Below, piece by piece: positions 1 through 47,737 of a stretch of DNA of 47,737 nt. How positions within the stretch are numbered: the stretch's first letter is position 1; the number at the start of each line of letters is the position of its first letter. Below the pieces are notes generated by a model. It saw only the letters and a list, made by a program, of their open reading frames with translations. It was not told the origin of the DNA and did no database searches. This DNA comes from Candidatus Zixiibacteriota bacterium (GTDB taxonomy: Bacteria; Zixibacteria; MSB-5A5; GN15; JAAZOE01), in NCBI GenBank assembly GCA_030668485.1, contig DAOUTW010000033.1, forward strand, positions 1 to 47,737. Reading direction: 5' to 3'. Both the position numbers and the translations under genes were made by a program.

Positions 1-578
1 CAAGTCTGATAGATGCCTAATAAGTAACCCAAAAACAGGTGTTTTTCAACAAGCCCCTTGGTCCGGGATGGATTGCCGATCTCTAATCGCGGTTTGCAAA
101 CCCAACTTTAGATCATCCTCGCATTAGCCCCAAAAGTGCCCTGCCCGCAAAATCAACATAGAATCGCTGTTAATCCCTAGGCCGCCATATTATGTGAACA
201 TGAACGCGAAAGGTATATATATGAAACAAATCACCCAGAGAACCAGTCCAAATATGATCCCAAATGAGGACAAACCCGGCAAACATGCAAAAATGACGAA
301 ACAAAGCCAAGTTATCGTTGAACGGCAACGATTTACTGTTTTTGCCTATCCCAATCTAAGCCATTTTAAGCCAATTTTAAGCCATTTTAGAGCACAAAAG
401 GGGTCAAAAAGGGGTACAAAATGGCTTTTCATGATTAGCGTTTCGTGATTGCCGTGCATTTACATGAATTGACATACAAGGGAGGTTTCGATTTACGTGA
501 TTGCATCCATCCGCGCGACAGCCATAAAGGGGCTGCTGCCCCCTGCCTGCGCGACAGCCAAAGCCCGGCCCCTGCCGG
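1..578. other. Non-coding flank without a supported gene
   Basis: No open frame here has a convincing ribosome binding site or recognisable protein. The stretch contains three near-identical units of the type TAAGCCATTT/TAAGCCAATTT at 357-387, a doubled AAAAGGGGT motif around 397-416, and a GCGCGACAGCC motif repeated near 514 and 549. It lies beyond the 3' end of the minus-strand methyltransferase operon. I see no terminator-grade hairpin with a T-tract and no tRNA-like fold. Confidence 0.6.
357..387. repeat. Short tandem direct repeat (three ~10-bp units)
   Basis: Units TAAGCCATTT (357-366), TAAGCCAATTT (367-377) and TAAGCCATTT (378-387) follow one another without spacers. Function unknown; it may be slippage-generated sequence or an array of protein-binding sites. 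Confidence 0.6.
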
Positions 579-1475
579 TTACTGCCCCATTGGAATGGAA
601 TCTATCATCTGTCGAATGGCGCTGATATGCTCCGGTGTCGTTCCACAGCATCCGCCGATGATGGAGACTCCGACGTCAACCAATTCACGCGCCCTGGTCG
701 CCATCATCTGGGGAGTTTCCATATAAACCGGTTCGCCATCAACTATTTCCGGAAGGCCGGCATTGGATTGGATAATAATCGGCACCTTACTGTGAGTTTT
801 AAATTCGCGGGCAATTTTTGTCATCATTTCGATACCATGTCCGCAATTGGACCCTATAATATTGGCTCCCGCTTTATGCAATTCCTCAGCCGCCTTTTCG
901 ATTGTAACGCCCATAATGGTAAAAAACCCTTTTGGTGTCCGGTCGAATGTCATGGTCGCCATAATCGGAATCGTCCCCGAAACCGTCCGGGTAGCTTTCA
1001 CATTCAATACCGCCTCGCTGATGTCGGTCATGGTTTCGATACATATAATATCGACCCCGGCGTCGATAAGGGCCCGAACCTGCCTCAAGGCGCTTTCATA
1101 AATCTGTTCGGGGGCGGTATCGCCATAGGGGATAAGTATCCTGCTGCTGGGTCCTACGGAACCGGAAACATAAGCCTTGTCGCCGACCACGCCGCGTACT
1201 ACTTCGACCGCCCGACGGTTGATTTCTTCAGTCTTGTGATCCAGCGAATATCGCTGAAGTTTCAGAGGTGAACCGCCGAATGTGTTAGTCTGGATAATTT
1301 CGGCTCCTGCCGTCAAATAGGCCGTTGCGATTTCCTCCAGCACTTCGGGCCGGGATAGATTGAAAGTCTCGGGGCATTCATTGGGTTTAAGGCCGTTCTT
1401 AAAAAGCATGGTTCCCATAGCGCCATCGGCCAAAATTATATCTCCGCACCTCAGGCGGCTTAATAAGTTTTCCAT
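579..1475 (-). CDS. Homocysteine S-methyltransferase (MetH N-terminal / BHMT-like domain)
   Basis: 298 residues covering essentially one homocysteine S-methyltransferase TIM barrel. The zinc-binding thiolates expected of the family are visible: Cys211 in GSNCG and the Cys276-Cys277 pair in GGCCGTTP near the C-terminus. The N-terminal ADGAMGTML motif is also typical. There is no pterin, cobalamin or activation domain, so the protein equals the first module of MetH as a separate polypeptide. It should transfer a methyl group to homocysteine, giving methionine in the cytoplasm. The ATG at 1475 follows the TGA of the corrinoid protein gene by one base, with a GGGG-type ribosome site inside that gene, so the two are probably translationally coupled. 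From context the methyl donor is the adjacent methyl-corrinoid protein; that link is inferred. Confidence 0.93.
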   Translation of the reverse strand: MENLLSRLRCGDIILADGAMGTMLFKNGLKPNECPETFNLSRPEVLEEIATAYLTAGAEIIQTNTFGGSPLKLQRYSLDHKTEEINRRAVEVVRGVVGDKAYVSGSVGPSSRILIPYGDTAPEQIYESALRQVRALIDAGVDIICIETMTDISEAVLNVKATRTVSGTIPIMATMTFDRTPKGFFTIMGVTIEKAAEELHKAGANIIGSNCGHGIEMMTKIAREFKTHSKVPIIIQSNAGLPEIVDGEPVYMETPQMMATRARELVDVGVSIIGGCCGTTPEHISAIRQMIDSIPMGQ

Positions 1476-1476
1476 A

Positions 1477-2115
1477 TCAGGCCCCAGTTATAAGTTTATC
1501 GACGCAGTCAATGGCATTGATACCGTCGAAGCTATAAGCACTGGCCCCGATGTCCCTGGCATATTGTTCGGTCACCGGAGCGCCACCGATAACCACACTA
1601 ATATTATCGGCCAGCCCTCGCTGTTTTACCAGGTCGACGACCTGTTGCATAATCGGCATGGTAGTCGTCAACAGCGCCGACAATCCGATCACATTAGCGT
1701 TTTCAGCGACGGCGGTGTCTACGAATTTGGCCGGGGAGACGTCGTTGCCCAGGTCGATAACTTCAAAACCTGCCCCTTTCAACATGATACCGACCAAGTT
1801 CTTCCCGATATCGTGCAAATCTCCCTGAACCGTCCCGATCACAACCTTACCGCGAATCGGAATATTCTCTTTGATCATCAGCGGTTTTAGAAGGTCCATT
1901 CCGGCGTACATTGCACGAGCCGCCATGAGAACATCGGGAAGAAATATATCGTGCGCTTTGAATTTATTGCCGACGACCGTCATTCCGGCAATCAGGCCGT
2001 CGTCCAGAATTTGCTGAGTCGGGATTTTCTCATCGATCGCCCTCCCGGTGAATTTGGCTGTCTTTTCATCATCGCCCTGTTGCAAACTCTCAGAAATCTG
2101 TTTTAGCAAATCCAT
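1477..2115 (-). CDS. Corrinoid (cobalamin-binding) methyltransferase protein, MtbC/MttC/MetH B12-module family
   Basis: 212 residues with the usual two parts: a helical cap (about 1-85) and a Rossmann-like B12 domain. The cobalt-ligand motif is seen as GDLHDIGKN with His101 in the DxHxxG position, followed by the conserved Ser146 (GLSALL) and the GG of VIGGAP near 177. Length fits stand-alone corrinoid proteins of the methylamine and methanol systems. It should carry the methyl group between the MttB-like enzyme and the homocysteine methyltransferase on either side in the operon. The ATG at 2115 has a GGGGAG ribosome site. Family assignment is firm; the substrate pathway is inferred from neighbours. 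Confidence 0.95.
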   Translation of the reverse strand: MDLLKQISESLQQGDDEKTAKFTGRAIDEKIPTQQILDDGLIAGMTVVGNKFKAHDIFLPDVLMAARAMYAGMDLLKPLMIKENIPIRGKVVIGTVQGDLHDIGKNLVGIMLKGAGFEVIDLGNDVSPAKFVDTAVAENANVIGLSALLTTTMPIMQQVVDLVKQRGLADNISVVIGGAPVTEQYARDIGASAYSFDGINAIDCVDKLITGA

Positions 2116-2142
2116 ATTTATATTCTCCCCTCAATAATGGGC

Positions 2143-2856
2143 TTAATCCATTTCCAGCGCGCTGATCCGGTCACGGCAGGTGTGCGATTTACATTCGGCG
2201 CAGCACGGAAAAGAATCATCATATATATGAATATTCCGGGGACCAGCCAGTAGCACACCCGATATCGATTTGAGTGGCTCCATCAGAAAACTGTCCCGAA
2301 GTGTGATCCCGATTTTTTCCGGTCGGAGAAATTCGAACAATTTCTTCTGGGCACTGACATGCCAGCCGCAATATCCAGGGCTATAGGCCATGACTACCGC
2401 TTCGGAATCGATCCTACCGTGACGAATAAGATCTTCCTTTACGCTGTTTTCCAGGAAATGTGAGATCAAGTCGGTGCCGTTGGAAGCCGCCGAATCGAGG
2501 AGGCTGCCGAGTGCAAATTCCCCTTCGGCAAAAAGCTCCTTGATCTTGTGGCCGATAGCCGGTCCGATGGTAGCGGCAAACATGGCCATGAATCGGGATT
2601 TCTGGAATACGTTTTCTATCGGATTCGGATTGTTGTTAAGACCGATTCCCTGAAAAATCGATTCAAATTCCTCATGCTCGATTCGCGCCGCTATAGCCTT
2701 TGGCGCCGCCAGATCGGTAAAAAGCTGCAAAGCTTTTTTGGCTGAATTTATGACCCGGGACTGAATCTCGGCTCCGGGCGGAATGCCCTGGAGTTGTAAA
2801 ACGGCATCAAGCGAAGGAACGATGTCGGATACTGATAGGTTTGTCAGTGTACTCAT
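2143..2856 (-). CDS. Stand-alone methionine synthase activation-domain-like protein
   Basis: 237 residues. The C-terminal half contains the signature of the B12-dependent methionine synthase activation domain: YSPGYCGW, then LFEFLRPEKIGITL and SFLMEPLKSISG, resembling the S-adenosylmethionine-binding RxSPGYxxxxD/E and S.SG stretches of MetH. In MetH this domain binds SAM and reductively remethylates inactive cob(II)alamin. Here it is separate and ends in an unusual Cys-rich tail (CCAECKSHTCRDR), which could bind a metal or a redox partner. Its ATG overlaps the stop of the MttB-like gene as ATGA (2853-2856), so the genes are translationally coupled. The likely job is reactivating the neighbouring corrinoid protein in place of an ATP-dependent RamA/RACo protein; this is inference. 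Confidence 0.82.
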   Translation of the reverse strand: MSTLTNLSVSDIVPSLDAVLQLQGIPPGAEIQSRVINSAKKALQLFTDLAAPKAIAARIEHEEFESIFQGIGLNNNPNPIENVFQKSRFMAMFAATIGPAIGHKIKELFAEGEFALGSLLDSAASNGTDLISHFLENSVKEDLIRHGRIDSEAVVMAYSPGYCGWHVSAQKKLFEFLRPEKIGITLRDSFLMEPLKSISGVLLAGPRNIHIYDDSFPCCAECKSHTCRDRISALEMD

Positions 2857-4319
2857 AGTTTTTGACCCGGTAATTCTCTCATTTTGTGCCTGCGAGCTTC
2901 ACCCCTCATTAATCTCGTCAGGGTTTGTTTTGCATTATCATCGGTTTCGGAAGGTCGATATGCCTCCAAAAGCCGACGGACTTCTTTGTGGGCGCGTTCG
3001 CCCAGGGTCAGGGCACCTTCCTCCTGCCAACGGGAACGATTGGCCCGGTCGATAACCTGACTGGGGAAATAGTGTTCCTCTTTCAAGTACTTACGTGTAT
3101 GTTTTGAAATCAGCAGGTGTTTGTCTCTTAAAAGCTCCTCGAAATGCGGCAGGGAGGGGAAATCCTCCTTCGGCTCGATACCTTTTATCATCCGTTTGGT
3201 CATGCCGCAGATTTCATTATCAAGTACCAGTTTTTCGAGGCTGAAACAGCTTTCGAAATCAAGCATACCCGGTCCCGAAATGTTATTTATCCCGGACAGT
3301 GCCGCCAGAGTAGCTCCCATTGCAGTTTCAAATCCAGCCTGGGCATCGAGAAGTTTGGCATCGCTCAATCCGATATAAGCCTGAGTCGGGATGTTTAAAT
3401 ATTTCCCAATCTCATTATAAGCGCAATCGATCATCTCGGTCTCCACCGCGCCCATCGGGGTCGTTTCGTACCTGATATCGAATGCCGCCGGAGATCCCCC
3501 ATAAAGTATCGGCGCCCCCGGTTTGGCGAACTGGCTTATAACAATACCACTCAAAGTTTCGGCGGTGTGTTGCACCAGGGTCCCGGTCAGCGTGATAGGG
3601 GCCATAAACCCGGACAGCGGCATCGCCACGAATTCCACCGGGATCATATGTTGGGCGCAATCGATGACGTTTTGAGAGGTAACGCTGCTCCATTTCAAGG
3701 GAGAGGTCGGACAGCAGGAAAAAACAGTCAGGGGTTTCGCTGCCAGTTCCTTTTCGCTGCCGCGGACCGCCAGTTGAAGGTCTTTCATAATACCGAAAGC
3801 CTCAATGGTAAATGCTCCGGTTACTACCGGTTTGGTGCCATGAAGCAGACTCAGATAAAGGCGATAACTGTCCGAAATCATTTCGGGAACATCCGATGGA
3901 ATCATCGCTGTGCTCTGTGAGGCGATATGTGGCATCTGCTCGACAATCCTGACATGTTTGATATAATCGGCGGTTGTCGGTCGACTCATCTCTCCGGTAG
4001 CATGATCGAGGATATTCAGGGCGGTCGAACCGGGAGTGAAATTAACATTATATCCCGCCATATCGACCGCTTCCTTGCCCAGGGTGTCGTAGAGCTTGAA
4101 CGATGCGGGAACCGATTTCAAGGCTTTGTCGATCAAATCTGATGTAAACCGGATTGTTTCCCCGTCGTCTCCAACAATGGCGCCGTTGTCGGACAACATC
4201 GATACGATACCTGGGTTGTGAATGGTAACTCCGAGTTTTTGGAGGATATCGCGCGCCTCGCCTAATATCTGCTCAATTAGATCATTTTCCAAAAACCTGA
4301 CCTGTGGTCTCATCATCAT
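2853..4319 (-). CDS. MttB-family (trimethylamine/betaine-type) methyltransferase, non-pyrrolysine
   Basis: About 488 residues related along the whole length to trimethylamine methyltransferase MttB. No in-frame TAG is present, so this belongs to the branch without pyrrolysine. Members of that branch demethylate quaternary amines such as glycine betaine, carnitine or proline betaine, or have unknown substrates. Recognisable stretches include NFTPGSTALNILD, GGSPAAFDIRY and the AQAGFETAMGATLAALSGIN region. The frame stays open to a TTG at 4343, but an AAAGG ribosome site lies just before three consecutive ATGs (4319, 4316, 4313), so I start at 4319. It is the first gene of the operon and should methylate the corrinoid protein two genes downstream. 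The substrate cannot be read from sequence. Confidence 0.92.
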   Translation of the reverse strand: MMMRPQVRFLENDLIEQILGEARDILQKLGVTIHNPGIVSMLSDNGAIVGDDGETIRFTSDLIDKALKSVPASFKLYDTLGKEAVDMAGYNVNFTPGSTALNILDHATGEMSRPTTADYIKHVRIVEQMPHIASQSTAMIPSDVPEMISDSYRLYLSLLHGTKPVVTGAFTIEAFGIMKDLQLAVRGSEKELAAKPLTVFSCCPTSPLKWSSVTSQNVIDCAQHMIPVEFVAMPLSGFMAPITLTGTLVQHTAETLSGIVISQFAKPGAPILYGGSPAAFDIRYETTPMGAVETEMIDCAYNEIGKYLNIPTQAYIGLSDAKLLDAQAGFETAMGATLAALSGINNISGPGMLDFESCFSLEKLVLDNEICGMTKRMIKGIEPKEDFPSLPHFEELLRDKHLLISKHTRKYLKEEHYFPSQVIDRANRSRWQEEGALTLGERAHKEVRRLLEAYRPSETDDNAKQTLTRLMRGEARRHKMRELPGQKL

Positions 4320-4382
4320 GGTCCTTTCATACATGTATCCCAAAATGCCGCTTCATGACCTAATATAGATTGTATAAGGTCG

Positions 4383-4411
4383 AATATGAAAAGGATTAAC
4401 CAAAAAGTCAA
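4383..4411 (-). promoter_or_regulatory. Candidate sigma-70-type promoter of the corrinoid methyltransferase operon
   Basis: Reading the minus strand, TTGACT (4411-4406), a 17-base spacer and CATATT (4388-4383) lie about 65 bases upstream of the MttB-like start. The match is 5/6 at -35 and 4/6 at -10. It sits immediately downstream of the terminator hairpin of the preceding gene. Confidence 0.5.
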
Positions 4412-4430
4412 CCGCTGGCGCAGAAAAGAT

Positions 4431-4455
4431 AAAGGCCGCGAAAATCGCGGCCTTT
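4431..4455 (-). terminator. Intrinsic terminator of the DUF5916 gene
   Basis: A perfect 10-bp stem AAAGGCCGCG/CGCGGCCTTT with an AAAAT loop, about 35 bases after the stop codon at 4489. On the minus strand it is followed by ATCTTTTC. Confidence 0.8.
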
Positions 4456-4488
4456 GGCATCAGGAAGAGGATAGAGAAAAGAGACTGT

Positions 4489-6960
4489 TTAAATATTCCA
4501 CCAATAACTCGCCTTGACCAGCCAGACATTGCTGGAACCGGCCGAAAAGAGGCGGTCGAGATCGCGATTTAGATCAAGGTTATTAACCGAATCATCGCTC
4601 TCCGAACGCGATCTGGTCCAGACAAAGTAAAGAGTACTGCCGGGTAGATATTCCCAGCGGACGATCATGGACGAGTTGAGGGCCGAGTAATTTTGGTCGA
4701 GATCGCCGATATCCATCTGATCGCCATACTTGCCGCCTCCCAGGTAGGGACGCGAATTCTCGTAATCGAGCCCGGTAAGGTATCCCTGTCCCGATAATTG
4801 AAACGACAGGTTTTTGCGAATCATGATACTGGCTGAAAGGTGAAACGTCAAACGATCCTGACTCAGGTCGGCAAAGATCGGATTGTCGCCATGATCGTTC
4901 GATACCCAGCGTGTACTTCCGAAACTACGATAAACATTGGCCCCGATCGAGTATTCCATATTGCTCTGAGGGCGAAAATCGAGCCCGGTATAATGAGCCC
5001 ACCAAGTCCCGTTACGGCTGGAGCCGCTGCCGGGATTAAGGTTCAGGGAAACCATTTTGCGTTGATCGGTATTGAACGACGCCCACCATCCACGGCTATC
5101 TGGGTTTTTCCAATTCCCCCTTCCGCGAGTTTCCATATCGCCATATTCTTCATGGCTTTCATCGTAACCCCAGCCGAGGGTCCAGTTGTTGGTAAACTCC
5201 CAGTGGGTGTTATAATTCCAGCCTTTTTCAATGTTGGTGCCGTCGTAATTCCATCCCCAATAAGTATTGAGATTATGGTAGGTGTTTCGAAAGACGAACC
5301 AATCATCTTGTGTTTTATACTGTACCCACATAAAACTCCTGCGGGAATCGTTACGGCTGGTATATCCCAGCCGATTGATATGAAGATGAGGGTCTTTGAC
5401 CGTGGCGCCGATTGACCCTTGAATATGTTTACCAATCATCTTATCAATCGAGGCCGTCATTCCGAATCCGACATTCTCATTGTCGACCCGGCTGAAAACC
5501 GATTGTCCCCGAAAGGTGAAAGTGCTATTCGAATTATTTATCCGCCAGTCTATACCTCCGGTGGTGGCCGGGTCGCGCTGATCCTGACTGACATTGGTCA
5601 GAAGCACTCCGACACTGGAGTTGGAGAGAATATCCTGTTTGAGACGCATAACCGAATAGTCGGCGCCAGGTTCAACCATGCCTTCACCGGCGGGGTGAAA
5701 AGTCGTATCACGGACATCAAGATTTTCACCGGTGATCGGATCGACATTATAATTGATCTTGAACGGCACAAATTCGGCCGTTTCTTCTGCTGTGACGGCG
5801 TTCAGGAAACCGAAGGTGGTTCCGTTGGAAAGCTTTCCGGATAACTTGGCTGCGCCGAGAATGGTGGTCGCTTTGGGATAGTCGGTAAAGTAATGATCGC
5901 GATCATCCTTGACATCATTAGATGGCGAACGACCGATCCGTCGGGAATAGAAGAGCATAAATGGGGTGCTGTAATTTCCGGCTCCTTCAAGGAAGAAAGG
6001 CCGTTTCTCGGAAAAGTGAGTTTCAAAGGCCGACAAGTTGAGAACCGGTTCATCCAGTTCCACCTGCCCGAAATCGGGATTAATGGTGGCGTCAAGAGTT
6101 AAATTGGAGGAGAGCCCGTATTTGATGTCGAAACCGACGTTTTCCATGTCGTCGCGGCCGTCAGGATTGCTTTTGCTTTTCATTTCATTTTCGTAACTGC
6201 TGACAACATACGGCATGACTTCCAGATGTCGCGCCGGAACGATTCCGCTGATTCCGGTAAGATGCCCAAACTGAGAGACATGTCCTCCCTCGGTCGAAGG
6301 CGAAAAAGCCCACCAATCAGATTCAGCTTTACGACAGATATAGCGGGTGACATTGCATCCCCAGGTATGCATTTCCTTTTCTGTAAAACGGAGGCAATGA
6401 TATGGTATCCGTACTTCAGCCGACCAGCCCCACGGTTGAATTTTGGCCGCACCTTCCCAGACGCCGTCCCATTCAGAATCAAGTTCGGTGTCGTTATAAA
6501 TCCGAAAATCTCGCTGTACCCCGGAGGCATTGAGTTCGAAGCGATATCCGGTCTGATGATCATGATAGGGATCAAGACGAACCGTAACCATATCGGCTTG
6601 CGACCAGCGGTCGCGTCGAACCAGTTGCTGCTGGATTTTATCCGGCTCCGAATCATAGTTCCAAAAGGCGAAATAAACGGCATCATCATCGTAAGCAACT
6701 GCCACCAAGGTAGATTCGGAAGCGGCAATTCCCTCATCCGGCTCCATTTGCAGGAACTTGTCCGCGAAGTCGAATTTGTGTGAATTCCAGAGAGGATCAT
6801 CTAAGTTCCCATCAATTACCGGCGGATGAGGATTAATCCTCGTTGCGGTAATTTCCGGTGTTAGCTTTTCGGTAATTGGTTGATCATCGGCGTTGACGGC
6901 GCCGACAAACAGAAGGGTTGACAGAGTCAAAAACATCGGGAGTCCCCATCCGGGTCTCAT
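4489..6960 (-). CDS. DUF5916-type outer-membrane beta-barrel protein with N-terminal CBM9-like domain
   Basis: 823 residues. An N-terminal signal peptide (about 1-24, ending near VNADDQ) is followed by a family-9 carbohydrate-binding-like module (about 35-215; IDGNLDDPLW, VAVAYDDDAVYFAFW, YRFELNASGVQRD). The long remainder is rich in alternating aromatic and polar segments and ends in an aromatic residue pair plus Asn-Ile (WWNI). This is the arrangement of the DUF5916 family of predicted outer-membrane barrels, often near peptidases or polymer-degradation genes. Ligand unknown. The ATG at 6960 has a GGAG ribosome site. A 12-base perfect palindrome resembling a LacI-family operator lies upstream, which would fit nutrient-responsive control. 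The family call rests on recognition of motifs; function is inference. Confidence 0.8.
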   Translation of the reverse strand: MRPGWGLPMFLTLSTLLFVGAVNADDQPITEKLTPEITATRINPHPPVIDGNLDDPLWNSHKFDFADKFLQMEPDEGIAASESTLVAVAYDDDAVYFAFWNYDSEPDKIQQQLVRRDRWSQADMVTVRLDPYHDHQTGYRFELNASGVQRDFRIYNDTELDSEWDGVWEGAAKIQPWGWSAEVRIPYHCLRFTEKEMHTWGCNVTRYICRKAESDWWAFSPSTEGGHVSQFGHLTGISGIVPARHLEVMPYVVSSYENEMKSKSNPDGRDDMENVGFDIKYGLSSNLTLDATINPDFGQVELDEPVLNLSAFETHFSEKRPFFLEGAGNYSTPFMLFYSRRIGRSPSNDVKDDRDHYFTDYPKATTILGAAKLSGKLSNGTTFGFLNAVTAEETAEFVPFKINYNVDPITGENLDVRDTTFHPAGEGMVEPGADYSVMRLKQDILSNSSVGVLLTNVSQDQRDPATTGGIDWRINNSNSTFTFRGQSVFSRVDNENVGFGMTASIDKMIGKHIQGSIGATVKDPHLHINRLGYTSRNDSRRSFMWVQYKTQDDWFVFRNTYHNLNTYWGWNYDGTNIEKGWNYNTHWEFTNNWTLGWGYDESHEEYGDMETRGRGNWKNPDSRGWWASFNTDQRKMVSLNLNPGSGSSRNGTWWAHYTGLDFRPQSNMEYSIGANVYRSFGSTRWVSNDHGDNPIFADLSQDRLTFHLSASIMIRKNLSFQLSGQGYLTGLDYENSRPYLGGGKYGDQMDIGDLDQNYSALNSSMIVRWEYLPGSTLYFVWTRSRSESDDSVNNLDLNRDLDRLFSAGSSNVWLVKASYWWNI

Positions 6961-7206
6961 GGCATTTCTCCTTACGCTTACCGGCTTTAGTTTCCGGCAG
7001 GCCCTACAACCATTTCAACTCTATCATCTATGGGACGCAAACCAGCAGAGAAAGGTTGCCAGGTATTTAACTCAATGTCAATGATGCCACAAAATAGGAT
7101 TGGGAGGTTACGTGTAAGCGCTTACGTAATAATTATTTGACACAATTGGCGAGTCCGCCCTGTATTTTATTTTGAATGGTAGGCAAAACTGCCCGGATGA
7201 CGATAA
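6961..7206. other. Intergenic region upstream of the DUF5916 gene
   Basis: Contains the LacI-type palindrome described separately and, on the plus strand, a TTGACA at 7137 with no gene behind it. No other coding or RNA signal was seen. Confidence 0.5.
7114..7125. promoter_or_regulatory. LacI-family-type operator palindrome
   Basis: GTAAGCGCTTAC is a perfect 12-base palindrome, preceded by T to give TGTAAGCGCTTACG. This closely matches the TGTAAnCGnTTACA type bound by LacI/GalR regulators, including CcpA-like sites. It lies about 155 bases upstream of the DUF5916 start at 6960. No LacI-type regulator gene is present in the window. Confidence 0.5.
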
Positions 7207-8493
7207 TTATTTGTGAAATTCGGCCACCGCCGGAATGCCACCACGGTTGCAGGCCGCGCACACGAATCGAAAGTGTGAATACTGAGTTATGTCAACGATC
7301 CACCGTTGCGTCCCGTCTGATTGCGGAAAGATTCGGCGACAATTGACGGAGTTGTCAATAAGGACACAATAAGGGGATTTCTGAAAAATTGGCCCGTTGG
7401 CATGAATAATCAGCCTGTCCCGGTCTACGGTAATTTCCAGATTTACCGGAGACGATTCAATCTCACCCGAAACAGCAGCGCCGGCCTGGCTGGCCGAGAC
7501 AAACATCAACGGTACACCGAGGGAATCTCCCATAAGCAGCAGATCGGAGAGGAAGTTGTCGATATCAGCCACCAGGTTATCGTAGGAGTGGGCGGTGAAG
7601 CACAGTATCTGATCTGTATACTTGGCGGCCCTGAATATTTTCCCCCATTCCCGCCGGTTATTAGGAGCAATAGTCCGAAATATCCAGCGATGCATTCGCC
7701 CGATCTTCTGGTAATCCCGAAAATGCGGATGATACCCGGAATATGATCGTGGTGACCGCGACCAGTCATACTGATTCCTGAGTGGTTCATGATCGTTAGA
7801 GGCGCTCTTATTGGGGGGATAGGATGAAAAATCGTAAGGGATAATATTTTCCAGCCATCTTGAAAAATCGTTGTTTTCCCATACCCATCCGGCCCGGAAG
7901 GCGGTCGGAAAAAAGCCTCGATCAAGTAAAAGATAATTCAGAAATCTCTCGGCAATTTCAACATCGCTTCCATGGTAGTAATTCGTTCCGTCAAAGGTCG
8001 TCAATTGGTTCCACGACGATTTCCCATCGCCATTGGGGTCGGACCAGTCGGCATGATGATAATGCCAGGCGATTTCATCGCCATATTCCACGATCGATTC
8101 TCGATACTTGGCTAAGGCATCGTAAACGCAGAAATATCCTCCATTGGCGGCATGCCGGAAAACCTCATGCGACATAATAAACCAGGAAAAGCAAGGCAGG
8201 TTTCCGAATGAATCACGGTACTGGCGGCGCCATTTCAGTTCCATTATTTCCGCCACCCGGCGATTGGAACCATTCTTGTCGAAGCATGAGAAATTGAGGT
8301 TTTGATCATATTGCCACGGATCGGGACGGGCCGGCTCGGTATCGATGGCAAACACGATATAAACGGTTCCGGCTGAATCGGCCGATTCGGTTATGGCAGG
8401 AAAGATACACATGAACAAGACAGCCACAATGACTGCCTTCACAGATGATAGTGGAACTCTCCAACAAATCGATTTGATACCTATCGCGGACAT
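7207..8493 (-). CDS. Exported NodB-like polysaccharide deacetylase-family protein
   Basis: About 428 residues from the ATG at 8493, which has a GAGG ribosome site; an upstream TTG at 8508 lacks one. A hydrophobic segment near residues 18-37 looks like a signal peptide or anchor. The following region begins with FAIDTE (Asp51), the usual first motif of NodB-like deacetylases. It continues with WHYHHADW (His144, His146, His147) as metal-ligand candidates and FRAGWVWEND-like FRAGWVWENN (Arg200). The C-terminal part ends in a small beta-rich stretch. It should act on an extracytoplasmic glycan, but the histidine arrangement is not the textbook HxxxxH, so the substrate and activity are uncertain. 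It follows the PAD-dockerin gene by 18 bases and is probably cotranscribed with it. Confidence 0.75.
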   Translation of the reverse strand: MSAIGIKSICWRVPLSSVKAVIVAVLFMCIFPAITESADSAGTVYIVFAIDTEPARPDPWQYDQNLNFSCFDKNGSNRRVAEIMELKWRRQYRDSFGNLPCFSWFIMSHEVFRHAANGGYFCVYDALAKYRESIVEYGDEIAWHYHHADWSDPNGDGKSSWNQLTTFDGTNYYHGSDVEIAERFLNYLLLDRGFFPTAFRAGWVWENNDFSRWLENIIPYDFSSYPPNKSASNDHEPLRNQYDWSRSPRSYSGYHPHFRDYQKIGRMHRWIFRTIAPNNRREWGKIFRAAKYTDQILCFTAHSYDNLVADIDNFLSDLLLMGDSLGVPLMFVSASQAGAAVSGEIESSPVNLEITVDRDRLIIHANGPIFQKSPYCVLIDNSVNCRRIFPQSDGTQRWIVDITQYSHFRFVCAACNRGGIPAVAEFHK

Positions 8494-8511
8494 TTTCCTC
8501 AATTGCAAATT

Positions 8512-10359
8512 TTAGGGGCAATCAGGTGAGGGACCGCCCTTAAACACATAGTTTATAAGATAAACGCCGTCAGCGATATTTACTTCATCGTCACCATTGG
8601 CATCTCCGGCGATCTCTGGATCGGGTGCGGGACCATCCTTGAATACATAATTGATAATGAAAACGGCATCGGCGACATTGACTTCCGAATCGCCATTGGC
8701 ATCGCCGCAGACAAAGACCGTAATCGTTACCGCCTGCTCGGTGGTGTAATATGGATCGGAAACCGAAACAGTGAATCCGGCTGTTACGACACTATCAGGC
8801 GTGGTACCTACCAACGAATCGTTCTGAATCGTGAGCCATTCCGGATAATCGGAATAATCGAGAAATAATAAGGTGTCATCCGGATCGGTGAACTCCGGAA
8901 AGTAAGCGAATCCGGTGGCCGCTTCGCAAAAGAGAATTTCGGGCGATATAATCGACGGAGGGCTGTTTACCGAAAATTTATGGGCCCCCGGTTCGCCGAT
9001 AAAAGGGTGCGTTTCCACGCGGCCCGAATTGTCACCGGCCTGGATATAATAGGAGACACTGATTCCACCTTTTTGCGCCGGGATGTAACCATAAAAAGAA
9101 TCGGGAACGGCGGTGGCAAAAAGAGGCGCCGTCTGAAACTGGCTCTTCGATTGATAGAATATTTTCAAAGAATCTTCAATCAAAGCGCTTCCCGAATGTG
9201 CCACAATTCTTACCGACACCTTATAATCATTTAGGGTATCGCCGGTGACGCTCAGCGGCATATGTTGAATTTCAAGCATGCCACGGTCGGGAACACCCAT
9301 GGCCCGGCAATGGATGGCGTCATCGTCATACCACGAACCGTCGAACCCAAGGACTTCATATCCCGGCATGGCATCCTCATATACCTGCAGAGCGGCATCG
9401 TCATAACTGGAATTGAACGTCGGGACAAGTACCTTGTTATTCAAAATTATGGAGTTGGTATAGGCGGTGCCATATGGGCAATAGACCCTGACGATCGTAT
9501 ACGGTTTGCCCCAGGCGCTGATCTGCTGCGACAGGTACTCGGCGCGGTCATTGAGGAGAGTATAGCTGGAGCTGCCGGTCGGTACATCTTTTACCAGGAT
9601 TGTGGTCGGACTCAGAAATTTCGCCCAGCAATCGATATGGTGAATTCCGCTCGACTCGATATAGTTGAGAACGGTATAGTCGTTGCCTACAAAAACCCTC
9701 ATGATGGAATCTACTTCGTCATGCGATAAACCGGGATTTTCGTCATATACCAGCCAGGTCGACATCGATGTCCCCAATCCGTCCGACATATGATTGCCGC
9801 CGGGGGTTTCGAGGTTCATGCCATAAACGGGTAGACTCCATTCCGAACCGATAACACCGGGGATTACATCGTCGTCGGGGCGAGGACGATTGTAGATAGG
9901 ATCAACAATCCCCAATTCGCCGCTGCCGTCGAAAATAAACCAGGGGCCATAGTCTCTCGTCCAGATACTGTTGGTCGGCGCAATAATAAACTCGGTATTG
10001 GTCATATTTACGCCGTTGGCGCTGTAGGTACTGCTGGCGTCGCTTAGCTGATAACTGCTGCCGACGATAGTTGTGACCATCAGATATTCCGAGTATTCCG
10101 CAACCAGGGAAAGCGAGATGCCCAGCGGCCAGCGAACGATTACGCCCACGGAGGGTTCCCATTCGGCACAATTTCGAATCGGACCTGTCGGCGGGGCAGT
10201 GTTGATATGATTGACACCGATTTCATCCTGCCGAATCAGCTCGTCATCGGTCATCTCGATCGGCAGAAAATCGAAATCGGCATTATCACCGGAAACTGGC
10301 GCGGCAATGAATACTGAAATTAGCAGGGTAATAATCAGTCGGTTGCTGAAGAATCTCAT
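8512..10359 (-). CDS. Secreted peptidylarginine/agmatine deiminase-like protein with dockerin repeats
   Basis: 615 residues: signal peptide (about 1-24), then a Porphyromonas-type peptidylarginine deiminase/agmatine deiminase fold (about 60-375). Conserved elements are TRDYGPW (134-140), GGNH (187-190), HHIDCW (240-245) and the presumed nucleophile Cys351 in AIHCRAMGVPD. A beta-sandwich stretch (about 390-460) and a cadherin/Ig-like segment (about 465-550) follow. The C-terminus is a pair of dockerin-type calcium loops (GDANGDSEVN and GDANGDDEVN) ending GGPSPDCP. Cytosolic agmatine deiminases lack the signal peptide and dockerin, so an extracellular role such as citrullination or guanidine deimination is likely. 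The ATG at 10359 has a GGGGAG site. Confidence 0.9.
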   Translation of the reverse strand: MRFFSNRLIITLLISVFIAAPVSGDNADFDFLPIEMTDDELIRQDEIGVNHINTAPPTGPIRNCAEWEPSVGVIVRWPLGISLSLVAEYSEYLMVTTIVGSSYQLSDASSTYSANGVNMTNTEFIIAPTNSIWTRDYGPWFIFDGSGELGIVDPIYNRPRPDDDVIPGVIGSEWSLPVYGMNLETPGGNHMSDGLGTSMSTWLVYDENPGLSHDEVDSIMRVFVGNDYTVLNYIESSGIHHIDCWAKFLSPTTILVKDVPTGSSSYTLLNDRAEYLSQQISAWGKPYTIVRVYCPYGTAYTNSIILNNKVLVPTFNSSYDDAALQVYEDAMPGYEVLGFDGSWYDDDAIHCRAMGVPDRGMLEIQHMPLSVTGDTLNDYKVSVRIVAHSGSALIEDSLKIFYQSKSQFQTAPLFATAVPDSFYGYIPAQKGGISVSYYIQAGDNSGRVETHPFIGEPGAHKFSVNSPPSIISPEILFCEAATGFAYFPEFTDPDDTLLFLDYSDYPEWLTIQNDSLVGTTPDSVVTAGFTVSVSDPYYTTEQAVTITVFVCGDANGDSEVNVADAVFIINYVFKDGPAPDPEIAGDANGDDEVNIADGVYLINYVFKGGPSPDCP

Positions 10360-10504
10360 ACTATTTTGCTCCCCAAGATGCGTACATCATGGCCGGTCCC
10401 GAATCTGGCGGGTATATGATCAGTTTCTTTTAAATGTAACAATGATTTCGGTTTTGGCAAGGATTATATTCGTCTACAATCGCTCCCGACAGGCGATACC
10501 ATGC

Positions 10505-10535
10505 AAAAAAAAAGGCCGGTAAGAAACCGGCCTTT
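10505..10535 (-). terminator. Strong intrinsic terminator of the lysine-rich protein gene
   Basis: Stem AAAGGCCGGT (10511-10520)/ACCGGCCTTT (10526-10535), loop AAGAA, followed on the minus strand by nine T residues. It lies 22 bases past the stop codon at 10557. Confidence 0.92.
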
Positions 10536-10556
10536 TCTAGAATCAACCAGATACTA

Positions 10557-10754
10557 TTATTTCTTCTTCTTGGCAGGCTTCTTATAGCCTTTGTGCAAGT
10601 GGCAGTATTTGGCCGGAGGAGCTACCATCCGTTTACACCGCTTCCCATCCTTGGTCAACGCGCCGCAACGGACTTTCTTGACGACTTTCTTCTTTACTAC
10701 CTTTTTCTTCGCCACTGCTTTCTTCTTTACGACTTTCTTTTTCGCTTTACGCAT
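10557..10754 (-). CDS. Small lysine-rich protein with a Cys/His zinc-finger-like motif (DUF5763-like)
   Basis: 65 residues. Residues 2-28 consist almost only of Lys, Val and Ala, like a histone-H1 tail. Residues 30-54 carry C-x9-C-x10-C-x2-H (Cys30, Cys40, Cys51, His54) in the context GALTKDGKRCKR...YCHLHKG, a short motif known from DUF5763-like proteins that probably binds zinc. A second basic stretch ends the protein (KKPAKKKK). The charge suggests nucleic-acid binding, perhaps nucleoid- or ribosome-associated. The gene has a GGAGG site seven bases before the ATG, its own near-consensus promoter and a strong terminator, so it is monocistronic and probably well expressed. Function is not established. 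Confidence 0.88.
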   Translation of the reverse strand: MRKAKKKVVKKKAVAKKKVVKKKVVKKVRCGALTKDGKRCKRMVAPPAKYCHLHKGYKKPAKKKK

Positions 10755-10786
10755 ACTGCATCCTCCATAAAATGATTAACAGGTAC

Positions 10787-10815
10787 ATTCTATTTTTTGT
10801 TAAACATGGTGTCAA
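10787..10815 (-). promoter_or_regulatory. Near-consensus sigma-70 promoter of the lysine-rich protein gene
   Basis: On the minus strand TTGACA (10815-10810), a 17-base spacer and TAGAAT (10792-10787). This is 6/6 at -35 and 5/6 at -10, about 33 bases upstream of the start codon. Confidence 0.85.
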
Positions 10816-11177
10816 CAAAAAATATCATTATTATCTCAAAATAATTTATTGATAATCTATCGATGTGATGACAACGAATGATACATTATCCTCATATCTG
10901 CCATATCATGCATGCATCCTCGATAAGTATCCGTATCGAGTAATGCCCTATGTCTTTAATAAAAACATTTTAACCATTATCGGCATGAAGTCGATTATTA
11001 CTTGCCGACTCTTTCTTTTCGTTTTAGCAATGGGTAAAAACTCTAAGATTATTTTTGGAGATAGGCTATATATGTCGCAAAAGTGCTTGAAAAAAGTCCC
11101 GCTTTCCGTTACTTTCCGGTTCTAATTGAGGGCCATAATGGCACAAATGAGATAAACGATGTAGCGTGGAATATAAA

Positions 11178-13175
11178 ATGAGCGAAGACTTCAATCCGGG
11201 CGAGAATTATAAAGAATCGCTGCAACTAATCGGGTATATCCCTCGCGACGAGGCGAGACAGGAGGTATATACCAATCTTGGCTTCAAATGCGGGCTGGAG
11301 ATTCATCAACAGCTAAAAACCGCAAAAAAGCTTTTCTGCCGCTGCCCAGCCGGTCTCTATCAGGACGGCGACGATTTTGATGCCGAATTGATACGTCATA
11401 TGCGTCCGACCCTGAGCGAACTGGGCGAATACGATGGCACCGCCCTGATGGAATTCAGGACCAGGAAGAATATTATCTATCGGATAAAAGATGAGAGCGC
11501 CTGTACTTATGATATTGATGATACCCCGCCGTTTCCGATCAATCGCGAGGCGCTCGATATAACCATCGAGGTAGCACTGCTTCTCAAGGCTAATATCGTA
11601 GGTGAATTGCATATTACCCGAAAACAATATCTCGATGGCTCGATACCGACCGGATTTCAAAGAACCGCTATTGTCGGCATTGAGGGGGATATTCCGTTAA
11701 GTAATAAAAAGGTCAGGATGATCCAGATCAGCATCGAAGAAGATTCCTGCCGTGAAGTATCTGATAAAGGGCATTTCAGGACCTATACTACCGATCGGCT
11801 TGGGATACCGCTGATGGAAATGGTCACCTATCCCGATATGAAAACGCCTGATGAAGCCGCCGAGGCGGGGCAATATCTCAGGTTCCTCGCCCGAAGTACC
11901 GGTAAAATGCGCACCGGAATCGGTGCCGGCAGGGAAGATGTCAACGTCAGTATCACCGGTGGGGAAAGGGTCGAGATCAAAGGGGTGGCACATATAAAGT
12001 GGATTCCGGAGTTGACTCATAACGAGGCATTTCGACAGAAAGCTCTTCTGGAAATCAAACGGATTATCAGTAAAAGAGTGAATAATCCAAATCAGTGGAA
12101 AATCAATTCGATCCAGCTTAATCAAAACAATATCGCTTCAGGAAGCGGGACGTATCGGGAGGCGCGCAATCGGAAGAGCAATCTGATAGCGGTCAATTTA
12201 CCCCAATTCGAGGGCATCCTGTCGTTTTTCACTCAACCGGGTAAAATGTTTGCCACCGAACTAAGCGACCGTCTCAAGGTTATCGCCTGCCTCGAAAGAC
12301 CGAATATGACACATTCGGAGGCGTTCCTCGCCGATGATGAAATCGATCCACTGGGCAATGAAGAATGGAAAAATGTTAAAAAGCTTCTTCATGCCAAAGA
12401 AGGCGACGCTCAGATCGTTTTCTGGGCGCCGGATGATGATATCAAGACGGCGCTGGAGACGATTGAAGAACGATGCCTGCTGGCCTTCGAGGGCGTTCCC
12501 AATGAAACCAGAAAATCTTTTCCTGATGGCACTACAATCTTTGAACGGGTTTTACCTGGGGCGGATCGGATGTATCCCGATACCGACTCGGCCCCGATAT
12601 CGATTGATGACGATCAGATTGAGAAGATCAGGGAGAATCTGCCCGATCCCGTCGATTCGCGTCTGGCAAGCCTGAGAAAGTGGCGGGTCCCGGAAGATAC
12701 TTATCATTATCTTTTAAAAAGAAACCTCGTCTGGATAATTCAAAAAATCGTGGATGATTTCAAAGTATCGCCGAAGTTTATCGGGACATTATTCGGGCAC
12801 GATCTGAGACATATTGAAACCAGAATAGTACCGGCGGCCCAGTTCAGTTATTATACGATTTACGGACTGTTCAAATTTCTCGACAATCGGAAGTTGGATA
12901 TCGCGATTGCCCGCGAAATACTCCCGGAACTTTATGCCCATCCGAAAATGGTCTTCGATTCGGTTCTCACCACTATCGGATACAAAAAGCACAGCCGCAA
13001 TGATATTCTCTCCAATGTTCCGGCTCTGAGGAAGAAATTTGCCGAAATCCGGACCTCATCCGAAAGCCGGGCCGAGATCGACTGGATTATGGGTAATCTT
13101 CGTAAAATCGCCATCGGAAATATTCCCCTGAGCGAATTGAGTACTTCTATCGGGGAGGAAATCAACCGTGACTGA
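11178..13175 (+). CDS. gatE: Archaeal-type glutamyl-tRNA(Gln) amidotransferase subunit E
   Basis: 665 residues. GatE is the tRNA-binding, kinase-like subunit that activates Glu on Glu-tRNA(Gln) and amidates it with ammonia supplied by GatD. Seen here: CGLEIHQQL (38-46) and LFCRCP at the start of the catalytic cradle, the GIGAGREDVNVSI motif, an inserted GAD domain (about 350-450) and GVPNETRK...FERVLPGADRMYPDTDSAPI, then a tail domain like that of GatB. The GAD insertion distinguishes it from bacterial GatB. A GTG at 11166 is in frame, but the ATG at 11178 has GTGGAA upstream, so I start there. It overlaps gatD by 8 bases. GatDE is regarded as an archaeal system, so its occurrence beside clearly bacterial genes is notable. 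Confidence 0.95.
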   Translation: MSEDFNPGENYKESLQLIGYIPRDEARQEVYTNLGFKCGLEIHQQLKTAKKLFCRCPAGLYQDGDDFDAELIRHMRPTLSELGEYDGTALMEFRTRKNIIYRIKDESACTYDIDDTPPFPINREALDITIEVALLLKANIVGELHITRKQYLDGSIPTGFQRTAIVGIEGDIPLSNKKVRMIQISIEEDSCREVSDKGHFRTYTTDRLGIPLMEMVTYPDMKTPDEAAEAGQYLRFLARSTGKMRTGIGAGREDVNVSITGGERVEIKGVAHIKWIPELTHNEAFRQKALLEIKRIISKRVNNPNQWKINSIQLNQNNIASGSGTYREARNRKSNLIAVNLPQFEGILSFFTQPGKMFATELSDRLKVIACLERPNMTHSEAFLADDEIDPLGNEEWKNVKKLLHAKEGDAQIVFWAPDDDIKTALETIEERCLLAFEGVPNETRKSFPDGTTIFERVLPGADRMYPDTDSAPISIDDDQIEKIRENLPDPVDSRLASLRKWRVPEDTYHYLLKRNLVWIIQKIVDDFKVSPKFIGTLFGHDLRHIETRIVPAAQFSYYTIYGLFKFLDNRKLDIAIAREILPELYAHPKMVFDSVLTTIGYKKHSRNDILSNVPALRKKFAEIRTSSESRAEIDWIMGNLRKIAIGNIPLSELSTSIGEEINRD

Positions 13176-14550
13176 TATGTTTAAAGGATATAGGGGAGAG
13201 GCGCTGGCGGCGCTGAAGAAATTCAATGTCAGGGTTTGGAGCGATGCCCGGATTAAAACCACGCGAGGTGATTTCAACGGCATTATCCTGCCCCGCTCGG
13301 AAACCGACGACGATAAGCATATCGTTCTAAAGCTGATAACCGGATACAATGTCGGCATTACTATCTCGACCATCACCGATATGGATGAATGCGGCTACAA
13401 GGAAGCTCATTATAAGATCCCGGAAAAGGAATTCCCGTTCTCCGAAGACAAACCGAATGTCAAGCTGTTCGGCACCGGTGGAACCATTGCTTCGCGGCTT
13501 GATTATCGTACCGGAGCGGTCATACCGGCTTTTTCGCCGGGTGAACTATACGGAGCGGTTCCGGAACTGGCCGATATCTGCAATCTGACCACGGAAAAAC
13601 TATTTGCCGTTTTCAGCGAAAACATGGGGCCGCAGCAATATCTGACGTTGGCCAGGAATATCGGCAAAGAAATCGAGAACGGTATCGACGGAATCATTGT
13701 CGGTCATGGCACCGACACCATGCATCATACCGCCGCCGCCTTGTCATATATGATCCAGGATCCGCCGGTACCAATTGTATTGGTCGGATCACAGAGGTCC
13801 TCGGACCGTCCCTCATCTGATGCCGCCTTAAATCTTATGCATGCCGCCAAAGCGGCCGCCGAATCGGATATTGCCGAGGTTCAGGTATGTATGTTCGGAC
13901 CGACCTCGGATAAATACGGGCTGCTGCACCGCGGTACCCGCGTTCGCAAAATGCATTCTTCATACCGATCCACATTCAGGACGATAGGTGATCGGCCGCT
14001 GGCAATGATAGATCGCGAGACTATCAAACCGATAAGACAGGATTATAATCGCCGCCGCAAAGATCGGAAAGCCACGGTCCTGCCATATTTCGAAGAACGA
14101 GTGGCGCTGGTCTATTATTATCCCAACATGCACCCTGATATTATCGATTCGCTGGTCGACAACGGCTACCGGGGAATCATCATCGCCGGAACCGGACTGG
14201 GCCATGTCAACAAACCGGTTTACCCGGCTATCGAGCGAGCTGCCAAGGCTGGAGTGGCGATGTATATGACCGTTCAAACCCTCTGGGGTTACGTCCACAT
14301 GTTCGTCTATGACACCGGACGCGACCTGATGAGCCTTGGGCTGATTCCGACCGAAAACATGCTTCCCGAAGTCGCTTATATTAAATTGGGCTGGGCGCTG
14401 GGGCAAACCGACGACATTAATGAAGTCAGGAAATTGATGCTGACACCGATTGCCGGAGATATCACCGAACGGGAGCCGTATGACGGCTACCTGATTTTCC
14501 AGGGAGGCGTCCCGGAAATCAGGGAGTTTATCAAGACGATCTATAAGTAG
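13168..14550 (+). CDS. gatD: Archaeal-type glutamyl-tRNA(Gln) amidotransferase subunit D
   Basis: 460 residues. GatD releases ammonia from Asn/Gln for GatE. An N-terminal SH3-like domain (about 1-90, typical of GatD and absent from free L-asparaginases) is followed by an asparaginase fold. Active-site candidates are Thr106 in GTGGTIAS, Thr182-Asp183 in GHGTDTMHHT and Lys261 in RVRKMHSS, matching the Thr/Thr-Asp/Lys set of the family. VGSQRSSDRPSSDAALNL is also typical. The start overlaps the end of gatE by 8 bases, so the two are translationally coupled. A hairpin terminator follows. Confident from the N-terminal domain plus linkage to gatE. Confidence 0.95.
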   Translation: MTDMFKGYRGEALAALKKFNVRVWSDARIKTTRGDFNGIILPRSETDDDKHIVLKLITGYNVGITISTITDMDECGYKEAHYKIPEKEFPFSEDKPNVKLFGTGGTIASRLDYRTGAVIPAFSPGELYGAVPELADICNLTTEKLFAVFSENMGPQQYLTLARNIGKEIENGIDGIIVGHGTDTMHHTAAALSYMIQDPPVPIVLVGSQRSSDRPSSDAALNLMHAAKAAAESDIAEVQVCMFGPTSDKYGLLHRGTRVRKMHSSYRSTFRTIGDRPLAMIDRETIKPIRQDYNRRRKDRKATVLPYFEERVALVYYYPNMHPDIIDSLVDNGYRGIIIAGTGLGHVNKPVYPAIERAAKAGVAMYMTVQTLWGYVHMFVYDTGRDLMSLGLIPTENMLPEVAYIKLGWALGQTDDINEVRKLMLTPIAGDITEREPYDGYLIFQGGVPEIREFIKTIYK

Positions 14551-14573
14551 CCTCAGAACGGGAATAAGCAAAA

Positions 14574-14604
14574 AAAAGGCCGGGACATTTATCCCGGCCT
14601 TTTT
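14574..14604. terminator. Bidirectional intrinsic terminator between gatD and the convergent barrel gene
   Basis: Stem AAAAGGCCGGGA/TCCCGGCCTTTT around a short loop (14586-14591), with a T-run on the plus strand and an A-run upstream that gives a T-run on the minus strand. It lies 24 bases after gatD and 28 bases from the end of the minus-strand gene. Confidence 0.9.
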
Positions 14605-14631
14605 ATTTTTGGTTGATCCAGTATCAGCCGC

Positions 14632-15792
14632 CTATATACGTAGCGTGAGCATCATCGAAAACGAATAATCCCGGTAAGTATAAAGCGGTTCCGTTGAGTA
14701 ATTCTTGGTGTAATCGATTCGCATACTCGGTTCAAAGAAGACGCCGGAACGAGAAGATATCGGCCACTGAACGGAGAAGTAGTATTTTGTCTGCCAGTCC
14801 TGACGGCGTTCAATATTGGGCTCGTCCATTACGAGGGCGACATAAAACTGATAATCTTCTTCAATTGTTCTAAGGAACGATTTATCCCAGTAACCGGCTC
14901 CGGCTGTAATGATGAATTGTGGTACCAAATAACTCTTCAAATTGGCGGAGACAGCCTGTCCCTCCCATACGGATGCCCATGGCGATAAAAACGATGTCGA
15001 GAAACCGAAAATAAGCTGTCCTCCATAATTCTGAAAATTCCTGTTCGTAAACAATACATTTAATCCGGTTTTCGGTGCAATCAATCGGGAAATACGAGGC
15101 GATAAATATAAAACCTTTAAACCCTGCCCATTAAGATGTGAGGCAGGCTTTGAGAGACCGACATCTGGATTACTAATATCCCCTGTAAGATCGATATATT
15201 GATAATTTGCCCGAGCCAGACCACCCTCGATATCGAAGCCGATATCGCCGGGAAGGGTGACATTACCGCCCCAAAAATACTCGACATCTTCCTTATGGGC
15301 AATATCGAGACTGATATATGAGGTGGACGAAAATGAAAATCCGCCCCGAACCGACAGGCTCGGATTGAAATCGTAACCGCCGGCTATTTCAACTTTGCCG
15401 ACATTGTTGTCAAACCCGTTGAAATCATCATGATATCGAATGCCGCTGAATTTCCCATATACCGAAAATGCCCATTGAGAAGTTCGTGGCAGAGGAATGA
15501 ATCTGCCCTCTATACCACCGATGACATTACTGAGGCTGATCTGATCCCAGTAATAAGCAGTTTGCTCCCCAACCAGGCCGAACTCAAGCGACGACAGCGG
15601 ATAATAATAGGTTTTGATAGTCGATGTCTCATAGACATCGAAAGTATAGCTGGAGTCGTCGAAGAGATTCTCTGTCATACCGGAGATAGTAGCGAAATTG
15701 AAGCTAAAATCGGAGGACTGGGCAGGGTTTGATCCAAAAGAGACGCCTGTTACGACCGCAAGGATTACAAAGAAGCGATAGGAGTTTTTCAC
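14632..15792 (-). CDS. Predicted outer-membrane beta-barrel protein, unknown family
   Basis: About 386 residues. After a signal peptide (ending near GSNPAQSSD) the protein consists of alternating beta-strand-like segments rich in Tyr, Phe, Ser and Gly. It ends in a strand with hydrophobic and aromatic alternation (YSFSMMLTLRI), as in outer-membrane barrels. I do not recognise a named family. The frame extends to an ATG at 15816, but a GTG at 15790-15792 overlaps the TGA of the upstream gene (GTGA) and has GGAGGAG ten bases before it, so I prefer that start. The overlap implies coupled translation with the small Cys-tailed protein. A role as export or anchoring partner of that protein is speculation. 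Confidence 0.75.
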   Translation of the reverse strand: MKNSYRFFVILAVVTGVSFGSNPAQSSDFSFNFATISGMTENLFDDSSYTFDVYETSTIKTYYYPLSSLEFGLVGEQTAYYWDQISLSNVIGGIEGRFIPLPRTSQWAFSVYGKFSGIRYHDDFNGFDNNVGKVEIAGGYDFNPSLSVRGGFSFSSTSYISLDIAHKEDVEYFWGGNVTLPGDIGFDIEGGLARANYQYIDLTGDISNPDVGLSKPASHLNGQGLKVLYLSPRISRLIAPKTGLNVLFTNRNFQNYGGQLIFGFSTSFLSPWASVWEGQAVSANLKSYLVPQFIITAGAGYWDKSFLRTIEEDYQFYVALVMDEPNIERRQDWQTKYYFSVQWPISSRSGVFFEPSMRIDYTKNYSTEPLYTYRDYSFSMMLTLRI

Positions 15793-16202
15793 GGGCCGCA
15801 AACTCCTCCGGCGCATCCTCCTCCACCGCTGACCGCTCCCAGCCCGATACCGTTACCGGGACCGAAATCATCGCTGGCGCCGAGGCCGTTGCAGCGTTGA
15901 GCCAGAGACCTGGTTTTGAATTTGCGCATGTTGAATTTTTCGGAGGTCGAGTAGAGATCAGTGAGATTTACTTCGGTGTTAAAAACATTGCCAAGGATAC
16001 TGCCCATTTCAGCCAACTCTTCGGCTGGTTCCGACTCGAAACGGTCGGGGATACCATTGTCATCATTGTCGGCGATATTATCGTTGAATCCATCGCCGTC
16101 AAGGTCAACATAAACCATTTCGGGAAGCGCCTCGCCGGTTACGCTGCCGACCAGGAAGGCAAACAGCAAGACTCCCGCGAGTAAATATAAACTCCATTTC
16201 AT
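15789..16202 (-). CDS. Small exported protein with calcium-loop motifs and Gly/Cys-rich tail
   Basis: 137 residues from the ATG at 16202, which has a GGGAAAAG ribosome site; the longer open frame upstream has no such support. A signal peptide (about 1-24) is followed by Asp/Asn-rich loops (DLDGDGFNDN, DNDDNGIPD) of the thrombospondin-3 or EF-hand-like calcium-binding kind. A charged helix-like part comes next, then a tail with Cys in QRCNG and a final GGGGCAGGVCGP. No family recognised. It sits directly downstream of the candidate selenoprotein gene and upstream of, and overlapping, a barrel gene. The terminal Cys pair could be a substrate or partner of a thiol/selenol protein, which is only inference. 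Confidence 0.72.
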   Translation of the reverse strand: MKWSLYLLAGVLLFAFLVGSVTGEALPEMVYVDLDGDGFNDNIADNDDNGIPDRFESEPAEELAEMGSILGNVFNTEVNLTDLYSTSEKFNMRKFKTRSLAQRCNGLGASDDFGPGNGIGLGAVSGGGGCAGGVCGP

Positions 16203-16260
16203 ATTCTTTTCCCTGTTTGTTCCGTCTTTTTCAACCTTAGGGTGAATTTCAAAATAATTA

Positions 16261-16283
16261 GGGCCGATGTCAAGCATCGGCCC
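16261..16283 (-). terminator. Terminator-like hairpin after the candidate selenoprotein gene
   Basis: Perfect 9-bp stem GGGCCGATG/CATCGGCCC with loop TCAAG, 22 bases downstream of the stop at 16306. On the minus strand it is followed by TAATTATTTTG. Confidence 0.7.
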
Positions 16284-16305
16284 TGAATATTTAGATGCGG
16301 TTGTA

Positions 16306-17709
16306 TTATTCCGGACAACCGGGAGCCGGACCGCCATTGAAAACGTAATTAATCAGTGAAACGGCATCGGCAACATTGGTTCCAAGATCGCAATTGGCGT
16401 CACCGGCCAGTACCGGTTCCGGTGGCGGGCCGAATTTAAAGACGTAATTGATCAGGGATACCGCATCGGCGACGTTGATATCGAAGTCACCGTTGGCGTC
16501 GCCTCTCTCCACAACTTTAATCGGTGGGGAGGTATTGGACCAGGGTGACTCGTAGTCCCAGATATCTTTGGCCTGAACCGATATGCTGTACTCACCGGTA
16601 GCAACCCAGGTATGACCGAGATCGATGACTTCGCCGGACTTGAACGGTCCAACCCAGTCATCTACTTCGCCGTCCCAATCGATTTTTAAATAGACATCAT
16701 CGCCTTCGGGATCGACAGCCATGAATGAAAAAGTTTCTACCTCGTCCATCAAACCGGCAGTCGGACCGGTCGGAGCGTCCGGGCCGTCCGGGGCCAGGTT
16801 GACAAAATGGTTATTAGTCACCGTAACGGTAACCTCCATTTGGGTAATACTCAACCAGGTCATCGCAACTTCGAGATCGATATCCGGCACTTCCCGACCG
16901 CCGGCATATCTAATCGGCCAGGCGAAAACGGCCGTGTCACCGCCATAGCCACCAATTCGGATGTGTTCCCCGCCGTCATAATAACATGAGGGGATATACT
17001 GCAGATTGTATTGACTATTGGCCCACTGACTGGCATAGGCGTCCTTATCAACAACTAAAGACACATGCTGGAAATTGAAATCTCCCGAACCTTTCAGAGT
17101 CCTTAACGCCGCACCGGCGTCTGGGCAGTTCGGTCACCAGGTTGTTGAGGCGTCCTCGACAAGCACCGTATGCGTATAAATTCCGTAGGCCGTATCCGAT
17201 CCCGGATGACCATCTATTGCCGTGGCACAAGCATCCGTGAGATGGATATTAAACGCCGCCACCGGGGCGTATGGATCGGAATCCCCAACACCGGAAACCT
17301 CACTGTTGTACAAAGCCGCTATCGCCATCATATTGGTATCGGCTGTATAAACAGCATTGGCAAATCCGCCGGCATTCCAGATTTTAGTTTCCTGGTATGT
17401 CTCTTGATAAGCAAGGGACAAGGTGGTGTCAAATGCAAAAGAAAGTAAATTATGATCGAAGGGCTTGCCGCTATTATCATTCCAGCGACCGACTTTTTCC
17501 GCCATAAAAACTTTTAGTCTGCAATCGTAGTTGACTCTCGAACCACTTTTGGATTCTGAGAGAATGGGAGGCTCTGCAGGAGTCATATCTCCGGCATCAC
17601 GAAAAACTCGCGAGATCGGACCCCTATCGGCCTCATTGGCGGTTAAGGCAATTCCGGCAATAAAAATGGCCAGAATTACCAGTGGTAAAATTCTTCCGAA
17701 TACTTTCAT
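16306..17709 (-). CDS. Candidate secreted selenoprotein: thioredoxin-fold (WUPNC), PKD-like and dockerin domains, read through in-frame UGA
   Basis: 467 residues if the TGA at 17136-17134 (codon 192) encodes selenocysteine; otherwise the frame splits at 17134. Signal peptide about 1-24, then an N-terminal domain like the neighbour's (NYDCRLKVF). A thioredoxin-like segment follows: HTVLVEDASTT-W-U-PNCP, then YIPSCYYDGG resembling the cis-Pro loop region. Next come a PKD-like domain (about 280-390) and two dockerin-type loops ending GGPAPGCPE. The adjacent paralogue is exactly 467 residues and has TCPNCP at this place, so the TGA replaces the first Cys of a CxxC motif. Only this one stop interrupts the frame; about 275 sense codons follow. 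A SECIS-like hairpin directly follows it. Start at 17709 because GGAGG lies five bases upstream. The alternative is a nonsense-mutated pseudogene. UGA elsewhere in the window is a normal stop. Confidence 0.8.
17085..17133 (-). promoter_or_regulatory. Candidate bacterial SECIS element immediately 3' of the in-frame UGA
   Basis: Read on the minus strand right after the TGA. Outer stem CCGAAC (17133-17128) pairs with GUUCGG (17090-17085). Inner stem GACGCC (17121-17116) pairs with GGCGUU (17110-17105) including one G-U. The apical loop is GGUGC (17115-17111). The loop starts 19 bases after the UGA and has G in its first two positions, both within the known bacterial SECIS pattern (loop about 16-37 bases from UGA, G in the first two loop positions). 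Folding was done by eye. Confidence 0.7.
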
Positions 17710-17900
17710 GAGACCTCCCTCAATCGTCCCGGCCAAACCTGCTGCCGGATGAAGTAACTTACGCTGTTGTCGATCAACACTTCAATATACTGGGTCGAGC
17801 CATTTCGTCAATGGTTTTCAATTACCCGAAACGACCGAACCCTGGTACTGGAATAGATTTGCAAAAGAACGGATGAGCTTTATTAAAAAAGCAGAAATCT

Positions 17901-19304
17901 CTAATAACATCCAGGCGGTAGCCCGCCCCTGAAAACATAACTTACCAGATAGACGGCGTCGCCAACATTCGTCCAGGCATCACAATTGGCATTGCCGGCC
18001 TCAATCGGCTCCGGCGCCGCGCCGCCGCGAAAAACATAACTAACCATAAAAACTGCGTCGCCGACATTAATCAAATCGTCGCCGTTGGCGTTACCTCGCC
18101 TTACTACTTTGACGGATCTGACGTCCGACCAGTCGCTCTCGACGTCGTACTGATCCTTCACCTTGACCGAGACGCTGTACTCGCCTTCGGCGCTCCAGGT
18201 ATGGTTACCGTTGACCGTCTCGCCGGAATTGAACGGCCCGATCCAGCCACTCTGTTCGTCACCCCAATCCCACATATAATAAAGCTGATCGGATTCGGGG
18301 TCCGTGGCAGCGACGCTGAAAATATGCTCATCCTCGAGTAATCCGGCACTCGGTCCGGTCGGTGCGGCCGGAGTATCAGGCGCACTATTTGAAAAAACAT
18401 TGTTGGTAATCGAAACTGTAAATTCAATCTGGTAATCGCCGAGATAACTCATCGATACTTCGAGGTCGAGATCAGGGACCTCACGCTGCCCGCTACTCAG
18501 CAACCGGTCAGTATAGTATGATTCCTGCGAATAACCGCCAACCAGGATATCATCACCACCGTCAAAATAGCATGATGGCACGTAGGTAAGGTTGTAGTTA
18601 TTGACCATGTAACTGTACGCGCCCTTGTCAGTGATCATTGCTGAATAAAGGAAGTTATAATCACCAGACTCATACAACGACTTAAGCGCGGCTCTGACAT
18701 AGGGACAGTTGGGACAGGTTTGCGAGGTTCCTTCTTCTATAAAAACAGTGTGAGTAGAATTCGCGCTTGGCCCGTCTGACCCCGGATTTCCGGGAGTGGC
18801 ATGAGCGGCGGCGTCAACATTGTGGATAGTGAAGGGAGCGCCCCAAGGATCCTCATAAAGAGGATCAGAAATGCCGGTGCCGCCATCTTCAGAATTGAAC
18901 AGAACCGCAAATACTTCAATGTTCGAGTTTGATATATCGCTTATGAGCGTATTCTGGCTCACATCCCACGTCCGGGTAACAGTTACCGTTTCCTGATAGG
19001 CAATTGATAGAGTCGTATCGATTCCGAAGCCAAGAAAAGCATGTTCATAGTAGTAGTAATCGGTATAGTCCTTCCACCGTGACAGCGGCTCAGAAACATA
19101 GACGCGCAACTGGCAGTTATAATTGCCAGTAGGTTTTTTATCGACCTGAGTCGGTTTCGAAAACTCGATATTATCAAATTCTTGTGAGTCCAGTGAGGGG
19201 AGGGGAGAAACGATATCGCGAATTGCCTGGCTTGCGGCAAAGGCGATACTGGCGGTGAGGATGGTTAAGGTGATGACGGTCAATAACTTCCCGGGTGCTC
19301 TCAT
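17901..19304 (-). CDS. Secreted thioredoxin-fold (CxxC), PKD-like and dockerin protein; Cys paralogue of the selenoprotein
   Basis: 467 residues, the same length as the downstream gene, with colinear similarity throughout (CQLRVYVSEPLSRW versus CRLKVFMAEKVGRW; FGIDTTLSIAYQET versus FAFDTTLSLAYQET). Signal peptide about 1-24. The thioredoxin-like region has Cys197 and Cys200 in TCPNCP and a later YVPSCYFDGG. It resembles Omp28-like exported thioredoxin-fold proteins, though that family call is tentative. A PKD-like domain (about 290-395; HTWSAEGEYSVSVKVKD) and dockerin-type repeats (NANGDDLINVGDAV and NANCDAWTNVGDAV) end GGLPPGCY. The ATG at 19304 has GGAG upstream. Probably a periplasmic or extracellular thiol oxidoreductase; activity is inferred. 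Confidence 0.85.
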   Translation of the reverse strand: MRAPGKLLTVITLTILTASIAFAASQAIRDIVSPLPSLDSQEFDNIEFSKPTQVDKKPTGNYNCQLRVYVSEPLSRWKDYTDYYYYEHAFLGFGIDTTLSIAYQETVTVTRTWDVSQNTLISDISNSNIEVFAVLFNSEDGGTGISDPLYEDPWGAPFTIHNVDAAAHATPGNPGSDGPSANSTHTVFIEEGTSQTCPNCPYVRAALKSLYESGDYNFLYSAMITDKGAYSYMVNNYNLTYVPSCYFDGGDDILVGGYSQESYYTDRLLSSGQREVPDLDLEVSMSYLGDYQIEFTVSITNNVFSNSAPDTPAAPTGPSAGLLEDEHIFSVAATDPESDQLYYMWDWGDEQSGWIGPFNSGETVNGNHTWSAEGEYSVSVKVKDQYDVESDWSDVRSVKVVRRGNANGDDLINVGDAVFMVSYVFRGGAAPEPIEAGNANCDAWTNVGDAVYLVSYVFRGGLPPGCY

Positions 19305-19825
19305 TAAATCTCCAAGGTCCTTATTGTCCAGTAGTTATCACAGCCAGACAATTAATACTAATTATGTCGCCTATCAACCCTTTAATATACAATATAAAAT
19401 CATTATTGCAATCGTTTTCTTGGTTGGCTAACACCTTAAATTTGATGAATTTGCCTCAATATTACCGGTGGATTATGAAGATTGTGAATTCCTGTGACCT
19501 CTGTATGGAAATAGCGGAATGGAAGTCATGTCTAATCGAAATTAATTCGATATAATTACGGTTGCCAGCATTGCCACTGATGCGATAAAATAGAATCTAT
19601 TTTACCTTTCGTATTAGGTTATACTTGATTTAAAAGCGGGATTTATTATAATGTAGATTAGTACTATCCACCAGACGGTCCTGCGCTTTTAATGCCCTGA
19701 TCGTTAGTGTAGACTTACAGTATTGGGAAAAATGACAAACACTAACGCCACATTTGGGAATTTCCTGACTGACAACAGTTAACGTATATCGAATTACTTC
19801 ATCAGAGAAGAGAGGAGAGTTATTT
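19305..19825. other. Divergent intergenic region (about 520 bp)
   Basis: AT-rich sequence between the minus-strand thioredoxin-fold gene and the plus-strand IPTL-CTERM-like gene. No supported small ORF, RNA gene or clear promoter box pair was found. It must hold the promoters of both genes. Confidence 0.5.
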
Positions 19826-20302
19826 ATGAATCGTCGCGCATTTACCCTTCCGGTCCTGGCGGCCGTTGCGTTGTTGATTTTCATGTCCCAGGCGTCTCAG
19901 GCGGCGCTTCCTGACGTATTTGCTGCTTTTCAAAGCGAAACGCAGTCGGTTAAAGTCTGGATAACCGGTGGCGATACGACTTACGATGTCCATGTGATTC
20001 CAAGTGGATGTGTTGATACAGCAGCGGCGGGAACGGTCTATCTGGTTGCTCCCGATGATTCCGCATTAGTGCCTTTGGAATGCATCCTGGCAGATTCCGA
20101 CGGCACCATTGCTGTCTCATTTTGCAGAGGCGAAATATGCTTCGAGACTATTCCTTTGGTAATCGTCTGTAATGCGAACTGCACCATCTATGGCGCTGGC
20201 ATGGTTCCGGGCCTGAATACATGGGGAATCCTTGCGCTCGTGCTTGTTCTTGTTGCTACTTCAGTCTGGCTTATCAGGCGAAGACGAGTCCCGGTAAGTT
20301 AA
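19826..20302 (+). CDS. Small exported protein with an IPTL-CTERM-like C-terminal sorting signal
   Basis: 158 residues. Signal peptide (about 1-27, MSQASQAA), a compact beta-rich middle with six Cys residues, then a C-terminal tripartite signal: VPGLNTWG, a hydrophobic helix (about 132-150) and RRRR. This matches the plan of the IPTL-CTERM signal (IPTLSxWG, helix, Arg cluster), processed by exosortase-type enzymes. The substitution of VPGLNTWG for IPTLSEWG makes it a variant. It would be delivered to the cell surface or matrix. The ribosome site GAGGAG lies about 9 bases before the ATG. It stands alone, with a strong terminator behind it; no exosortase gene is in the window. Confidence 0.85.
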   Translation: MNRRAFTLPVLAAVALLIFMSQASQAALPDVFAAFQSETQSVKVWITGGDTTYDVHVIPSGCVDTAAAGTVYLVAPDDSALVPLECILADSDGTIAVSFCRGEICFETIPLVIVCNANCTIYGAGMVPGLNTWGILALVLVLVATSVWLIRRRRVPVS

Positions 20303-20365
20303 ACGGCACTATTTCATGTAACGTAGAGACCGTAACATGCGACGTAAGTAAAAGTCTTTGATTTG

Positions 20366-20394
20366 ACGGCGCCGACAAAGTTGGCGCCGTTTTA
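20366..20394 (+). terminator. Intrinsic terminator after the IPTL-CTERM-like gene
   Basis: Stem ACGGCGCC/GGCGCCGT extended by GAC/GTT around an AAA loop (11 pairs, one G-U), ending in TTTTATAA. Confidence 0.8.
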
Positions 20395-20484
20395 TAATGC
20401 CGGTAATTGATAACTATAAAAATAAAGCGTTACTTTATATATATGCTATATGATGTTGTGGCATAAGTGCGTATTGGTGAGGTA

Positions 20485-21795
20485 TCAATACGGATAGAAC
20501 ACAAAGAACAAGGCCGATAAGGCACCCAATACCCACATCCCGGCTGAGACTTCCCGCACCCTGCCGGAAAAGAGCTTAATCAGCGGGTACACCACAAATC
20601 CGGCTGTGATGCCGACTCCCAGATTATAGGCAAAACACATCATGACAATCACACTAAAGGCCGGGATCAATTCGGTCAGATCCCGGAAATCAAGCTTTGC
20701 CACCGGAGAGAACATCAGGAGCCCGACGAAAATAAGCGCTGGCCCATAGGCACAGGCCGGAACCGAAGTAAGCAATGGCGAAAAGAACAATACGAGAAGG
20801 AAAAGCAGCGCCGTGATTACCGAGGTAAATCCGGATCGGCCGCCCGCCTCGATACCGGTGGCCGATTCGAGATAGGTACCGGTCGTCGTCGTCCCCAACA
20901 AAGAGGCTACAACCGTCGCCACAGAATCGCATAGCATCGGTTTTTCCATTTCAGGCAGATTCCCATTTTTATCCAGAAAATCTGATTTATATGCCAACCC
21001 CAGCAATGTCCCGGTGGTGTCGACAAAGTCCATAACGAAAACCGTCAGAATTACGGCAAAAAATCCCCAGTGTAGAGCGCCCAAGATATCCAACTCCAGA
21101 AATATCGGCGCGAGGCTTGGCGGAGCGCTGATAATGGCGGCGGGAGGGTCGGCTATTTTGAATATGAAAGCGAGGATAGTTATACAGATAATACTGATCA
21201 ACATCGCCCCAGCGACTTTTCTGATAGTCAAAAGCCCGATCAGGAGAAAGCATACCACCGCCAGAATCACTGATAGATCGGTTAAATCGCCGACATGAAC
21301 CGGTGCACCAGGGGTACCGAGAACTACGATCCCGGTCATATTGAGTCCAATGAAGGTGAGGTACAAACCGATTCCGACGGCGAAGGCTATTTTCAATGAA
21401 TTCGGTATCGACCGGGCCAGCCAGCCTCGAATACCAAGAGCGCTAATAATGGTGAAAAGGACGCCGCCGATAAAGATCGCCCCTAAAGCCGTCTGCCATG
21501 AATAACCGAGAACACCGACAACGGTAAAGGCAATAAATGCGTTTTCGCCCATGTACGGCGCAATGGCAAATGGGCGGCGGGCAAAGATGCCCATCGCCAG
21601 CGTACCGAAGAAGGCGCTCAAGATTGTCGCTACCATCGACGGTCCGAATGGAATACCCGCCGCTTCGAGAATTTTGGGGTGGACGATTACGACATAAGCC
21701 ATGGTGACAAAGGTAGTCGCCCCTGCGATTATTTCTTTTTTGAAGTTGGTCTGAAGTTCGTCAAATCGGAAATAAGTGCTTATCAGGTTGGCCAT
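20485..21795 (-). CDS. NCS2-family purine permease (AzgA/PbuG-type hypoxanthine-guanine-adenine transporter)
   Basis: 436 residues from the ATG at 21795; GGGGAG lies seven bases upstream and a GTG at 21810 lacks a site. The length and about 12-14 hydrophobic segments fit AzgA-type proton-coupled purine importers of the inner membrane. Characteristic stretches are AGATTFVTMAYVVIVHP near the N-terminus, APYMGENAFIAFTVV (about 80-95), FVMDFVDTTGTLLGLA (about 250) and ESATGIEAGGRSGFTSV (about 305-320). The gene is monocistronic here. Exact substrate among hypoxanthine, guanine and adenine cannot be told. Confidence 0.92.
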   Translation of the reverse strand: MANLISTYFRFDELQTNFKKEIIAGATTFVTMAYVVIVHPKILEAAGIPFGPSMVATILSAFFGTLAMGIFARRPFAIAPYMGENAFIAFTVVGVLGYSWQTALGAIFIGGVLFTIISALGIRGWLARSIPNSLKIAFAVGIGLYLTFIGLNMTGIVVLGTPGAPVHVGDLTDLSVILAVVCFLLIGLLTIRKVAGAMLISIICITILAFIFKIADPPAAIISAPPSLAPIFLELDILGALHWGFFAVILTVFVMDFVDTTGTLLGLAYKSDFLDKNGNLPEMEKPMLCDSVATVVASLLGTTTTGTYLESATGIEAGGRSGFTSVITALLFLLVLFFSPLLTSVPACAYGPALIFVGLLMFSPVAKLDFRDLTELIPAFSVIVMMCFAYNLGVGITAGFVVYPLIKLFSGRVREVSAGMWVLGALSALFFVFYPY

Positions 21796-21927
21796 TTTGA
21801 AACTCCCCACCTTGTCCTAGACGGAAATAATTTATAAAATTCCCCAAACATTGACAACCTTAAAAAAAGAGTCCATATTGGGAAGAGTTTGGCCGGTGAA
21901 TTATAACGGGTATGGAGGTTGCACAAA

Positions 21928-24267
21928 ATGAAACCGCGAATTGCGCTTTTTATCCTGCTTATTATGACCATGCCGATCATTCAGGCTGTTGCCGCCGATG
22001 AGCAGGATTCCATCGTAACCGATTCGGTGCGATTCGAACGCCTTGCCGGACTCTGTGAATTATGGGGCGTGGTAAAATATTTCCACCCCTATCTGGCCTA
22101 TAAAGATATCGACTGGGATGAAGCCTTAATCAAGACCATCCCGCGTGTCAATAAGGCGGTAACATCAGAAGATTACAAACTCGCAATAGAATATTTATTG
22201 GCCTTTCTCAAAGACCCCAACACCTACGTGGTCGACGACAGCTACGTCACTCCTCGCTCGAAAATATCAGATTTGCCCGATGATGGAGACTATCCGCCGG
22301 TAATCCGGACCGAAGACAGTATCGCAATCATAATTGCAAATGATTCAGAACGATTTCATAAAGCGATGCGTTCTTTTGAGGGTTATCCATTATCACTACG
22401 CCATATTTCCAGAACATCAACAGGCGTGATTATCGATGCCCGTTGCCTCAATGGGCCTGACCTGAACAATCTTGATAACCGGGCCAGGTATGATCTCCTC
22501 GAATTCGATTTCCCGTGGCTTGTATCAGGTTTACTGCAGGAAACATATGAGTTGCCGGCTATTCGCCGAAGAACTCATTATCCTTTTTTGGAACCTCAAA
22601 CTCCATGGAGCTGGTCCGGATTTGTTTATTACAATAAGGAGGCCTATAATCCCCGGGTGAAAGATGATACCGATCCGGTGCCTGTCGTATTTATAATAAA
22701 TGAAGGCAGCGCCGATCTTCTGCCAATTTTAAGCATCCTGCAAGACAAAAAAATGGGAGCGATAGTATTTGAAGGACCATTCGACCGGGAAGGTGGAATC
22801 GAAACTTACCCGGTCCGACTTGCCGATGATGTCATTGTCGACGTAAGACTAACAGAGTTGGTCAAAAGTGACGGCACCGAAAGCGTCCATCCCGATCTTG
22901 TTATTCCCTTCACCACTGATACAACCCTGCTGGACTGCCCGCCGATGAAGACGGCGATTAATATCATCAAAGGTCACCGAGTAGTTCCTCCGGTTGTCGG
23001 CAATATCCTCTCTCCCGTCGTACCCCGCATTCATGATAAGTATTTGGCTGAAATGCTCGCTCCGAAATTGGAATACAGATTGCTGGCTCTTTTTCGTTAC
23101 TGGAACGTGATAAAATACTTTTCCCCATACCATGCCGAGTTTGGTGATTCATGGGATTCGGATCTCATTGAACTCATACCCATTTATGAAGCCGCCGATG
23201 GGGAAGACACTTATGAAAAAGCAGTCGCGAAATCGTCGGGTAAATTGGGCTCTTTCGACGCCACTTTTTTCGCAGACATAGCAAATCCCATTCATGAATG
23301 CTTCCCATCATTTAATGTAGACTTCATCGAAGATAAAACAGTCGTGACATATATTGGCACTGGTGATTCATTGTCACAGATATCAAGACTGAATATAGGC
23401 GATATTGTTCTTGAGTTGGATGGGGAAGATATTGCTGAGAAACGAAGTCAGCTGGCCGATTATTTTTCTTCACCGACACGGCAAGGGGTGCAGCAGCATA
23501 TTAATACCAATTTATTAGGTTCGAGGCATCCATCACCGGTAAGGATAAAGGTCTTGAAGGAAAACGGCCAAATTGAACAATATGAAATTCCTCGCCATTA
23601 CGGACTGCCACCTTCTTCTAATCGCAATTCCTATCCAATACAATTTCAGAAAATTGGCGACGATATTAGATATATGTGGCTTTTTGCGGGGAGGGATATT
23701 TCATTTAAGGATTCGCTTGAAGTCATAATGCAGTCAAAGGCGCTTATAATTGATCTTCGGTGCGATTTGTATCATCTGAGTCAAGTTGGGCGTCGTCTGG
23801 CATCGATTTTGGCAAAAGATGAAGTCACGGCATATCTTAAACGAGGCATAGAGAGGCAATCGCCTGATCTTGACAGTTATGCATGGTCTTATCTCAAAGA
23901 GTTGATTTCGCCGGATGAGGAATATCAATACCGTGGTAAAGTAGTCGTACTTATCGATGCCAGCATCAATGGTGAAACAGAAAGACTCTGCCTTTGCCTC
24001 GATGCCGCAACGGATGTTACTATTGTGGGTCTGCCGACCTATGGTGATCCGGGTGAATCCGAATCAATCCATCTGCCTGGCGACCATGTAATAGGCCCGG
24101 TGAAATATCCGCGAATAGATGTCCGTTACCCGGATGACCGTCCAGTATTTGGCATCGGTATTCAACCCGACATCTTAATAGAACCGACTATCGATGGTAT
24201 CCGGGAAGGGAGAGACGAAATTCTAGATGCCGCCATCGAATTTCTTGAAAAAGAACTAAAAAAATAA
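21928..24267 (+). CDS. Exported tandem S41 (C-terminal processing) peptidase-like protein, catalytic residues apparently lost
   Basis: 779 residues from the ATG at 21928 (GGAGG nine bases upstream; an in-frame TTG at 21919 abuts that site). After a signal peptide (about 1-23) two homologous halves follow. Each opens with the S41-associated helical motif: LAGLCELWGVVKYFHPY (about 38) and LALFRYWNVIKYFSPYH (about 388). The second half has a PDZ-like stretch (ISRLNIGDIVLELDGEDI) and an S41-like core (VVVLIDASINGETERLC, VGLPTYGDPGE). Active S41 enzymes usually have a Ser in the T/S-A-S-A-x-E turn. Here that turn reads INGETE, and in the first half EGSADLLP, so the nucleophile seems absent in both. 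It may be a non-catalytic binding protein. Alignment by eye. Confidence 0.8.
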   Translation: MKPRIALFILLIMTMPIIQAVAADEQDSIVTDSVRFERLAGLCELWGVVKYFHPYLAYKDIDWDEALIKTIPRVNKAVTSEDYKLAIEYLLAFLKDPNTYVVDDSYVTPRSKISDLPDDGDYPPVIRTEDSIAIIIANDSERFHKAMRSFEGYPLSLRHISRTSTGVIIDARCLNGPDLNNLDNRARYDLLEFDFPWLVSGLLQETYELPAIRRRTHYPFLEPQTPWSWSGFVYYNKEAYNPRVKDDTDPVPVVFIINEGSADLLPILSILQDKKMGAIVFEGPFDREGGIETYPVRLADDVIVDVRLTELVKSDGTESVHPDLVIPFTTDTTLLDCPPMKTAINIIKGHRVVPPVVGNILSPVVPRIHDKYLAEMLAPKLEYRLLALFRYWNVIKYFSPYHAEFGDSWDSDLIELIPIYEAADGEDTYEKAVAKSSGKLGSFDATFFADIANPIHECFPSFNVDFIEDKTVVTYIGTGDSLSQISRLNIGDIVLELDGEDIAEKRSQLADYFSSPTRQGVQQHINTNLLGSRHPSPVRIKVLKENGQIEQYEIPRHYGLPPSSNRNSYPIQFQKIGDDIRYMWLFAGRDISFKDSLEVIMQSKALIIDLRCDLYHLSQVGRRLASILAKDEVTAYLKRGIERQSPDLDSYAWSYLKELISPDEEYQYRGKVVVLIDASINGETERLCLCLDAATDVTIVGLPTYGDPGESESIHLPGDHVIGPVKYPRIDVRYPDDRPVFGIGIQPDILIEPTIDGIREGRDEILDAAIEFLEKELKK

Positions 24268-24289
24268 GGGGCCGGCATCAGCCGACCCC
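24268..24289 (-). terminator. Intrinsic terminator of the thrombospondin-3/dockerin gene
   Basis: Imperfect stem GGGG-C-CGGC/GCCG-A-CCCC with ATCA loop. On the minus strand it is followed by TTATTTTTTTAG. It lies between the convergent S41-like gene and the minus-strand gene ending at 24316. Confidence 0.7.
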
Positions 24290-24315
24290 CTGGTCATCAA
24301 GTAACATCCCGTTTT

Positions 24316-26433
24316 CTACAAACAATTCGGTACCGCGCCGCCTCGGAAAATAAAGTTTATCAGGTAAACCGCATCGCCCACATTCACATCACCGTCGGCA
24401 TTGACATCGGCGGCCCACATTGAGGCCGGAGGAAGTCCTCCGGAGAAAACATAGGAGATAACAAATACCGCATCACCGATATTAACGTCGCCATCCCCGT
24501 TGGCATCCCCGCAGGGGAGATCGCAGGCATCACCGATTCCGTCGGAATTTGAATCGGCCTGGTCGGTATTGAAAACCCCGGGACAATTATCGATAGCGCA
24601 GCTTGTCATCGGATATCCAGGACTGCCATAACCGTCACCATCGGAGTCAACGCAATCATCGCATAAATCACCGATACCATCATCGTCGATATCGGCCTGG
24701 TCGGCATTAATAACATCATAGCAATTATCGCAGCTATCGCCAATTCCATCGCTATCGAAATCCTCCTGACCTGGATTATAATCCGATACGCAATTATCAT
24801 CAGCACATTCATTGGCCGCATAGGCCTCATCACCGAAACCGTCGCCATCGATATCGGTACACAGATCACAGTCATCGCCTATTCCGTCGCCATCGGCATC
24901 GAGTTGATCTTCATTGCCGATAGTCGGGCAATTGTCGCAGTCATCGGGATAACCATCTTCATCGGTATCGATATTGTCATCATAGCCGGGACATATATCG
25001 CATAAATCGCCGACCCCGTCTCCGTCGCCATCGTTCTGGTCGGGGTTATAATCACCGGGACAATTGTCAAAACAATCGCAAATGCTGTCGTTATCGATAT
25101 CGGCACACTCCATATCGGTGAATCCTATACCGTCATTACCCCATTGATAGGTCGCGCGCTGTCCATCCTCACTCAAATCACTGCATCGATATTCGGTCCG
25201 GATCGTCTTGATAGGATCGCTGATCAGCATCGGCTCAGTCCATGAAATACCACCATCGCAGGCTGTTGTCGAATACAGTCTTCCATTCTTAACAAAGGTA
25301 CAAATAAAATAACCGTCGTCAGTATGTGTTATCCGCGGAGCCGATTCCGCATCTTCGGTACCTGCCACTACACCACGGTAAACCAGGCTGTCGACATCGC
25401 CGACAAAGGTACTCCAGCAAACAATATCGGTATCGGAGGCGTTATCTTCATTATATGCCTCGGTAACAATCATGATAGTGTCGTCATAGGCCGCAATTGA
25501 CGGATGATTCATATGCCAGGTGGTATCATCGAAATAAATTTCCGCGCCGTCGGTCGGCAAAAACCAGTCGCTGAAATAATCCTGCCGCACAAAAAGGCGC
25601 CATTGATCCGGCGTCGGATAATAACGATCATATACGGCATATGTTTTGCCCCCGACCGGATCGATATCGACTGCCGTCGACTGGCACCCGCCCAAAGTCG
25701 GGTACCAACTCAATTGAGTATGGCCGATTGCATCCAACTGGCTATAAATATGCGGCGCGTTATTGATGACATCGTCGCCATCGTCGAAACTCATCACCAG
25801 CGAAATCAAACCCCAATTCCATGACTGCTGGCTGTTGTCGGCCGAAATGTCAGACATAATCATACTATGCCAGCCGTTATCGGAAAAATCGGTCCAGTAG
25901 GGCAGCCAGGATTCCGGATCGGTGGCATCCTGAAACTCAAGCAGCACCACTCCGGCTCCCGACAAAAAGCTGGCTGGAGAAACAAAGGTGCCGAAAAAAG
26001 TCCGGTCGGCGCCCCAATAATCGAGGGATGGATATGTGGCCAGATCAACATCGAAGCCATAAGCGGTAGACCAATTATTGCCGTCATCGGTTGAAGATAG
26101 CCAGTAAATAATGCTGTCACCCGTGACGTCGTTGTGATATTCCAAACCTCTCAGAAGAGTCCCATCCGAGGCGCGATCGATAACAGGATGCCCCGTGTAT
26201 AGAGAGTTGCTGCCTTTTTCATGAGAAAGATCGAGTATCATCGGGTTCAACTCATCTTTCCTGATCATCTGCGGTAGTAAAACCCTTTCCGGTTGAATAT
26301 CCACCGATTCGACCCGGGCTTTGGTGGAAAGGTAACCAGGGGGATTAATCACCGGCTCCGAAGCATGAATACCCGACAGCAGAACAATGCCGCCGATCAT
26401 AATCGATAATGATATTAAAGCGAATTGCTTCAT
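24316..26433 (-). CDS. Secreted protein with sialidase-like propeller, thrombospondin type-3 repeats and dockerin
   Basis: 705 residues. Signal peptide (about 1-25). Residues about 40-440 contain Asp-box-like and propeller-like segments (WLSSTDDGNNWSTAYG, TACDGGISWTEPML), as in BNR/sialidase-type repeats; a specific activity cannot be claimed. Residues about 445-635 form at least six thrombospondin type-3 calcium repeats of the form DxDxDGxGDxCDNC. The C-terminus is a dockerin pair (GDANGDGDVNIGDAV and DVNADGDVNVGDAV) ending GGAVPNCL. The architecture indicates a calcium-stiffened, surface or secreted protein. The ATG has AGGAAGG upstream. Length and signal peptide fit a complete gene. Confidence 0.87.
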   Translation of the reverse strand: MKQFALISLSIMIGGIVLLSGIHASEPVINPPGYLSTKARVESVDIQPERVLLPQMIRKDELNPMILDLSHEKGSNSLYTGHPVIDRASDGTLLRGLEYHNDVTGDSIIYWLSSTDDGNNWSTAYGFDVDLATYPSLDYWGADRTFFGTFVSPASFLSGAGVVLLEFQDATDPESWLPYWTDFSDNGWHSMIMSDISADNSQQSWNWGLISLVMSFDDGDDVINNAPHIYSQLDAIGHTQLSWYPTLGGCQSTAVDIDPVGGKTYAVYDRYYPTPDQWRLFVRQDYFSDWFLPTDGAEIYFDDTTWHMNHPSIAAYDDTIMIVTEAYNEDNASDTDIVCWSTFVGDVDSLVYRGVVAGTEDAESAPRITHTDDGYFICTFVKNGRLYSTTACDGGISWTEPMLISDPIKTIRTEYRCSDLSEDGQRATYQWGNDGIGFTDMECADIDNDSICDCFDNCPGDYNPDQNDGDGDGVGDLCDICPGYDDNIDTDEDGYPDDCDNCPTIGNEDQLDADGDGIGDDCDLCTDIDGDGFGDEAYAANECADDNCVSDYNPGQEDFDSDGIGDSCDNCYDVINADQADIDDDGIGDLCDDCVDSDGDGYGSPGYPMTSCAIDNCPGVFNTDQADSNSDGIGDACDLPCGDANGDGDVNIGDAVFVISYVFSGGLPPASMWAADVNADGDVNVGDAVYLINFIFRGGAVPNCL

Positions 26434-26630
26434 AAAAACCGACCTTCCTGTATTGTCATTTTATCAGCGATACGGACATAACCCGGTATATAAAGAACTT
26501 TAACAAGATAGCCCGACAAACTCCCAAGGGGGAGCTTTTGAATTTGAAGCTGCTGTATATATACCATTATAGCCGTTGATGCGGTTTGTGTCAACGAGTT
26601 TGATCCTGTGAGTTATTCCCGGACAAAGTG

Positions 26631-26660
26631 AAGGCAGGGCTTTTGGGGGAGCCCTGCCTT
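26631..26660 (-). terminator. Terminator-like hairpin after the 1631-residue protein gene
   Basis: Perfect 11-bp stem AAGGCAGGGCT/AGCCCTGCCTT with an 8-base loop, 23 bases past the stop at 26683. The T-tract is weak (CACTTTG), so termination may be incomplete. Confidence 0.6.
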
Positions 26661-26682
26661 TGTCATCTGTTTATCCCCGCTA

Positions 26683-29600
26683 TTATTGCGGGCAGATATC
26701 GAGAAGAACCCAATCGCCAACCGGCGCCTGAGCGCCCGGTACACAGAAGTAGTAATTGGCCAGGTACTGTACGTCGGCATTATTGGGATCGCCGCCGCTG
26801 GCGTCAACGTCGGCCAGGTGCTGGAAGAGAGGTCCGGGGCCTCCGCTATTAACCATATTCCAAAGGGCGATAACATCAGCCAGGTTTTTCTCCCCATCAT
26901 CGTTGATATCGCCGCGGTTGAATCCGCAGAACTGGTTGACGATTACTGCCAGATCCTGGTATGCCGCCTCATCAGTGATATCCCCGAAACCGCCAAATAG
27001 ATAAACCCCGAAGGTGTAAGTTTCATCACCGGCGAAGTTATGACCGACAAAACTATGCCAGGCGTCGCGGTCATCGCTTTCACTGGCCGGGTCACATGGG
27101 AAATTGGGATCGATACCGACCTGGTAAGTTGCACCCGGCTCACTCGTCATCCAGTAATACATGGAGTCAAGAGCGATATTGTCGGCATGCCACATCGCTT
27201 GCTGCGCATCGAGAGTACGGGTTCCGATCATCGGATCGACGTCCATCGGAATCTTACCCATACCGTAAACCTTGGTATTGGTAAAATCAGTGCCATAGCA
27301 TGAGGCGCCGTAGGCAATCGAGTAATCGGCGCTGAATTTCCACACATCCCAGCCGTTAGCTTCGAGATCAAAATCGTTAAAGGCGCCGACATAAATCTCG
27401 ATCGGATCAACATTACGGTTGGCTACTTCCAGCTTATAGATCACAACGTTGCTGAGAGCCGGCACGTCGATCACACCATACATCGATTCCTCAACTCGAA
27501 TCCCCATAGTCAAAGCGTTATCGAACGGACATTCGATCTGCGACCAATCCCAGCCGGTTCCGTAGCAATCGAAATCGATTACCGAGTCAATATAAGCCGC
27601 TTTTGAGGCATATCCGTAAATCGGGTCATAGGACAAACCATTATCGTTTGACATGGCGCCCAGCAATACCGGATCTGCGGTGACATAAGGCTCGCATTGA
27701 TCGAAACAGTTCGGATCGGGAAGCAGTGAATTCCAGAAATCGACCGGATCGCCGCCATGCCAGCTCTCGGTGTTCCACGCCAGGCGATATTGATCGGCAG
27801 CAAAGAACAGACCACCCTGCCAGTAAGCGGCGTCGTCACCATCAAACTGGAAGAGCGTCTGGTCCTGATTTCCGATTTCACCGGTATTCGCCACCGGAGC
27901 TTCGTTGGCCGCGCCGATACCGAACGGTAATATATCCCAGTTTTCAAGACATCCGCCGAGAACACCAAGCTGAACCACCGGATAGCCGATGGAGTTCAGA
28001 TAGTACTGGTCATTAGAGGAGAAGATGGTCACATAGCAGCGTTGCGGACCGCGCGATATCAGCGGGCTGTTGACATTATATTGCACCGAGAATGTCTCCT
28101 TCGGCAGCAAAGTGAAACTGGAAATGACAATACCATTCAGCCACGCCGGAGGACCATAGCTGCCAACATTACTATAGCTATCTTTGGCGTATGGCGATTC
28201 GGCAAACTCCGCATCGAGAGTCGATGGATCAACCCGTTGACCCTTGACGAGATTTTTGGCCATATCGGAATATTTTACATCAAGCATCTGATCGGCCGCT
28301 CTTTGCATACGGGCAATTCGTTCGGGATTAACTGTCCATGCAGAAGCTGTCGGGGAAATCGCATCGGCAGAAAGAGAACCGGTCAAATTGGCACAACCGT
28401 TATTCATAAAGACATCATCGAAAGTGACTAGGTAGCCATTTGGCGCGAAAAACGGTACTGCCTGCAGTTCATCCCATTTCAATATACGCAGTCGTGGGCG
28501 GCTAACCTGCTCGGTGAAGACATAAAGATCGCCCTGACGGTTAGTGAAAACGACCGCGCCGGAGGAATCTATGGCGACGCCGACGCCGCGGTTACTGACC
28601 ACGTCGTCATAGTTATATTCAAATTCGACCGAACCATCATTGGCATTAATGGCCAGGAACTGAGCGTCCATGTTACCCATATAAAGCAGATCTTGGTACA
28701 GGTATTCGCAAGAGAGAGCGCCCTCGACCCAGTTCCGGGCATCATAGGCTTCATCAACCTCCCAATAAGTGGCGCCGTTTGTCTTTTTAATGCCAAAAGT
28801 AGCGTTAGTGCCTTCACTGGTCCATCCCCGCAGACCGGTCATATAAACCAGGTTGTTATCGATCACCGGGCCGGTAAAGCGTGAGAATTGGAATGGACTT
28901 GCCCAAATGATAAAACCGTCATGTCCGATCTTGTATATCGCACCCGATGGAGTACCGTCCACCTCGGCTTCAAAGGCGGACTGAACATAGAGAGATCCGT
29001 CATAATCAACTCCAATTGGTCCCTGGAAAATCTCTTTCGTTATACTATGGGTGTCGTCGCCATCCAGATCATAACCGGCCAAATCGCCGTCGCCCATCGA
29101 CCAGTTGATAATCCCGGTACAGGCGTCAATGGAATAAATAGTGCCAGTGTAGGTACCATAAATTCCATCGGTGGCGACATAAATCACGCCGTCTCCATTG
29201 GACGATAAAGTATGCAAAATATCGCCGTCCAGCATGACCGGATTGACAGCCCAGCCGCTATAGTTAGCGCCGGTGCCCACATCCAGAGCGTACAATTCAC
29301 CGGCCGCGGTTCCAAGGAAGATCACCTCAGTGCCATCGCAGTCAAGAATAACCGAAGTAGTGTAAGTGGTGTTACCGGCAAACGGATTATTTAGAACATT
29401 ACGACTCCAAACCGTGATGCCGGTATAAACATCCGCCTTGGTAAAACTACGGCCGTTGCCCCCGCCGTAATAAACGAAACCATCCTTGCAAGTAACCGAA
29501 TTGCGGAAACTGGCCCCCATCTCCGGCAAACCGGTGGCGGTCCAGAGCAAAGTGCCGTCGCTAAGATCAAAAGCCTGCAGTTTATCATTGTAGGGCGCCA

Positions 29601-31578
29601 GAACCATACCATCATAAATTATCGGACGGCCATAAATGAATCCTGCCGGATCATTGTGCATCCAGGCCAGAGCCTGCTTGCATCTGGCATCACCGGTTGA
29701 ATTGTTGGACGCCGCCGAGCGACGGAAATCCTTGCCCGAAGTCGGCCAATCTTCAGGATAACCGCAGTAGGGTGGCGGATCATAGTTGCAGCATAGTTCG
29801 ACCTCATATACAAAATTAACGTCGACACCCCAGTCATCCAGCATGTAGTAGAAAGTACCGCTCCAGTTTTCAGCCGATAGGAGACTACCACAGGAACCAT
29901 CATCGGAAAGGGTCCGAATACCGGTTTCGGGTGTTGGAGCAAATGACTCGATTCCTACCCAGATATCATCGTTGTAAAACACATTCTGGTCGAAGAAATC
30001 GACCTCGGTCCACCCGGGATAAAGTACATAATCTGCGGGAGTCAGAACAATCCCGGCCAGCTTGGTTTGAGGCAGGCCGGTAATCGGATCCGTGCTCCAG
30101 AGTTGGACCTCGGAATTATGAGTGTAGATATCAGGATCACCGTTGTCGTACAAAGCAATCCGTACAAACTCAACCCGGCAATCATTGTGAGATTGTCTTA
30201 TGGGGAATTTCTGATAATCACCGATATCACCATACGAGTCAGGCAGCCGCCAAAAATAAGCAAGGTTGCAATCAAACGATTCCTCAAAGCAATATCCTTC
30301 ATCTTTACAGATATTGGCATATATCAGGAAATTGACATCCATGCCAAACCCGGTATAAGTATCCATCCAAAGACAGCCGAGATTTTCGAAACAGTATGAA
30401 GATCGTCCCACGCCGCAAAGACCATCATCAGATAAACCTCCCAGAATACCGGCCGGGTCCGACAACTCATTGGTGGACCACCCGACATGAAAATCATCCA
30501 TCGTGGTGATTCTGAACCACGACATATCGACATGATTATATTCTGGAAAATAAACAATGCCCGCATTAGGTATTGTTGTTTGGAAAATTATATCGGACAG
30601 GTCAGGGTAGCCGGCAAAACTCCCCCAGACAAAAACATCAAGATCGGGAGTACCGACCGTGGCCGGCTCATAGAGAGCGACGCCCACCGCCATAATCGTA
30701 TCCCGGCCGCCTTCATTCTCCATCCGCATATTGAAATAATCGCTTCCAAATCCGTCCGGCTGATTCCAGTAATAGTATACCCCGCAATTATAGTCCTGCC
30801 GATAACACTCAGAGTATGGAATTTCGCCACAACAAATATCGACTCCAATCAGGAAATTAACATCAATTCCCCAATCATCCAGCATCAACCCCCACATCCC
30901 ACTCCAGTTTTCGGAACTGCGCATTTGCCCCGTAGAGCCGTCATCGGAAAGAATAGCCAGAACATTGTTGACCTGATCAGTAGTGGTTACGCCGACATGA
31001 AATTCCTCGGCATCGATAAAGACCAGAGGATCCCCGCCATTGACGGTGCTCAGGTCGACCTGTGCATAACCTATCGATGGTGGCAGGGAAGAGTATGGCA
31101 CGTTCACCCGCCCCAATTCGTTCAACGGGTAGCCGAATCCGTCGTCGTCCCAGATGACCACATCCATATCCGGAGTGCCGACGAATGCCGCGGGATAGAC
31201 GCCGATATACGCCGTCAAAAGCGTGCAAAGAAAATTATACTCCGACGTAAAACGCATATTAAAATAATCATCGCCGTAAGGATCGGGAATCGTCCAATAA
31301 TAAGCTGCATTCCCGCCGGAATAATCGATAAATTCACAGAAATACGAGGGAGGCAAAATTGACGCTGGAGACTCCAGCGCCGCTATCTCCGCAATCGGTT
31401 TCTGGAAACTTGCCTGATGTCGGGGTACGCTCGTCAAATCATAATAATGCGGAGCCTCGGTATTGACCCGATTGATCGGGGAAAGCCCGGTTTTGGGCGT
31501 ATCCGATGCTGCTGTTGTTACGCTCAAAGAACATACAAGCCCAAGAGCAAGCATCGCCGGCAATATCCTTCTGAACAT
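26683..31578 (-). CDS. 1631-residue secreted protein: triplicated Cys-rich module, PQQ-like propeller, dockerin-like C-terminus
   Basis: Signal peptide about 1-24. Three copies of a roughly 170-residue module follow (about 80-250, 260-430 and 435-610). Each holds YYW..PD.YG.DYFNMR-type strands, an SDDGS(T/C)G loop and an ending like DDWG(I/V)DVNF followed by a Cys pair. Residues about 640-1090 form a PQQ/WD40-like beta-propeller (LQAFDLSDGTLLW, GELYALDVGTG, IYSIDACTGIINW, DLYVFTEQ). Two further unassigned regions come next. The end is a divergent dockerin pair (GDINDDGEKNLADVI and DVDASGGDPNNADV). A GGGAGG site precedes the ATG. Likely a surface or extracellular protein; substrate unknown. 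Its length without frame breaks indicates an intact gene. Confidence 0.87.
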   Translation of the reverse strand: MFRRILPAMLALGLVCSLSVTTAASDTPKTGLSPINRVNTEAPHYYDLTSVPRHQASFQKPIAEIAALESPASILPPSYFCEFIDYSGGNAAYYWTIPDPYGDDYFNMRFTSEYNFLCTLLTAYIGVYPAAFVGTPDMDVVIWDDDGFGYPLNELGRVNVPYSSLPPSIGYAQVDLSTVNGGDPLVFIDAEEFHVGVTTTDQVNNVLAILSDDGSTGQMRSSENWSGMWGLMLDDWGIDVNFLIGVDICCGEIPYSECYRQDYNCGVYYYWNQPDGFGSDYFNMRMENEGGRDTIMAVGVALYEPATVGTPDLDVFVWGSFAGYPDLSDIIFQTTIPNAGIVYFPEYNHVDMSWFRITTMDDFHVGWSTNELSDPAGILGGLSDDGLCGVGRSSYCFENLGCLWMDTYTGFGMDVNFLIYANICKDEGYCFEESFDCNLAYFWRLPDSYGDIGDYQKFPIRQSHNDCRVEFVRIALYDNGDPDIYTHNSEVQLWSTDPITGLPQTKLAGIVLTPADYVLYPGWTEVDFFDQNVFYNDDIWVGIESFAPTPETGIRTLSDDGSCGSLLSAENWSGTFYYMLDDWGVDVNFVYEVELCCNYDPPPYCGYPEDWPTSGKDFRRSAASNNSTGDARCKQALAWMHNDPAGFIYGRPIIYDGMVLAPYNDKLQAFDLSDGTLLWTATGLPEMGASFRNSVTCKDGFVYYGGGNGRSFTKADVYTGITVWSRNVLNNPFAGNTTYTTSVILDCDGTEVIFLGTAAGELYALDVGTGANYSGWAVNPVMLDGDILHTLSSNGDGVIYVATDGIYGTYTGTIYSIDACTGIINWSMGDGDLAGYDLDGDDTHSITKEIFQGPIGVDYDGSLYVQSAFEAEVDGTPSGAIYKIGHDGFIIWASPFQFSRFTGPVIDNNLVYMTGLRGWTSEGTNATFGIKKTNGATYWEVDEAYDARNWVEGALSCEYLYQDLLYMGNMDAQFLAINANDGSVEFEYNYDDVVSNRGVGVAIDSSGAVVFTNRQGDLYVFTEQVSRPRLRILKWDELQAVPFFAPNGYLVTFDDVFMNNGCANLTGSLSADAISPTASAWTVNPERIARMQRAADQMLDVKYSDMAKNLVKGQRVDPSTLDAEFAESPYAKDSYSNVGSYGPPAWLNGIVISSFTLLPKETFSVQYNVNSPLISRGPQRCYVTIFSSNDQYYLNSIGYPVVQLGVLGGCLENWDILPFGIGAANEAPVANTGEIGNQDQTLFQFDGDDAAYWQGGLFFAADQYRLAWNTESWHGGDPVDFWNSLLPDPNCFDQCEPYVTADPVLLGAMSNDNGLSYDPIYGYASKAAYIDSVIDFDCYGTGWDWSQIECPFDNALTMGIRVEESMYGVIDVPALSNVVIYKLEVANRNVDPIEIYVGAFNDFDLEANGWDVWKFSADYSIAYGASCYGTDFTNTKVYGMGKIPMDVDPMIGTRTLDAQQAMWHADNIALDSMYYWMTSEPGATYQVGIDPNFPCDPASESDDRDAWHSFVGHNFAGDETYTFGVYLFGGFGDITDEAAYQDLAVIVNQFCGFNRGDINDDGEKNLADVIALWNMVNSGGPGPLFQHLADVDASGGDPNNADVQYLANYYFCVPGAQAPVGDWVLLDICPQ

Positions 31579-31809
31579 CTTGGTTCCTCCCTACCCGCAG
31601 AAACGATCATGCGAATATTATTAATACCAAATTGTCAATATTCAATGATGCAATATATCTCCGATCCGAGTACCGGAATCATAAGGCTGTTAGCCTGATT
31701 TACGAATATCACTTAATGGATCATCTGCAACCCTGGCATTATTTTTCGAAGACAGGTGGCTTTCAAATGGTGCCCGCTTCCAGGATGAACGATCAGCAGT
31801 ATTAATTAC

Positions 31810-31837
31810 AATATACATCTCCGCAACATTCTGTCAA
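31810..31837 (-). promoter_or_regulatory. Candidate sigma-70 promoter of the 1631-residue protein gene
   Basis: Minus strand TTGACA (31837-31832), 16-base spacer, TATATT (31815-31810). The start codon at 31578 is about 225 bases further, which would leave a long leader. A second TTGACA lies nearer at 31638-31633 but has a poorer -10. Confidence 0.5.
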
Positions 31838-32010
31838 CAATTAACTTAATTGCAGCACGAGGCCGATGGCGGCTGACTGCCTCTCGGACACAATAAGGCT
31901 GAAATCAATATTGAAAATAAGCTCCCGGTCCTCAATGCCGGCGTTTATTATATAAGTCGGAATAATCGAAAAGAATACCAGTTGCCGATTCGGATTTTTG
32001 ACCAAAATAA

Positions 32011-32041
32011 AGGAGAGAATATCTCTTGTATATCCTCTCCT
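32011..32041 (-). terminator. Terminator-like hairpin after the OmpA-family lipoprotein gene
   Basis: Stem AGGAGAG/CTCTCCT extended by ATAT/ATAT with one A-C mismatch, then TTTATTTTGG on the minus strand. It starts about 53 bases past the stop at 32094. Confidence 0.65.
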
Positions 32042-32093
32042 GAAACGATTATGACAAGATTTTCATCTCAACCATGAATTTTCGTGGCTGAGG

Positions 32094-32762
32094 CTAACCT
32101 TCAGCTTGATTTTTGGCGACTTTTTTAAGCTTGTCATTGGCAAAAATGGCGATATCGACCCGGCGATTGGTCTGTCGGCCGCTGGCAGTTTCATTGTCCG
32201 CCACCGGCTGATCCTCACCATAACCCATAATCCGGAAACGAACCGGGGAGACCTCGATATTGCTCATAAAATTGGCCACCGACTGAGCTCGCCGGAGAGA
32301 CAAATCCATATTATGGTCAGACGATCCGGTGGCGTCGGTATGGCCCTCGATCAGGATTTCGGTATCATCATATTTGTTGAGGATCTTGGCCAGGTTCTGG
32401 AGGTTGACCTGGGCCGGTACGCGCAATGTCGAGCGATTAATATCGAACAATATCCCGGAATCGAAAGTGATTTTAATGCCTTCACCGATCCTCTCGACTG
32501 TCGCACCCTCAAGATCGCGCTCTATCTCTTCAGCCTGCTTGTCCATATAGTTGCCGATATACGCACCCGCAGCCCCACCCACAGCGGCTCCGATGATGGC
32601 GCCTATGGCGGTATTGCCAGCCTTGTCGCCGATGACTCCGCCGGCAACTGCTCCGGCGGCGGCTCCGATCAGGGCGCCTTTTTCCTTTTTACTCATTGAG
32701 GCGCAACCGATCAGGCTCATAATCAAAACCCCAACCAACACCCCATACAATAACTTTTTCAT
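32094..32762 (-). CDS. OmpA-family lipoprotein with glycine-zipper domain
   Basis: 222 residues. A lipoprotein signal ends at LIGC with the acylated Cys20. A Gly/Ala-rich glycine-zipper segment (about 30-70, repeated GAIIGAAVGGAAGAYIG type) is followed by an OmpA C-terminal peptidoglycan-binding domain (about 95-210). The latter shows ILFDINRSTL, ILIEGHTDATG and LSLRRAQSVANFM, plus the terminal NRRVDI. Such proteins tether the outer membrane to peptidoglycan. Length and layout match the family. The ATG has a GGGAG site, and a promoter and terminator flank it, so it is monocistronic. Confidence 0.95.
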   Translation of the reverse strand: MKKLLYGVLVGVLIMSLIGCASMSKKEKGALIGAAAGAVAGGVIGDKAGNTAIGAIIGAAVGGAAGAYIGNYMDKQAEEIERDLEGATVERIGEGIKITFDSGILFDINRSTLRVPAQVNLQNLAKILNKYDDTEILIEGHTDATGSSDHNMDLSLRRAQSVANFMSNIEVSPVRFRIMGYGEDQPVADNETASGRQTNRRVDIAIFANDKLKKVAKNQAEG

Positions 32763-32801
32763 AAAATCTCCCTATTGTTAATTCTTCATATTATCTGATC
32801 A

Positions 32802-32831
32802 AATCTATTCAATCCAGCCGGATGATGTCAA
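32802..32831 (-). promoter_or_regulatory. Candidate sigma-70 promoter of the OmpA-family lipoprotein gene
   Basis: Minus strand TTGACA (32831-32826), 18-base spacer, TAGATT (32807-32802), about 40 bases upstream of the start codon. Confidence 0.6.
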
Positions 32832-33013
32832 TTTAAATTTTCCCTATAATTCTGTTCCAAAAACCCAAAGATGTCTTCTGGAGGCTTTATGAAGATTATT
32901 TGTTTGATAAGCGGAAGCTGCCGTTATGGTCGCATATCTTATGATCACATACGGGATTTGATAAGTACCTGGAATCGGTGTCGCTGATTCGACCCCTACG
33001 GTAAAGTCCAAAT

Positions 33014-33337
33014 TTAATGGGCTTCTAAATCATCGGTCAATTTCTGGATGCGATCAAAGGGAATGGCACACCAGCTTTCGATCTGATGAACTCCGTACGA
33101 CCGGCTGATTATAGAGACCTTTACCGCCGTTTCTTCATCGGGGGCCTCATAAATATCCATAAAATCCCATTGTCCCAAAAGGGCATAATGGGCGAGAAAT
33201 TTGACATCCGGGCATTGCTTTTTGATGTCTTCCAACCAGGTGCGGGCGTTTCTGGCACGATCCTGCAATTTGGCGCCGACTTCGACCAGGTTGGCATCAT
33301 GCTTGGCGACTTTGGTCATCATGACAAAGGTTTTCAT
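33014..33337 (-). CDS. GYD-domain-like small protein
   Basis: 107 residues resembling the GYD family of small ferredoxin-like alpha/beta proteins (MMTKVAKHDANLVEVGAKLQDRA near the start, LLGQWDFMDIYEAPDEETAVKV in the middle). Family function is not known; members occur as stand-alone cytoplasmic proteins, possibly oligomeric. The ATG has a strong GGGAGG site. No operon partner: the neighbours are on their own transcripts. Confidence 0.8.
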   Translation of the reverse strand: MKTFVMMTKVAKHDANLVEVGAKLQDRARNARTWLEDIKKQCPDVKFLAHYALLGQWDFMDIYEAPDEETAVKVSIISRSYGVHQIESWCAIPFDRIQKLTDDLEAH

Positions 33338-33614
33338 ACTAAACCTCCCTGCTGACGGTATAAACCCGTGAAACTGATCAGATCGGTCAATGATGAAAAC
33401 AAAGGCAAAGGTGAAGTGCCGATATGGCTATATTCTTCTCTAATATATATACGCAATGATTAGGAAAACTGCGTCATTAATCGCATCGGAAACCGACAAA
33501 ATTCAGCAACATATTTATTCAGTTTTAAGTTGCGCGGTTGGCGAAAAATTGCATAAATAATTAAAGTATCCGACCATGAAATGGTTTTGAAAATGAAACA
33601 GGTGTGGGCAAAGA

Positions 33615-34145
33615 ATGAAGAGTAAAATCGTTGTCATCATCTTTCTCGCTGTGCTCCTGATTGGAGTTGCATATATTAAGGCATTGTTCTCCCACCAGGA
33701 CCGCGAGGGAGTGCTTACGTCGGAAGTGGCCGGTAAGGTGCCTCCTGAAATAATGGATGACTATCTTAAGAAAGATGAAGCGGTGCGCACTCAGGATTCC
33801 CTGAAACTACTCTATGCCGATTCGCTCAACAAGATAACGGCAAAATGGTCAAATATGGTCGACAGCCTTCCGCAGGCCAATATAGATTCCCTCCAGAGTC
33901 TTATCGAACAACTTAAAAAGAAAGCCGACGAGGCGGAAGAAAACGCAGAAAAAGCCAAACGGGGCAAGACCGAACAGTTCGAAAAACTGATCGGTGCCTT
34001 CTATAAAGGTGAAATAGCGCAGCTTCCTGCTGACCTTACCCAGTACGAACGCGAAGTCTCCACCAAAGAGATTAAAAGCAAAGCGATTAAATATTTTGGC
34101 ATTTCCTCAGAATCGCTGAAAAGGATTATTAAGAAGTATAAATAA
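33615..34145 (+). CDS. Membrane-anchored coiled-coil protein, unknown function
   Basis: 176 residues with one N-terminal hydrophobic segment (about 5-24), probably an uncleaved anchor. A highly charged helical region follows (about 80-125; QLKKKADEAEENAEKAKRG) that looks like a coiled coil, then a basic end (LKRIIKKYK). No family recognised. It lies 39 bases upstream of the sigma-region-4-like gene on the same strand and may share its transcript. The ribosome site is weak. Confidence 0.6.
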   Translation: MKSKIVVIIFLAVLLIGVAYIKALFSHQDREGVLTSEVAGKVPPEIMDDYLKKDEAVRTQDSLKLLYADSLNKITAKWSNMVDSLPQANIDSLQSLIEQLKKKADEAEENAEKAKRGKTEQFEKLIGAFYKGEIAQLPADLTQYEREVSTKEIKSKAIKYFGISSESLKRIIKKYK

Positions 34146-34184
34146 GCCTTTACAGGCAGGTTACTTGTTCAAAAATGCCTGCGA

Positions 34185-34526
34185 ATGCGAAAAAAGTTAG
34201 AACCTGACATGTCGTCCAAAAAAGAGCACGAATTCGCTGAGATTGCGGTCGACCGGTTGCTGATGGAGTCATTTGCAAATGAGGCCTCAGCCTATTTTGC
34301 GACGTCGGCAGACGAATCCAGCAATGAGCTATTAGATCGCTATCGAACAAAATTGAAATGGCATCTCAACCATTCACTCTCGATGCGTCAGAAACAGGTT
34401 ATTAAGCTATACCTGAGTGGCAAGAAACAGCGTGAAATTAGTGTAATTCTGGGAATTAAGCAACAAGTTGTAAGTGTTTATAAACAGCGTGCGATCAAGA
34501 AGTTAAAAAAAATAATGATTGAGTAG
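34185..34526 (+). CDS. Small sigma-region-4-like helix-turn-helix protein
   Basis: 113 residues. The C-terminal half (about 60-110) resembles sigma-70 region 4: LSMRQKQVIKLYLSGKKQ followed by REISVILGIKQQVVSVYKQRA, a helix-turn-helix, and a basic end. The N-terminal half has no recognisable sigma region 2, so it is too small to be a complete sigma factor. It could be an autonomous region-4 regulator or a LuxR-like DNA-binding protein. The ATG at 34185 has little ribosome-site support; a second ATG eight codons later is possible. It precedes a structured leader and a 57-residue ORF on the same strand. Confidence 0.65.
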   Translation: MRKKLEPDMSSKKEHEFAEIAVDRLLMESFANEASAYFATSADESSNELLDRYRTKLKWHLNHSLSMRQKQVIKLYLSGKKQREISVILGIKQQVVSVYKQRAIKKLKKIMIE

Positions 34527-34670
34527 GTGTATGTAAAATTCCTATAGGTTGAGAGGTTGTAATTATACTTTTGGTTACCCACCTTGTTTGTGCATTAAAT
34601 GTGTAGGACCCCTCACGTTCTCGCGTTATTGCTTTCACACTCCGAGGAGGTGATGTTATCGTTCAAATTG

Positions 34671-34722
34671 CTCCCCACGAAAACCGCCTTTTAATGTAAT
34701 TTTTCGTGAATCGTAAGGGGAG
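34671..34722 (+). promoter_or_regulatory. Leader hairpin able to cover the ribosome binding site of the 57-residue ORF
   Basis: CTCCC (34671-34675) can pair with GGGAG (34718-34722), which is the Shine-Dalgarno core. CACGAAAA (34676-34683) pairs perfectly with TTTTCGTG (34701-34708), giving 13 pairs interrupted by one bulge. The pairing would sequester the GGGGAGG site five bases before the ATG at 34728. Seen by eye; thermodynamics not computed. Confidence 0.5.
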
Positions 34723-34727
34723 GTAAT

Positions 34728-34901
34728 ATGCCTAAGAGAAAAGAGGCTATTCAGTATGCCCAGAAGGGCGACAAAGATCTCTGGCACCCATATGGTTTGC
34801 AGGGACTTTCGACCGAAAAATTTGCGAGTGTTGTCAATCGCATATTAGGCGGGCGATTTGTTCTTCTAGACCTGCGGTGGCCGCAGTCCTTCAGGCAGTA
34901 G
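34728..34901 (+). CDS. 57-residue hypothetical protein
   Basis: ATG at 34728 preceded by an excellent GGGGAGG site with five-base spacing, running to TAG at 34899-34901. The product is basic at the start (MPKRKEAIQYAQKGDKD) with a mixed middle (LSTEKFASVVNRILGGRF). No family recognised. A perfect CTGCGG/CCGCAG hairpin lies inside the 3' end of the ORF, and a strong intrinsic terminator follows about 70 bases later. The ribosome site, terminator and leader support a real short gene, but coding status is unproven. Confidence 0.5.
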   Translation: MPKRKEAIQYAQKGDKDLWHPYGLQGLSTEKFASVVNRILGGRFVLLDLRWPQSFRQ

Positions 34902-35299
34902 CCGGGGCTTCTCAAAAGGGGATAAATGACGAGCGAGCGCATAAAAGTGTATGACGAGGGGGAAAAACTTGGCCGGTAAATTTTTTACCGGCCTTTTTTT
35001 TATGGTTTGAGGGAAGGCCAGGAAATCGCACACCCTTATTATCTGAACCGGCGGCATTTATATTATTGCAGATTCCCAAATCGCACCGTATGACGATTTT
35101 TCTCACCGAGTATTTTTCCTTGATTGTTTCTCCTTTTTTTCGTATCAAAGTCAATTGTCCGGATCGCTGAATTTGCCGGAATATCTCATCCGGGAATTGC
35201 CCGACCCGCTCATGTTTGAACGGGATGAGCCGATTTCTTTATAGAAAGCGGGATTTTACAGGAAACTTTGCATATTGTCGGGAGTAAAATACAGTTAAT
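34902..35299. other. Intergenic region before the rhodanese gene
   Basis: Apart from the terminator at 34971-35001, the stretch has a GCTCAT/ATGAGC inverted repeat near 35209-35231. Nothing in it looks coding, and no convincing -35/-10 pair was found. Confidence 0.5.
34971..35001 (+). terminator. Strong intrinsic terminator after the 57-residue ORF
   Basis: Perfect 10-bp stem GGCCGGTAAA/TTTACCGGCC with a TTT loop and a run of eight T on the plus strand. Confidence 0.93.
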
Positions 35300-35824
35300 A
35301 TGAAAAACTGGTTTGTGCAGCTATTGGTTATACTGATCATTTCCACGATTGCGGCGCTGGCAATTAATTCCGCTCGCGGCGGTGGCGTCGCTATAATCGG
35401 CGACTGGCCATCGGGGACCCGGTCCGGTGAGGGACCGGTGGTGCCGCCCTCGGCAGAGGAAGGCGACCCGCCTTTTGTCACTTTGGAGGACGCCGTGGCC
35501 AAATACCAGTCTCCGGATATAATCTTCATCGATTCTCGCGATCCGGAAGACTTTGAAAACGGTCATATTAAGCGAGCCCTCAATATTCCCTTCGAGTATT
35601 TGGATGAAGAGTGGGAGGTATATATTGAGTCGCTCGATCACGATCTGGGCTATGTCGTTTATTGCAGTGGCGACGAATGTGAAACCTCGCTGCATCTCGG
35701 GCGATATCTCTACGACTTCGGATTTCCTCATATTTACATCTTCTATGGCGGCTGGCGGGAATGGGAAGACAATGGCCTGCCAATAACCACGGCTGAATCG
35801 TCGGGAAAAGGGGAGACTAGATGA
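35300..35824 (+). CDS. Membrane-anchored or exported rhodanese-domain protein
   Basis: 174 residues. An N-terminal hydrophobic segment (about 5-24) is followed by a Pro/Gly-rich linker and one rhodanese domain (about 60-165). FIDSRDPEDFENGHIKRALNIPF is the usual first half. The active-site loop YCSGDECETS supplies the presumed catalytic Cys122, with a second Cys127 in the loop. The domain would face the periplasm and handle sulfane sulfur or act in thiol redox. Its stop overlaps the start of the MauE/DoxX-like gene as ATGA, so the two are coupled, a pairing consistent with exported thiol or sulfur chemistry. Confidence 0.9.
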   Translation: MKNWFVQLLVILIISTIAALAINSARGGGVAIIGDWPSGTRSGEGPVVPPSAEEGDPPFVTLEDAVAKYQSPDIIFIDSRDPEDFENGHIKRALNIPFEYLDEEWEVYIESLDHDLGYVVYCSGDECETSLHLGRYLYDFGFPHIYIFYGGWREWEDNGLPITTAESSGKGETR

Positions 35825-36291
35825 AAAAAGTACTCTCCAACGATTACCTGACCCTTGCCTTCCGCTTTTTTCTGGGGATCATCTTTATTTATGCCTCCCT
35901 GGATAAAATCGCTCATCCCGATCAGTTCGCCCGGATAGTTTTCAACTACCATCTCCTGCCCGGCTTTCTCGTCAATCTCTGTGCTCTGATTCTGCCGATG
36001 GCCGAATTTATCGCCGGCGTTTGTATCATCACCGGTACTCTGTATGCCGGAGCACGTAATTTCCTGCTGATAATCCTGGTTGTTTTTATGGTGGCGATCG
36101 GGGTAAATGTTATTCGGGGGGTCGATCTGGAATGCGGCTGTTTCTCGGTCAGCAGCCGGGCCAAGTCGGCCAGCCTTCAACTGCTGTTCAGGGACTTAAT
36201 CTATCTTCTGATCGGACTGGCGCTGGTGGTTTCACGCAGCCGCCGCTGGATGGTCGATAACTTTTTCCTCTCCCGCCGCGCTAAGGTATAA
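35821..36291 (+). CDS. MauE/DoxX-family integral membrane protein
   Basis: 156 residues with about four membrane segments. Motifs LAFRFFLGIIFIYASLDKIAHPDQFA and ECGCFSV are typical of the MauE/DoxX redox-associated family; the conserved Cys pair in CGC lies near residue 103. Such proteins often accompany thiol-disulfide or methylamine dehydrogenase maturation systems. Translation is coupled to the rhodanese gene through a 4-base overlap. The 3' end overlaps the convergent pilQ-like gene by 11 bases. Confidence 0.87.
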   Translation: MKKVLSNDYLTLAFRFFLGIIFIYASLDKIAHPDQFARIVFNYHLLPGFLVNLCALILPMAEFIAGVCIITGTLYAGARNFLLIILVVFMVAIGVNVIRGVDLECGCFSVSSRAKSASLQLLFRDLIYLLIGLALVVSRSRRWMVDNFFLSRRAKV

Positions 36292-37561
36292 TCCGGGGCG
36301 TGATCAGAATCAGCAAATCGGTTGTCTGAGTTTCATTCGATCGATTGGTGAAAAGCGCTCCGAGTATCGGGATTGAGCCAAGTAAGAATATTTTCTCCTC
36401 CCGCTCGATCTGAGTCTCTTTCAGCAACCCTCCCAAGGCGATAGTCTCGTTGTTACGCACGGTTACCGTGGTAACCACCGACCGTTTGGTCGTGATCGGT
36501 TTCTTGTTATCGGTCGATCCGACATAGTCGATAATTTCTTCGACAATCTGATTTACTTCCAGGGTGATAGCCGAGTCGTTATTGATATGAGGGGTGACTT
36601 TCAATGATATGCCGACTTCCTCATCCTGAAAAGTGACGATGTCCTGAATGACAGCACCTTCGGAAAAGCGATTGATGGTTTGAATCGGGATCACTGTTTG
36701 AACCTTGATCGTGGCGGTCTCATCTTCCATCGTAGTTAGACGGGGATTCGATAGTAGTTTGGAATTGCTTCGTTGCTGGAGAAAATTGAGAACAATATCC
36801 ATCTGGTGCACGGATAGATATCCAAGTTGCCAGTTACCGTCCTCGAGAGGCATTACCGCTGCCTCGGAGCCCACATCGCCGCCCTCGGCAAAGGTTCCCG
36901 GAGTGGTGGCCCCGTTGATCGATGCCGCCACCGATTTCGGCCAGTTGATGCCAAGCCGTTCATCATTGGACAGATGAGTCTCGATTATCTTCACTTCCAC
37001 CGACACCTGACGTTTCTTACGATCTATTTGCAGTAAAAGATCATCTACCGTCTTATGAACTTCCGAATTATCAAAGACGATAATTTCTGAAAACTTGGAG
37101 ACCTTCTTTATATCTTGTTGTTCGATACCCCCCAGAACAATAACTTTGCCCTGGCTGGACAACAGCGGTTCGATGGCTGCCGCCGCCGCTACCGATGAGA
37201 TGTATTTCAATTTGTATGTCTTGGGGATCTGTTCCCCGGCCATTAACTGGTTGACATCTTTGACAATGATGATATCGTCGCTGATATAGTAATTGTATCC
37301 GTTGGGAAGCAGTATGGCATCAAGGGCGGCCTTAAGAGAAACGTTATCCAGCGTAATTGACACTTCTCCCTCAACGGCGGATGATACCACCAGGTTTAGG
37401 TTATTTTGTGTAGCCAGCATTTTTAAAACGGCGCCGATGGGAGTATCTTCAAAATTCAAACTGACCTTGATTCCGGTATCCGGAGGAACTGCATTGGCCG
37501 CCGACCAGAACAACAGTAGAATCAGCGCTGCGACCGCTATAAAATCTTTTTTCCGTTTCAA
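36281..37561 (-). CDS. pilQ: Type IV pilus / type II secretion secretin (PilQ-like)
   Basis: 426 residues, short for a secretin. Signal peptide (about 1-24), a secretin/TonB short N-terminal domain (about 30-85; VLKMLATQNNLNLVVS), an NolW/N-type domain, then the C-terminal secretin domain (about 200-425) with VEVKIIETHLS, SNPRLTTMEDETATI and ALGGLLKE...IPILGALFTNR. It forms the outer-membrane gate. The AMIN domains of larger PilQ proteins are missing. The start is a TTG overlapping the TGA of the pilP-like gene (TTGA), with GGAG upstream. Last gene of the pilus operon. Confidence 0.92.
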   Translation of the reverse strand: MKRKKDFIAVAALILLLFWSAANAVPPDTGIKVSLNFEDTPIGAVLKMLATQNNLNLVVSSAVEGEVSITLDNVSLKAALDAILLPNGYNYYISDDIIIVKDVNQLMAGEQIPKTYKLKYISSVAAAAAIEPLLSSQGKVIVLGGIEQQDIKKVSKFSEIIVFDNSEVHKTVDDLLLQIDRKKRQVSVEVKIIETHLSNDERLGINWPKSVAASINGATTPGTFAEGGDVGSEAAVMPLEDGNWQLGYLSVHQMDIVLNFLQQRSNSKLLSNPRLTTMEDETATIKVQTVIPIQTINRFSEGAVIQDIVTFQDEEVGISLKVTPHINNDSAITLEVNQIVEEIIDYVGSTDNKKPITTKRSVVTTVTVRNNETIALGGLLKETQIEREEKIFLLGSIPILGALFTNRSNETQTTDLLILITPRIIP

Positions 37562-38019
37562 GACGACTCCTTGCTTACTCGCAAAGTAACTATTGTCTCA
37601 CCATTTTCCAGAACAACACTGTCCCGGGATATCTCGGTGACCTGGAATCCATCCAATTCATCACCTACCGTTACAATATGATTATTAATCAGCGCATGAG
37701 CCCGGTATTCCCGAAAGAGCACCCCCAGCAGATGAAACTCCACCCTTTTTGACAAAGCCGGCACGCCGGATGGGCTATATCCGGTATAAAACGGATTTTT
37801 TCCCCACGGCTTGCCGTCATAAGACGAATAAATACTGTCGTTGACCTGGTCATTCTTATTCGCCTGCTGGCTCTTTCGTATCACTTCGGTCGGGTCGGCC
37901 TTCCGGGATGATTCGGCTTTTTCCTTTTTTGGGCCGCTAAAATTGAAATAAGCCCAGACCAGCGCCAAAATCATGCTGCTGAAAACCAATCCTTTTCGCG
38001 TTTTCTCATTCAAGGTCAA
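37558..38019 (-). CDS. PilP-like / GspC-like inner-membrane pilus assembly protein
   Basis: About 153 residues from a TTG at 38019. It has one membrane segment (about 10-27), a charged linker and a C-terminal beta domain (about 85-150) resembling PilP/GspC homology regions (FHLLGVLFREYRAHALINNHIVTVGDELDGFQV). It would connect the inner-membrane PilMNO platform to the secretin. No ATG start is in frame; TTG codons at 38052, 38019 and 38013 are the options, and I chose 38019 because GGA lies five bases upstream. It overlaps the pilO-like gene end and abuts pilQ. Confidence 0.78.
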   Translation of the reverse strand: MTLNEKTRKGLVFSSMILALVWAYFNFSGPKKEKAESSRKADPTEVIRKSQQANKNDQVNDSIYSSYDGKPWGKNPFYTGYSPSGVPALSKRVEFHLLGVLFREYRAHALINNHIVTVGDELDGFQVTEISRDSVVLENGETIVTLRVSKESS

Positions 38020-38578
38020 ACATTTCCATACGGTTGCCGAGACTTGCCACAAAAATCAGGTCAAGAGAACAATCGGGATACAGGTTATCCGACCCGTTCA
38101 GGCGACAGAAAGTCAGGCGGTTAAAATACTTGCTCTCCTCGACCGCCTCAATCAATTGCGCCAGCGAGCTGTAACTGGCCTCTATCTTTACTCTGATCGG
38201 GATAGTAATCGTCGAGTCCGACTGCGCCCATTCCCGCAGAAATTGTATTACATCTTTCAGCGAAGGGGTTATCTCTTTGAGATGATATCCGGGTTGATGA
38301 CAAAGCGAATCAAGCACATGATACAAAGAAACCACTTCGTCCTTGCCCGAAAACGATACCGGATATTCATCAAAAGAAGTGTTGAGCCGATTATATTCCT
38401 TTATCATTTCATCGAATCGCCCCAAAGCCACTCGATAAGCCCCCAGCTTTCTTCGCTCGGCAAAGATATCCTTTTCAATCGTCGCCACGCGGGCTTTGGC
38501 CGACTGCCCCAAAAGCAGGTACCAGCCGCCGATAATTACCGCAAAAATCATCAATGAAAAAATGATCGTCCGTTTCAT
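38006..38578 (-). CDS. pilO: PilO-like pilus assembly protein
   Basis: 190 residues with one N-terminal membrane helix (about 5-24), a coiled-coil-like stretch (about 28-65) and a ferredoxin-like C-terminal domain (about 80-180), the layout of PilO. It forms the inner-membrane alignment complex with PilN and PilP. The ATG overlaps the stop of the PilM-PilN gene as ATGA, so translation is coupled. Sequence identity to PilO is low, but position and architecture agree. Confidence 0.82.
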   Translation of the reverse strand: MKRTIIFSLMIFAVIIGGWYLLLGQSAKARVATIEKDIFAERRKLGAYRVALGRFDEMIKEYNRLNTSFDEYPVSFSGKDEVVSLYHVLDSLCHQPGYHLKEITPSLKDVIQFLREWAQSDSTITIPIRVKIEASYSSLAQLIEAVEESKYFNRLTFCRLNGSDNLYPDCSLDLIFVASLGNRMEMFDLE

Positions 38579-40158
38579 ACCCGGGCATCCATTTTCAGTT
38601 GGAACATCAGATCAAAGCGATCCTGTTCGCGTTTCTTATTATGGCTGATGACCGCCACATTGTCGAAGAGAGGTGAAGTCCACAGAGCCTCGACATAATC
38701 CGCAAGTATTATTTCCGGCGAAAAGCCGGTCAGTTGGACATTTCCGTTTAGCTGCAGAATATACTTGCCCTCTTCCTCTTCAAGACTGACCGAGGTTAGA
38801 TTGATATGGTCGGGCAGACCCAGCGATAATTCTTTTAAAATGACATGACAATGCGATTCACGCCGATCCTGAGCCTGACTCAGGTATGCCTTGCTGCGGT
38901 TGAGTTTTCCGATCAGGTTTATATAGCCGTGATAACCGGGCGACTCCTCGAATGCGCGTACCATATCTTTTCTTGAATCGAGATCCAGTTTTCGGTATAA
39001 CTCCTGCTGGTAAAGCTGGACATGCATGTTGCCGGCAATCATTAAAGCCAGAACGGTGACAAGCCCCACCCGGACGAGCATCAACTTTTTCTCGGCCGCC
39101 TTCTTTATTGCCGATGGGGCCAGAGGGTGGTCTCCGGGCGCCGCCATGCCAACCATAACCGTATCCAGATATTCCGAAACTTGTCTTTCGTTCGATCGGC
39201 TCAGGTTTGATGGCCCGAAACTTGTCTCAGACATCGACTGACAGGGGAGCCCCGTATTTTCGCTGATGAACTTAAGCAGGTTATGATCGCTGGAATATTT
39301 GCCGCAAACCAATATCGTCCTGACGAAATTACCGGAACTCTGACCATTATATAAATCGACGAAAGATGTCAATTCGGCCGCAATAGCATCCAGGTTCACC
39401 ACTGCCATCTCATCCTCGGGGCTGGCCTGCGGGCGGGTCACAAATTGCTGGTAAAATTCGAACAAGCCGTTTTGCACGAAAACGGCCATACTCTGTTCGT
39501 CATTCAAATATAAAATCAGATTGTGACTCTCGTCGTCGGAACTTGCGGCGGGAAGAAGTTCGGACAGGAATGCCGGCAGAAATCCAATCTGGCCTACTTT
39601 TAAACCGGCAGCATTGAATTTGTCATAAATGTCTTCAATGATATCGCCTTTGGCGGCAATAATACTTATTCCAAGATGGTCGATATCGTTCCTAATCACG
39701 CGATCGACAACCCGGTAATCGACGGAACATTTATCCAGGTCGAAGGGGAAGAGCTTTGCACCTTCCCACATAATCGCCGCCTTCAGTTCCTTGGCCGGCA
39801 TATCCGGCAGATACATTTTACGGAAGGAGATATCCTCACCCATCAGCCCAATATTGATCGGTATGTCTTTTAGTTTTCGATCCCTGAGATAGCCGATAAG
39901 AATAGTGGTGGCCGCATCAATTCTATTCCCCCAGTTCCCGATATTATCCGGATCCAAAGTAAAAACAGCGGCGTCGATTATCCTGTTCTGATAAAGGCGG
40001 CGCCGTATCAGACACAAACGGACGGAATTCTCCGAAACAACCAGGCCAGCCTGATATCCAATACGCCATGCCGATAATGCAACCGAAACCGATTTGATAC
40101 GAGCAGCAATTCTTCGTAACCATTCGGCCGGTCGAAGCTTGTTATTCATTTTGTCCAT
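38575..40158 (-). CDS. PilM-PilN fusion pilus assembly protein
   Basis: 527 residues. Residues about 30-345 form a PilM/FtsA-like actin-fold domain (YQAGLVVSENSVRLCLI, LPDMPAKELKAAIMWEGAKLFPFDLDKCSVDYRVV). A linker leads to a membrane helix (about 372-392, RVGLVTVLALMIAGNMHV). A PilN-like periplasmic domain follows (about 395-527; LKELSLGLPDHINLTSVSLEEEEGKYILQLNG). In most bacteria PilM and PilN are two proteins and the PilN N-terminus binds PilM, so fusion makes this interaction obligatory. ATG at 40158 with GGAG upstream. The gap to the preceding pseudopilin gene is 140 bases with nothing recognised in it. Confidence 0.85.
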   Translation of the reverse strand: MDKMNNKLRPAEWLRRIAARIKSVSVALSAWRIGYQAGLVVSENSVRLCLIRRRLYQNRIIDAAVFTLDPDNIGNWGNRIDAATTILIGYLRDRKLKDIPINIGLMGEDISFRKMYLPDMPAKELKAAIMWEGAKLFPFDLDKCSVDYRVVDRVIRNDIDHLGISIIAAKGDIIEDIYDKFNAAGLKVGQIGFLPAFLSELLPAASSDDESHNLILYLNDEQSMAVFVQNGLFEFYQQFVTRPQASPEDEMAVVNLDAIAAELTSFVDLYNGQSSGNFVRTILVCGKYSSDHNLLKFISENTGLPCQSMSETSFGPSNLSRSNERQVSEYLDTVMVGMAAPGDHPLAPSAIKKAAEKKLMLVRVGLVTVLALMIAGNMHVQLYQQELYRKLDLDSRKDMVRAFEESPGYHGYINLIGKLNRSKAYLSQAQDRRESHCHVILKELSLGLPDHINLTSVSLEEEEGKYILQLNGNVQLTGFSPEIILADYVEALWTSPLFDNVAVISHNKKREQDRFDLMFQLKMDARV

Positions 40159-40298
40159 TATACTCCATGGACCATTAGAGGACAGTAATGCAGAGCACGG
40201 GCTGCCTTATCATATTCGGGAGGGGATTCTTTCTTCCACCCCGTAAATATCCAACATTTTTTCGCTCAGGCTCCGGCCTGCATCTTTTCTTCACGCCA

Positions 40299-40748
40299 TC
40301 AGAAGGTAACTGTGATACTCTCCGGCCCGCCCAGTGAGACAATTGTCCGAGCACTGCCGTCATAGACATAATCAACTTCCCATGCATCCTTGATGTATTC
40401 ATTTCCCGATGTGTCAACATAAGGACCGTTCCAGCCCAACCTGGTAAATTTGTCGTAAAGCGATATGGAATCCGGTTTGACTCCCAGTTCGTACAAACTT
40501 ACCGGGGGATGTCCAATATGTCCCTCATAGCCGACATCGATATAACGGCCACCTGCGGCGACCGCGGGATTGCCTACAATGGCACGCTTGAGCGTCAGTA
40601 ATTCGGACTTGGTAGCATTAATTCGCGAACTTTCAGACAGGCCACCCATCCGGGGTATGGCAACTGCCGCCACTATTCCCAGAACGACAATGACCATTAC
40701 CAGTTCTATTATGGTAAATCCGCGATTTTGTTTTAGGCCGGATCGCAT
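40299..40748 (-). CDS. Type II secretion / type IV pseudopilin (GspG-like)
   Basis: 149 residues with a class III prepilin signal: short basic leader, cleavage after Gly (NRG-FTIIELVMVIVVLGIVAAVAIP), Glu at position +5 of the mature protein, and a hydrophobic helix. The C-terminal half has WNGPYVDTSGNEYIKDAWEVDYVY, which resembles the calcium-binding end of GspG-type pseudopilins. Directly downstream (6 bases) of another pilin gene. Needs a prepilin peptidase not found in the window. Confidence 0.9.
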   Translation of the reverse strand: MRSGLKQNRGFTIIELVMVIVVLGIVAAVAIPRMGGLSESSRINATKSELLTLKRAIVGNPAVAAGGRYIDVGYEGHIGHPPVSLYELGVKPDSISLYDKFTRLGWNGPYVDTSGNEYIKDAWEVDYVYDGSARTIVSLGGPESITVTF

Positions 40749-40754
40749 ATCGGT

Positions 40755-41180
40755 TTACCAGCTATTTTCGCCGATGGTATTGGTATTGGGCCACAGCTCG
40801 CCGGTTGTTTCGTTATAAGCCCAGCCACAGTCAGTACCTTCCATAGTGCCCCTGGCGTTGACCGTAATGACAATACTGTCGGGATAATTGGCATCATCAC
40901 AGTAAGGGTTTTCGGGAACTTCCTGCTCCATGACACTTCCGATGGTGTTCAAATTGACACCCGTCGGCCAGTCGGCGGACCCGGTCGTGACGGCCATATT
41001 GGCATAGAAAATCGTGATCCCGGAACGCAATCCGCCCAGCGCGCCGCGGCAGGCAGCTTCCTTGGCTTCGGATGAAATATCCTGGTACTTGGGAATGGCA
41101 ATAGCAGCCAGTATACCCAGAACGACAATGATAATCACCAGTTCGATTAGAGTAAAACCTGAATTTCCTGAAGGTCTCAT
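40755..41180 (-). CDS. Type IV pilin-like protein
   Basis: 141 residues with the prepilin signal SG-FTLIELVIIIVVLGILAAIAIP: cleavage after Gly8 and Glu +5. Soluble part of about 105 residues with three Cys residues (about 44, 94 and 118), and GWAYNETTGELWPNT near the end, which is seen in many major pilins. Probably the main or a major pilus subunit. GGAGGAG lies about 10 bases upstream of the ATG. Followed after 6 bases by the GspG-like gene. Confidence 0.92.
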   Translation of the reverse strand: MRPSGNSGFTLIELVIIIVVLGILAAIAIPKYQDISSEAKEAACRGALGGLRSGITIFYANMAVTTGSADWPTGVNLNTIGSVMEQEVPENPYCDDANYPDSIVITVNARGTMEGTDCGWAYNETTGELWPNTNTIGENSW

Positions 41181-41270
41181 GCTTAGACTCCTCCGTTATA
41201 TTACTTTAAAGTGGGCATTGATATATCTCTTATAGACTTGTATCGGATTATTAACGGCCTAATTTAGCGC

Positions 41271-42485
41271 CTAACGGAATACTTTTATCAGGTTCCACAT
41301 CGGCAGGAATATCGATAGAGCCAGGACCAGAACCATCCCGCCGATTACAATTGTCAGCAAAGGCTCGATCAGGGCCGTCAAATGCCTTGATTTGTATTCC
41401 AATTCCATTTCATAATGAGAAGCTAGTTCTTCCATTATCGCCTCTACCGAGCCCGATTCCAAACCGACCTGGAACATCTCCAGAGCCATATTGGGGAAGT
41501 ACCGGTAATAATTGGGGTCAGGACCGATTTCCTGCCCTTTTTCAAATGACTCGGCCAGGTGACTGACCTCGCCCGCAATAACCTTATTGGTAGTAGTATC
41601 CCGCACAATATTAAGGCAGGAAACCATCGGGACACCGCTTTTAAATAGGATTTTCAACATAATTGAAAAACGGGCAATATTGGCCTTGATTACCAGATCT
41701 CCCAAAACCGGGATCTTCAACATCGTTTCATCCCATTTCAGCCGACCTTTTCGAGTCGATAATATTTTTTTCAACCCGAACAAGCCTGCCACGATTACCG
41801 CAATAATGATATACCAGTACGATGTGAAAATGCCGCTCATTCCCATGACAATCTTGGTCGGGAGAGGGAGTTCAGCGCCGAATTTTCCGTATATCCCGGC
41901 AAAACGGGGGATAACAAAGGTCATCAGAACGAACATTGCGAGGGAAATGGCAATGATCACCATGACCGGGTAGCGCATGGCCGATTTTAATTGCCGCGCC
42001 AGGACCATTTCTTTTTCCAATAAAATAGCCAACTGCGCCAGGACCTCATCGAGAGTACCGGAGGCCTCGCCGGCGGAGATTGATGCCACATAGATCGGCG
42101 GAAATTTCGAGGGATATTGAGATAGGGCTTGGGAAAGAGCCGCCCCCGATTGTAGTTGGCTGCGAATTCCCTCGACTTCTTCCTTCATCCCAATTTCATC
42201 CGCGCCACGCTCAATACAGCCCAGGGAACGAAGGAGTGGAATACCGGCCCGGTTCAGTGTCCTTAGCTGTTTTGTGAAAATTATCAGTTTTTCGCGATTG
42301 CCCGAGCCGAAACTACCCAATGCGGCGGCAAGAGTAGTCTTTTCAGCGCGGGGTTCTACCCTGGTCGGGATCAATCCTTTTTCGGATATGGTCTCCAGAG
42401 CCAACTTTCGCGATTCGCTTTCAATTTCACCCTGTAGCTGATTTCCCTGGGAATCTCGAGCTATGTATGTCCACATCTGCCTCAT
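41271..42485 (-). CDS. pilC: Type IV pilus / type II secretion inner-membrane platform protein (PilC/GspF)
   Basis: About 404 residues from the ATG at 42485, one base after the TAA of the pilB-like gene. Two T2SSF domains (about 65-190 and 265-390) with three membrane helices (near 165-190, 215-240 and 375-400). Family signatures: YIARDSQGNQLQGEIE at the N-terminus, RSLGCIERGADE, LVIKANIARFSIMLKILFKSGVPM and the end ALSIFLPMWNLIKVFR. It links the assembly ATPase to the pilus base. Confidence 0.95.
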   Translation of the reverse strand: MRQMWTYIARDSQGNQLQGEIESESRKLALETISEKGLIPTRVEPRAEKTTLAAALGSFGSGNREKLIIFTKQLRTLNRAGIPLLRSLGCIERGADEIGMKEEVEGIRSQLQSGAALSQALSQYPSKFPPIYVASISAGEASGTLDEVLAQLAILLEKEMVLARQLKSAMRYPVMVIIAISLAMFVLMTFVIPRFAGIYGKFGAELPLPTKIVMGMSGIFTSYWYIIIAVIVAGLFGLKKILSTRKGRLKWDETMLKIPVLGDLVIKANIARFSIMLKILFKSGVPMVSCLNIVRDTTTNKVIAGEVSHLAESFEKGQEIGPDPNYYRYFPNMALEMFQVGLESGSVEAIMEELASHYEMELEYKSRHLTALIEPLLTIVIGGMVLVLALSIFLPMWNLIKVFR

Positions 42486-42486
42486 C

Positions 42487-44217
42487 TTAGACAACTAATG
42501 ATTCTGAGGGTATGGGGGCTTTCTGAAGATCAACTGGAATGGTAACTTTTAAGACTTCATCGATAGTGGTAATACCCTGGGAAACCAGTTCCATCCCGGC
42601 AGCATTGAGCGGCGTGTAACCATTTCGCGAAGCCTCGGCCTTGATGACTCCCTCCGATTCCCGACCCAGAATCATCTCCTTGATTTTTTCGCTGACACCG
42701 ACAAGTTCGTAAAGCCCGGTCAAACCGGCATAACCGGTACCGCGGCATTTACGACAGCCGGTCCCATGATAGAACTTGGTCTCCGATATCTGATCGGACC
42801 CGTTGATTCGTTCCTTAATCTTCGGAGATATCTCCGTTTCTTCTTTGCATTCGCTGCAGATAGTTCGTACCAGTCGTTGAGCCAAAACCGCTTCCACCGC
42901 CGAGGATACCAGGTATGGTTCGATACCCATATCAATCAATCGGGTAATCGTCGCGATGGCATCATTGGTATGAATGGTCGATAGCACCAGATGCCCTGTC
43001 AGAGCGGCCCTTATCGCAATTGCCGCAGTATCGGTGTCACGAATTTCTCCGACCATTATAATATCGGGATTCTGCCGCAGGATGGAGCGTAGGGCAGATG
43101 TGAAAAGCAACCCTGCCTTTTCGTTAATCTGCACCTGATTGATCAATGGTAATGAAAACTCGACCGGGTCCTCAACCGTAATGATATTTTTCTCGATGCT
43201 GTTTATTTCTTGCAGCGAAGCATATAAGGTCGAAGTTTTACCCGAAGAGGTGGGGCCGGAGATCAGAATCAACCCTTCCGGTTTCTGAATATGCTGCTGC
43301 CAGGAATCGAGTAGGGGCGACTTCATCCCAAGATCGGGAAGCCCCATCTTTAGATTTTTCTTATCCAGAATTCTGATGACCACTTTTTCGCCATGAATGG
43401 TCGGCAGCGTCGAAACGCGCAGATCAACATCGCGATCCTCAAATTGTATCGACATCCGTCCGTCCTGGGGCAGCCGCTTTTCCGAAACGTCAAGATCGGA
43501 TGCTATCTTGACTCGGGAAATTACCTCGGCCTGAAGTTTTTTGGGCGGTGCCGCCTCTTCTCGCATTATTCCGTTTACCCGATACCTGATTCTCAATTGC
43601 CGCTCATCAGGTTCGAAATGAACATCGGAAGCTCCGTCTCGTATGGCCCGGGTCAGAATCAGGTTGACAAGTTTGACAACCGTGCTGTCGCCGGAAACAA
43701 CCTCGCCCGATTGAAGCACTATCGATTCTTCCGATGGGTTGTCATCGATATCCTTACCGAGAATATCCCGAACCGAATCGGCCACCGAATAATAACGCTC
43801 AATCGCCTCGGTTACCGCCTTCTCACCAACCATGGTCCGCTTGATAATACACTTGGTGATATATTTAATCTGATCAAGGGCGATTACGTTTAGCGGGTCG
43901 GCCATAGCAACTGTCAGGGTATTGCCCAGCTTGAATACTGGCAGAACTTTATGCCTTTTGGCTACATCGACCGGAATGTTCGAAATCACATTAGGATTGA
44001 TTACCACCGAAGAGAGATTCAGTTTGGGGATATTTAGACGTTCCGCAACCACCTCGACCAGTTGATCCTCACTGATCACCCCGGTGTCCAGCAGGATATT
44101 CCCCAGCTTTTTACCCGACGATTTCTGAATACTGAGGGCGGTTTTAAGCTGGTCTTCAGTGATATAACCCTTCTCAAGGAGAAGAGAGCCGGTTTTCTTT
44201 TGAGTTTCAGTGCTCAT
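42487..44217 (-). CDS. pilB: Type IV pilus assembly / type II secretion ATPase (PilB/GspE)
   Basis: 576 residues, first gene of the pilus operon. Two MshEN/GspE N-terminal segments (about 8-60 and 60-150; RLNIPKLNLSSVVI), a type that may bind cyclic-di-GMP in relatives. The AAA core has Walker A GPTSSGKTS, Asp box, Walker B-like PDIIMVGEIRD and His box LVLSTIHTNDA. A tetracysteine zinc motif (CSEC and CRKC, about 455-500) is characteristic of PilB/GspE. It powers extension of pilus or pseudopilus. No PilT-like retraction ATPase is in the window. Confidence 0.96.
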   Translation of the reverse strand: MSTETQKKTGSLLLEKGYITEDQLKTALSIQKSSGKKLGNILLDTGVISEDQLVEVVAERLNIPKLNLSSVVINPNVISNIPVDVAKRHKVLPVFKLGNTLTVAMADPLNVIALDQIKYITKCIIKRTMVGEKAVTEAIERYYSVADSVRDILGKDIDDNPSEESIVLQSGEVVSGDSTVVKLVNLILTRAIRDGASDVHFEPDERQLRIRYRVNGIMREEAAPPKKLQAEVISRVKIASDLDVSEKRLPQDGRMSIQFEDRDVDLRVSTLPTIHGEKVVIRILDKKNLKMGLPDLGMKSPLLDSWQQHIQKPEGLILISGPTSSGKTSTLYASLQEINSIEKNIITVEDPVEFSLPLINQVQINEKAGLLFTSALRSILRQNPDIIMVGEIRDTDTAAIAIRAALTGHLVLSTIHTNDAIATITRLIDMGIEPYLVSSAVEAVLAQRLVRTICSECKEETEISPKIKERINGSDQISETKFYHGTGCRKCRGTGYAGLTGLYELVGVSEKIKEMILGRESEGVIKAEASRNGYTPLNAAGMELVSQGITTIDEVLKVTIPVDLQKAPIPSESLVV

Positions 44218-44315
44218 AGTTTATTGTTTGCTATTATTTGCTATTATTATCGGTTAACAACCGATATACTTGATGAAAGAACCTTAATACCGACACCGAC
44301 AGGCGACCAACTGGA

Positions 44316-45959
44316 ATGAGAAGTTGTTTTTTTGAAATAAATGGCAAAAGATTTCTTTTGGGTGTCATCCTCACCCTTACATTGTTCCTGTCGATCAGTC
44401 GGGGAGACAATTTGGCCTCGACGGCTGAATCGAATCCGCCTGTCTCTGGCCAGATCATCGATTCAGTCGAAATCGGTGCCGAAAATGTTTTCGACCTCAC
44501 CGAACCGCGATATAACAATTTCCTTTTCCGGCTGGCCAATAAAACTCACATCGTAACCCGAAAATCAGTGATCCGAAGGGAGCTTCTTTTGGGTCCGGGC
44601 GATATCTTTGACACCGCCCTGGTCAATGAGAGCATCCGAAACCTGCGCCGGCTGCCATATCTGTTTAAAACCGATATCACTATGAAAGAAGGGGACCGGG
44701 GTGAAAATATCATGGTCGTGAACACTTCCGACAAATGGACCATTGTCGGCGGCCTCTCTTTTCACCGTACCGGAGGTCGTGACGATCTCCAGATAGGTCT
44801 CGAGGAAAACAATCTGCTCGGACAGGGAATCTTTCTTTCCAACGATTATATGATTCTGGAAAACGATCGCGATTTCTATCAAATTGAATTGTCTGAGAAA
44901 CGTTTCATGGGAAAAGGCCTGGCACTCGGTTTTTTCTATTCCGATAATCCACGGGCAGGGCAAATCTCAATGTTCCTGGGGCGACCGTTCTACTCCCTGA
45001 GTCAAAACTTCTCCGGTGAAATAAGATTCCTCAGACTCAATAACCGTCTCGATTATTATCCTTCAGGATCGCTGGCAGCTCAGGATAGATACCGTAAACG
45101 TAGATTGCAATTAACTATGGCATATAGGAATGGGCCGTGTCATGTAAAGTATCGCATTACTACTAAATATGAATACTCCGACCTCGAATCAACTGGGTTG
45201 AATGTCTATGACTCCACCGCCTTCACCATTCTGCCGACCGCTTCCGACGACTCTCTGTTTCATTACTTTCAGGGCTCTTTGCGAATCCGCCAGATCAAAT
45301 ATGTAGTCTTCAACCGCCTCAATCGATTCCATAAAGTGGAAGATGTTAACCTCGGATTGGATGCTCAAGTCTCTTATGGCCAGGCTCAACAACCGGGGTT
45401 CCATGGCCCGGTTTATCATTACATGGCCTATTGGCCCCAATATACTGTCGCCTTTAATCGTCAATTATTGATTTTCGGGATTCACCATGAAGTATGGTAT
45501 TCCGGGTCGTCATGTCTAAGAGAAAAAGTCAATCTGTACTTTAAAGGATACAGTCAAGTCAATTATAATAACACTATTGCGCTGGGTGTGAGATTCCATT
45601 CACATCGTCTTCGTGATAAATATTTTACCCTTTATCTCGATGAGGATAACGGTCTGAGAGGTTACCCGGCCTATCTCTACAATGGCGAAGATCGCCTGAT
45701 TATTAATATTGAAAATCGTTTTTTCTCCGATTTGGAGATCTTTTCAGTCGGTGTAGGCGGGGCGGTCTTTGCCGATATAGGAAGTATATGGGCACGAGAC
45801 AGCCGGCTGACACTGTCAGAAACTCGTTCGGCGGTAGGGATGGGATTGCGTTTTGGAATCAGTCGCAGCACCCAGGGCGAGGTTCTCAGGGTCGACCTGG
45901 CCTATGCCGTGGATCGAAAAAGCTGGCAATTGTCGGTTGGAACCGGTCAGTTTTTCTAA
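44316..45959 (+). CDS. POTRA-barrel outer-membrane protein of the BamA/TamA superfamily
   Basis: 547 residues. Signal peptide (about 1-30), then one POTRA-like domain (about 70-130; LLLGPGDIFDTALVNESIRNLRRLPYLFKTDI is the typical helix-strand signature). A 16-strand-type barrel follows (about 140-547) with the conserved LRGYP motif in lid loop L6 (NGLRGYPAYLYNGEDR, about 450) and a C-terminal Phe-Phe. Having one POTRA rather than five makes it unlike a housekeeping BamA; it may serve a lipid- or protein-translocating TamA/Toc75-like role. It diverges from pilB with about 100 bases between. Start ATG with GGA upstream. Confidence 0.9.
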   Translation: MRSCFFEINGKRFLLGVILTLTLFLSISRGDNLASTAESNPPVSGQIIDSVEIGAENVFDLTEPRYNNFLFRLANKTHIVTRKSVIRRELLLGPGDIFDTALVNESIRNLRRLPYLFKTDITMKEGDRGENIMVVNTSDKWTIVGGLSFHRTGGRDDLQIGLEENNLLGQGIFLSNDYMILENDRDFYQIELSEKRFMGKGLALGFFYSDNPRAGQISMFLGRPFYSLSQNFSGEIRFLRLNNRLDYYPSGSLAAQDRYRKRRLQLTMAYRNGPCHVKYRITTKYEYSDLESTGLNVYDSTAFTILPTASDDSLFHYFQGSLRIRQIKYVVFNRLNRFHKVEDVNLGLDAQVSYGQAQQPGFHGPVYHYMAYWPQYTVAFNRQLLIFGIHHEVWYSGSSCLREKVNLYFKGYSQVNYNNTIALGVRFHSHRLRDKYFTLYLDEDNGLRGYPAYLYNGEDRLIINIENRFFSDLEIFSVGVGGAVFADIGSIWARDSRLTLSETRSAVGMGLRFGISRSTQGEVLRVDLAYAVDRKSWQLSVGTGQFF

Positions 45960-46111
45960 AAAGATGGAACCGACTGGGGCCAATAAGCTGTTATAATAGA
46001 AAAAGTTGGTTAAACATTGCACTTGACTCTAAGGTGAAAAGCGGTAACTTATTATTATGAGATAGTGTACTCATGATTACACCGCCGTAATACTGCATCA
46101 GAAGGAAAATT

Positions 46112-47737
46112 ATGCTGCCGATCAGGACAGAAAATCTTATCAGACAAGTGTTGATAATGGTCGCTTTGATGACCGTTTGTTCCGGTATTGTATATGCCGG
46201 TGACGGAACCGGCAGTTTTGCCATAATTGACAATGCTTATGAGAGCGGTAAAATAGACCGAACCGAGATGCTCTTCGAGCAGATGAAGGCGTTTTTTGCA
46301 CCCCAGGACCTGGCCAGCGAATACAAGACCACCTCTCCGACCCTAATCAAATCCGGTACCGCCCTGGTGATGGAGGTCTATGATAGTTGGGACAATTTTA
46401 CTCCCGATCAACAAACTTTGATGAGTTCCTACCTGGGACGCTTGGAAAAGCAATGTACCTATGACACGCCAGGAGGATTTTTTAAGATCCAATATGACAC
46501 TTCCGGCGGCGAGCCGGTTCCCGATGAAGACCTCGACGATGATTCGATTCCCGATTATGTGGAAAGAACCGCCATATATCTTGACAGCGCCTTCAGCTCT
46601 TATTCCGCTATGGGATATTTGCCACCGCCTTCGGACGACGGTGCCGGAGGTGACGATAAATATGATGTTTACCTCGTCTCCATATCTGGTTATGGAATGA
46701 CCGCGCCCGACGGAGCCGGCGACAGCGTATGGAATGATTCCAAAAGTTATATCTGGATACATAACTCTTTTGACCAACCCTGGTTTCCTGCCAATGATGA
46801 TCCCGAAGGCGACATCATCGGCGCCCAAAAAGTAACCTGCGCTCATGAATTCTTTCATGCCACTCAATTGGCCTATGTGTACGATTATTCGGAATTCGTA
46901 TGGATAATGGAATCGTCGGCTACCTGGATGGAAGAAGTTCTCTTTCCCGAGGTCAACGACAATTACAATTATCTGCCATACTTCTTCACCAAACCTGATG
47001 TCGGCCTCACTATTGATGATATCTTTCAGAAATACGGGCTTTTCATTTGGTCCGCCTTCTTGTGGCAGAAATATGACGAATCTGTTATGCTCCACCTCTG
47101 GGAGGCCAGTCGCTACAATAATTCGCGCACTTCCACCGATTCGGCTCTGGCCCCTCACGGTAGCTCTTTAACCGGAATCTTTCCCGAGTTCACCATCTGG
47201 AACTATTATACCGGCGAGCGGGCCATTCCCGGTATGTACTTTGCCGATGCCGCCGATTATCCAGCCATCGAAATCGATCAATCATTACCGACCCTGGTGA
47301 ATGATTCGATCCAACCGATAGACGCCCCCGATGGTTTAGCCTGCAATTATATCCAATTGGAAGTGGACGTCACAGCATCTGGAATCCTGGAGATTCTCCT
47401 TGAAGGAAGTCTTCTGGTCCGATGGGGGAACACCGCCATTTTTACTGATATAGGTGACGACACAATTATCACGGAAATCAGCGATGTTACCGATCCGATT
47501 TATATCTATCTGCCTTTTATAGAAGATTATGATACGGTCACGATTATGCCGACAGTCATATCTCATTACCTGATCGAGAACAACTACTACCTCAGTACCA
47601 AATTACAGCCGTATGGCGACGCTAATTTCGATCGGGATGCCAATGTCGGTGATGCCACCTATCTGATAAATTATGTGTTTTTCGGCGGGCCGGCTCCGGT
47701 TCCGATCGTTGAAAGCGGCGATGCCAACTGCGACAAC
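46112..47737 (+). CDS. Secreted HExxH metalloprotease-like protein with C-terminal dockerin (cut by window edge)
   Basis: Open from the ATG at 46112 (AGAAGGAAAATT upstream) to the window end, 542 codons without a stop. Signal peptide about 1-29. The domain around residues 235-285 contains HEFFHATQLAY with His245 and His249 as zinc ligands and Glu246 as general base, followed by ESSATWMEE, whose second Glu may be the third ligand. This resembles the MXAN_6640 group of putative metalloproteases. A beta-rich part follows and the first dockerin-type loop GDANFDRDANVGDATYLINYVF ends with GDANCDN at the edge; the final residues lie outside the window. Confidence 0.88.
   Translation, partial: MLPIRTENLIRQVLIMVALMTVCSGIVYAGDGTGSFAIIDNAYESGKIDRTEMLFEQMKAFFAPQDLASEYKTTSPTLIKSGTALVMEVYDSWDNFTPDQQTLMSSYLGRLEKQCTYDTPGGFFKIQYDTSGGEPVPDEDLDDDSIPDYVERTAIYLDSAFSSYSAMGYLPPPSDDGAGGDDKYDVYLVSISGYGMTAPDGAGDSVWNDSKSYIWIHNSFDQPWFPANDDPEGDIIGAQKVTCAHEFFHATQLAYVYDYSEFVWIMESSATWMEEVLFPEVNDNYNYLPYFFTKPDVGLTIDDIFQKYGLFIWSAFLWQKYDESVMLHLWEASRYNNSRTSTDSALAPHGSSLTGIFPEFTIWNYYTGERAIPGMYFADAADYPAIEIDQSLPTLVNDSIQPIDAPDGLACNYIQLEVDVTASGILEILLEGSLLVRWGNTAIFTDIGDDTIITEISDVTDPIYIYLPFIEDYDTVTIMPTVISHYLIENNYYLSTKLQPYGDANFDRDANVGDATYLINYVFFGGPAPVPIVESGDANCDN

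Follow-up and report, generated by a model that had tools for sequence, protein, structure and literature searches.

The window is the whole analysed stretch of DNA, 47,737 nucleotides from a Candidatus Zixiibacteriota bacterium, and it contains a two-gene operon, gatE-gatD, on the + strand. gatE (11166..13175) encodes 669 amino acids when read from a GTG codon. An ATG at 11178, where relatives also begin, gives a protein of 665 amino acids and is probably the likelier start. gatD (13168..14550) encodes 460 amino acids from a GTG start and overlaps gatE by 8 bases. Both genes fall into a clade of GatDE that is referred to here as type 2. Just 3' of gatD is a strong predicted bidirectional intrinsic terminator (14573..14604), composed of a 13-14 bp stem followed by a T-run on both strands. 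No tRNA genes or Rfam RNAs were found in or near the operon. Between gatE and the upstream gene, the - strand holds a small Lys-rich open reading frame (10560-10757) with a Cys/His motif (CGALTKDGKRC...CHLH). Two further - strand genes of the window encode proteins with a dockerin domain at the end: a peptidyl-arginine-deiminase-like protein (8512-10359) and a thrombospondin-repeat protein (24316-26433).

The initial annotation described two genuine, full-length subunits, and profile and structure comparisons agree. The window's GatE scores 475 bits against the NF003107 GatE profile (cut-off 456), covering profile positions 5-623 of 630, and 405 bits against TIGR00134 (cut-off 319.55). Against the GatB model it reaches 137 bits at best, below the cut-off of 338, which places it outside GatB. 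GatD scores 507 bits against TIGR02153 (cut-off 324) and matches the Pfam GatD_N domain and both asparaginase domains. By sequence search, the nearest solved structures to both proteins are the GatDE complexes 2d6f (Methanothermobacter thermautotrophicus) and 1zq1 (Pyrococcus abyssi). AlphaFold models were obtained with a pLDDT of 89.8 for GatE and 80.8 for GatD. In Foldseek, the GatE model aligns to GatE of 2d6f and 1zq1 over ~520-550 columns, most of the chain, with a TM-score of 0.77-0.82 on the target, and in this predicted model the match includes the insertion, helical, and tail domains. The GatD model also matches GatD of 1zq1 and 2d6f by fold. Profiles and predicted folds confirm the two full-length proteins as members of the broad GatDE family.

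The expected active-site residues are in place as well. The GatD motifs GTGGTIAS and GHGTDT and a conserved Lys, together with the GatE motifs GLEIHQQL, EED, DxN, and ExKG, are invariant among the aligned archaeal and bacterial members. Their catalytic roles are assigned by homology, and we take the GatD residues to be the asparaginase catalytic residues. Retention of the GatD/GatE amidotransferase chemistry in type 2 is well supported by these alignments and by the predicted models. GatD has a mean column identity of 77%, and this strong conservation suggests that the GatDE complex is under selection. GatE is weakly conserved in its helical (0.34) and tail (0.29) parts, the parts that hold the tRNA in known GatDE. 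A Pfam search of the window's GatE gave no match to the GAD or YqeY tail domains, which, with the weak conservation, indicates that the C-terminal half is divergent. Of the GAD insertion that was first reported for this protein, an equivalent segment is visible in the alignment and in the model, though it has no Pfam GAD match.

The initial annotation called the operon archaeal-type, and here the trees disagree. In an 85-row GatE tree, canonical archaeal GatE stands apart from a clade composed of all bacteria and nine Thermoplasmatota sequences. With 15 GatB sequences from bacteria and archaea as the root, and 435 columns in common, canonical archaeal GatE and type 2 are sister clades with 100% bootstrap each. 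GatD likewise forms a single type-2 clade on a long stem, in a tree whose inner order is unsafe because of long archaeal branches. The window's genes group with type 2, outside the canonical archaeal clade. Canonical archaeal GatDE, as in 2d6f and 1zq1, agrees with type 2 in its two subunits, the order of their domains, the active-site motifs, and the fold, but at sixteen GatE positions each type has its own fixed residue. Both GatE types are present in the Thermoplasmatota MAGs G201 and G210. The fully supported clades indicate that type 2 is a separate, deep-branching GatDE subfamily, mostly bacterial and common to some Thermoplasmatota. The deep split in the GatB-rooted tree bears out the ancient history that was proposed for the operon. 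Archaeal GatE was sampled from Thermoplasmatota and two Euryarchaeota, to the exclusion of Asgard, TACK, and DPANN. On this sampling, type 2 may go back to either retention or ancient transfer, and may possibly descend from an archaeal lineage outside the sampled set.

An assembly chimera or archaeal contamination almost certainly does not explain the window's GatDE. GC content is ~45-50% throughout the locus with no composition break, and the genome is bacterial, as first proposed. The operon recurs in independent genomes: of 132 genomes sampled from the window's phylum (Zixibacteria), 86 have GatE and/or GatD, and GatDE is present in all seven genomes sampled from the window's family. In trees, the window's genes cluster with bacteria and away from canonical archaea, and a closed chromosome of Ignavibacteria Ch128a (CP054675) bears the type-2 operon together with GlnRS. 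For the type-2 family as a whole, chimera and contamination were rejected on the recurrence, the closed chromosome, and the even composition. Of the diderm neighbours that were reported for the operon, the window shows a secretin and a POTRA domain, together with a match to an OMP barrel that falls short of its Pfam cut-off.

A scan of the genome collection with a GatE alignment gave at least 579 confirmed stretches. Among the best 80 of these, all but three are in records titled as bacteria, the exceptions being Thermoplasmatota, and type-2 GatE is found in MAGs of ~20 bacterial phyla. The bacterial groups among these best 80 are Planctomycetota, WOR-3, Ignavibacteria, Chlorobiota, Bacteroidota, Zixibacteria, Fermentibacteria, KSB1, Krumholzibacteria, Aminicenantes, Cloacimonetes, Coatesbacteria, Myxococcota, Acidobacteriota, Eisenbacteria, Calditrichota, Caldisericia, and others. 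gatD lies inside the fetched flank of gatE in 60 of the same 80 stretches, and in several families of the window's phylum the two genes are not linked. In family f4 (e.g., L076, L079, L082, and L083), gatD is unlinked and the GatE profile match ends at about position 550, indicating a strongly diverged C-terminal tail. No neighbour gene recurs across the type-2 clades, and the only synteny seen, with GlmU/GlmS-like genes, is local to Thermoplasmatota. In one genome (G080, locus L068), the GatD gene, on the - strand, has an in-frame UGA in place of the codon for the conserved Cys241. The congener L073 has Cys at this position, and the UGA could encode selenocysteine or could be a sequencing error.

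The window's genome is 99.95% complete and encodes GlnRS, GatA, and GatB, which answers the question of glnS raised by the initial annotation and, for GatA and GatB, that of gatCAB. GlnRS (760 bits) is on contig C34, adjoining GluRS, and GatA and GatB are on contig C40. The AspRS/LysRS/AsnRS family is represented by three genes, whose sizes fit one of each. The genome also has tRNA-Gln(UUG) and tRNA-Gln(CUG), both bacterial-type with U1-A72. GlnRS and these tRNA-Gln genes give a direct route to Gln-tRNA(Gln) that exists without GatDE. At the position of Thermus Arg358, every readable GluRS of the phylum has Arg, whether GlnRS is present or absent, and as a marker of tRNA discrimination the residue does not tell these genomes apart. 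Of the division of labour that was suggested for the operon, the coexistence of GatDE with GlnRS and GatA/GatB stands, and the split itself is plausible.

Co-occurrence was counted in the 78 good genomes of the phylum (>=90% complete, <=5% contaminated), with presence compiled by hand by bit thresholds. GlnRS is found in 53 of the 56 genomes with GatDE versus 10 of the 22 without (Fisher p 4e-6, uncorrected for relatedness). GatB shows no association, with 28 of 56 versus 13 of 22. Across phyla, GlnRS is over the cut-off in 38 of 50 type-2 genomes, and in G129 and G130, relatives of the window's genome, glnS divergently adjoins gatE-gatD. These counts and the glnS adjacency indicate that type-2 GatDE accompanies GlnRS and does not replace it. 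A replacement of GlnRS or GatCAB by type-2 GatDE was considered and is contradicted by the co-occurrence. A closed Phycisphaerales chromosome (G137, CP070718), otherwise complete, has the type-2 gatE-gatD, and of GlnRS only a 173-amino acid C-terminal remnant (L214:2847-3365).

Archaeal GatDE reads A1:U72 tRNA-Gln (PMC9499178). The host of the window's type-2 GatDE, with GlnRS and U1-A72 tRNA-Gln, differs from the canonical archaeal setting of A1-U72 tRNA-Gln and no GlnRS. In GatCAB, GatB shares the catalytic cradle and tail with GatE, and known examples of either subunit amidate Glu-tRNA(Gln). The glutaminase subunit of GatCAB is the amidase GatA, whereas that of GatDE is the asparaginase-type GatD, and GatE further differs from GatCAB by its insertion domain; the window's genome has GatA and GatB of its own besides GatDE. 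Bdellovibrio, Deinococcus, and Thermus keep GatCAB beside GlnRS and AsnRS for tRNA-dependent Asn synthesis (PMC4206432). Their GatCAB, like type-2 GatDE, is an amidotransferase retained despite direct synthetases. To our knowledge, GatDE acts only on Glu-tRNA(Gln), and thus the Asn-synthesis explanation does not carry over.

The favoured reading, to which we give about an even chance, is that type-2 GatDE works alongside GlnRS as an auxiliary amidotransferase of Glu-tRNA(Gln). An auxiliary role is the most likely one because GlnRS already makes Gln-tRNA(Gln) directly in the window's genome. Mischarging by GluRS would generate Glu-tRNA(Gln). GatD would release ammonia from Gln or Asn, and GatE would phosphorylate and then amidate the Glu side-chain carboxyl on the mischarged tRNA, converting Glu-tRNA(Gln) to Gln-tRNA(Gln). 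The enzyme would serve in the repair of mischarged tRNA or as a conditional second route, and in the window's genome it would read the bacterial U1-A72 tRNA-Gln. We infer this substrate, the auxiliary role, and the U1-A72 recognition. Support for the auxiliary role comes from genome sequence and predicted structure, namely the curated-profile matches, folds, invariant motifs, strong GatD conservation, GlnRS association, and glnS adjacency, and the presence of GlnRS, GluRS, GatA, GatB, and the two U1-A72 tRNA-Gln genes in the same genome. Against it, a full direct route alongside GatDE is also expected if the substrate is a different one, and the tRNA-holding helical and tail parts of GatE are weakly conserved. 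Type-2 GatDE could indeed keep the GatDE chemistry and act on another Glu-tRNA species or on a non-tRNA Glu carboxyl, which we consider possible but less likely. Such a substrate would fit the coexisting complete routes to Gln-tRNA(Gln) (GlnRS in most genomes, canonical GatE in G201 and G210), the sixteen fixed differences, the unlinking of gatD and gatE in several families of the phylum, and the divergent tRNA-binding half of GatE. However, every catalytic motif is kept, as is the overall fold of GatE, helical and tail domains included; no recurrent neighbour hints at another pathway, and tRNA-Gln is indicated by the glnS adjacency in G129 and G130 and by the association with GlnRS.

Type-2 GatDE is improbable as the main housekeeping route to Gln-tRNA(Gln), with GlnRS or GatCAB as the accessory. 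In G120 (94% complete), GatDE was found and neither GlnRS nor GatB, as expected of a main route, but GlnRS is present in G121 and G122, which belong to its family, so G120 may simply be incomplete. G127 (100% complete) has GatDE and GatB, and GlnRS was not found; yet GatB is present in 13 of the 15 good genomes that lack GlnRS, whatever their GatDE, and ten good genomes have GlnRS without GatDE. A vestigial gatDE, kept by chance after GlnRS acquisition, would fit the redundancy with GlnRS on paper. This has very little probability given that both subunits are strongly conserved over ~20 phyla and that the association with GlnRS is positive, not negative.

In a wider form of the argument, held tentatively and at somewhat below even chances, type-2 GatDE may be a functionally distinct tRNA-dependent amidotransferase that is coupled to GlnRS and does not replace it, either policing Glu-tRNA(Gln) or amidating another Glu conjugate, in ~20 bacterial phyla and a few GlnRS-acquiring Thermoplasmatota.

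GatDE is described in reviews as restricted to archaea (PMC8762117; PMC9499178; PMC8007984), the first two citing it as an archaeal signature protein, and type-2 GatDE in many bacterial phyla breaks this statement. No description of a bacterial GatDE family was found in the open-access literature, with most subscription papers outside the search, and the family appears to be undescribed. Annotation pipelines probably already name such genes GatD and GatE. Coevolution of GatDE with archaeal tRNA-Gln has been offered as the reason that archaea are without GlnRS (PMC9499178). The presence of type-2 GatDE beside GlnRS and U1-A72 tRNA-Gln weakens this reason. Being comparably deep, type 2 also bears on the tracing of GatDE back to LUCA, and through it the purpose of GatDE when GlnRS is present becomes a testable question.

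Two Thermoplasmatota MAGs have a GlnRS match on a contig named C81 in each: G181 (715 bits, L210:253-2445) and G171 (622 bits, L211:1683-3587). Type-2 GatE is the only GatE type found in either. Both glnS contigs also bear an archaeal-type tRNA-Gln(CUG) with A1-U72, and in G181 a tRNA-Glu(CUC) lies on the other side of glnS. The tRNA genes on these contigs argue against a binning error. The two glnS genes are candidate archaeal GlnRS and conflict with the published statement that GlnRS is absent from archaea (PMC9499178).

Of ~110 loci scanned, two (L086 and L122) have a tRNA closely preceding gatE, which is about chance level. In L122 (Coatesbacteria), a tRNA-like gene at 16-90, ~120 bases upstream of gatE, has the anticodon UUA, U37, and an A1-A72 mismatch, and is possibly a degenerate tRNA. 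In L086, an archaeal-looking tRNA-Glu(CUC) without encoded CCA (3726-3802) lies ~170 bases 5' of a type-2 gatE-gatD operon, on a contig that may be archaeal though its record is titled as a bacterium.
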